Notes under the pieces: generated by a model
Told to the model about the DNA's origin: nothing
What the model saw: only the letters and a program-made list of their open reading frames with translations
Databases searched by the model: none
Position numbers and translations under genes: made by a program
Shown: piece by piece, positions 1 through 37,802 of the stretch
Layout of the letters: each line of letters opens with the position of its first letter
How positions within the stretch are numbered: the first letter of the stretch is position 1
Assembly: GCA_903906515.1 (NCBI GenBank)
Contig: CAIVKO010000203.1
Span: 1 to 37,802 of the forward strand
Reading direction: 5' to 3'
DNA length: 37,802 bases
From: Akkermansiaceae bacterium
GTDB lineage: Bacteria > Verrucomicrobiota > Verrucomicrobiia > Verrucomicrobiales > Akkermansiaceae

Positions 1-25
1 CCATGGCGGTGTGATGGTTGATTTG

Positions 26-57
26 TTTGAGTTCTAGCGCATATACTAGAACTCAAA
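26..57. repeat. 12-bp perfect inverted repeat (hairpin)
   Basis: The arms TTTGAGTTCTAG and CTAGAACTCAAA are perfectly complementary around the loop CGCATATA. No T-run follows on either strand, so it does not look like an intrinsic terminator. An operator or a terminator for a gene beyond the window edge are both possible. Its function is unknown. Confidence 0.6.
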
Positions 58-130
58 TCACGAATGGCAATCAAAAAAATCAGCAAAAAGGCAAAAAACT
101 AGATCACCAATCTAGAAATAACCAAACTCC

Positions 131-155
131 AGGCGGCGGTCTATGACCGTCGCTA
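131..155 (+). repeat. Short REP-like palindrome, solo left arm
   Basis: GGCGGCGGTCT followed by ATGACCGTCGCTA matches the left arm of the elements at 3475, 7894 and 19537. The core GGTC-TATGACC is itself palindromic. No matching right arm is seen nearby, so this is a solo or decayed copy. Confidence 0.6.
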
Positions 156-303
156 TTTTCCATCGCGTCCGCTCCTATCCATGCCGCTCCACTCCATTCT
201 CGGCACTCATGATGATATTTTCGTCCAGCCTGTTTCGGGATGCCACGATATTCTTCATAGCATGGCCTCCAGATAGGAGGTTTCTCTCCTTCTTCACTTC
301 GAA

Positions 304-345
304 GTTCACTGTTCACTGTTCACTGTTCGACGTTCGACGTTCACC
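304..345 (+). repeat. Heptanucleotide tandem repeat, six units
   Basis: Six consecutive 7-nt units are visible: GTTCACT three times (304-324), GTTCGAC twice (325-338) and GTTCACC once (339-345). It resembles the heptamer short tandemly repeated repetitive (STRR) sequences known from heterocyst-forming cyanobacteria. Two other heptamer arrays of different sequence lie inside ligA in this window. Confidence 0.85.
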
Positions 346-417
346 TCCCCCCTTCTTATCCAGTATTTCACTAAGTTCTAAAACAAAAAAACATGGACAC
401 CCATCCCCATCCCTGAT

Positions 418-3400
418 ATGCGCGGAAGGATGATTCGCTTGTTAAAACTGAAGACCCCCGCATGGATGTTTCTTTCCGTGATCGTGATTCCAGCGCTGTT
501 TTTGATTGTACTCACGGCCGAGGCCCGGACATGGACAGATACCAAGGGCCGGAAGATTGAGGCAGACATCCTGCGCGTCGAGAGCAACGCGGCGATTGTC
601 AAAAAGAACGACAACGAGCTGCGACTGCCCATTGATATGCTGAGCGAGCAGGACAAGCAGTTCGTCGCAAAGTGGAATGAGCAAGACAAAGCCGCGAAAA
701 CAACTGCCTCCACCGCCCCAAAACCAACTGCCGCCACCGCCCCAAAAGCCGAAGCCAAAACCACCCCTGTCAAAAAGGAGAATACCCCAACCAAGCCGTC
801 TGCGGGCAGCGAAACCGCATATTACACACCCGCCACCACTCCGATCTTCAATCCATTTCCCGAAACCACCGGTCGCAGTGCCAGCAAGCCTTGGCTGGTG
901 AGGAACCTCGGACCAGTAGGCATTGGCATCAACCTGATCCGTCCGGGCATGACGATGCAGATCAACAATGTGGAGAAAGACTCGCCCGCCGAGAAGACTG
1001 GCAAGCTGCAGAAAGGCCAGATCATCGAAAGCATCAACGGCAAGGTTCTCGAAAAAACCGACCCGCGCGTCATCCTCGGCGATATTGTCACCGAAGCCGA
1101 GGCCAAGGATGGAAAGGTCGTCCTGAAAATCCAAGGCGCGGGTGACGTCACCGTGGACATCCCGGTCATGGGTGCCTACAGCCCCACATGGCCGGTGAAC
1201 TGCCCGAAGTCCGACAAGATCGTGCGCAACCTGGCCGACCTCCTCGCCAAGGAGGAAAAACCCACATGGGGCTCGGTGATCTTTCTGCTGTCCACCGGGG
1301 AAGAGAAGGATCTGGGAATCGTGCGCAATTGGATGAAAGGCATTGATTCGATCGGCGGAGTCAACTGGGAAAAGGGCTACAAGGGCCCCGGCCTCTGCGA
1401 ATACTACCTGCGCACCGGCGACCAGAGCGTCCTCCCCGTCATCAAGAAAATGACCGATGAACTCCGCGTCCACATGTATAGCGGCGGCTGGAGCGGACGC
1501 GGCGCACCCGCTGCCTACACCTACTCCACCGGTTCCGGCCAAGTTCATGCTTCCGGCGTCAACTGCATGTCCTTCCTCCACATGGCCAAGCTTTGCGGCG
1601 TGGAGGTCGATGAATACATGTACAAGGAAACATTCTCCCAGTTCTACCGCTTCGCCGGTCACGGCAACGTCGCTTATGGAAACACCTATCCCGAAGGCGG
1701 GTTCCGCGACAATGGAAAATCCGGCGGCCTTGCCTTCGGTCTGGGTGCCGCCGCGATGATTTCACCGGAAGGTGAAGACTCGGTCTTCGCCAAGGCGCGC
1801 GACAACTCCGCGATGAAGTCCTTTTATGCCACCAACTGGTTCCACGCCGCCCACACCGGCGGCGGCATTGGCGAGATCTGGCACCACGCGGCGGTCAGCC
1901 AGATGCGCGAGAAGCGCCCCGTGCAATACCGTTCCTACCTCGACACCCGACGCTGGGTGATGGATCTCTCCCGCCGCTTCGATGGCAGCCTCGGCATTGC
2001 CGGCATGGAAGACCGCTACGACCGCTCCGCCACCGAGGACAACATGGCATGGGGCACCTTCTTCGCCCTCACCTACACCTATCCCCGCAAGCAACTCCAG
2101 CTCTTCGGCGCACCGCGCAGCAAGTGGGCGAAGCAAATGCCGCTCGCTCGTCCGTGGGGCAACGCCGCTGACGACGCTTTCCACTCCATCGACCCCATCC
2201 CCGGCGGTCCTCTCACCAAGGAAGACCTCATGAAGGAAACGGTCGAGAACGATTCCTCCTTAGCCGTGTTCACGAAACTCAACGACCCGGCGGTCACCGA
2301 TGAAACCTTGCTCAAGTATATCCATCACCCCGAATATGCCCTGCGAAGCTCGGCGATGGATCAGGTCACCAAACGCGGCCGCGCCGATCTGGTATTGCCG
2401 CTTTTGAAATCATCCGATCCGCGCCTCCGGGAGGCCGGCCTGTTGGCCCTCACCGGCATGTTCAAGGGTTCGCCTCTGCCAGTTGACAAAATCTCCCCCG
2501 AGATGTTTGCGGAGGCGGGCAAGATGGTCGATGACCCGAACGAATCGTGGTGGGTCGTCCAGCACGCCATCGATGCACTCGGCCGCGGCACGCCCGAGCT
2601 GATCGCAAAGCACCGCGACCGTTTGCTGCAATTGCTGGATTACGATTGCACATGGGTCCAGACCTCGGCGGTTTGCACGCTGGCCAGGATCTCCACCGAT
2701 CCCGCACATTACAAAACCGTGCTGCCCGTCATTCTGGAGAAATCAGCCGGCTTCCGTGTCGTGTCAGCTAACAACATGAGCAGCAAAGCCATCTCCGACG
2801 CGATGAAAACCGCCAACCCGGAGGTGAAGAACTTCGCCGTCCCGCTGTTCAAGAAAACCTTCGCCAGCATTCCGGGAATCATCAAGGAACCGAAGACGGG
2901 GGCCGAGATTAAAAACGCATCAACCGTCATTCGCAGCCAGATCGGCGGCATCCTCCAACTTCTGCCGGAGGGCGATAATTTCGTGAAGGAAATGCCACGC
3001 ACCACACTGGCATCCTTCATCAGTGGCAAGGACTCGGACAAATACACCTACAACGGCAAATTCACACCTAACAAGGCCATGCTCGGCAAATGGGCATGGT
3101 GCATTTATCCGGCACCCAACAAGCCTTCCGAGATTGAGCCGCTCATCACGAACTGGGTCACCCCGAAGAGTGGATCACCACCCGCCCAGGTGGTCGCCAG
3201 CCCCAAGGACACCATTGAGCTTCTCGATGGCGGCAAAGTCGCCAGATCGAAGTTCTTCGGCGGATGCTTCTGGTCGGGGGACATGATGATTTCCATGAAT
3301 GAGGACCAGGCGCTCAAAATGGAAATCCGCACCATTGGCGGCAGGGATTTCCTGATCGTCGAACGCGGCGGCTTCAACGCCACGCCCACCACCGAAGAGG

Positions 3401-3462
3401 AAGCCACCGCCGGAGTTTCCAAAGACTGGCACTGCGGCTACCACGTCTACGTGAGGCAGTAG
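418..3462 (+). CDS. Secreted DUF6288-type protein (SHD1-like, PDZ, toroid, HEAT)
   Basis: A 1014-residue exported protein of unknown reaction. Residues about 5-37 form a signal peptide or membrane anchor (a basic start, then a hydrophobic stretch ending near AEARTW). Residues about 37-85 resemble the SHD1-like domain common in planctomycete and verrucomicrobial secreted proteins (TWTDTKGRKIEADIL). A Pro/Ala/Thr/Lys-rich linker follows to about 140. A PDZ-like domain sits at about 165-250 (GIGINLI, then SPAEKTGKLQKGQIIESING). A glycine-rich region at about 270-580 looks like an alpha/alpha-toroid of the DUF6288 type. HEAT-like helical repeats follow at about 620-850. The C-terminal 150 residues are unassigned. 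It stands alone in a repeat-rich stretch. An alternative start is the ATG at 430 (MIRLLKLK). The family placement is from memory of such architectures; the function is inferred only as periplasmic or extracellular scaffold, protease-like or polysaccharide-related. Confidence 0.85.
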   Translation: MRGRMIRLLKLKTPAWMFLSVIVIPALFLIVLTAEARTWTDTKGRKIEADILRVESNAAIVKKNDNELRLPIDMLSEQDKQFVAKWNEQDKAAKTTASTAPKPTAATAPKAEAKTTPVKKENTPTKPSAGSETAYYTPATTPIFNPFPETTGRSASKPWLVRNLGPVGIGINLIRPGMTMQINNVEKDSPAEKTGKLQKGQIIESINGKVLEKTDPRVILGDIVTEAEAKDGKVVLKIQGAGDVTVDIPVMGAYSPTWPVNCPKSDKIVRNLADLLAKEEKPTWGSVIFLLSTGEEKDLGIVRNWMKGIDSIGGVNWEKGYKGPGLCEYYLRTGDQSVLPVIKKMTDELRVHMYSGGWSGRGAPAAYTYSTGSGQVHASGVNCMSFLHMAKLCGVEVDEYMYKETFSQFYRFAGHGNVAYGNTYPEGGFRDNGKSGGLAFGLGAAAMISPEGEDSVFAKARDNSAMKSFYATNWFHAAHTGGGIGEIWHHAAVSQMREKRPVQYRSYLDTRRWVMDLSRRFDGSLGIAGMEDRYDRSATEDNMAWGTFFALTYTYPRKQLQLFGAPRSKWAKQMPLARPWGNAADDAFHSIDPIPGGPLTKEDLMKETVENDSSLAVFTKLNDPAVTDETLLKYIHHPEYALRSSAMDQVTKRGRADLVLPLLKSSDPRLREAGLLALTGMFKGSPLPVDKISPEMFAEAGKMVDDPNESWWVVQHAIDALGRGTPELIAKHRDRLLQLLDYDCTWVQTSAVCTLARISTDPAHYKTVLPVILEKSAGFRVVSANNMSSKAISDAMKTANPEVKNFAVPLFKKTFASIPGIIKEPKTGAEIKNASTVIRSQIGGILQLLPEGDNFVKEMPRTTLASFISGKDSDKYTYNGKFTPNKAMLGKWAWCIYPAPNKPSEIEPLITNWVTPKSGSPPAQVVASPKDTIELLDGGKVARSKFFGGCFWSGDMMISMNEDQALKMEIRTIGGRDFLIVERGGFNATPTTEEEATAGVSKDWHCGYHVYVRQ

Positions 3463-3474
3463 CCTTTTTCAACT

Positions 3475-3500
3475 GTAGCGGCGGTCTATGACCGTCGCTA
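3475..3500 (+). repeat. Short REP-like palindrome, solo left arm
   Basis: GTAGCGGCGGTCT then ATGACCGTCGCTA, nearly identical to the copy at 131-155 and to the left arms of the paired elements at 7894 and 19537. It lies 13 bp past the stop codon of the upstream gene, and no right arm follows. Confidence 0.7.
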
Positions 3501-3642
3501 ATTCCTCTCCTGTTCCAAGAAAGAATTTTTTTACAAAACCACCGAAGGCTTGTAGGTGGTTTGGACAGGAGCTATTCGCGACGTGCCCGCAGGGCGAGAA
3601 GCTGTGGGGCGGCTTCAGGAGAGAAGAGGAGGAAGAATAAAT

Positions 3643-3735
3643 CGCCGCAAAAGAACACCGGGAGCGCAAAGAGGTGGAATTTGATATTCATTACACTTCT
3701 TCATTTTTGCGTTCTCTGCGTTCCTTCGCGGCTAA
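3643..3735. repeat. Inverted repeat with CGCAAAGA-type arms
   Basis: The left arm at 3643-3672 (CGCCGCAAAAGAACACC..GCGCAAAGA) is the imperfect reverse complement of the right arm at 3706-3735 (TTGCGTTCTCTGCG..CCTTCGCGGC), around a 33-nt spacer. Each arm is built from repeated CGCAAAGA/CGCAGAGA-like units. Similar intergenic elements occur in many environmental bacteria; the function is not known. Confidence 0.65.
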
Positions 3736-3830
3736 AAGGATTCTTCCAAACCCAGTGCACCTTTGGATTTCTTGCCTTCGAGTTATCGCGGCTCAGAACT
3801 TAACGGAAGAGGAAGTGCGACAGGTAGAAC

Positions 3831-4349
3831 TCAGAATTCCTCTTCTTCCTCGTCGCCGGGGACAGGGGGGATGACGTCTTCGCGCATCAGGAGACGCGGG
3901 AGGTCGAGATCGGCCAACAGATCGGCAGGGGTACCGCGGACGATCGCGACGTAAGGGATGATGCGGTCGAGCTCGGCGATGGCGCAGTGGACCATGGAAC
4001 TGATGATGTCCGAATCGTAGCGCTCGCGTTCGAACAAATTGGTGATGCGGAAGACCAGCATCTCGCGGTCGAGGTCGAACTCGAAGCCGCCGAGCGTGAG
4101 TTGTTTGTTGGCACGGGCGAGCAACTCGAGAACGAATGGGAGGTGGTCGTCGTCGAGGTGCATGGGAGACTCGGAGACGATGCACAAGGCATTGAGTTGC
4201 GGATAGGCCTGGGCGACCAGATCGACCCGCGTGTGGTGCGCCTCGAATCCGGCGCGCAGCACGTCGCGGCCATCGACGAGTTCGCAATGCCAGCCGTTGC
4301 GGCCGAAAGTTTCCTCTACGGTTAGAATCTGGCGTGAATGGGTTCTCAT
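3831..4349 (-). CDS. YbjN-like (type III chaperone fold) protein
   Basis: A 172-residue cytoplasmic protein resembling the YbjN / type III secretion chaperone-like fold. The pattern is a glycine-containing N-terminal strand (FGRNGWHCELVDGRDVL), a central strand (LTLGGFEFDLDREMLVFRI), helices rich in leucine and glutamate, and a charged tail ending in PGDEEEEEF. No signal peptide, membrane segment or catalytic motif is visible. I chose the start at MRTHSRQ; an in-frame ATG at 4418 would add 23 residues of unusual composition (MDLLPAGIPHFLRR). Members of this family are often chaperone-like or regulatory proteins of unknown partner. It is transcribed divergently from hflK across a 409-bp repeat-containing gap. 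The family assignment is moderate and the function is not established. Confidence 0.7.
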   Translation of the reverse strand: MRTHSRQILTVEETFGRNGWHCELVDGRDVLRAGFEAHHTRVDLVAQAYPQLNALCIVSESPMHLDDDHLPFVLELLARANKQLTLGGFEFDLDREMLVFRITNLFERERYDSDIISSMVHCAIAELDRIIPYVAIVRGTPADLLADLDLPRLLMREDVIPPVPGDEEEEEF

Positions 4350-4758
4350 GGTTGCGGGGGATGCGGAGCTGGAAGTTCGCCGGAGAAAATGCGGGATGCC
4401 CGCTGGAAGCAAGTCCAATGATTGGCGGATTTTCCGGGAGCCGACGCTAGGGGGAGTTTTTAAACAACCGGGATTGAGAAGATTTTTTCACCGCCAAGAC
4501 GCCAAGTTCTCCAAGCCAAACTGATGAAAATGACGTGAGCTGGATATGAAAACCAAATAAAGTGGTATCCATTCAGCGGTTCCTTGGCGCACTTGGCGTC
4601 TTGGCGGTTCAAATCCACATGGAATTCCTGTGAATGCCCCCTGGCTTGAACGCACTACAATCATTGGCGGATTTTCCACGTTTCATTTCTGGAAAACTTC
4701 CCTAGTGTCATGCCAGTTCCGACCCGGAAGGATTCCGGAGCACCATCCCCATACCACC
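4350..4758. other. Divergent intergenic region with repeats
   Basis: This gap separates the YbjN-like gene (minus) from hflK (plus). It holds an inverted repeat at 4490-4608, flanked on both sides by an imperfect direct repeat containing the identical 15-mer ATTGGCGGATTTTCC (4421-4435 and 4663-4677). Promoters for both divergent genes should lie here; none is clear enough to call. An in-frame ATG at 4630 would extend hflK by 43 residues across the second direct repeat. I rejected that start because those residues look non-coding. Confidence 0.6.
4490..4608. repeat. Inverted repeat with CGCCAAGA-type arms
   Basis: Left arm ACCGCCAAGACGCCAAG starts at 4490. Right arm CTTGGCGTCTTGGCGGT ends at 4608 and carries an extra CTTGGCGCA unit. 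Both arms are tandem CGCCAAG-like units and face each other across about 64 nt. The transcript could fold into a long hairpin. The sequence resembles a widespread intergenic repeat class of unknown function. Confidence 0.8.
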
Positions 4759-5727
4759 ATGAAACCGCCACCACTCTCGGGAAACATCACGTTTCTCCGC
4801 CCCAAATTCAACATCTCCCCTCGCCTGCTGATCATCGTGCCCATGATCATCTTCGCGCTGGTCGGGGTGTTTTCCTCGTTTTTCACGGTCAGCCCGGAAT
4901 CCGTGGCGGTCGTGAAACGATTCGGAAAACTCCACTACACCGCGGATCCCGGACTGCATTTCAAACTGCCCTATGGCATCGACACCGCGACCATCGTGCC
5001 GATCGGCCGCCAGCTCAAACTCGAGTTCGGCTTCAGCACGACGGGTGCCACCAACCGTTATCAATCGAGCGACGAACCCGAGCTTGAGCGCGACATGGTC
5101 ACCGGCGACCTGAATGCGGCGCAGGTCGAATGGATCGTGCAATACGGCATCACCCACCCCGAGAATTACCTGTTCAAATTCCGGGAGCCCGAATCCACCC
5201 TGCGCGACCTAACAGAAAGCGTGATGTGCGAGGTCATCGGCGACCGCACGGTGGACGAGGTCCTGACCATCGGCCGCGCCGAGATCGCCATGGAATCGCT
5301 CAAGCGTCTCAAGGCGATCCTGATCAAACTCGACATGGGCATCACCGCCGAACAGATCCAACTCAAGGAAGTGCATCCACCCGCGCCGGTCCAGCGGTCG
5401 TTTGATGAAGTGAACCGCGCCCAGCAGGAACGCGAGCAGCTCATCAACGAGGCCAACGGTGACTACAACCGCGTGATCCCCAAGGCCAAGGGACTCGCAC
5501 AACAGCGGATCTCCGCAGCCGATGGCTTCGCCGTCCAACGCATCAACGAGGCGGAAGGCGACGTCGCCCGCTTCAAACAACTCCTCCTCCAATACGACAA
5601 GGCCCCGGCCATCACCAAGCAACGGCTCTATCTGGAAACCATGAACGAGGTGCTGCCGAAACTCGGCCCCAAAATCATCCTCGACGAGGACGCCAAGCAA
5701 TTCCTGCCGCTGATGAACCTCAAATAA
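4759..5727 (+). CDS. hflK: SPFH-domain protein HflK
   Basis: A 322-residue membrane protein of the SPFH/band 7 family that normally pairs with HflC in a large inner-membrane complex controlling the protease FtsH. One transmembrane helix is seen at about 22-44 (RLLIIVPMIIFALVGVFSSF). The SPFH domain follows, with its typical opening (VKRFGKLHYTADPGLHFKLP), then the motif LNAAQVEWIVQYGI and a helical region rich in Glu, Arg and Ala (AEGDVARFKQLLLQYDKAP). It is shorter than E. coli HflK and lacks that protein's long N-terminal tail. The start at 4759 places a short cytosolic leader before the helix. hflC follows after 18 bp, so the two form an operon. No ftsH gene is in the window. Confidence 0.9.
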   Translation: MKPPPLSGNITFLRPKFNISPRLLIIVPMIIFALVGVFSSFFTVSPESVAVVKRFGKLHYTADPGLHFKLPYGIDTATIVPIGRQLKLEFGFSTTGATNRYQSSDEPELERDMVTGDLNAAQVEWIVQYGITHPENYLFKFREPESTLRDLTESVMCEVIGDRTVDEVLTIGRAEIAMESLKRLKAILIKLDMGITAEQIQLKEVHPPAPVQRSFDEVNRAQQEREQLINEANGDYNRVIPKAKGLAQQRISAADGFAVQRINEAEGDVARFKQLLLQYDKAPAITKQRLYLETMNEVLPKLGPKIILDEDAKQFLPLMNLK

Positions 5728-5745
5728 CCCCCACTTCCCAATCCC

Positions 5746-6723
5746 ATGAAACCATTTTTCATCATCGCCGCCGCTTTTCTAACAATCATCATCCTCTCCA
5801 GCGGCCTCTACACCGTGGACCAGGCCGAACAGGTCTTCATCACCGAATTCGGCAAGCCGGTTGGCAAGTCGATCAACTCCGATCCGGATAAGAACGAAGC
5901 CGGACTGCATTGGAAAACCCCGTTCATCCAGAAGATCAACCGCATCGAAAAGCGCGTCCTCGAATGGGACGGCCCGCCCATCGGCATGACCACCCGGGAC
6001 AAACTCTACGTCACGGTGGACAACTTCGCCCGCTGGCGGATCACCAACCCGCAACTTTATTACACCAAGCTCAACAACGAACGCAGCGCGCTTTCCAGAC
6101 TGGATGACATCATCGGCAGTGAAACGCTCAGCGTCATCGCCGCACACGACCTCATCGAAGTGATCCGTAGCGACAAGGACCGCAAACCGGCCCGTGACGA
6201 GGCACTTTCCTCCGCCAATTCCAACCTCGGCGTCCTGCCACCGATCCAATACGGTCGGGCCACGCTGGATCGGGAAATCCTCACCGCCGCCCAACCGATC
6301 GTCCGCGAATGGGGCATCGAATTGTTAGACGTCCGCTTCAAGCGCATCAACTACAAGGCCGGCGTGATCGATAAAATCTATGCGCGGATGGCATCGGAGC
6401 GTCTGCAGATCGCCGACCGATTCCGCTCGGAAGGTGCGGGCGAGGCCGCCAAAATCATCGGCCGCAAACAGAAGGACCTGCTTGCCATCGAATCGGGTGC
6501 CTACCGCACGGAGCAGGAAATCAAGGGCAAGGCGGATGCCGAGGCCACCGGCATCTATGCGGCGGCCTACAGCTCCAGCCCCACCGCGGCGGATTTCTAT
6601 CAATTCATGAAAACCCTGGAGACCTATCAGAAAACCCTGGACAAGGACACCACCGTGATCCTGACCTCGGACAGCGATCTTTTCGGACTCTTCAAACACA
6701 TCAACAAGCCCGCGACTCCGTGA
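5746..6723 (+). CDS. hflC: SPFH-domain protein HflC
   Basis: A 325-residue SPFH/band 7 protein and partner of HflK. An N-terminal hydrophobic helix (residues about 4-22, FFIIAAAFLTIIILSSGLYTV) is followed by the characteristic VDQAEQVFITEFGKPV. The HflC-typical SPFH core follows (AGLHWKTPFIQ, then RVLEWDG and MTTRDKLYVTVDNFARWRI). The motif LLDVRFKRINY and the region MASERLQIADRFRSEGAGEA are standard for HflC, as is the C-terminal helical segment with ADAEATGIYAAAY. It sits 18 bp downstream of hflK. Downstream lies a long palindromic repeat, beginning 13 bp after the stop, which may protect or end the transcript. Confidence 0.92.
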   Translation: MKPFFIIAAAFLTIIILSSGLYTVDQAEQVFITEFGKPVGKSINSDPDKNEAGLHWKTPFIQKINRIEKRVLEWDGPPIGMTTRDKLYVTVDNFARWRITNPQLYYTKLNNERSALSRLDDIIGSETLSVIAAHDLIEVIRSDKDRKPARDEALSSANSNLGVLPPIQYGRATLDREILTAAQPIVREWGIELLDVRFKRINYKAGVIDKIYARMASERLQIADRFRSEGAGEAAKIIGRKQKDLLAIESGAYRTEQEIKGKADAEATGIYAAAYSSSPTAADFYQFMKTLETYQKTLDKDTTVILTSDSDLFGLFKHINKPATP

Positions 6724-6736
6724 GACTCCGTGTAAG

Positions 6737-6970
6737 GAGCTGTCTTAAAATGGCAGGGACCGATCCTCCGGGCGGTCCAGCGAATGGAATGAGAACGCGG
6801 GCAACCATGAAAATGCTTAGAAATCAAATCATGGACGATGGTTCACACCTCATTCTCTCGGACCGCCCGGAATGCCTTGGCCGCTTAGCGGCACAACTAA
6901 CCGCGAAGCGCATCCCGCATAGCCGTAGGCAAGATCGGTCCCTGCCTTCAGGAATATTCAAACAGCCTCT
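6737..6970. repeat. Long palindromic repeat, copy A (interrupted)
   Basis: The left arm contains GGCAGGGACCGATCCTCC and GGGCGGTCC (6752-6778). The right arm contains GGACCGCCCGGA (6860-6871) and GATCGGTCCCTGCC (6933-6946). Outer arms resemble GAGCTGTCT at the start and ACAGCCTC at the end. The same arms occur in copies at 12120-12301 and 34381-34492. In this copy a 61-nt sequence (6872-6932) splits the right arm. It fills the gap between hflC and xerD. Confidence 0.85.
6872..6932. repeat. Nested 61-nt palindromic insert
   Basis: Alignment to the uninterrupted copy at 12120-12301 shows extra sequence exactly between GGACCGCCCGGA and GATCGGTCC. The insert begins ATGCCTTGG and ends GTAGGCAA, giving short GCCT/AGGC terminal complementarity. 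It contains the hairpin GCCGCTTAGCGGC and a near-complement CCGCGAAGCG. It looks like a second small palindromic element that inserted into the first. No other copy is seen in the window. Confidence 0.6.
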
Positions 6971-6996
6971 TAGCAGCGCGGCACCGGCGATCTGAC

Positions 6997-7881
6997 ATGG
7001 AAGCGTCCACCGATTCATTCATCCGATATCTAGCCACCGAGCGCGGCCTGTCCGGGGCCTATCAGCTCTCGGTGCGCCAGTCGCTCGATGCCCTGGCGAA
7101 GTGGTGGAAACCGAGTGAAAAACCGCTGCGGGACATCGGCACGGATGAGCTCGCCGCATTTCTCAGCCTGCGCAAGAAGGAGGGACTCAACGCAGCCTCG
7201 CTACGCATCACCACCGTCCATCTCAAGATTTTCTTCCGCTGGTTGGTCGCCAGGGGGAAGTTGGAAATGGACCCAGCAGAGCCACTGCTGGCCCCACGCC
7301 CGGATCAGACACTCCCTGAAACGCTGCATGCCCGCGAGGTGGAGAAACTCCTGGTTTCCATCGACCCCGCCACGCCACTCGGCCGCCGTGACCGGGCGAT
7401 CCTCGAATTGTTCTATTCCTCGGGCCTGCGACTCTCCGAATTGTGCGGACTGCGCATGGAAATGATGGATACCGAGGAAGGATTCCTGCGCATCACCGGC
7501 AAGGGCAACAAAACCCGCGTGGTGCGGGTGGGCTCCAAGGCGCTCGATGCCATCGCGGATTTCATGACGAACGAACGCCCCGGCCTGGTGGGAAAACGGA
7601 CCACATCCCACCTATTTCTGAGCGTCCGGGGCACCGCGCTTTCGCCGGACCGCGTCCGCCAGATCGTCAAGGAGCGCGCCAAATTCGCTGGGATCGACCA
7701 GAACACCTACCCTCACCTGCTGCGCCACTCGTTTGCCACCCACTTGTTGGAAGGCGGCGCGGATTTGCGGGTGATCCAGGAATTGCTGGGCCACGCCGAC
7801 ATTTCCACCACCCAGATCTACACCCACGTGGACCGCAAGCGCCTCAAGTCGATCCACAAGCGCTTCCACCCGCGCGGATGA
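6997..7881 (+). CDS. xerD: Site-specific tyrosine recombinase XerD/XerC
   Basis: A 294-residue tyrosine recombinase, the usual length for the chromosome-dimer resolvases that act at dif. The N-terminal SAM-like core-binding domain covers residues 1-90 (FIRYLATERGLS) and the catalytic domain the rest. Visible catalytic residues are R145 (SSGLRLSELCGL), K169 (ITGKGNK), H240 and R243 (HLLRHSFATHLL), H266 (LLGHADISTT) and the nucleophile Y275 (TQIYTHV). The end KSIHKRFHPRG is typical of XerD. XerC cannot be fully excluded from sequence alone. It works with FtsK, whose gene lies at 20375-22939. It is preceded by the palindromic repeat copy A and followed by a REP-pair element, so it is probably transcribed alone. 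Confidence 0.92.
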   Translation: MEASTDSFIRYLATERGLSGAYQLSVRQSLDALAKWWKPSEKPLRDIGTDELAAFLSLRKKEGLNAASLRITTVHLKIFFRWLVARGKLEMDPAEPLLAPRPDQTLPETLHAREVEKLLVSIDPATPLGRRDRAILELFYSSGLRLSELCGLRMEMMDTEEGFLRITGKGNKTRVVRVGSKALDAIADFMTNERPGLVGKRTTSHLFLSVRGTALSPDRVRQIVKERAKFAGIDQNTYPHLLRHSFATHLLEGGADLRVIQELLGHADISTTQIYTHVDRKRLKSIHKRFHPRG

Positions 7882-7893
7882 GCGGGAAAACCT

Positions 7894-8033
7894 GTAGCGG
7901 CGGTCTGCGACCGTCGCTGATTCCCCCCTGGGGAGGAACGTTCAGGAAAAGCAAAAGAAGAGCTTCGCACATCTCAGCGGCATCGACGCTCATAGAGCGC
8001 CGCTACAAGCTTCGCAATCCGCCGCTACAGGCT
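7894..8033. repeat. REP-pair element, about 117 bp plus extra arm
   Basis: The left arm GTAGCGGCGGTCT-GCGACCGTCGCT (7894-7918) faces a right arm ending CGCCGCTACAAGC (8010). That gives a 117-bp element whose length and interior match the copy at 19537-19654: both have a run of C after the left arm, then AAAAGC and GCTTCG, then CTCA. A further half arm GCCGCTACAGGC lies at 8021-8032. It begins 13 bp after the xerD stop codon. Confidence 0.75.
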
Positions 8034-8134
8034 GAAATCCCGGCTTCGCGCCCCCGAATCCGGGACCAAGTGGAAGTATTCGAGATTTGCACTTGATTCC
8101 GGGGTGGGAAGTCCCTAGCCAATGGGCACCAACC

Positions 8135-8437
8135 ATGGGTCAACAATCGAATAAGATCATCAAACGCCGCCGTCGCGCCGACTACTTGAAGCGCAAAAAA
8201 GAGCTGGCTAAACTCGGCGGGCTCGTTAAACGGCCAGCCACCAAGAAGGAAACCACCGCCAAGGCACCTGCCAAGAAGGCCGCAGCCAAAAAGGCACCTG
8301 CCAAGAAGGTCGCAGCCAAAAAGGCACCTGCCAAAAAGGTGGCAGCCGCGACAGACGTGGCTGAAACCGCCGCCGTCGAGGTCACCGAGACCATCGAGAC
8401 CGCAGAAACCGCAGCACCGGATACCGCTGAGGCCTGA
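8135..8437 (+). CDS. Small Lys/Ala-rich bipolar-charge protein
   Basis: A 100-residue protein in three parts. Residues 1-28 are strongly basic (MGQQSNKIIKRRRRADYLKR). Residues about 38-70 hold three copies of a 10-residue repeat of the KAPAKKxAAK kind, as in histone-H1-like and AlgP-like tails. The last 30 residues are acidic, with Glu/Thr/Ala (VTETIETAETAAPDTAEA). The repeat is also seen at the DNA level as three 30-nt units from 8261. The basic part suggests nucleic-acid binding; the N-terminal arginine block resembles a conserved short verrucomicrobial protein I remember only vaguely. The start ATG at 8135 lacks a Shine-Dalgarno sequence. A strong terminator follows at once, so it is a single-gene unit. 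The function is unknown. Confidence 0.75.
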   Translation: MGQQSNKIIKRRRRADYLKRKKELAKLGGLVKRPATKKETTAKAPAKKAAAKKAPAKKVAAKKAPAKKVAAATDVAETAAVEVTETIETAETAAPDTAEA

Positions 8438-8464
8438 GTTTCCTCCACTGAGAGTTTTTTACTG

Positions 8465-8495
8465 ACGAGCCGCTCCGAAATGAGCGGCTCGTTTT
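8465..8495 (+). terminator. Rho-independent terminator
   Basis: The perfect 11-bp stem ACGAGCCGCTC / GAGCGGCTCGT has loop CGAAAT and runs into TTTT. It lies 28 bp after the stop codon of the Lys/Ala-rich protein gene. Confidence 0.9.
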
Positions 8496-8613
8496 GTGAT
8501 TCATGAAACGCCAGGGATTGACGCCGGGGAATTGTCCGGCCAGATTACACTTCGCACGGCGGAGTTTGACCGCTTCCTTGAAAGTCATCGATTTTATCCA
8601 CGTTTCCGACTTT

Positions 8614-11328
8614 ATGAAAATCCCCGGTTTTCTTATTTTTTCAAGTGTTCTGACCGTCGCGCTGGTTGTAGCGGCGAAGCCTGAGATTCCGACACCCGTG
8701 ATCGTGGAAGATCAGCAGGCCAAGGATATCGATGTCATGGTGCGACAACTCATGGACGAGAATTTCAAAGTCCGTGAAAAAGCCAGCCAGGATCTCTGGG
8801 AAATGGGGGACGCCGTGCTGCCGGCGTTGCAGGCTGCAGCAAACTCGCAAGAGCCGGAACAAGCATTGCGCGCCCGGGAACTCCTTCGGAAAATCCACCT
8901 GCGCATCACACCCGCCACCTCCCCCGACATCATCGCCATGGTCGAGCGATATGCCAAAGCCTCCGCCAACGAGAAAATGGAACTGCTTTCCAATATGACC
9001 CAAAAGCGGGCATGGCGACAAATGCTCAAGCTGTTTGCGGCGGAAACCAAGGAGGATATTCGCGCCAAACTGCGACCGTTGATGAGCGGAGTCTCCGTCC
9101 GCGCGGCACGCGAGGCCTTGACGAAGGGGAATGCGCGCGAAGCCCGCGAGTATCTGGAGATGGCACCCGTCGATCCGTCCAACCTGCTCGCTCTGGCAGA
9201 GTTTCACCGCACCCATGGCACACTCCAAGCGGAGCTCGACCGTGCGAAGACGCTCAAGGGTGCGCGCTCGGAAGCGTGGCAACTCGCGCTCCAAAGGGCT
9301 GCCGGAAATATCCCTGCCGCCCATGATGCGGCGATCGCCGCCGGGGAACCGCGCATCGCCGCCGCAATGTCGGCCCTCGCGGGCGACCCATTGCCATGGT
9401 TTCAATCGGGAAACACACAACGTGGCCGGGGTCAGTTCCATGTAGAAGAGCGGGACCCATTTGCGGAGGATGAGGGAGGGATCATGACCAAAGCTTATGC
9501 CGCGGCTGTTACCAAGCGGTGGAAGGGCCAACCGCTGCTTGCGCGGGACCTCAAAGCCCTCACCGATGCCGCGGCTTCGCATAATGCCTCGGTTGTCGCT
9601 ACCGCCGTGGGTGAGTTGTTCCTTCTCTGCGAGATCGAGACGGCGGAAAAGGCCTTTGCCAAAAACTCGCCACTGGCAGCGTTCATTCATTTCGAATCGC
9701 TAGAGAGGGTTCCCGAAGCTTTGTCCTCGTTAGGGATTGATCCCGCGCAACCGGATTACAAAAAATGGGTGGAAAAACGCTTCAAGAAAATCTCGAAAAA
9801 CAACATCGACGATCAACACGAAGTTTCCACCGAAAACGAAGAACTCCTGTTACTGGCAAATTTCCTCGAACGCAGAGGGCTCCACGACGAGGCTTGGGAT
9901 GCGTTTTCCCCTCCCTTGCACGTTCTTCTTAAGGAAGATGAGAGCCGTTTCATCGATTTCCTTGGCAGCCTGTTTGAAGGCAGGGCCAGGCAACTGGGCG
10001 CGCCCAAGCTGGCGACCCGGATTGCGAGGGAATGGGCGGGCAATGATGCGAAACGCTGGGATGAAATGGTGACAGCCTCATTCGGTGACAATGAAGATGT
10101 GCAGGCCTGGTGGACATGGCTTGCGGACCTCGACCCCAAAACCACCCTGCCGGAACGGTTTGACGGACTCTTCGCCCTCAACTCCGCAGGAGGCGATCCC
10201 TCCGGTCTCCGCGAAAAATGGCTGACCCACGTATGGAAACAAGTGGACGGACTTCCAGCCGGAGAGAAGACGCCGCTGCTCAAACGCATTCTGACGCTGG
10301 GAATCGGAACCGGTGATGTGACCAATACCTTGAGGGCCTGGGACCAACTTGCCATTGAGGACCGACCGGAAAATTTCTGGCTTGAAGTCATCTTCCATCT
10401 ATCAGCCGCAGGTCGCTGGGACGATTGCGCCGCGCTGATTCTCAAACAAATCGACGAAATGGCAAAAACCAGGGACGACCAAAATCCAGCCCTGCATGCC
10501 TACATCGCATCCGCCTTCCGCAAGGCAGGACGTCTTCAAGATGCCGCGGTCCACGATGCATGGGTCGAAAAACTCGCTCTCGGTGATGCGGAAACCGCCA
10601 TCCAGATCGGCCAAGGATATGCATTCGGTCTCGACTTCGATCGCGCGGCGGAATGGTGGACCAGGGCAGCCCGCGAGGCCGACCCGGATTCTGGTGAAAT
10701 GGAATCCGCATTCAAACTTCATGCGGACATCTTGTTGAAAAACGGTAATTGGAAAGAAGCCGCCGCCGTCAGCGAGGCGCTTATCTGGATGAACCCTCCA
10801 AACGGTTCCGTGCTGGAGAGTCCGCTGCCAATCATGCGCCTCCGTTTGCAGGCGGACATGGCCCGGGCCTTCGGCATGTTGAAAACCAACCGTCCGGCAG
10901 CACTCGCGATCCTGGATAAATGCCACAAGATTTACTCCCGCGACGGATCCCTCGCGGATTTCTTCTTCCCCTCGCTCCGCAAGGAGGGGCTCATGAAGGA
11001 ACACGACGCATGGTTCGACGAAACATGGGCGCAGATCAGCGAGGTCGTCAAACTCTATCCGGAATCCGACAACACCGGAAATACAGCGGCCTGGTTCGCC
11101 GCCCGCGCTGCTAGAAATCTCGACGAAGCCGAAAAAATCCTTACCCGCTCGCTTGCCGCGAGGCCCCACCAATCCGCCTATCTGGACACCATGGCGGAAA
11201 TCCAGTTCGCCCGGGGAGACCGTAAAAAAGCCCTCGAATGGTCGGCAAAGGCCGTCAACCACCTGCCAAAAGACCCGGATTTACGCCGCCAGCAGCTCCG
11301 ATTTCTATCCGATCCAATGCCCGAATGA
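8614..11328 (+). CDS. Large secreted HEAT/TPR-like repeat protein
   Basis: A 904-residue exported protein built of helical repeats. The signal peptide is at residues 1-22 (KIPGFLIFSSVLTVALVVAA, then KPEIP). Residues about 35-95 form the HEAT-like module frequent in planctomycetes and Verrucomicrobia (NFKVREKASQDLWEMGDAVL, then ARELLRKI). The rest is tetratricopeptide-like helical hairpins with conserved Ala/Leu/Trp spacing, ending in a clear TPR pair (AYLDTMAEIQFARGDRKKAL). No catalytic motif is seen. I chose the ATG at 8614 because it begins the signal peptide; the ORF also opens at 8503, immediately after the terminator stem. An RDD membrane protein gene follows after 70 bp, so they may be cotranscribed. 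Its role is probably protein-protein assembly in the periplasm. Confidence 0.88.
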   Translation: MKIPGFLIFSSVLTVALVVAAKPEIPTPVIVEDQQAKDIDVMVRQLMDENFKVREKASQDLWEMGDAVLPALQAAANSQEPEQALRARELLRKIHLRITPATSPDIIAMVERYAKASANEKMELLSNMTQKRAWRQMLKLFAAETKEDIRAKLRPLMSGVSVRAAREALTKGNAREAREYLEMAPVDPSNLLALAEFHRTHGTLQAELDRAKTLKGARSEAWQLALQRAAGNIPAAHDAAIAAGEPRIAAAMSALAGDPLPWFQSGNTQRGRGQFHVEERDPFAEDEGGIMTKAYAAAVTKRWKGQPLLARDLKALTDAAASHNASVVATAVGELFLLCEIETAEKAFAKNSPLAAFIHFESLERVPEALSSLGIDPAQPDYKKWVEKRFKKISKNNIDDQHEVSTENEELLLLANFLERRGLHDEAWDAFSPPLHVLLKEDESRFIDFLGSLFEGRARQLGAPKLATRIAREWAGNDAKRWDEMVTASFGDNEDVQAWWTWLADLDPKTTLPERFDGLFALNSAGGDPSGLREKWLTHVWKQVDGLPAGEKTPLLKRILTLGIGTGDVTNTLRAWDQLAIEDRPENFWLEVIFHLSAAGRWDDCAALILKQIDEMAKTRDDQNPALHAYIASAFRKAGRLQDAAVHDAWVEKLALGDAETAIQIGQGYAFGLDFDRAAEWWTRAAREADPDSGEMESAFKLHADILLKNGNWKEAAAVSEALIWMNPPNGSVLESPLPIMRLRLQADMARAFGMLKTNRPAALAILDKCHKIYSRDGSLADFFFPSLRKEGLMKEHDAWFDETWAQISEVVKLYPESDNTGNTAAWFAARAARNLDEAEKILTRSLAARPHQSAYLDTMAEIQFARGDRKKALEWSAKAVNHLPKDPDLRRQQLRFLSDPMPE

Positions 11329-11398
11329 ACCATCCGCCGCATCCCTCCGCTGAAAAAATGGATGGAGATGCGGATTTGAACGGTTAGAACCCCACCCC

Positions 11399-12121
11399 AT
11401 GGCTGAAACCGAAAAAATCGATACCCTGCAATCGGTGGAACTCGCCGAGGGCGTGGAAATCCGCCTGCGCATGGCGGGTCCAGTGCCGAGGGCCGGCGCG
11501 TATTTGATCGATTTCATCATCCGCGCCGCACTTCTGGTGGGCGGCAGCATTGTGATTTCGATCGCCGGCGTGGCCATCGGCGGCAAGGTGGCGCAGGGAT
11601 TGCTGATGCTGGCCTGGTTTCTAATGGATTGGCTCTATCCGGTCGTGTTCGAGGCCGGAAAACGCGGGGCCACACCTGGCAAGCGGATCGCGGGCCTGCG
11701 GGTGGTGCAGGCCACTGGATCGCCCATTACGCTGGGTCAGGCGATTATCCGGAATTTCCTGCGCTTCATCGATGGCATGCCGGTTTTCACTTATGCCTTC
11801 GGCGTGACGAGTTGTCTGGCGACAAAACGTTTCCAACGACTCGGCGACCTCGCCGCTGGCACGGTGGTGATCTACGACCGTATCCAGGCGATGCCGGTGA
11901 CATCGGCTCCTCCGCCGATCGCCGCCGCGCCGATTCCAGTCGGCCTAACTGCGGATGAAACACGGGCGCTGGCATTGTTCCGGGAGCGCGCCGGCCTGTG
12001 GTCGGAAGGAAGACGTGCGGAAATCGCCGATCAGGCATCCGTCCTAACGGGCGCAACCGGTGTCACCGGCGTCAGCCGCCTCATGGCCATGGCGCACTGG
12101 GTGCAGGAGAAACGGGATTGA
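11399..12121 (+). CDS. RDD family integral membrane protein
   Basis: A 240-residue RDD-family membrane protein. The N-terminus is a short soluble leader (VELAEGVEIRLRMAGPVPR), followed by the family signature arginine and aspartates (RAGAYLIDFIIRAALLVGG). Three or four membrane segments lie at about residues 37-60, 65-88 and 120-150. The motif KRGATPGKRIAGLRVV between them is strongly conserved in the family. The C-terminal 80 residues are cytosolic, with Pro/Ala then a helical region (ALALFRERAGLWSEGRRAEI). The transported substrate of most members is unknown; a few act in ion exchange. It follows the secreted HEAT/TPR gene by 70 bp. The stop codon overlaps the first bases of a palindromic repeat. 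Confidence 0.88.
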   Translation: MAETEKIDTLQSVELAEGVEIRLRMAGPVPRAGAYLIDFIIRAALLVGGSIVISIAGVAIGGKVAQGLLMLAWFLMDWLYPVVFEAGKRGATPGKRIAGLRVVQATGSPITLGQAIIRNFLRFIDGMPVFTYAFGVTSCLATKRFQRLGDLAAGTVVIYDRIQAMPVTSAPPPIAAAPIPVGLTADETRALALFRERAGLWSEGRRAEIADQASVLTGATGVTGVSRLMAMAHWVQEKRD

Positions 12122-12301
12122 GCTGTCTGAATATTGTCAAAGGCAGGGATCCGACCTCCGGGCGGTCCAGAGCATGGGAAGCGAATGCATGGAGAATGAG
12201 CAGATCACCCGAGCCACGGCATTCTCAGAATCATTCTCACCTCATGCGCGGACCGCCCGGAGGATCGGTCCCTGCCTCAGGCAATATTCAGACAGGCTCT
12301 C
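12120..12301. repeat. Long palindromic repeat, copy B (complete)
   Basis: This is the most complete copy. Left arm GAGCTGTCTGAATATTG then GGCAGGGA, CTCCGGGCGGTCC. Right arm GGACCGCCCGGAGGATCGG, TCCCTGCC, then CAATATTCAGACAGGCTC. The arms are about 48 nt each. The interior contains GAGAATGAG and CTCATGCG/CATTCTC motifs that can also pair. It lies between convergent genes and could serve as a bidirectional terminator or RNA-stabilising structure. Confidence 0.9.
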
Positions 12302-12311
12302 ACACGGTTCA

Positions 12312-13634
12312 TCAGATCTCCCAACCTTTGCGATAGCTGCGCCTCACAAGCTTGTCAGCCTCTGCATGATTGGTGATTTTCAAGGCGGCGGAGTCCCACT
12401 CGATCAATTGACCCGGAAACGGACTGGCGAGACAACCTAACAAAACAGCCTCGGTCAGTGGGCCCGCAAGATCCAGATGCGCGCCTGTTTTACGTTCCCC
12501 CTTGAGGCTGCAATCGATAAACTCGTGATAATGGTTGACGGTTGTGACTTCAGGCATTTTGTAGCCTCCGAACTTCTCCTTTGGAAACAACAACGGCGCG
12601 CCACAGTGGGGAAACAGGATAACCCCATCCGTGCCGATGAACACGCTGCCTTCCCCCGACAACCGGCCACCAGCGGCCGCCACCACTTCCTGCGGGGGCT
12701 TCGCGCTCCCATCATACCACATCACTTTCACCGTATCTCCCGCCGTGTGGGCCGTACCTTTGAATGTGTATTCCACGGTGCCGTTGTTGGCCCAGTTGAC
12801 GGCATTCAGCGGCGCGGGACCGGTGCTGCGCACGGAAACCGGTGCGGCCAGCGCCAGCGCGCGGAACCACGCGCTGAACATGTGGCAACCCATGTCGCCC
12901 AATGTGCCGGTGCCGAAATCACGACGACGACGCCATTGCATGGGATGGTAGTAACCCTTGATGAACGGTCGCTCCGCCGCCGGACCTAACCAGAGATTCC
13001 AGTCGAAATTCGCAGGCACCTCGTCTTTCCGCTCAGGTACCGGAGCCATGTCACCCCATTGCTTGCCCGACCAACTGTGCACCTCCTTGATCTTGCCGAT
13101 GGCCCCTTGCTGGACCAAAGCGACCGCCCTTCGCTCTCCGGCCCCCGCCGAAATTTGGATGCCCATTTGTGTCACCACCCCCATTTCCCGCGCCTTTTCC
13201 GTGAGTTTCCGGCACTCGAAAAGGTTCTGCGCCAGGGGTTTTTGCACATAAAGATGCTTGCGCATGGACATCGCCGCCAATCCGATCGGACCGTGCATGT
13301 TATCGGGCGTCGAGACATTCACCGTATCGATCCGCTCCCCCTCTTTGGCTAACAATTCCCGCCAGTCTTTGTAGCACACCGCCTGCGGAAATTGCTTCTT
13401 CATGGCATCGAGATGGCCGGCATCGACGTCGCACAAGGCAACGATCTCAACCATCGGGTGGCTGGCAATCTCCATCAAGTCCGATTGGCCCATACTCCCG
13501 ACCCCGATGGCGGCGTGGCGCAACTTGGCATTGGGCGAAGCGGCACGAACACCGCTGGTCATCCATGGAGCGGCAAAAAAACCAGCTGCTGTGGTGTGGA
13601 GAAACCTGCGGCGCGTAAGCTGTGGCGTGATCAT
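12312..13634 (-). CDS. Tat-exported Gfo/Idh/MocA family oxidoreductase
   Basis: A 440-residue NAD(P)-dependent oxidoreductase of the Gfo/Idh/MocA family, probably acting on a sugar or sugar acid. It carries a twin-arginine signal (TRRRFLHTTAAGFFAAPW), so it should be exported folded with its cofactor. The Rossmann fold follows, with AIGVGSMGQSDL at about residue 40 and EIVALCDVD further on. The family lysine motif appears as VQKPLAQN instead of EKPL. The substrate domain contains GDMGCHMFSAWFRAL, with the His expected in the active site. Such Tat-exported members are abundant in Planctomycetes and Verrucomicrobia and are tied to polysaccharide use. It is monocistronic, with convergent RDD and divergent fabD neighbours. 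A 14-bp palindrome lies about 115 bp upstream. Confidence 0.9.
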   Translation of the reverse strand: MITPQLTRRRFLHTTAAGFFAAPWMTSGVRAASPNAKLRHAAIGVGSMGQSDLMEIASHPMVEIVALCDVDAGHLDAMKKQFPQAVCYKDWRELLAKEGERIDTVNVSTPDNMHGPIGLAAMSMRKHLYVQKPLAQNLFECRKLTEKAREMGVVTQMGIQISAGAGERRAVALVQQGAIGKIKEVHSWSGKQWGDMAPVPERKDEVPANFDWNLWLGPAAERPFIKGYYHPMQWRRRRDFGTGTLGDMGCHMFSAWFRALALAAPVSVRSTGPAPLNAVNWANNGTVEYTFKGTAHTAGDTVKVMWYDGSAKPPQEVVAAAGGRLSGEGSVFIGTDGVILFPHCGAPLLFPKEKFGGYKMPEVTTVNHYHEFIDCSLKGERKTGAHLDLAGPLTEAVLLGCLASPFPGQLIEWDSAALKITNHAEADKLVRRSYRKGWEI

Positions 13635-13748
13635 CGTTTAAAAACGCGACAATCTCCCGAATCCTTTCAATAAGTAGCGGATCACGAGCGGCCCACCACA
13701 CCAAATCATCCTGACAAATTTCCCAATAATACCTGTTAGCAAATCATA

Positions 13749-13762
13749 CGGACGATCGTCCG
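13749..13762. promoter_or_regulatory. 14-bp perfect palindrome, candidate operator
   Basis: CGGACGATCGTCCG reads the same on both strands. It lies about 115 bp upstream of the oxidoreductase start and has the size and symmetry of a binding site for a dimeric repressor such as LacI or GntR types. This is inference only: no second copy or regulator gene is seen in the window. Confidence 0.3.
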
Positions 13763-13830
13763 AATAATCGGGAGAAAAAGTTGAGCACGGGTGCTTGGGC
13801 ACGTGAACGCTTCAACCCAAAGAAGTAAAT

Positions 13831-13964
13831 GAACCGCAGATTCACGCAGATGGACGTTAATATTAAGAGGTTCACGAAAAATTAGGCATTAACCCTATGA
13901 GCGAGCGCCCTGATCAACACAACTCATTGATTATCTGCGTTCATCTGCGTCCATCTGCGGTTCA
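13831..13964. repeat. Inverted repeat with CGCAGATGGA-type arms
   Basis: Left arm GAACCGCAGATTCACGCAGA, TGGACG (13831-13856). Right arm ATCTGCGTTCATCTGCGT, CCATCTGCGGTTC (13933-13963). The arms are built of roughly 10-nt CGCAGATxxA units and pair around a spacer of about 75 nt. This sequence type is scattered through many unrelated environmental genomes. The element lies about 100 bp upstream of fabD. Confidence 0.85.
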
Positions 13965-14063
13965 ATTATTCTTACTAGCGCCAGAACGGCATTTGAGGAG
14001 GTTTACTGACCCTATGGTTTTACGCTTTTCATAAGAGGCATCATCCCATAGACATCCCTCGAC

Positions 14064-14993
14064 ATGAGCCAAATCGTTCTTCTTTTCTCCGGACAAGGCG
14101 CCCAGAAGGTGGGCATGGGCAAGGATTTTGTGGAAGCCTCTCCCGCCGCACGCGAAATGGCCGCCAAGGCCGATGAAGCCCTCGGATTCTCCATCTCGGA
14201 AATCATGTTTGAGGGACCGGAGGAAGAACTGACGAAAACCTCACGCTGCCAGCCAGCCCTTTACCTGCACGGATTGATGGCACTCGCCCTGATTTCGGAG
14301 CGCCTGCCGAAGCTTACGCCGGTCGCTGCCGCAGGGCTCTCTCTCGGTGAATTCACCGCGCACGCCGCCGCTGGCACATTTTCGTTTGAGGATGGCCTGC
14401 GCATCGTTGGCAAACGCGGAGCATTCATGGAAGAAGCCTGCCTCGCCACCGAAGGTGCGATGGCGGCGTTGATCGGCGGAGAAGAAGACCAAGTCCGCGA
14501 ACTCGCCAAAGCGGCGGATGTGGATGTCGCCAATCTCAATGCTCCAGGCCAGATCGTGTTATCGGGCAGCTCGGCCAATATCGATATCGCCGTGGCCAAG
14601 GCCAAGGAGTTCGGCATCCGCCGGGCCATCAAGCTCAACGTCGCCGGAGCCTACCACTCGCGCCTCATGCAGAGCGCACAGGACAAGCTCGCGGTGGAAT
14701 TGGCCGCCCTGACCTTCCAATCGCCCAAGATTCCCGTGGTCTGCAACTACGCCGCCACCACCGTCTCCGAGTCCGCGGAAATCCGCACCATGCTCGAAAA
14801 CCAAGTCACCGGCTCCGTCCGCTGGACCGCCTCGATCCAAGCGCTCATCGCCATGGGTCACCGGAATTTCCTCGAACTCGGGCCCGGCAAGATCATCGCA
14901 GGCCTCGTCGGAAAAATCGATAAAGACGCCGTTGTTCACTCGGTGGACGACATCGCCAGCCTGGAAGCCGCAGTCGAAGCATTGGGCAAATAA
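14064..14993 (+). CDS. fabD: Malonyl-CoA:ACP transacylase FabD
   Basis: A 309-residue acyltransferase that moves malonyl from CoA to acyl carrier protein, starting fatty acid chain extension. Visible active-site elements are the N-terminal oxyanion-hole glutamine in FSGQGAQ (Q11-Q14 region), the nucleophile S93 in GLSLGEFTAH, R118 in VGKRGAFM and the catalytic H208 in GAYHSRLM. The usual GHSxGE motif has leucine in place of histidine, a variant also known in other phyla. Length is normal. It is not next to fabH, fabG or acpP, which often accompany it. The ATG at 14064 has no Shine-Dalgarno sequence; MSQIVLLFSGQGAQ is the normal family beginning. tRNA-Asp follows 92 bp after the stop codon. 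Confidence 0.95.
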   Translation: MSQIVLLFSGQGAQKVGMGKDFVEASPAAREMAAKADEALGFSISEIMFEGPEEELTKTSRCQPALYLHGLMALALISERLPKLTPVAAAGLSLGEFTAHAAAGTFSFEDGLRIVGKRGAFMEEACLATEGAMAALIGGEEDQVRELAKAADVDVANLNAPGQIVLSGSSANIDIAVAKAKEFGIRRAIKLNVAGAYHSRLMQSAQDKLAVELAALTFQSPKIPVVCNYAATTVSESAEIRTMLENQVTGSVRWTASIQALIAMGHRNFLELGPGKIIAGLVGKIDKDAVVHSVDDIASLEAAVEALGK

Positions 14994-15034
14994 CGGCGAT
15001 TCGAAAAAAATTTCACCGATGCGAAAAAAAGGTG

Positions 15035-15063
15035 TTGCGCTCACGCGGGTAGGCCCATAGCGT
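15035..15063 (+). promoter_or_regulatory. Predicted promoter of tRNA-Asp
   Basis: TTGCGC at 15035-15040 and TAGCGT at 15058-15063 are separated by 17 bp, and the tRNA begins 22 bp after the -10 box. Spacing and position fit a sigma70-type promoter with a short leader. The -10 box is weak, so this is a prediction. Confidence 0.4.
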
Positions 15064-15085
15064 CCGCGCCACCCGAACGGGACAT

Positions 15086-15162
15086 GGAGCGGTAGCTCAG
15101 TTGGTTAGAGCGCCAGCCTGTCACGTTGGAGGTCGCGGGTTCGAGCCCCGTCCGCTCCGCCA
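15086..15162 (+). tRNA. tRNA-Asp (anticodon GUC)
   Basis: A 77-nt cloverleaf. The acceptor stem GGAGCGG pairs with CCGCTCC; the D arm is GCTCAGTTGGTTAGAGC. The anticodon loop is CTGTCAC with anticodon GTC, and the T arm is GCGGGTTCGAGCCCCGT. The 3' CCA is encoded. It closely resembles bacterial tRNA-Asp. The der ORF technically opens inside it at 15101, but the real der start lies downstream. Confidence 0.97.
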
Positions 15163-15180
15163 TCCCTGTTCGAGAACGAA

Positions 15181-15206
15181 CCCCGCCCGCAACGGCGGGG
15201 TTTTTT
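15181..15206 (+). terminator. Rho-independent terminator after tRNA-Asp
   Basis: Stem CCCCGCC / GGCGGGG with loop CGCAAC and a TTTTTT tract, 18 bp beyond the tRNA 3' end. It lies only 30 bp before the der start codon, so der either has a promoter overlapping this stretch or depends on read-through. Confidence 0.88.
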
Positions 15207-15235
15207 CTTGGGGTTTCTCCATATTACTGCATCTT

Positions 15236-16639
15236 ATGCCCATGCCCACTGTCGCCATCGTCGGACGTCCAAACGTCGGCAAATCCGCCCTGTTCAATCG
15301 CCTGGCCGGGCGGAAAATCGCGATTGTCCACGATCAACCGGGCGTCACCCGCGACCGTATTGCCGCACCATCCAAGGCGACGCAAGTCGCCTGCACCCTG
15401 ATCGATACCGGCGGCATCGGCGGCAACATCGACGATGGCTTCGACGCCCAGGTCACCATTGAGGCGGACATCGCCATGGAAACCGCGGATTTGATCCTGT
15501 TTGTGGTGGATGCCCATGACGGACTCACCCCGGTGGACCAGGCTCTCTCGCAGAAACTCCGCAAGGCCAAACCGCCCGTGATGTTGGTGATGAACAAGGT
15601 GGATGACCCGAAACACGAATCCGCCTCCGACGATTTCGCGCGGCTCGGTTTCAAATCGATTCTATTCGTTTCTGCCGAGCACGGCCGGAATTTCGGCCGC
15701 CTCTGTGATGAAATCGACAAAGTCATCGCCCCACTCGTCGAGGAAACCGAGGCCATCGCCGAAGTTGCGGAAACCGTGGGCATCAAACTCGCCATCGTCG
15801 GCAAGCCGAATGCCGGAAAATCCTCGCTGGTCAACGCCATCCTCAAGGACGAGCGCACCATCGTCTCCGAGATCGCCGGCACCACCCGCGATGCCATCGA
15901 CCTCCCGTATTCATTCCAAGGAGAAAACTTCACGCTGATCGACACCGCAGGCCTCCGCCCGCGTGGCAAACGCGATAACTCGGTGGAGGTATTTTCCGCC
16001 ATGCGCACCGAGAAAGCCATCCGCCGGTCGGACCTCTGCGTGCTCGTCGTGGACCTCGAAGCCGGCATCACCTCGATGGACCGCAAGATCGCCCAAACCA
16101 TCCTCGAAGAGAAAAAACCCTGCCTGATCGTCCTCAACAAATTCGATCTCTTCCATCCCGGCGCCAATCGCACCGCCCGCCTGGAAGAAGCCACGGCCCA
16201 CGTCCGCAAGGAGTTGTTTTTCCTCCACTACGCGCCATTCGTCGCCTGTTCCGCCAAGACCGGAGGGTCGGTGGACCATGTGCTCAAGGAGTCGTTGAAA
16301 ATCCGCAAGGGTGCCCAGAACATCCCCGGCACCGGCCAACTCAACCGCATCCTCCAAGCCGCGTTCGAGTCCACCCCTCCACCGATCGACAACAAACTCC
16401 GCAAGCGCCTCAAGCTCTACTACGCCACGGCCGCCACTAACGAAAAATACAGCGTCATTCCCGTACCTACCATCGTGCTCTTCGTCAATGACAAGCGACT
16501 GATGGCCACCAGTTACGAATCCTATCTAACCAACCGTTTCCGGGCAGCGCATCCGGCACCAGGCATACCCATCATTTTCTCCGTCCGGTCCAGAACCCGC
16601 AAAGAATGGGAGCCCCGCCAGAAATTCCAAGGACACTAA
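15236..16639 (+). CDS. der: Ribosome assembly GTPase Der (EngA)
   Basis: A 467-residue GTPase with two tandem G domains, needed for maturation of the 50S ribosomal subunit. The first P-loop is GRPNVGKS at residues 10-17, with DTGG and MNKVD further on. The second is GKPNAGKS near residue 190, followed by DTAGLRPRGK and LNKFD. The C-terminal KH-like domain includes LYYATAATNEKYSVIPVPT. The start is the ATG at 15236 (MPMPTVAIVG) or the one two codons later. The longer frame runs back into tRNA-Asp and is not used. The next gene follows 39 bp downstream and ligA after that, so der may head a three-gene unit. Confidence 0.95.
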   Translation: MPMPTVAIVGRPNVGKSALFNRLAGRKIAIVHDQPGVTRDRIAAPSKATQVACTLIDTGGIGGNIDDGFDAQVTIEADIAMETADLILFVVDAHDGLTPVDQALSQKLRKAKPPVMLVMNKVDDPKHESASDDFARLGFKSILFVSAEHGRNFGRLCDEIDKVIAPLVEETEAIAEVAETVGIKLAIVGKPNAGKSSLVNAILKDERTIVSEIAGTTRDAIDLPYSFQGENFTLIDTAGLRPRGKRDNSVEVFSAMRTEKAIRRSDLCVLVVDLEAGITSMDRKIAQTILEEKKPCLIVLNKFDLFHPGANRTARLEEATAHVRKELFFLHYAPFVACSAKTGGSVDHVLKESLKIRKGAQNIPGTGQLNRILQAAFESTPPPIDNKLRKRLKLYYATAATNEKYSVIPVPTIVLFVNDKRLMATSYESYLTNRFRAAHPAPGIPIIFSVRSRTRKEWEPRQKFQGH

Positions 16640-16678
16640 AACCACCACTCACCTTCTATCCGCGACTTTCCAGAAACC

Positions 16679-17308
16679 ATGTCACTCAAGATCGTCACCC
16701 TCCTCCTGTTATCCGCTTCCTTCGCCATCCTTCACGCCAAGCCTCGCGAGTTAAAAAGCGTGGACGTCACCCAAGTATCCCAAGGCGAACCGAACGACCA
16801 GAAAATCAACGATAGCTCCTTGGTTTTCGACAAGCTCTCGTTCGGCCAGACCCGCGCGGAGGTGCTCGCAAAACTTAAAACCAGCAAGTTTGTGGAACTC
16901 ACCGTCGACGAGACCTTCCTAGGCCGCACCGGTCTCAACGACGTGTTTCGCACCCGGAAGAAAATCGCAGGCCTCGATGCGTCGCTCTTTTTCGATTGGA
17001 CCGAAGACGGGAAACTCAAGGAAATCACCCTGCAAACCCGTGCACTTCCCAGCAGCGCACTCAAAAACCAACTCTCGCCCTGTTGGAAAGAGTTTACCGG
17101 ACTTCTGACCACGATCTACGGTAAACCGATCCACGCCGAGACCGAACTCCGGGTTTCCACCATCCAAGAAGGAATGCTGGTTCCCACCCACCTCTGGAGT
17201 CTCGAAAAAAATGGCAGTGCCATGCTGGGCGTCTCACGCGAAGGTAAAAATTACATGATTGTCGTCCGATTCACCCAGAAAAACGTCGAACCGGTCGCCC
17301 TCCCCTAA
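16679..17308 (+). CDS. Secreted protein of unknown function
   Basis: A 209-residue protein that I do not recognise. Residues 1-20 form a signal peptide (SLKIVTLLLLSASFAILHA) with likely cleavage before KPRELK. The mature part has a repeated short pattern of strands and helices: LVFDKLSFGQTRAEVLAKLK resembles the small periplasmic domains that begin with a G-Q-[ST]-xx-EV-xx-KL motif. FFDWTEDGKLKEITLQT follows as a predicted beta hairpin. There is a single cysteine in the middle (LSPCWKEF). It is 39 bp after der and 63 bp before ligA, so it is probably cotranscribed with both. An 8-bp hairpin, CGATGTTT / AAACATCG, lies at 17324-17348 before ligA. Confidence 0.8.
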   Translation: MSLKIVTLLLLSASFAILHAKPRELKSVDVTQVSQGEPNDQKINDSSLVFDKLSFGQTRAEVLAKLKTSKFVELTVDETFLGRTGLNDVFRTRKKIAGLDASLFFDWTEDGKLKEITLQTRALPSSALKNQLSPCWKEFTGLLTTIYGKPIHAETELRVSTIQEGMLVPTHLWSLEKNGSAMLGVSREGKNYMIVVRFTQKNVEPVALP

Positions 17309-17320
17309 ACCATCGCATGA

Positions 17321-19654
<2,334 letters not shown>

Positions 19655-19791
19655 GATTCCGCTAGATCGAATCACGAAATATAGGACTCGATTCAGCCCT
19701 AATATAGGACGTTTTTCATGATTCCTCCTTGCCAAATCAAGGATTTCTAGACCTAAATTGCCCTGATGATCATCGTGGATAAAAATTAAAA
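19655..19791. promoter_or_regulatory. AT-rich stretch with 9-bp direct repeat
   Basis: ATATAGGAC occurs at 19679-19687 and again at 19702-19710, 23 bp apart, about two helical turns. It precedes the broken secreted-protein fragment and might be the remains of its promoter or operator. This stretch is more AT-rich than its surroundings. No gene is seen in it. Confidence 0.25.
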
Positions 19792-20013
19792 TTGATTCTT
19801 ACCTACTTCACCCTAGCAGCTTCGCTCTTCGCCGCAGAAGTGCCGGAGGACGTGAGAACGACATCTCCAGACGGCGCGTTTCAGGCAATGATTGTCGAGG
19901 TTGGCGACACGAACACGAGGCGGCTGGAAATCACGAGCAAAGACGGGAAGACCTTGTATGCGTCTCCACCCAAAACGAACCATGTGATCGACGCTCGCCC
20001 TTCATGCGCTTGA
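19792..20013 (+). pseudogene. Fragment of a secreted protein, probably broken
   Basis: A 73-residue reading frame with a TTG start. It begins with a plausible signal peptide (ILTYFTLAASLFAAE) followed by VRTTSPDGAFQAMIVEV and TRRLEITSKDGKTLYASPP. These resemble the first repeats of longer secreted proteins with SPDG/LYASP-type motifs, but the frame ends after 220 bp with an untypical tail (NHVIDARPSCA). No continuation is convincing in the other frames. It may be a 5' remnant of a larger gene or an unrecognised small protein. It is surrounded by repeats and a tRNA, where disruption is common. Confidence 0.35.
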
Positions 20014-20187
20014 ATGTATATGGACACCAGACATCGAATCAGGACATGGCGGCAAAGGCGAAATGATACCGAATCCAAACAATGGTGCTTAGAAATACCG
20101 TTTCCAGAGATCCGTCCTATTCTCGCACCATTCCGGATATGCTTTTTCAACCTGCTAGGGAAAAAACCACTCAAACCTTTGTGGGAG
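20014..20187. other. Gene-free stretch before tRNA-Phe
   Basis: No gene is supported. The open frame running through here on the plus strand ends by translating the complement of tRNA-Phe (EPGSNQRHADFQSAALP), a familiar false ORF. The stretch lies downstream of tRNA-Phe on the minus strand. No clean terminator stem is visible. Confidence 0.5.
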
Positions 20188-20263
20188 TGGTGGCTCGAGC
20201 CGGGATCGAACCAGCGACACGCGGATTTTCAATCCGCTGCTCTACCAACTGAGCTATCGAGCC
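20188..20263 (-). tRNA. tRNA-Phe (anticodon GAA)
   Basis: A 76-nt cloverleaf on the minus strand. The acceptor stem GGCTCGA pairs with TCGAGCC. The D arm is GCTCAGTTGGTAGAGC, the anticodon stem-loop GCGGATTGAAAATCCGC has anticodon GAA, and the T arm contains GGTTCGATCCC. The discriminator is A and the 3' CCA is encoded. Confidence 0.97.
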
Positions 20264-20294
20264 TTACACAGGGACACCCTTGCGGGCGGGACGG

Positions 20295-20324
20295 GAGTAA
20301 GAGCGGCGGAGGTCGGTTTGACAA
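20295..20324 (-). promoter_or_regulatory. Weak predicted promoter of tRNA-Phe
   Basis: On the minus strand TTGTCA (20319-20324) and TTACTC (20295-20300) are 18 bp apart, with the tRNA 31 bp further on. The -10 box is poor. It lies in the 111-bp gap after the ftsK stop, so the tRNA could also be read from upstream. Confidence 0.3.
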
Positions 20325-20374
20325 CCGAAAAATCACGGGTTTTGAAAATTTTCGGTCAGGCCCCAATTCTCTGC

Positions 20375-22939
20375 CTATTTGAGGAACACTTCGCGGGGTT
20401 TCGCGCCATCGCCCGGGCCGACGATTCCGCGTTGTTCGAGGATATCGACCATGCGTGCGGCACGGGTGTAGCCCAGGCGCAAACGGCGTTGGAGCAGCGA
20501 GGTGCTGCATTTCCGTTCCTGACGGGCGACCTCGATGCATTTTAAAATAAGCTCCTCATCGGCTTCGGAAACATCCTCATCATCGTCGTCATCACTCGCA
20601 TTGAGGGAGGAATGGATGTCCGCCTCGAAATTGGGTTTTCCCTGGGCGGCGCAATGATCGATGATGCGCTCGATTTCCGCATCGGTGACGTAGGCACCTT
20701 GGGCACGCTCCAATTTCGCGGAGCCGGGCGGAAGGTAGAGCATGTCGCCCTTGCCGACCAACTTGTCCGCGCCCTTGGTATCGAGAATAACGCGGGAATC
20801 GAGGGCGGAGGAAACCTGGAATGCGATGCGGCAGGGAATGTTCGCCTTGATGATGCCGGTGACCACATCCGCACGCGGCGTCTGGGTGGCGATGATAAGG
20901 TGGATACCAGCCGCACGGGCTTTCTGGGCGATGCGCGCGATGCACATTTCCACATCGGCCGGGGCAGTTTGCATCAGGTCGGCCAATTCGTCGATGAGAA
21001 CGACGATGTAGGGGAAGCGGTCTGGAATACGGTCCTCGGGGACTTCGAAATCCGCGTCGTCTTCATCGGCTTCCGGAGCAAGTTCGCCGGATTCGAGGGC
21101 GGATGCGATGGATTCGATTTGTTCGTCGTCCACGTCGTCGATCGCCCACGGCGGTGCTTGGTGGCTGGCGGGAAGATTGGGGTCGAGAACCCGGGTGGCT
21201 TCCGGATCGGTCGATTCAGATAGATCCAATTCGTCGGACGGCTCCTCGACCGGAACTGGCGCAGGGGCAGGTTTGTCCTTCTTCGGGCGGCTGTTGAAAC
21301 TATCAAAATTCCGGACCCCTTCCTTGGCGAAGATCCGATAGCGTTTTTCCATCTCGTTGACGACCCACTTGAGGGCCGCCACGGTTTTCTTGGGATCGGT
21401 GACGACCGGCACGACGAGGTGCGGGAGGCGGTTGTACATCTGCATTTCCACCACTTTGGGATCGACCATGATGAAGCGGAGTTCATCCGGACCGAACTTG
21501 AAGAGCATGGAAGCGATGATCGAGTTGATGCAAACCGACTTACCGGATCCGGTGGCACCGGCGACGAGGCAGTGCGGCATGGCGGCGAGGTCGCCGATGA
21601 CGGTCTTGCCGTAAACATCCTTGCCGAGGGCGAGTGGGATTTTCTTTTTGGCGGAGCGGAATTCGGGGTCGTGCAGCAATTCGTGGAGCGGCACCGCGAC
21701 TTTCTGGGTATTGGCGATTTCGATCCCCACCGTATCCTTGCCGGGAATGGGTGCCAAAATGTTGATCCGCTCGGCGCAGGTGGCGCGTGCGAGGTCCGCT
21801 TCCAACTGGGAAATCCGGGAAACCCGCAATCCGGTCGACGGATAGATTTCGTAGCGGGTGATGGTTGGTCCGCGGGTGATGTCGCCGGGTGTCACATCGA
21901 TACCGAAAGCCTTGAGCGTCTCGATGATGACGCGCTGGGTCGAGAGCAGTTCCTCACGATTCGCCTCGGGACATTCCACCGATTCGTCGGCATCGAGAAG
22001 ATCAAACCCCGGCAACTCGTAGTTTTCGAATCCGGTGACCGACAAGAACTGGTGGCCGGTTTTTTTCCGTTCGAACGGTTTCGTTCCGGGAATCATCGGC
22101 TCGCTGGCGCGGCGTTGCGAGGCATCGATGATCTGGGGTGGCGGCGTTTCGCGGAGTGCCAGCAGCGCCTGAGGGTCCTCGTCCTCCTCAGGTTTGGTGG
22201 GCGCGTTGCTTCTCATGGCCTCGCGTTCTTTGCGGCGTTGTTCCCGCTGACGTTCGCGTTCGGCCAGCAATTCCGCTTCACGGGCGGCGGCTTTTCCGGC
22301 TTCGCTGCGACCCTCCCGCCACACCACGAATTTTATCTTGATCAAGCGGAAACACGCCTTGGTGAAACGGATCGGTTGTTGACCGGTTAGCAAAATCACC
22401 GCCACGGCATAGGCTGAAGTCGTGACCAAAAGAGTCCCCGCCCGGCCGATCAGGCTCATCATCACGAAGCCACCCAATCCCTTGCCAATCACCCCGCCCG
22501 GACCAAAGTTATCGATATTGCAGTTCTTCGCCCAGTTCATGAAGAAAAAACCCGAAGCATGAAGAAAGGCTGTTGCCGCCAGCAAGGAGACACCGAATCC
22601 GATCATCGCGCGGGGCCAAACAGGACGGTCAAACACCAGTTTGATGATACCGAACCAAATAAACCCCATCGGCACAAGATAAGCGGCAGCACCGAAAAGC
22701 AGGATCAGCACAAACCCTAAAACACCCCCAACCGGACCGATCAAATTGGCCCCATGCGCCGAAGTTTTCGAGGAAAACATCTCCAATACCCCCCATTTCG
22801 GCACATCCGCAGGGCTGTATTTCACCAGCGAAAGCAATAGAAAAATGCCCACCGTGATCCAGATGATCCCGATGACTTCATTGGTCCAGCGCGACGGTTG
22901 TTCGATTTCGCCACGTTTTTTGTTGTCCTTGACGGCCAT
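20375..22939 (-). CDS. ftsK: DNA translocase FtsK/SpoIIIE
   Basis: An 854-residue septal DNA pump that moves the terminus region and activates Xer recombination. Four to five N-terminal membrane helices are seen between residues about 20 and 190. A charged linker follows, then the FtsK beta domain (ITRYEIYPSTGLRVSRI). The Walker A motif GATGSGKS is at about 459-466 and Walker B VVLIDELADLM at about 645-655. The C-terminal winged-helix gamma domain (RRLRLGYTRAARMVDILEQR) normally reads KOPS sites. An acidic insert of about 90 residues lies between VRNFDSFNSR and PYIVVLIDE inside the motor. I chose the ATG at 22939 (MAVKDNKKRGE), preceded by GAAGAGAAG; a TTG 30 bp upstream would add 10 residues. 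Its recombinase partner is the xerD-like gene. Confidence 0.95.
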   Translation of the reverse strand: MAVKDNKKRGEIEQPSRWTNEVIGIIWITVGIFLLLSLVKYSPADVPKWGVLEMFSSKTSAHGANLIGPVGGVLGFVLILLFGAAAYLVPMGFIWFGIIKLVFDRPVWPRAMIGFGVSLLAATAFLHASGFFFMNWAKNCNIDNFGPGGVIGKGLGGFVMMSLIGRAGTLLVTTSAYAVAVILLTGQQPIRFTKACFRLIKIKFVVWREGRSEAGKAAAREAELLAERERQREQRRKEREAMRSNAPTKPEEDEDPQALLALRETPPPQIIDASQRRASEPMIPGTKPFERKKTGHQFLSVTGFENYELPGFDLLDADESVECPEANREELLSTQRVIIETLKAFGIDVTPGDITRGPTITRYEIYPSTGLRVSRISQLEADLARATCAERINILAPIPGKDTVGIEIANTQKVAVPLHELLHDPEFRSAKKKIPLALGKDVYGKTVIGDLAAMPHCLVAGATGSGKSVCINSIIASMLFKFGPDELRFIMVDPKVVEMQMYNRLPHLVVPVVTDPKKTVAALKWVVNEMEKRYRIFAKEGVRNFDSFNSRPKKDKPAPAPVPVEEPSDELDLSESTDPEATRVLDPNLPASHQAPPWAIDDVDDEQIESIASALESGELAPEADEDDADFEVPEDRIPDRFPYIVVLIDELADLMQTAPADVEMCIARIAQKARAAGIHLIIATQTPRADVVTGIIKANIPCRIAFQVSSALDSRVILDTKGADKLVGKGDMLYLPPGSAKLERAQGAYVTDAEIERIIDHCAAQGKPNFEADIHSSLNASDDDDDEDVSEADEELILKCIEVARQERKCSTSLLQRRLRLGYTRAARMVDILEQRGIVGPGDGAKPREVFLK

Positions 22940-23227
22940 GCGCTTCTCTTCGGCCAAATATTGGCTCAATTTACTTCAGAGGGCAAGATAGTTTTATAAT
23001 CCGGAAAATCAAGGGACTGAAGGATTTGTGATCCACAGACGCTTGCGCCAAGGAAGGGCGATGCATGATCGCCCACGCGGATGCTTGGTCGATGGAATGT
23101 GCGAATGCTCTTCTCATCGTCACCCCATCCGCATCGGCGGACGTTTTCCGCAGCTCCTTGATTTTCATCCTGCTCCCGAGGCGTGGAATTGCCAAACTCC
23201 GGGCTTCCCGTGGCGCAGGAGATACGC
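22940..23227. other. Divergent intergenic region
   Basis: This gap between ftsK (minus) and the acetyltransferase (plus) has no gene. A perfect 7-bp hairpin, GGGCGAT / ATCGCCC with loop GCATG, lies at 23056-23074, flanked by CCAAG and CTTGG. It has no T-run. Promoters for both genes are expected here but not clear. Confidence 0.45.
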
Positions 23228-23710
23228 TTGACTCATCTCATGATCGACATGCTCGTGCGCCTTTATGATTTACCGGATTCCACCGCCCTTTACCAGGAAA
23301 TCGCGGCAAAGGGCATCACCCTGCGGAGAGCAAGGGCCTTTGAAAAACACACGGTGGAAGCCTTCGCACGGGCGAATTTCTCGGAAAAGTGGGCCAGCGA
23401 GGTCGCTGTGGCGATCACTCGCCAACCGGTAGCTTGTTTCATCGCCACGCGGGACAAGGAGATTTTGGGATTCGCGTGTTACGACACGACGCAGCGGGGA
23501 TTTTTCGGGCCAACCGGAGTCTTGGAGAGCGCACGCGGACTAGGACTGGGCAAGGCCCTGTTGATGAAAGCCCTCGAAGCCCTGCGGGAAACCGGCCACG
23601 CCTACGGAATCATCGGCGGCGTGGGCCCGAGGGATTTCTATGCCAAAGCCTGCGGTGCCATCGAGATCCCGGGAAGTGATCCGGGAACCTACACGGATTT
23701 GCTGCCGTAG
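23228..23710 (+). CDS. GNAT family N-acetyltransferase
   Basis: A GNAT-fold acetyltransferase of about 160 residues that transfers acetyl from acetyl-CoA to an unknown amine. The central strand is IATRDKEILGFACYD. The acetyl-CoA loop is GLGLGKALLMKALEAL, matching the Q/RxxGxG/A motif with LESARGLGLGKALL. The C-terminal strand-loop is FYAKACGAIEIPGS. The start is uncertain. I favour the TTG at 23228 because AGGAG lies 6 bp before it, giving MTHLMIDML. In-frame ATGs at 23240 and 23249, and an upstream ATG at 23183, are alternatives. It is convergent with the OpcA-like gene, whose stop lies 9 bp beyond, so the two share one 9-bp spacer. Confidence 0.85.
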   Translation: MTHLMIDMLVRLYDLPDSTALYQEIAAKGITLRRARAFEKHTVEAFARANFSEKWASEVAVAITRQPVACFIATRDKEILGFACYDTTQRGFFGPTGVLESARGLGLGKALLMKALEALRETGHAYGIIGGVGPRDFYAKACGAIEIPGSDPGTYTDLLP

Positions 23711-23719
23711 ATCGGCGAA

Positions 23720-24793
23720 TTACGGCCTTTTTCGCTGCTCCAGCATCCGCCTGAATCGGGGGAGTATTTTCTGGAACAACGAGTTTTTGCCGCCGCGCGC
23801 AAGTTGGAGGGCGACGAGAGCTTCGGGCGATGTGGGATCCACCGGCGAAAGCGAGGTGATGTGATACCCAATGACTTCGATTCGACGCTCGACATGCGTA
23901 GCCCCGGCAGCCTGGGTGATGTGCGCCGACTTACCACCTGCCCTCAAGATCAGTGACGACAGAGCTGGCCCGACGGCATCCTCGCGCAGGACCACCGAAA
24001 TCGCCGTGCCGGATAGGGAGACAAAGGCAAACTCCTCATCGGATTCCCTGTCTTTCCAGGCAGCCTGCTCCGCAAGCCAAGCCAGCAGTTGCACCGCGCT
24101 GTTGCGATGTTCCGGGTGATAGATGATCTCCACGGCGTCCAGATCCGGCAGCACGCGCTGAGCACCGGGATCGTCAAAAATGCTCGCGACTCCGACGCGA
24201 AACTGCCAAGTGCGGGTCCACGCGTGATCCTGCAAGATCAGATCCACATTGGATTGCGATGCCTCCGCGATGCGCCGGAATGATGCCGCAGGATCCGCCC
24301 AAGACGAACTGTCGATGATCAACCGGTCCACCACATTCACCAGACGTTCCGTCAAAATATCCGAGAGCTCCCCCTGCCACCAAAACACCAGCGGCAGATC
24401 GGAGCTGAGGTGGCCGAACACGGTGTTGCGAAAGCGCCCGGTAACTTTCCCCGTCAGATAGAAGGCGATCTGCTCACAGCACACGGATTTCCGACCATCG
24501 ACAAGGTGGCAGTGCGCGGTGACCCAAGCGCGGATCGAAGGCTCCGGTATCCAGGCATCGATTTCCACCAGAATGGCACGGCAGGCGTGTTCGCGGGTGA
24601 GATTCTGGATGATCTCCGAGTTTTCCAACAAGGCCCCAGGTTTTTCCGAGTAAACGACGAGATTCATCAACGAAGCGGTGGTCCGCGCATCGTCCTGCTC
24701 CCAGAGTTTGCGGAGCTGTGTGTCGATTTCGGAAACCTGCACTTCGAGTCCCAGTTCAGGACAGGGACTGGGGATGCTGAATGTCATATCCAT
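23720..24793 (-). CDS. opcA: OpcA-like glucose-6-phosphate dehydrogenase assembly protein
   Basis: A 357-residue protein of the OpcA family, which in cyanobacteria and actinobacteria assembles or redox-activates glucose-6-phosphate dehydrogenase in the oxidative pentose phosphate pathway. Family-like features are DARTTASLMNLVVYSE, HACRAILVEIDAWIPEPSIRAWVTAHCH, the SVCCEQIAFYLTG segment and the DLPLVFWWQGELS motif. Cysteines in this part (CRAI, HCHL, VCCEQI) are notable given the proposed redox role. The C-terminal half, with LLAWLAEQAAWKDRE, also fits the family. No zwf or gnd gene lies in the window, although opcA usually follows zwf. The start ATG at 24793 has an in-frame ATG six bases inside. 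The 466-bp gap to infC is otherwise empty. Confidence 0.82.
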   Translation of the reverse strand: MDMTFSIPSPCPELGLEVQVSEIDTQLRKLWEQDDARTTASLMNLVVYSEKPGALLENSEIIQNLTREHACRAILVEIDAWIPEPSIRAWVTAHCHLVDGRKSVCCEQIAFYLTGKVTGRFRNTVFGHLSSDLPLVFWWQGELSDILTERLVNVVDRLIIDSSSWADPAASFRRIAEASQSNVDLILQDHAWTRTWQFRVGVASIFDDPGAQRVLPDLDAVEIIYHPEHRNSAVQLLAWLAEQAAWKDRESDEEFAFVSLSGTAISVVLREDAVGPALSSLILRAGGKSAHITQAAGATHVERRIEVIGYHITSLSPVDPTSPEALVALQLARGGKNSLFQKILPRFRRMLEQRKRP

Positions 24794-25259
24794 GGAAAAT
24801 CAAGTAACGGCGGTCGGGAGGAATCGGCACGAAATCACATCGCGTATCTCATTGGAACAAATACCCAACAAGGCGGGGCGAGGTATGTGTTTCACGTGGC
24901 TCAATGTCGGCCCCTACTCAGATTCTGTCAATCCGCATGTCGGCTCTTACCACACCATACCCCCATCCTGTGGCGAAAGATTTCAAAAAAGAAACTTGCC
25001 CGCCCCCTGCGATTGGGATATTTCAATCCGCAAGTCGCAATCGCGGCGTTTCACGGCAACCCGCCGCTCAATGATTTTCTTGGAACGATCCATTATCCGA
25101 AATGCAGCCGGTCAACCCGACCGGTCTGTCAGCGCCGTCTCTGATTCATGATTTGGAATCCGGCCCATCGTTCCGCGCCCCTCTTCGCATCGCATTCGTG
25201 TGACGGCTCCGGCTGTCCGCGCGGCGACGCGTCGCATCCACCCACCGGAGGACAAAACC
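24794..25259. other. Gene-free stretch upstream of infC
   Basis: I see no gene. An open plus-strand frame of about 157 codons overlaps the OpcA-like gene and runs through here, but its sequence looks random. The infC promoter and 5' leader must lie here. TTGCCC at about 24995, with a TATTTC-like box about 17 bp later, is a weak candidate. The infC frame is also open back to a GTG at 25200, which I rejected as the start. Confidence 0.5.
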
Positions 25260-25262
25260 ATC
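25247..25262 (+). promoter_or_regulatory. Strong RBS and rare ATC start of infC
   Basis: GGAGG at 25247-25251, then 8 nt, then ATC at 25260. Almost no other gene in the window has such a Shine-Dalgarno sequence. In E. coli and relatives infC starts with AUU or another rare codon that IF3 itself discriminates against, giving autoregulation. The same arrangement is inferred here. Confidence 0.7.
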
Positions 25263-25985
25263 GCTAAGCCACAGAAAGACCAAAACAGGGGTCGTTACCG
25301 CGATATGACGCGGATCAATGACCGCATCCGCGCCCCGAGAGTCCGCGTCGTCACCAGTGACGGCCAACAACTTGGAGTCATGAGCGCACGCGAAGCACTC
25401 GCGAAAGCCCAATCTCTCGGCCTTGACCTCGTCGAGATCGCCGGCCAAGTGGACCCACCGGTCTGCAAGATCGTCGATTACGGGAAATTCAAGTATGAGC
25501 AGGCGAAGCTGAAAAAGCAAAAATCCAAGAGCGCAACGCGGATGAAGGAAGTGAAATTCCGCGTCGGCACCGGCCAACACGATTACAACATCAAGCTCGG
25601 CCGTGCGGAAGGTTTCCTGGAAACCAACCACAAAGTGCGTTTCGTGCTCCAGTTCCGCGGTCGTGAAAACGCCCACAAGGATCTCGGTTTCGTGGTGCTC
25701 AAGCGCATTGTCGAGGATCTCAAGTCGATGGCCCAAGTGGACCAAGCCCCGCGCCTCAACGGTCGTGCCGTGGCGATGATTCTCTCGCCGCTTCCCGCCC
25801 ACCTCCGCAAACGGAAATTCCACCTGTTCCATGGCGAACTCATGGAAGAGGACGACTTTGACGAGGACGAAGGCCATCACGAAGACACCGAAGATCACTC
25901 GGACGAAATTCCTGACGAAATTCCTGACGAAGTCGCGCCAGAAGTCGCGCCAGAAGTCATGGAAACCCAGGCGGAAAGCCGGTAA
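25260..25985 (+). CDS. infC: Translation initiation factor IF-3
   Basis: IF-3 of 241 residues with the proposed ATC start; it binds the 30S subunit and checks the start codon. The N-terminal domain carries MTRINDRIRAPRVRVV, MSAREALAKAQSLGLDLVEI and CKIVDYGKFKYEQAKLKKQ. The C-terminal domain carries TRMKEVKFRVGTGQHDYNIK and VKFFLEN-type residues as AEGFLETNHKVRFVLQFRGRE. The final 45 residues, after the family's normal end at FHLFHGELMEEDD, are an unusual acidic tail with repeats (DEIPDEIPDE, VAPEVAPEV). The usual next genes, rpmI and rplT, are missing; a terminator follows and then tig. A GTG at 25200 would give a 261-residue form. Confidence 0.95.
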   Translation: MAKPQKDQNRGRYRDMTRINDRIRAPRVRVVTSDGQQLGVMSAREALAKAQSLGLDLVEIAGQVDPPVCKIVDYGKFKYEQAKLKKQKSKSATRMKEVKFRVGTGQHDYNIKLGRAEGFLETNHKVRFVLQFRGRENAHKDLGFVVLKRIVEDLKSMAQVDQAPRLNGRAVAMILSPLPAHLRKRKFHLFHGELMEEDDFDEDEGHHEDTEDHSDEIPDEIPDEVAPEVAPEVMETQAESR

Positions 25986-26003
25986 TCGTTCCCTTTTCTC
26001 TCC

Positions 26004-26039
26004 AACCCCGGCAGTTTCACGACTCCCGGGGTTGTTTTT
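26004..26039 (+). terminator. Rho-independent terminator after infC
   Basis: Stem AACCCCGG / CCGGGGTT with a 14-nt loop, then GTTTTTC. It lies 18 bp after the infC stop and separates infC from the tig operon. Confidence 0.85.
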
Positions 26040-26099
26040 CCTCCCGTCCTGCATATTTTGCGGAAAACGCTGCGCCTCGAAGCTTTTTCAAGAGCCAGT

Positions 26100-26129
26100 T
26101 TGACAAGGCGACCGGATTCCCGCTAGTAT
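26100..26129 (+). promoter_or_regulatory. Sigma70-type promoter of the tig-clpPX operon
   Basis: A perfect -35 box TTGACA (26100-26105) and -10 box TAGTAT (26124-26129) are separated by 18 bp. The tig ATG is 40 bp after the -10 box, giving a leader of about 34 nt. It is the best promoter match I found in the window. Confidence 0.65.
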
Positions 26130-26169
26130 TTCCGCCCCGGCGCTGAAGCCGGCCCCATTCACATCCATC

Positions 26170-27501
26170 ATGAACATTGTTGTCGATAAGCAGCCCAAAT
26201 GCGTAGCCACCCTCCGTGTCGAGATTCCAGCGGACAAAGTCCAAGGCCAGCGTGACCAAATCGTCCGCAGCTACACCAGCAAGGCCCGCATTCACGGATA
26301 CCGCCCAGGCAAAGCGCCCAAGTCTGTGGTCGAAAAGCGCTTTGAAAAGGAAATCACCGAGGAACTCAACGAAAAGCTGGTCAACGAAGCCTACGATGAG
26401 GCGCTCAAGCAAGAGTCTCTCAAAGTTCTGGATTTTGGCATCCCACAGGAGCTGACCACCCTGCCCGACGGAGGATTTTCCTTTGTCGCCAAGCTCACAC
26501 TGGCTCCGGAAGTTCAACTCCCGGTATACAAAGGCGTGGCCGTCACCGTGCCGCCGCTTGCCGTGCCGGAAGAGGAAGTCGAAGCCCAACTCAAGGCACT
26601 GCAGGAACGATTCGCGGATTTCAAGGACATCGATGGCCGCCCTGCTGCAATGGCGGATTTCGCAGTCATCGATTACTCGTCCACCGTCGAGGGCAAACCG
26701 ACCGAGGAATTTCTCGGTAAACCGGCCGGCTACCTCACCGGTCGCGAAGATTTCTGGGTCCGCCTCGATGAAAAGGCCTTCCTGCCAGGCTTCGCCGCCC
26801 AACTCGTCGGCATGAACGTCGGCGATACCCGTGAAATCACCATCACTCTGCCCGCCGATTTTCCGGTCGCCGACCTCCAAAACCACGAGATGGTTTTCAC
26901 CACCACGATCAAGGAAATCAAGGAAGCCATCCTGCCCGCGCTCGATGACGAACTCGCCGGCAAACTCGCCCCCGGAAAAACAATGGCTGAAATCACCGAT
27001 ATCATCCGTGAAAACATGAGCCAAGAGCGCAAGCGCAAGATCGATGACATGAAAGTCAACCAGATCATCGCCCACTTCAACAGCCAGGTGGATTTCGAAC
27101 TGCCCGAAGAACTCGTCAGCCAGGAAACCCAGAGCCAGGCGGACTCGATGGTCCAGCGTGGCGTGCAATCCGGCATGACCGAAGAGGAAATCGAATCGCA
27201 ACAGACCGAGATTTTCGCCAGCGCCGGCCACCAGGCGATCAGCAACCTGCGCACGAATTTCATCCTCCAGGAAATCGCACGCACTGAGAAAATCGCTGTC
27301 TCCGATGCCGAGATCGTGAACCACCTCATCCAGATCGCGAATTCACGCAAGGTCGCTCCGAAGAAGTTCATCAAGGACATGCAGCGCGAAGGTCGCATCC
27401 CGTCGGTCCGCAACTCGATCGCCATCGGTAAGACGATTGACTTCCTCGTCGAGCACGCCGAAGTGTCAGAAGTGGCCGACATCGCCATCATCGAAGACTA
27501 A
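26170..27501 (+). CDS. tig: Trigger factor
   Basis: A 443-residue ribosome-associated chaperone and peptidyl-prolyl isomerase. The N-terminal ribosome-binding domain has the signature region [20 protein letters not shown], the counterpart of the GFRxGKxP motif with tyrosine for phenylalanine. The middle FKBP-like domain covers about 160-245 ([14 protein letters not shown], then [20 protein letters not shown]). The helical C-terminal domain with arms covers the rest. Length is normal. It heads the operon tig-clpP-clpX-apt behind the promoter at 26100-26129. The clpP start is 1 bp past the tig stop codon, implying tight coupling. Confidence 0.95.
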
Positions 27502-27502
27502 T

Positions 27503-28177
27503 ATGACTTTCAATTCCATGAGCTCACCCGCCCCGCGCAACAGCTACTACGTTCCCATCGTCATCGAACAGGATGGCCGCGGAGAACGCTCGTTCGACAT
27601 CTACTCACGCCTTCTCAAGGACCGCATCATCTTCATCGGCACACCCATCGATGATTTCGTGGCAAACTCGGTGATCGCCCAGCTCCTTTTCCTGCAGATG
27701 CAGGACCCCAAGAAGGACATCCACATTTATATCAACTCGCCGGGCGGATCCGTCACGGCCGGGCTTGCGATGTATGACACGATGCAGTTCCTCACCTGCG
27801 ACGTGAACACCTACTGCATCGGCATCGCGGCCTCGATGGGATCCATCCTTCTAACCGCAGGCACCAAGGGCAAGCGTTTCTGCCTGCCGAACTCCCACGT
27901 CATGATCCACCAGGTTTCCGGTGGAGCCAGCGGCACCGCCTCGGATGTCGAGCGCACCATCAACTTCATGTTCAACCTGAAAAAACGCCTCAACGGCATC
28001 CTTGCCAAACACACCGGCAAGTCCGTCGAGGAGGTCGAACGAGACTCGGATCGCGACAACTACATGACGGCCGATGAGTCGGTGGCTTACGGCCTTGTGG
28101 ACAAGGTTCTGGAAAGCCGCAAACAACTCCCGGACACGGTCGCCGCTCTCATCGAGCCGAAAAAGTCGGAAGAGTAA
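27503..28177 (+). CDS. clpP: ATP-dependent Clp protease proteolytic subunit
   Basis: A 224-residue serine protease that forms the tetradecameric chamber fed by ClpX. The catalytic triad is visible: S111 in GIAASMGS, H136 in [10 protein letters not shown] and D185 in [10 protein letters not shown]. The handle and head regions are normal ([18 protein letters not shown]). I chose the ATG at 27503 just after the tig stop; another ATG at 27518 ([11 protein letters not shown]) would shorten the propeptide by 5 residues. clpX follows after 39 bp. There is one clpP in this window; whether others exist elsewhere cannot be seen. Confidence 0.96.
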
Positions 28178-28216
28178 TTTCCTCCGTCTTTCCAAAAAAA
28201 CCAGCACCCTCATTCC

Positions 28217-29493
<1,277 letters not shown>

Positions 29494-29497
<4 letters not shown>

Positions 29498-30048
29498 AGC
29501 CGACGGAGCCTCAATCTCTAACCGTCATGCCCACCGACCACCTCCGATCCGCCATCCGTGATGTCGTCGATTTCCCGAAGGAGGGAATCATCTTCAAGGA
29601 CATCACCCCCATCCTCGCCGATGGCGAACTTTTCAGGGAATCCATCACGCGTCTCTGCGAAACCACCGGCGGCGTGAAGGTCGATAAAATCGTCGGCATC
29701 GACGCCCGCGGCTTCATCTTCGCCGCCGCCGTGGCCGACCGCCTCGGCGCGGGACTCGTCCTTGTTAGAAAAAAAGGCAAGCTGCCCTGGAAGACCCGCC
29801 AAACCGCCTATTCGTTGGAATATGGCGAGTCGATCGTCGAGATCCACGAAGACTCCGTGAAACCCGGCGAGACGATCCTGCTCGTGGACGACCTGCTCGC
29901 CACCGGCGGAACCGCCGCAGCCGCAGTGAAACTGCTCGATGAACTGGGAGCCAACCTCATCGGCATCTCGGTGCTCATCGAACTTTCCTTCCTCCAAGGC
30001 CGCTCGAAACTGCTCCCCCACACGGTTCATTCCATCCTCACCTACTGA
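29494..30048 (+). CDS. apt: Adenine phosphoribosyltransferase
   Basis: A 184-residue enzyme that makes AMP from adenine and PRPP in purine salvage. Family features are [20 protein letters not shown] at the N-terminus, [19 protein letters not shown], the flexible-loop region [15 protein letters not shown] and the PRPP-binding motif [16 protein letters not shown]. The start overlaps the clpX stop (ATGA). A second ATG at 29527 (MPTDHLRSA) would drop 11 residues and give the more typical length. Its place at the end of a folding and proteolysis operon is unusual. A 145-bp gap follows, with an imperfect hairpin (GCGGAAA / TTTCCGC, 30114-30136) and no T-run. Confidence 0.95.
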
Positions 30049-30192
30049 GGATCCACGTTCTTCGCCTTCTCCTTGGCGTAAGCGTCCTGCTGAGGCTCCA
30101 GCCCAACCTCATTGCGGAAACCAGCACACTTTCCGCGTGACCGACGGCGGACACGGGATCATTATTGCGGCAGCAAACTACCAATCCAACTT

Positions 30193-31587
30193 ATGGGAAA
30201 CTTCACCGCATTCGAAAATAAAATGATTGCCGCAGGAATGGGAGACGCACCCATCCGTGCCTTCCGCCGGAATTATGAAGCACTTCTGCGCAATGAAACT
30301 GGCTTGATTTCCGAAGAAAGCATCGACCCTGCGGATAATCTGGAATCATTGGAAACCATCGGTTCCGGCAAACCGGCGGATGCCGCGTTGTTCGCCCAAG
30401 CCGTGGTGATCAAGCTGAATGGCGGACTTGGCACCGGAATGGGATTGCAGGGTCCCAAGAGCCTGTTGTCGGTGCGCGATGGAGTGAATTTCCTCGATCT
30501 GATGGTGCGACAGATTCTTGACCTGCGGAAAACCGGAGCATCGCCCGTGCGCTTGTTGTTGATGAACAGCTTCAGCACCAGCGGGGACACGTTGGCCCAC
30601 TTGCAGCGATACAAGGCCGAGGGGCTGGCGACAGCTTCGGAGGTTGAGTTGATGCAAAACCAAGTACCAAAAATCGATGCGCTCACCCTGGCACCCGTCG
30701 AGTGGCCAGCGGACCCGGATCTCGAATGGTGTCCGCCGGGTCATGGCGACCTTTACCCTGCACTGGTTGGCAGCGGCTGGCTGGACCGACTGCTGAACGA
30801 TGGGGTCAAATACGCGTTTGTCTCAAACTCGGACAATCTGGGAGCCATCCTTGATCCAGTGATCCTGCGGCATTTCGCGGATTCCGGCGCACCCTTCCTG
30901 ATGGAAGTGACTCGCCGCACGGCAGCGGACCGCAAAGGAGGCCACCTCGCCCGACGCAAGTCTGACGGACGCCTCCTGCTCCGTGAGGTCGCCCAATGCC
31001 CGGAGTCGGATATGGAAGCATTCCAGGACATCGATCGCCACCGGTATTTCAACACCAACAGCCTGTGGCTGCGTCTGGATTTGTTGAAGGAACAACTCGC
31101 GGCGGATTCCGGAGTGCTGCCCCTGCCGATGATCCGCAACAACAAAACCGTCGATCCCCGAGATAAAAAATCACCGGCCGTGATCCAGTTAGAGATCGCC
31201 ATGGGAGCGGCTATCGAGTGTTTCGAAGGTGCCGCAGCCATCGAGGTGCCGCGCAGTCGTTTCGCACCCGTCAAAACGACCAGCGACTTGTTAGCATTGC
31301 GCTCGGATGCCTATGAAATTCTCAAAAACGGCCAGGTCCGGCTGCAAGCATCGCGCCACGGCGAGCCGCCTGTGATCCAACTTTCGGACGAATACAAACT
31401 CGTGGATTCTCTGGAGACATTGGGGGTTCCAAGTCTGATTGATTGCAAATCACTCAAAATCAGCGGCCCCACCGGGTTCAGCGACGGTGTGACCCTCCGG
31501 GGAAGCATGGAAATCACGAACCCCGGCCCGGAAACAAAGATCGTCCCGGCCGGAATCTATCAAAACGAGACGTTGAGGCTTGGTTGA
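30193..31587 (+). CDS. UTP-glucose-1-phosphate uridylyltransferase, UDPGP type
   Basis: A 464-residue enzyme of the UDPGP family, the eukaryote-like type, making UDP-glucose from UTP and glucose-1-phosphate for glycan synthesis. The nucleotide loop is KLNGGLGTGMGLQGPKSLL. Further motifs are FVSNSDNLGAILD, HLARRKSDGRLLLREVAQCP and YRYFNTNSLW-like HRYFNTNSLWLRLD. The C-terminal part contains the sugar-binding RSRFAPVKTTSDLLALRSDA. It differs from the GalU family found in most bacteria. The start is the ATG at 30193 (MGNFTAFENKM); the open frame runs further up to 30112. It is convergent with the sulfatase gene, 46 bp away. Confidence 0.9.
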   Translation: MGNFTAFENKMIAAGMGDAPIRAFRRNYEALLRNETGLISEESIDPADNLESLETIGSGKPADAALFAQAVVIKLNGGLGTGMGLQGPKSLLSVRDGVNFLDLMVRQILDLRKTGASPVRLLLMNSFSTSGDTLAHLQRYKAEGLATASEVELMQNQVPKIDALTLAPVEWPADPDLEWCPPGHGDLYPALVGSGWLDRLLNDGVKYAFVSNSDNLGAILDPVILRHFADSGAPFLMEVTRRTAADRKGGHLARRKSDGRLLLREVAQCPESDMEAFQDIDRHRYFNTNSLWLRLDLLKEQLAADSGVLPLPMIRNNKTVDPRDKKSPAVIQLEIAMGAAIECFEGAAAIEVPRSRFAPVKTTSDLLALRSDAYEILKNGQVRLQASRHGEPPVIQLSDEYKLVDSLETLGVPSLIDCKSLKISGPTGFSDGVTLRGSMEITNPGPETKIVPAGIYQNETLRLG

Positions 31588-31633
31588 CGGATCAATCTCC
31601 AATTTCCATTCAAGGTTCACGCGCACGAAAGCG

Positions 31634-33109
31634 TTACTCGGCAGACTTCTCCTTCTTGCCTTCGTATTCTTTTTTCATTTTCTCCAGGACGGCGGGAACG
31701 AGCTCCTTGTTATCGCGGTGGGCGAAGGCTTCGGCGAAGGGATCACCGGTACTTTGCATCATGGTGAGGAGTTGTTTCCGCATCGGCTCGATCTCGGCCT
31801 GACGCGCGGGGTCCGCAATGAGATTCACGCGCTCACAACGGTCGTTTGTGAGGTCGTAGAATTCCTCAGGAACACGCAAGGAGTAAAAGTCGGCACGGGC
31901 TTTGATGACTTTGTTGGTTTCGGAGGCGGCAAGCATGGATTTCCAGGTCAGGCCGGACATGTTTTCTGCATGGTATTTTTTGGTGCCGTTGCTCCACGCG
32001 TTCCAGATGTAGGAACGGTCGCGTGTGCGCATGCAGCGCATCGGCAGCCAGTTGTTGCCGAAAGCGGCGTTGTAAACCGTGAAGACGTGGTCCCATCCGC
32101 TCATTTTCTCGGCTTTCAGTGCGGGCAGGAACGAGCGGCCGTCGATGTTAGGAATGGCTGGCAGGCGCGCGGCATCTAGCAGGGTCGGCGTGAAATCGAG
32201 GGTGGAAACCATGTGATTCCGATCCATGGTGCCGGGCTTGGTCACCCCAGGCCAGCGGACGATAAGTGCGCCGCGCGAGCTGTTTTCGTAGTTGTTGGAT
32301 TTGGCAAAGGGGAAGGACATGCCGTGATCGCCACCATAAAAAACCACCAAGGTATCGTCCGCGAAACCTTCCTCCTTGAGCACAGTGAGCACGGCACCCA
32401 CAGCGTCATCCAATCGGCGCACGTTGGTGTAGTAGCCTGCGATTTCACGGCGGATTTCCGGCAAATCTTCGAGGAATCCTGGGACTTTGGTGATTTCCTC
32501 GGTTTTGACCCAACGGCTCGGGGGTTCACCTTCGGCTAGATCATCGGGGCCTTTCATGCCGATGAACGGTCGGTGAGGATCGTAGCAATTGACGTTGTGG
32601 AAGAACGGCTTTCCTTGTTCACGTGCCATGCGCAGGAACTTGCGTGTGGCCTCTGCGAGCTTCTGCGGGTGCCGGCTGATGGTGTCATCGCCTACATCGG
32701 AGCAATATTGATCCGACGGCTGAAGATGTTTGCCCTTGCCGAAACGGGAGATCAGATAGCCGGCATCGCGCAATTGTTGTTGGAGCGTGCGCACTTCCGG
32801 TTTGACCGGGAAAAAGCCCATCGATCCGCTGCGGTGCGGATAGAGACCGCAGAACATCGTCTGGCGCACCGGTTGGCAAACGGCGACGGTCGAGTATGCG
32901 TGTTCGAAGCGCAGTCCCTCGGCGGCAAGCTTGTCCACATTGGGAGTCAGGTCCTTGATTGGTCCGCCGAAAACGCCTGTGGAATCGTAATTCATATCGT
33001 CCGCCGTGAAGAACAGAATGTTGAGCGGCTTGGCTGCCGAGAGTGTGGCCAGTGGCAAACACAGGGATGCCATGAATGCGATCCACTTGGTGGATTTTCC
33101 CGTAAACAT
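31634..33109 (-). CDS. Secreted sulfatase (heparan/arylsulfatase type)
   Basis: A 491-residue exported sulfatase that removes sulfate esters, probably from polysaccharides. The signal peptide is residues 1-26 (KWIAFMASLCLPLATLSAAK). D37 and D38 of the metal site are in FFTADDMNYD. The formylglycine motif is C78-x-P-x-R (CQPVRQTMFCGLYPHRSG). Further metal and sulfate ligands are expected in FYGGDHGMSFPFAKS. The layout is closest to N-sulfoglucosamine sulfohydrolase-like enzymes. It needs a maturase, which is not in the window. It is divergent from the DUF1080 gene, 95 bp away, so they may share a control region. The C-terminus is Lys/Glu-rich. Confidence 0.93.
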   Translation of the reverse strand: MFTGKSTKWIAFMASLCLPLATLSAAKPLNILFFTADDMNYDSTGVFGGPIKDLTPNVDKLAAEGLRFEHAYSTVAVCQPVRQTMFCGLYPHRSGSMGFFPVKPEVRTLQQQLRDAGYLISRFGKGKHLQPSDQYCSDVGDDTISRHPQKLAEATRKFLRMAREQGKPFFHNVNCYDPHRPFIGMKGPDDLAEGEPPSRWVKTEEITKVPGFLEDLPEIRREIAGYYTNVRRLDDAVGAVLTVLKEEGFADDTLVVFYGGDHGMSFPFAKSNNYENSSRGALIVRWPGVTKPGTMDRNHMVSTLDFTPTLLDAARLPAIPNIDGRSFLPALKAEKMSGWDHVFTVYNAAFGNNWLPMRCMRTRDRSYIWNAWSNGTKKYHAENMSGLTWKSMLAASETNKVIKARADFYSLRVPEEFYDLTNDRCERVNLIADPARQAEIEPMRKQLLTMMQSTGDPFAEAFAHRDNKELVPAVLEKMKKEYEGKKEKSAE

Positions 33110-33204
33110 GGGCAGGAATACGGGATGGCCGTGTGGGGTCTTTCAGATGGAGCCCGCATGAAATCGAGGTTGATTCCAGCAGGTCGGCACCTATCCTCGG
33201 CGTT

Positions 33205-34365
33205 ATGTCCACTGCAAACATCCGCCCCCACGCGCTGATCTTCTCCATCTCCGCCCTTGCCATGCTGTGCTCGCCGGTTTTCTCCAAGGATCTTTTCGCG
33301 GGGGACAACCCTCTCGATTCATTCCGCACGGTGGAGCGCTGGCATGGCGTGGAAGCGGTGGAAGCCGTGCCTGACAAAACCGAGCTCAAGACATCCGGCA
33401 AGGGCCGCATCCTCGTCAATGACACCACCAAGGACACCGCCATCCCCTATCTCATCACCAAGGACGAGTATGGCGACGCGCACATCGAGATGGAATTCAT
33501 GATCCCCAAGGAATCGAACTCGGGAATCTACGTGACAGGTCGCTACGAAGTGCAGGTTTTCGACAGCCATGGTCGCGAACGCGTGGGTTCCGGGGATATG
33601 GGCGGAATCTATCAGCGCTGGGATCCCAGCCGTGGAAAAGCGCAGGAATGGTATGAGGGCACCCGTCCCATGTCCAATGCCGCCAACCCGCCGGGCGAAT
33701 GGCAGAAGATCGATATCATCTTCCGCGCCCCGCGATACGATGATGAGGGACAACAACGCAGCGACGCGCTTTTTGAAAAAATCTGGCTCAATGGCGTGTT
33801 GATTCAGGATAACGCCACCACCACCGGCCATACCCGCTCCGCGCCGATGGAAGGAAATGCCGCGCGCGGACCGATCGCCATTCAAGGTGACCACGGACCA
33901 ATCGCCATCCGCAGTTTCCGCGTCACTCCGGTGGAGGATTGCAAGGACCCCCGTCTAACCGAACTCGATGCTTACTGGGCCGAAGTTTCACGCTCGGTGC
34001 GTGAAGGTGACTTCGATGCCTACAAGGCGACATGCCACCCCGAGGCGGTCCTTATCAGCGGACAAAAACAGACGAGCCAACCCATCTCTACCGCATTGAC
34101 GCGTTGGAAGAAGGACTTCGCGGATACCAAGGAAGGCAAGGTGCGCGGCAACGTGGAATTTCGTTTTTCCAAACGCGTCGGCGACTTCACGACCGCCCAC
34201 GAAACGGGCGTCTTCCGCTACACCACCCTCTCGGACAAGGTGCCGCCGAAGTATGACTACGTGCATCTGGAAGCCCTGCTCGTGAAACGCGAGGGCAAAT
34301 GGAAAATCCTCATGGAAAACCAGGTCGGCCCGGTCACCCAGGCGGAGTGGGATGCGATACGTTAG
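33205..34365 (+). CDS. Secreted DUF1080 protein with NTF2-like domain
   Basis: A 386-residue exported protein with two domains. A signal peptide lies at residues 1-27 (LIFSISALAMLCSPVFSKD). Residues about 30-250 are a DUF1080 / 3-keto-disaccharide hydrolase-like jelly roll (HIEMEFMIPKESNSGIYVTG, YEVQVFDSHGRE, GPIAIQGDHGPIAIRSFRV). Residues about 255-380 look like an NTF2/SnoaL-type domain (ELDAYWAEVSRSVREGDFDA and MENQVG at the end). The first domain is common in Verrucomicrobia and Planctomycetes and is thought to act on glycosides. The second domain may bind a small molecule. I favour the ATG at 33205 over 33133 because it begins the signal peptide. The fusion seems unusual to me. Confidence 0.87.
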   Translation: MSTANIRPHALIFSISALAMLCSPVFSKDLFAGDNPLDSFRTVERWHGVEAVEAVPDKTELKTSGKGRILVNDTTKDTAIPYLITKDEYGDAHIEMEFMIPKESNSGIYVTGRYEVQVFDSHGRERVGSGDMGGIYQRWDPSRGKAQEWYEGTRPMSNAANPPGEWQKIDIIFRAPRYDDEGQQRSDALFEKIWLNGVLIQDNATTTGHTRSAPMEGNAARGPIAIQGDHGPIAIRSFRVTPVEDCKDPRLTELDAYWAEVSRSVREGDFDAYKATCHPEAVLISGQKQTSQPISTALTRWKKDFADTKEGKVRGNVEFRFSKRVGDFTTAHETGVFRYTTLSDKVPPKYDYVHLEALLVKREGKWKILMENQVGPVTQAEWDAIR

Positions 34366-34380
34366 GATACAAACGGCCAT

Positions 34381-34492
34381 GGCAGGGACAGATCTCCGAG
34401 CGGTCCGCGTGAATGGATGGTGAATGAAAAGCCGTTCCGATTCGCCCATTCGCATTTCTTTCGCGCGGACCGCTCGGAGATCGGTCCCTGCC
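34381..34492. repeat. Long palindromic repeat, copy C (core only)
   Basis: Left arm GGCAGGGACAGATCTCCGAG, CGGTCC and right arm GGACCGCTCGGAGATCGG, TCCCTGCC face each other around an 80-nt interior containing GAATG and CATTC motifs. The outer arms seen in copies A and B are absent. It lies 15 bp after the stop codon of the DUF1080 gene. Confidence 0.85.
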
Positions 34493-34548
34493 TGCGATAG
34501 TGAAAATCGTTTGCCTGCCGCGCGCAATCCGCGCAAGCTGTGCGTCCG

Positions 34549-35772
34549 ATGATGCCACGCCCGCCGAAAAAGTTCGTTGCCAAGCCATTTGATTACCACC
34601 AGGAGATCGAGGTGGTCATCGATTCGCTGACCAATCTGGGATCCGGGGTTGCCCGGGTCGATGGTTGGGTGGTGTTCGTGCCGTTTTCCCTGCCAGGAGA
34701 AACCGTGAAGGCTCGGGTCTATCGGAACGACAAGAACTGCTCGCACGCCGATCTGATGGAAGTGCTCGTACCATCGCCGGACCGCATTGCGCCCGTGTGT
34801 CCGTTGTTCGGCGAGTGCGGCGGTTGCCAATACCAGCACCTCGACTATCCGAAGCAACTCGCCTGGAAAACCCGGCAGGTGGGTGAGTTGATGAAACACA
34901 TGGCCGCTGTCGTGTTTCCGGTGAACCCGTGTTTGTCCACGGAGCAAACATGGCACTACCGGTCCAAGATCACCCCGCATTTCGACAAGGCACGCGAGGG
35001 CGGAATCGGAGCCATCGGTTTCCTGGCCAACGGCCAGCGCTTCAAGCTGATCGATGTGCCGCAGTGTGCGATCGCCATGGATGCGATCAATGCCGCGCTG
35101 CCGGAGATCCGCGCGGGGATTCATGCCAAGGCGGATTCATTCAAACGAGGATCCACCATCCTGATCCGCGCCACCGGGGATGGGGTGGAGACCGATTTCA
35201 AGGCCACCGCCACCGAACGCGTGGGAGATCTGACATTCCGCTTTCTAGCAGGCGATTTTTTCCAGAATAACCCGTTCATCCTTCCCCTCTTCACCGGATA
35301 CGTGGCCAAGCAGGCGGCGGTCGATGGGGTTCGGTTTTTGGTGGATGCCTATTGCGGGTCCGGATTGTTCTCGCTCACGCTGGCCAAGCACTTCGAAAAA
35401 GTCGCGGGCGTCGAGGTTTCCGAAACCTCCTGCGAGTGGGCGCGCAAAAATGCCGAGTCCAACCAGATCGAGAATGCCACCTTCCTCACCGCGTCGGCAG
35501 AGGATATTTTCGCGGAAATCAACTTCCCCGCTGCGGAAACGGCCGTGGTGATCGACCCGCCACGCAAGGGATGCACCCCGGAATTCATCGACCAACTCGT
35601 GCGATTCGGCCCCGTGCGGGTGGTGTATGTTTCCTGTGATCCCGCCACCCAGGTCAGGGATCTCAAGCTGCTAGCCGGTGCGGGATACGAGCTTGCCGAT
35701 GTGCAACCCTTCGACCTGTTCCCCCACACCCGCCACTTGGAATGTGTGATGACCTTGGTCAAAAACGGCTGA
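34549..35772 (+). CDS. TrmA/RlmD-type RNA m5U methyltransferase
   Basis: A 407-residue class I SAM enzyme that methylates uridine C5 in RNA, of the RlmD/RlmC/TrmA family; the exact target cannot be told. The N-terminal TRAM domain covers about 15-75 (VIDSLTNLGSGVARVDGW). Iron-sulfur cysteines are in CPLFGECGGC (C-x5-C-x2-C), with a likely fourth in PQCAIAMD. The SAM-binding motif is VDAYCGSGLFSLTLAKH. Motif IV is VIDPPRKGCTPEF and the catalytic cysteine is in VYVSCDPATQVRDL. HTRHLECVMTL ends the fold. A GTG start at 34540 is possible; I chose the ATG at 34549 (MMPRPPKKF). It is separated from the aminotransferase by 90 bp that include a bulged hairpin at 35798-35822. Confidence 0.93.
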   Translation: MMPRPPKKFVAKPFDYHQEIEVVIDSLTNLGSGVARVDGWVVFVPFSLPGETVKARVYRNDKNCSHADLMEVLVPSPDRIAPVCPLFGECGGCQYQHLDYPKQLAWKTRQVGELMKHMAAVVFPVNPCLSTEQTWHYRSKITPHFDKAREGGIGAIGFLANGQRFKLIDVPQCAIAMDAINAALPEIRAGIHAKADSFKRGSTILIRATGDGVETDFKATATERVGDLTFRFLAGDFFQNNPFILPLFTGYVAKQAAVDGVRFLVDAYCGSGLFSLTLAKHFEKVAGVEVSETSCEWARKNAESNQIENATFLTASAEDIFAEINFPAAETAVVIDPPRKGCTPEFIDQLVRFGPVRVVYVSCDPATQVRDLKLLAGAGYELADVQPFDLFPHTRHLECVMTLVKNG

Positions 35773-35862
35773 TTTTCAGGATTTTTGTCCGTAATCCGCC
35801 GTCCCGCATTGACGCGGGCGGCTTGTCCGGTTGAGAATCGGCGAGCCCCGCGAGGGAAGCCC

Positions 35863-37038
35863 ATGGATTACCAAAACAAAATCGCCCGCAATGTCTCCTC
35901 GATCCCACGCTCCGGGATCCGCGACTTTTTCGAACTCGTGCAAGGTCGCGACGACGTCATCTCGCTCGGCGTAGGCGAACCGGATTTCGTGACGCCATGG
36001 CACATCCGCGAGGCCGCCATCTATTCGCTCGAAAAAGGCCAGACGACCTACACCTCGAATCTCGGACTGCTTTCGCTCCGCAAATCCATTTCCCGATACG
36101 TCTCGAATTTTTTCGGGGTCAACTATGATCCGGCCCGTGAAGTCTTGGTTTCGGTAGGGGTTTCCGAGGCGATCGACATCGGCCTGCGTGCGCTGCTCAA
36201 CCCTGGCGACGAGGTGATTTATCACGAACCCTGCTACGTTTCCTACAGCCCAAGCATCGTGCTGGCCCATGCCGTGCCGGTGCCGGTGGTCACCACCAAG
36301 GAAGACGGATTTTCGCTCAAACCTGAAAACGTGGCAGCTGCCATCACCCCGAAAACGCGGGTGATCATGCTCAATTTCCCCACCAACCCGACCGGGGCCT
36401 GCGCCAGCCGCGAGGACCTGGAAGGGATCGCCAAACTCGCTATCGAGCACGACCTGATCGTGATGACCGATGAAATCTACAGCGAACTGCGTTATGATGG
36501 TGAACCCCACATTTCCATCGCCTCGCTGCCGGGCATGTGGGAACGGACCGTCCTACTGCACGGATTTTCCAAGGCTTTCGCCATGACCGGTTTCCGTCTG
36601 GGTTATGCCTGCGCGCCGCAACCGATCATCGAGGCGATGATGAAAATCCACCAATATTCGATGCTCTGTGCGCCGATCATGAGCCAGAACGCCGCCATCG
36701 AGGCGCTTGAAAATGGAACGTCGTCGATGATTGAAATGCGCAACAGCTATCACCAACGCCGGGATTTCTTGGTGCGCAGACTCAACGAAATCGGTCTGGA
36801 ATGCCACACTCCGGGCGGCGCGTTTTATGTGTTTCCCGACATCCGGAGCACCGGACTCACCAGCAAGGAATTCGCGATGCAGCTCCTGGAAAAGGAAAAT
36901 GTCGCCTGCGTTCCCGGCGGGGCATTTGGCCCATCCGGCGAGGGTTTCCTGCGTTGTTGTTACGCCACGGCCTTTGATGACATCCGCACCGCAACCGATC
37001 GGATCGAGCGATTCATCGGTGGACTCAGATCCAAATGA
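35863..37038 (+). CDS. PLP-dependent aminotransferase, class I/II
   Basis: A 391-residue pyridoxal-phosphate aminotransferase of fold type I, close to aspartate/aromatic or PatA-like enzymes; the substrate is not determined. Motifs are DVISLGVGEPDFVTPWHI, GQTTYTSNLGLLSLRKSI, VSVGVSEAIDIGLRALLNPGDEV and LNFPTNPTGA. The PLP lysine is K237 in LLHGFSKAFAMTGFRLGYA. The C-terminal part has the expected PGGAFYVFPDI. The ATG at 35863 follows GAGGGAA, one of the few Shine-Dalgarno-like sequences in the window. The stop overlaps the next gene by 4 bp (ATGA), so the two are coupled. Confidence 0.94.
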   Translation: MDYQNKIARNVSSIPRSGIRDFFELVQGRDDVISLGVGEPDFVTPWHIREAAIYSLEKGQTTYTSNLGLLSLRKSISRYVSNFFGVNYDPAREVLVSVGVSEAIDIGLRALLNPGDEVIYHEPCYVSYSPSIVLAHAVPVPVVTTKEDGFSLKPENVAAAITPKTRVIMLNFPTNPTGACASREDLEGIAKLAIEHDLIVMTDEIYSELRYDGEPHISIASLPGMWERTVLLHGFSKAFAMTGFRLGYACAPQPIIEAMMKIHQYSMLCAPIMSQNAAIEALENGTSSMIEMRNSYHQRRDFLVRRLNEIGLECHTPGGAFYVFPDIRSTGLTSKEFAMQLLEKENVACVPGGAFGPSGEGFLRCCYATAFDDIRTATDRIERFIGGLRSK

Positions 37039-37802
37039 ATCCGCCGCGTCATGCCAAGGATCCGGCGCTCCTGACCCGTGCGCACGTCGTTCCTTTGGCG
37101 GTGTTCATGGGCTTCATCCTGATCCTGCAACTCATCGTGGCGCAGATCGGCTGGGACCATCCGGACGCACCGTGGTGGCGGAAGGATCCCGCGCATTTCA
37201 TCTATCCGATTCAGACCGTCACGGTTCTAGCGCTGTTGGTTTATTACTGGAGATGTTATGATTTCCACTGGTCATGGAAATGGAGCGCGATCGGCGTGCT
37301 ATTCGGGATGGTGGGCATCGGGTTGTGGCTCCTACCAACCACGCTTTATGACTACTGGCATCTCAGCGGGGAATCATCGGGACTATACTCGCTGTTAGGG
37401 CTCGAAAGCCGGGTGGATGGTTTTGATCCAGGTGATTTCCAGTCGCCTTCGGCGTATTGGGCAGCGGTGGTTTTCCGATTTCTCCGGGCGGTGGTGGTGG
37501 TGGCGCTGGCCGAGGAAATTTTATGGAGGGGATTCATGATGAGGTTTGTCTGTGATTGGGAAGGTGATTACTGGCTCCAACCCTTCGGCCGCGCATCCTG
37601 GCGATCCTATGCGGTCGTCACCGGGCTTTTCGTGATCGGCCACGCACCGGTCGATTACGCCGGGGCCTTCGTCTATGGCACCCTCACCTACGTCCTGTGC
37701 GTCTGGAGCAAGAGCCTTGGTGCCTGCGTGGTCATGCACGCCGTGGCCAATCTGCTGATGTGCCTCTACATCATGGCCTACGGGAAATTCGGGCTGTGGT
37801 GA
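37035..37802 (+). CDS. CPBP intramembrane protease, exosortase-associated type
   Basis: A 255-residue membrane protein of the CPBP (CAAX protease and bacteriocin-processing) family. About six to eight membrane helices are predicted. Active-site residues are E160, E161 and R165 (AEEILWRGFMMR), H203 (IGHAPVDY) and H235 (MHAVANLL). The sequence, with its DYWHL and WRGFMMRFVCDWEGDYW regions, resembles the CAAX-protease-related proteins that accompany exosortase/PEP-CTERM systems; this is from memory and not certain. No exosortase or PEP-CTERM gene is in the window. It overlaps the aminotransferase by 4 bp. The stop codon is the last three bases of the window, so the gene is complete. Confidence 0.85.
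   Translation: MNPPRHAKDPALLTRAHVVPLAVFMGFILILQLIVAQIGWDHPDAPWWRKDPAHFIYPIQTVTVLALLVYYWRCYDFHWSWKWSAIGVLFGMVGIGLWLLPTTLYDYWHLSGESSGLYSLLGLESRVDGFDPGDFQSPSAYWAAVVFRFLRAVVVVALAEEILWRGFMMRFVCDWEGDYWLQPFGRASWRSYAVVTGLFVIGHAPVDYAGAFVYGTLTYVLCVWSKSLGACVVMHAVANLLMCLYIMAYGKFGLW

Follow-up and report, generated by a model that had tools for sequence, protein, structure and literature searches.

A 61-nt structured module nested within a palindromic repeat of an Akkermansiaceae genome

The locus and its nested palindrome

The DNA analysed here (the window) is a stretch of 37,802 nt from the draft genome of an Akkermansiaceae bacterium. Copy A of a palindromic repeat, termed O, starts directly after an hflC-like gene (Band_7) and has an xer-type recombinase gene on its other side. 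The window holds two further copies, B and C, and the loops of the three differ. The right arm of copy A (6860-6946) reads GGACCGCCCGGA / 61 nt / GATCGGTCCCTGCC, whereas copy B at the same spot reads GGACCGCCCGGA G GATCGGTCCCTGCC. An earlier sequence-only reading of this DNA had held that copy A is split by 61 nt at one exact point relative to copy B. This was borne out, with the refinement that the 61 nt (hereafter the module) replace the one G of the empty copies, a net gain of 60 nt. The module sits between stems P2 and P1 of the right arm and is present once in the window (E 3.6e-17). The features are as follows.

6736..6970, forward strand: copy A of the O palindrome with the module, a composite (sequence, inverted-repeat search, folding)
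6752..6765, forward strand: outer stem P1, left arm, GGCAGGGACCGATC (sequence, fold)
6767..6778, forward strand: inner stem P2, left arm, TCCGGGCGGTCC (sequence, fold)
6779..6859, forward strand: loop of the O element, A type, 81 nt
6860..6871, forward strand: inner stem P2, right arm, GGACCGCCCGGA
6872..6932, forward strand: the 61-nt module (similarity and model searches)
6872..6875, forward strand: closing helix of the module, 5′ side, ATGC, pairing with 6917-6920 (covariation)
6880..6892, forward strand: hairpin A of the module, GCCGCTTAGCGGC (sequence, covariation)
6902..6910, forward strand: hairpin B of the module, CGCGAAGCG (sequence, covariation)
6917..6920, forward strand: closing helix of the module, 3′ side, GCAT (covariation)
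6922..6930, forward strand: possible hairpin C, GCC-GTA-GGC (read from the sequence, outside the covariation count)
6933..6946, forward strand: outer stem P1, right arm, GATCGGTCCCTGCC (sequence, fold)
12123..12300, forward strand: copy B of the O palindrome, without module
34378..34494, forward strand: copy C of the O palindrome, short loop, without module

O carries terminal inverted repeats of MITE type, with 46-nt arms that are 85% complementary in copies B and C, and O-like ends read AGAGCCTGTCTGAATATT; the module has short terminal complementarity only. Copy A as a whole folds far better than shuffled sequences, both as DNA (z = -7.2) and as RNA (z = -7.8). A third level of nesting, sought as CTGTCTGAATATT...AATATTCAGACAG without O inside, gave 0 exact matches, and the extension was read as part of the A-type O elements.

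Other repeats share the window. A family of GTAG-type palindromes (TGTAGCGGCGGTCTATGACCGTCGCT), resembling published GTAG REPs, lies at 127-169, 3472-3514, 7891-7933, 19534-19576 and 19628-19651. Two more inverted repeats of different sequence, with 31-nt arms that are 87% complementary, are found at 4485-4613 and 13826-13968. At 8228-8347 a repeat of 15-nt period, inside the open frame 8087-8437, encodes Lys/Ala/Pro-rich units.

A repeat family with a covarying fold

The genome is a 4.48-Mb draft of 265 contigs. Searched with the 61-mer, it returned 23 places at E≤1, copy A included and some of them short matches; the weakest (L023) was read as coding and a chance hit. The module of C28 is identical to that of copy A over 61/61 positions (E 1.1e-25), and seven more copies match the whole 61 nt at 82-87%. 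A second identical copy and seven full-length ones mean that the 61 nt are not a chance sequence. When the unit was sought elsewhere in the genome, as the sequence-only reading had proposed, a sequence-only model (R1, built on 15 copies) found 31 places at E≤0.01. Twenty-five of these were read as lying next to an O arm, at an unchanged point, CGGA/ATGC...GGCA/A..GGTCCCTGCC, mutated copies allowed; five lie in other fold-backs and one, C188, stands outside this reading of hosts. The module was found in a GGCGGA/TCCGCC stem (C156, C168), in a GTGTGG repeat (C162) and in tRNA-tail-like sequence (C114, C105). In C25 it occupies both O arms and the middle is absent. At C85 (L010) the module is itself interrupted by a 21-bp hairpin with a one-base loop, perhaps another foldback event.

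Filled and empty O arms were counted in 73 genomes of the genus with strict patterns. An empty arm (CGGA-N3-7-GGTCCCTGCC) is present in 36 of the 73, several of which have just one; run backwards as a control, the pattern matched once in G006, once in G016 and in no other genome. The pattern for a filled arm (CGGAATGC-N50-75-GGTCCCTGCC) matched seven of the 73, leaving six with the module, our own genome included, after G067 was dropped; its match and that of C35 in our own genome were judged by eye as other than the module. Filled arms number 17 in G000 (from 18, one coding match being dropped), three in G358 and one each in G039, G046, G053 and G016. Empty arms in our own genome (104+98 = 202 strict matches) are about 12 times commoner than filled ones (17 strict matches). 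In the best filled and empty pair, C223 reads CGGA/module/AGACGG against CGGA/G/AGACGG at C83:2187, with loops 92% identical. No target-site duplication of the module is visible in filled and empty pairs beyond a possible single A.

Palindromes pose problems for assembly, and a draft of 265 contigs could in principle create such a junction falsely. Six genomes that were assembled separately share this junction, though, it is found at many places far from contig ends, and we regard an assembly artefact as very improbable indeed.

The hairpin that the sequence-only reading had seen in the insert is present at 6880-6892. The terminal complementarity that it had also described exists (TGCC/GGCA), but the closure that covaries across the family is instead ATGC (6872-6875) with GCAT (6917-6920). 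The closing helix and hairpins A and B are paired in 95.8% of cells among 14 diverse copies (set A3). Both sides have changed in at least one of the 14 copies at six of the 12 pairs of these helices, values that 0 of 500 shuffles reach; the alignment was made by MAFFT on sequence, and the structure was picked after viewing the alignment and RNAalifold. The closing helix is ATGC:GCAT, and of AACC:GGTT type in L021 and L144. Slid structures score lower, with the exception of the -3 version, which has 10 further pair types against nine. The three helices of the module are supported by covariation. By itself the 61 nt fold modestly better than shuffles (z = -1.96, seven of 200 shuffles being equal or better). 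GTAG is found in some hairpin A loops and, in copy A, at CCGTAGGC; its position is variable. Rfam gave no match up to E 5 for 6700-7000 and, at gathering score across the whole window, two tRNAs and nothing else.

Other hosts and spread among relatives

A scan for the core pattern in genomes of named species from the GTDB r220 collection gave 18 stretches. Fourteen are in Verrucomicrobiota records, Akkermansiaceae among them, and the other four (Burkholderiales, Gemmatimonadetes, Chromobacterium and Cohnella records) were judged to be chance. Three of the 14 are O-type composites (L152, L164 and, with variant arms, L157), one is a GGCGGA stem (L156) and ten are of a tRNA-tail type (L159 without the right arm). 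In this last type the outer stem is tRNA acceptor and T-arm sequence together with its inverted copy, and the module starts where the T-loop reads GGTTCGA/A. The sequence after the module repeats the upstream tRNA-like tail in six distinct loci (L125, L128, L131, L145, L148, L155), a count drawn from 27 rows of 22 loci. ARAGORN calls a tRNA-Ser gene in L131, L145, L148 and L155, and no tRNA gene in L125 or L128. The rtT / tyrT repeats of E. coli lie downstream of a tRNA gene and carry copies of the tRNA 3′ end. The tRNA-tail forms of the module are alike by description only, and Rfam, run over 20 loci, did not report rtT at gathering score.

Two modules lie inside a GTAG-type palindrome in L144, the family that is also present in the window. 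Group II intron sequence (RF02001 above gathering) is held by L123, L126 and L140, and L124 resembles such sequence. The module is probably inserted in group II introns, judging from sequence comparison, at sites that are inexact. L140 and L123 have flanks like domain 5 (D5) and L146 holds an uninterrupted relative. The D5 families gave no match at E≤5 other than a weak plastid D5 elsewhere in L123, on the other strand, and the predicted folds of L140 and L123 are not clean. When domain 1 of L124 (filled) was compared with L126, L140 and L123, about nine bases matched on the left, and MAFFT placed the gap elsewhere.

With three duplicate records (L150, L151, L160) and stretches that were too short left out, flanks complementary above the 95% shuffle level were found for 13 of 38 modules outside O and for 21 of 30 O composites. 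In L123, L124, L138, L143, L133 and L134 the best complementary arm is unconvincing. L143, from the relative G015, holds three different module-like units in tandem.

R1 matched 16 of 38 relatives at E≤0.01, some of them weakly: 14 of 24 in the same genus and two of 14 elsewhere in the order, counts that still include chance-like weak matches (L135, L136). Under stricter filters (E≤1e-4) three of 288 genomes of the phylum, our own included, and one of 151 genera have a match. Viral contigs scanned for the module gave 0 stretches.

One alternative is that the module is a functional RNA at the 3′ ends of genes and tRNAs (a terminator, processing or stability signal), whose core is under selection and whose outer stem drifts. 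The helices do covary, outer stems differ yet remain complementary, the tRNA-tail forms lie downstream of tRNA genes and copy A directly follows the hflC-like gene. Most O elements, however, are without the module, which moreover occurs in tandem (L143, L144), in group II intron sequence and, near such introns, in both orientations (L140), and Rfam has no match to it. We consider this explanation improbable.

History of the composites and possible modes of movement

The sequence-only reading had claimed a datable order of insertion and proposed that this locus be compared in close relatives for an empty site. HflC was searched in 61 genomes of the genus, of which 43 had a match, and 30 loci (our own and those of 29 relatives) were compared. 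None of the 29 has an xer match or the inner-arm motif of O (up to one substitution) in the stretch compared, at least four of these hflC contigs ending within 420 nt of hflC. No examined relative keeps the neighbouring genes of copy A, and no orthologous empty site was found. That the order of insertion at this locus can be dated is not supported, and copy A probably moved as a composite. The outcome named as refuting the earlier claim was a 61-nt unit at this locus in all relatives and nowhere else; that outcome was not the one observed. There are two repeat families, as had been claimed, the module occurring also without O, and both have expanded; that the inner one is mobile in its own right is a matter of interpretation, taken up below.

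Sixty two O elements were gathered by similarity search, a set in which composites are over-represented (16/62) and those with decayed arms, such as C28, are absent. Composites make up 10 of 14 elements with A-type loops, three of 28 with B-type loops and three of 20 with short C loops, and carry the module on either side of the O loop. Loop flipping in palindromes may imitate entry on the other side. The parsimony minimum is eight changes on the long-loop tree and two on the short-loop tree, both trees having few columns, and well-supported branches force just two and one changes respectively. Composites are partly clustered: a number of changes this low arose in eight of 500 shuffles for the long tree and in 61 of 500 for the short one. 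The nearest loop belongs to another composite for eight of the 16 (shuffled mean 3.9, p = 0.053), a value that leaves clustering possible. Distances between modules are related only weakly, and without significance, to distances between loops (r = 0.18, p = 0.08, n = 15). We read this history as one of repeated entry combined with composites that spread ready-made. A common loop type, module place and orientation are seen in copy A, C28 and C4, which look like copies of one composite. Because its closest copies, C28 and C4, have the module in the same place and orientation, copy A most likely arrived ready-made.

Alternatively, there may be a single old composite: the module joined O once, or P1-P2-module-P1′ was the ancestral design, and it is not mobile now. 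Empty arms would then be losses, and gene conversion between shared arms would move the module among O loop types. Palindromic arms favour exchange, and a constant insertion point in O would also be expected if O had acquired the module once and shared arms had then undergone exchange. The point and the orientation relative to the arm are constant in six genomes, the order P1-P2-module-P1′ is found in O and tRNA-tail forms alike, and composites show partial clustering. Against this, the module also occurs in hosts without O arms, a filled and an empty element whose loops are 92% identical show a clean swap between G and module, and empty arms outnumber filled ones by about twelve to one. We hold a single old composite to be unlikely, if less so than a functional RNA.

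The explanation that we favour, and give a somewhat better than even chance, is that the 61 nt are a small non-autonomous structured element that has repeatedly entered fold-backs and is also carried along when its O host spreads. Such an element would be a repeat of 60-80 nt, in which a closing helix encloses hairpins A and B and is followed by the small hairpin C. It would have entered O arms more than once at one point, and other fold-backs besides, and once inside O would spread further along with that O element. The sequences show a compact folded unit, too small to encode a transposase, that has constant ends in O, covarying helices, exact junctions, about 30 copies and unrelated host fold-backs, with composites in all three O loop types; that the module is mobile by itself we infer. 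Placement in fold-backs is frequent, not universal. The module might move in folded, single-stranded form, through a Y1 (IS200/RAYT-like) transposase supplied in trans, or else by way of RNA, the latter suggested by the tRNA-tail and intron sites. Both routes would be consistent with the absence of a clear target duplication.

Palindromes nested in palindromes are already known, and the module described here is a variation on a known kind. The small dispersed repeats (SDRs) of cyanobacteria, in work attributed to Elhai et al. 2008, are reportedly very small, mobile and found within other repeats and structured sequences, and are said to be 21-27 bp long. The module is likened to them by description only, SDRs being much shorter. 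Mitochondrial double hairpin or repetitive hairpin-forming elements are, like the module, small gene-less hairpin units, intergenic and within rRNA genes (PMC2800124). In the sponge elements treated in that paper, substitutions fall in loops and stems are conserved, whereas the stems of the module covary and its loop and linker motifs are conserved. SDRs and these mitochondrial elements are the nearest analogues in behaviour. The GTAG/CGTC REP dimers resemble the module in that small palindromic repeats lie regularly inside other palindromes; PMC3733652 describes such dimers inside larger palindromes of A. variabilis, T. roseum and H. neapolitanus, and GTAG repeats in O. terrae, a member of Verrucomicrobia. 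As described there, the inner unit is a REP of 20-40 bp or a dimer, against 60-80 nt and several hairpins for the module, which, unlike those dimers, has several unrelated hosts, tRNA-tail copies included. REPIN/RAYT systems (PMC3116915) are likewise non-autonomous intergenic palindromes, and Y1_Tnp domains occur in our genome too; unlike in that system, a Y1 gene was not found beside the module or a complete O, and the module is not a pair of REPs. In the open-licence literature we found no description of the module or of O in Verrucomicrobiota.

A bolder proposal, which we put forward only as a possibility and with some doubt, is of a hairpin-invading bacterial element, a self-folding unit of 60-80 nt that repeatedly enters the loops or arms of folded nucleic acids. 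Its targets would be O palindromes, GTAG-type palindromes, the T-loop of tRNA-tail copies and stems of group II introns. If true, it would move while module and target are single-stranded, possibly via RNA, and would build nested fold-backs in which the local tRNA tail serves as outer stem. The movement of gene-less small bacterial repeats is poorly known. Exact boundaries in O, a covarying fold and both filled and empty sites make this a concrete system for testing movement as a folded single strand and its recognition. The tRNA-tail forms give a hint of the route: at six loci their outer stem corresponds to the tRNA nearby.

Enzymes of the Y1 class act on single-stranded hairpins, and Y1_Tnp matches number seven in our genome. 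In stretches of 2.2-3.2 kb at these seven loci, none of which provides an autonomous partner of the module, its motif was not found with up to four substitutions allowed. Four of them (L085, L086, L087, L089) hold single-arm O-like motifs with one mismatch and no arm pair. At L087 (contig C129) the frame 37-2727 is an open frame of 897 aa with GcpE (IspG) in two stretches and a Y1_Tnp domain between them; three direct repeats of 42 nt and one inverted copy lie at the flanks. We read this as a Y1 transposase unit lying in frame inside a core metabolic gene.
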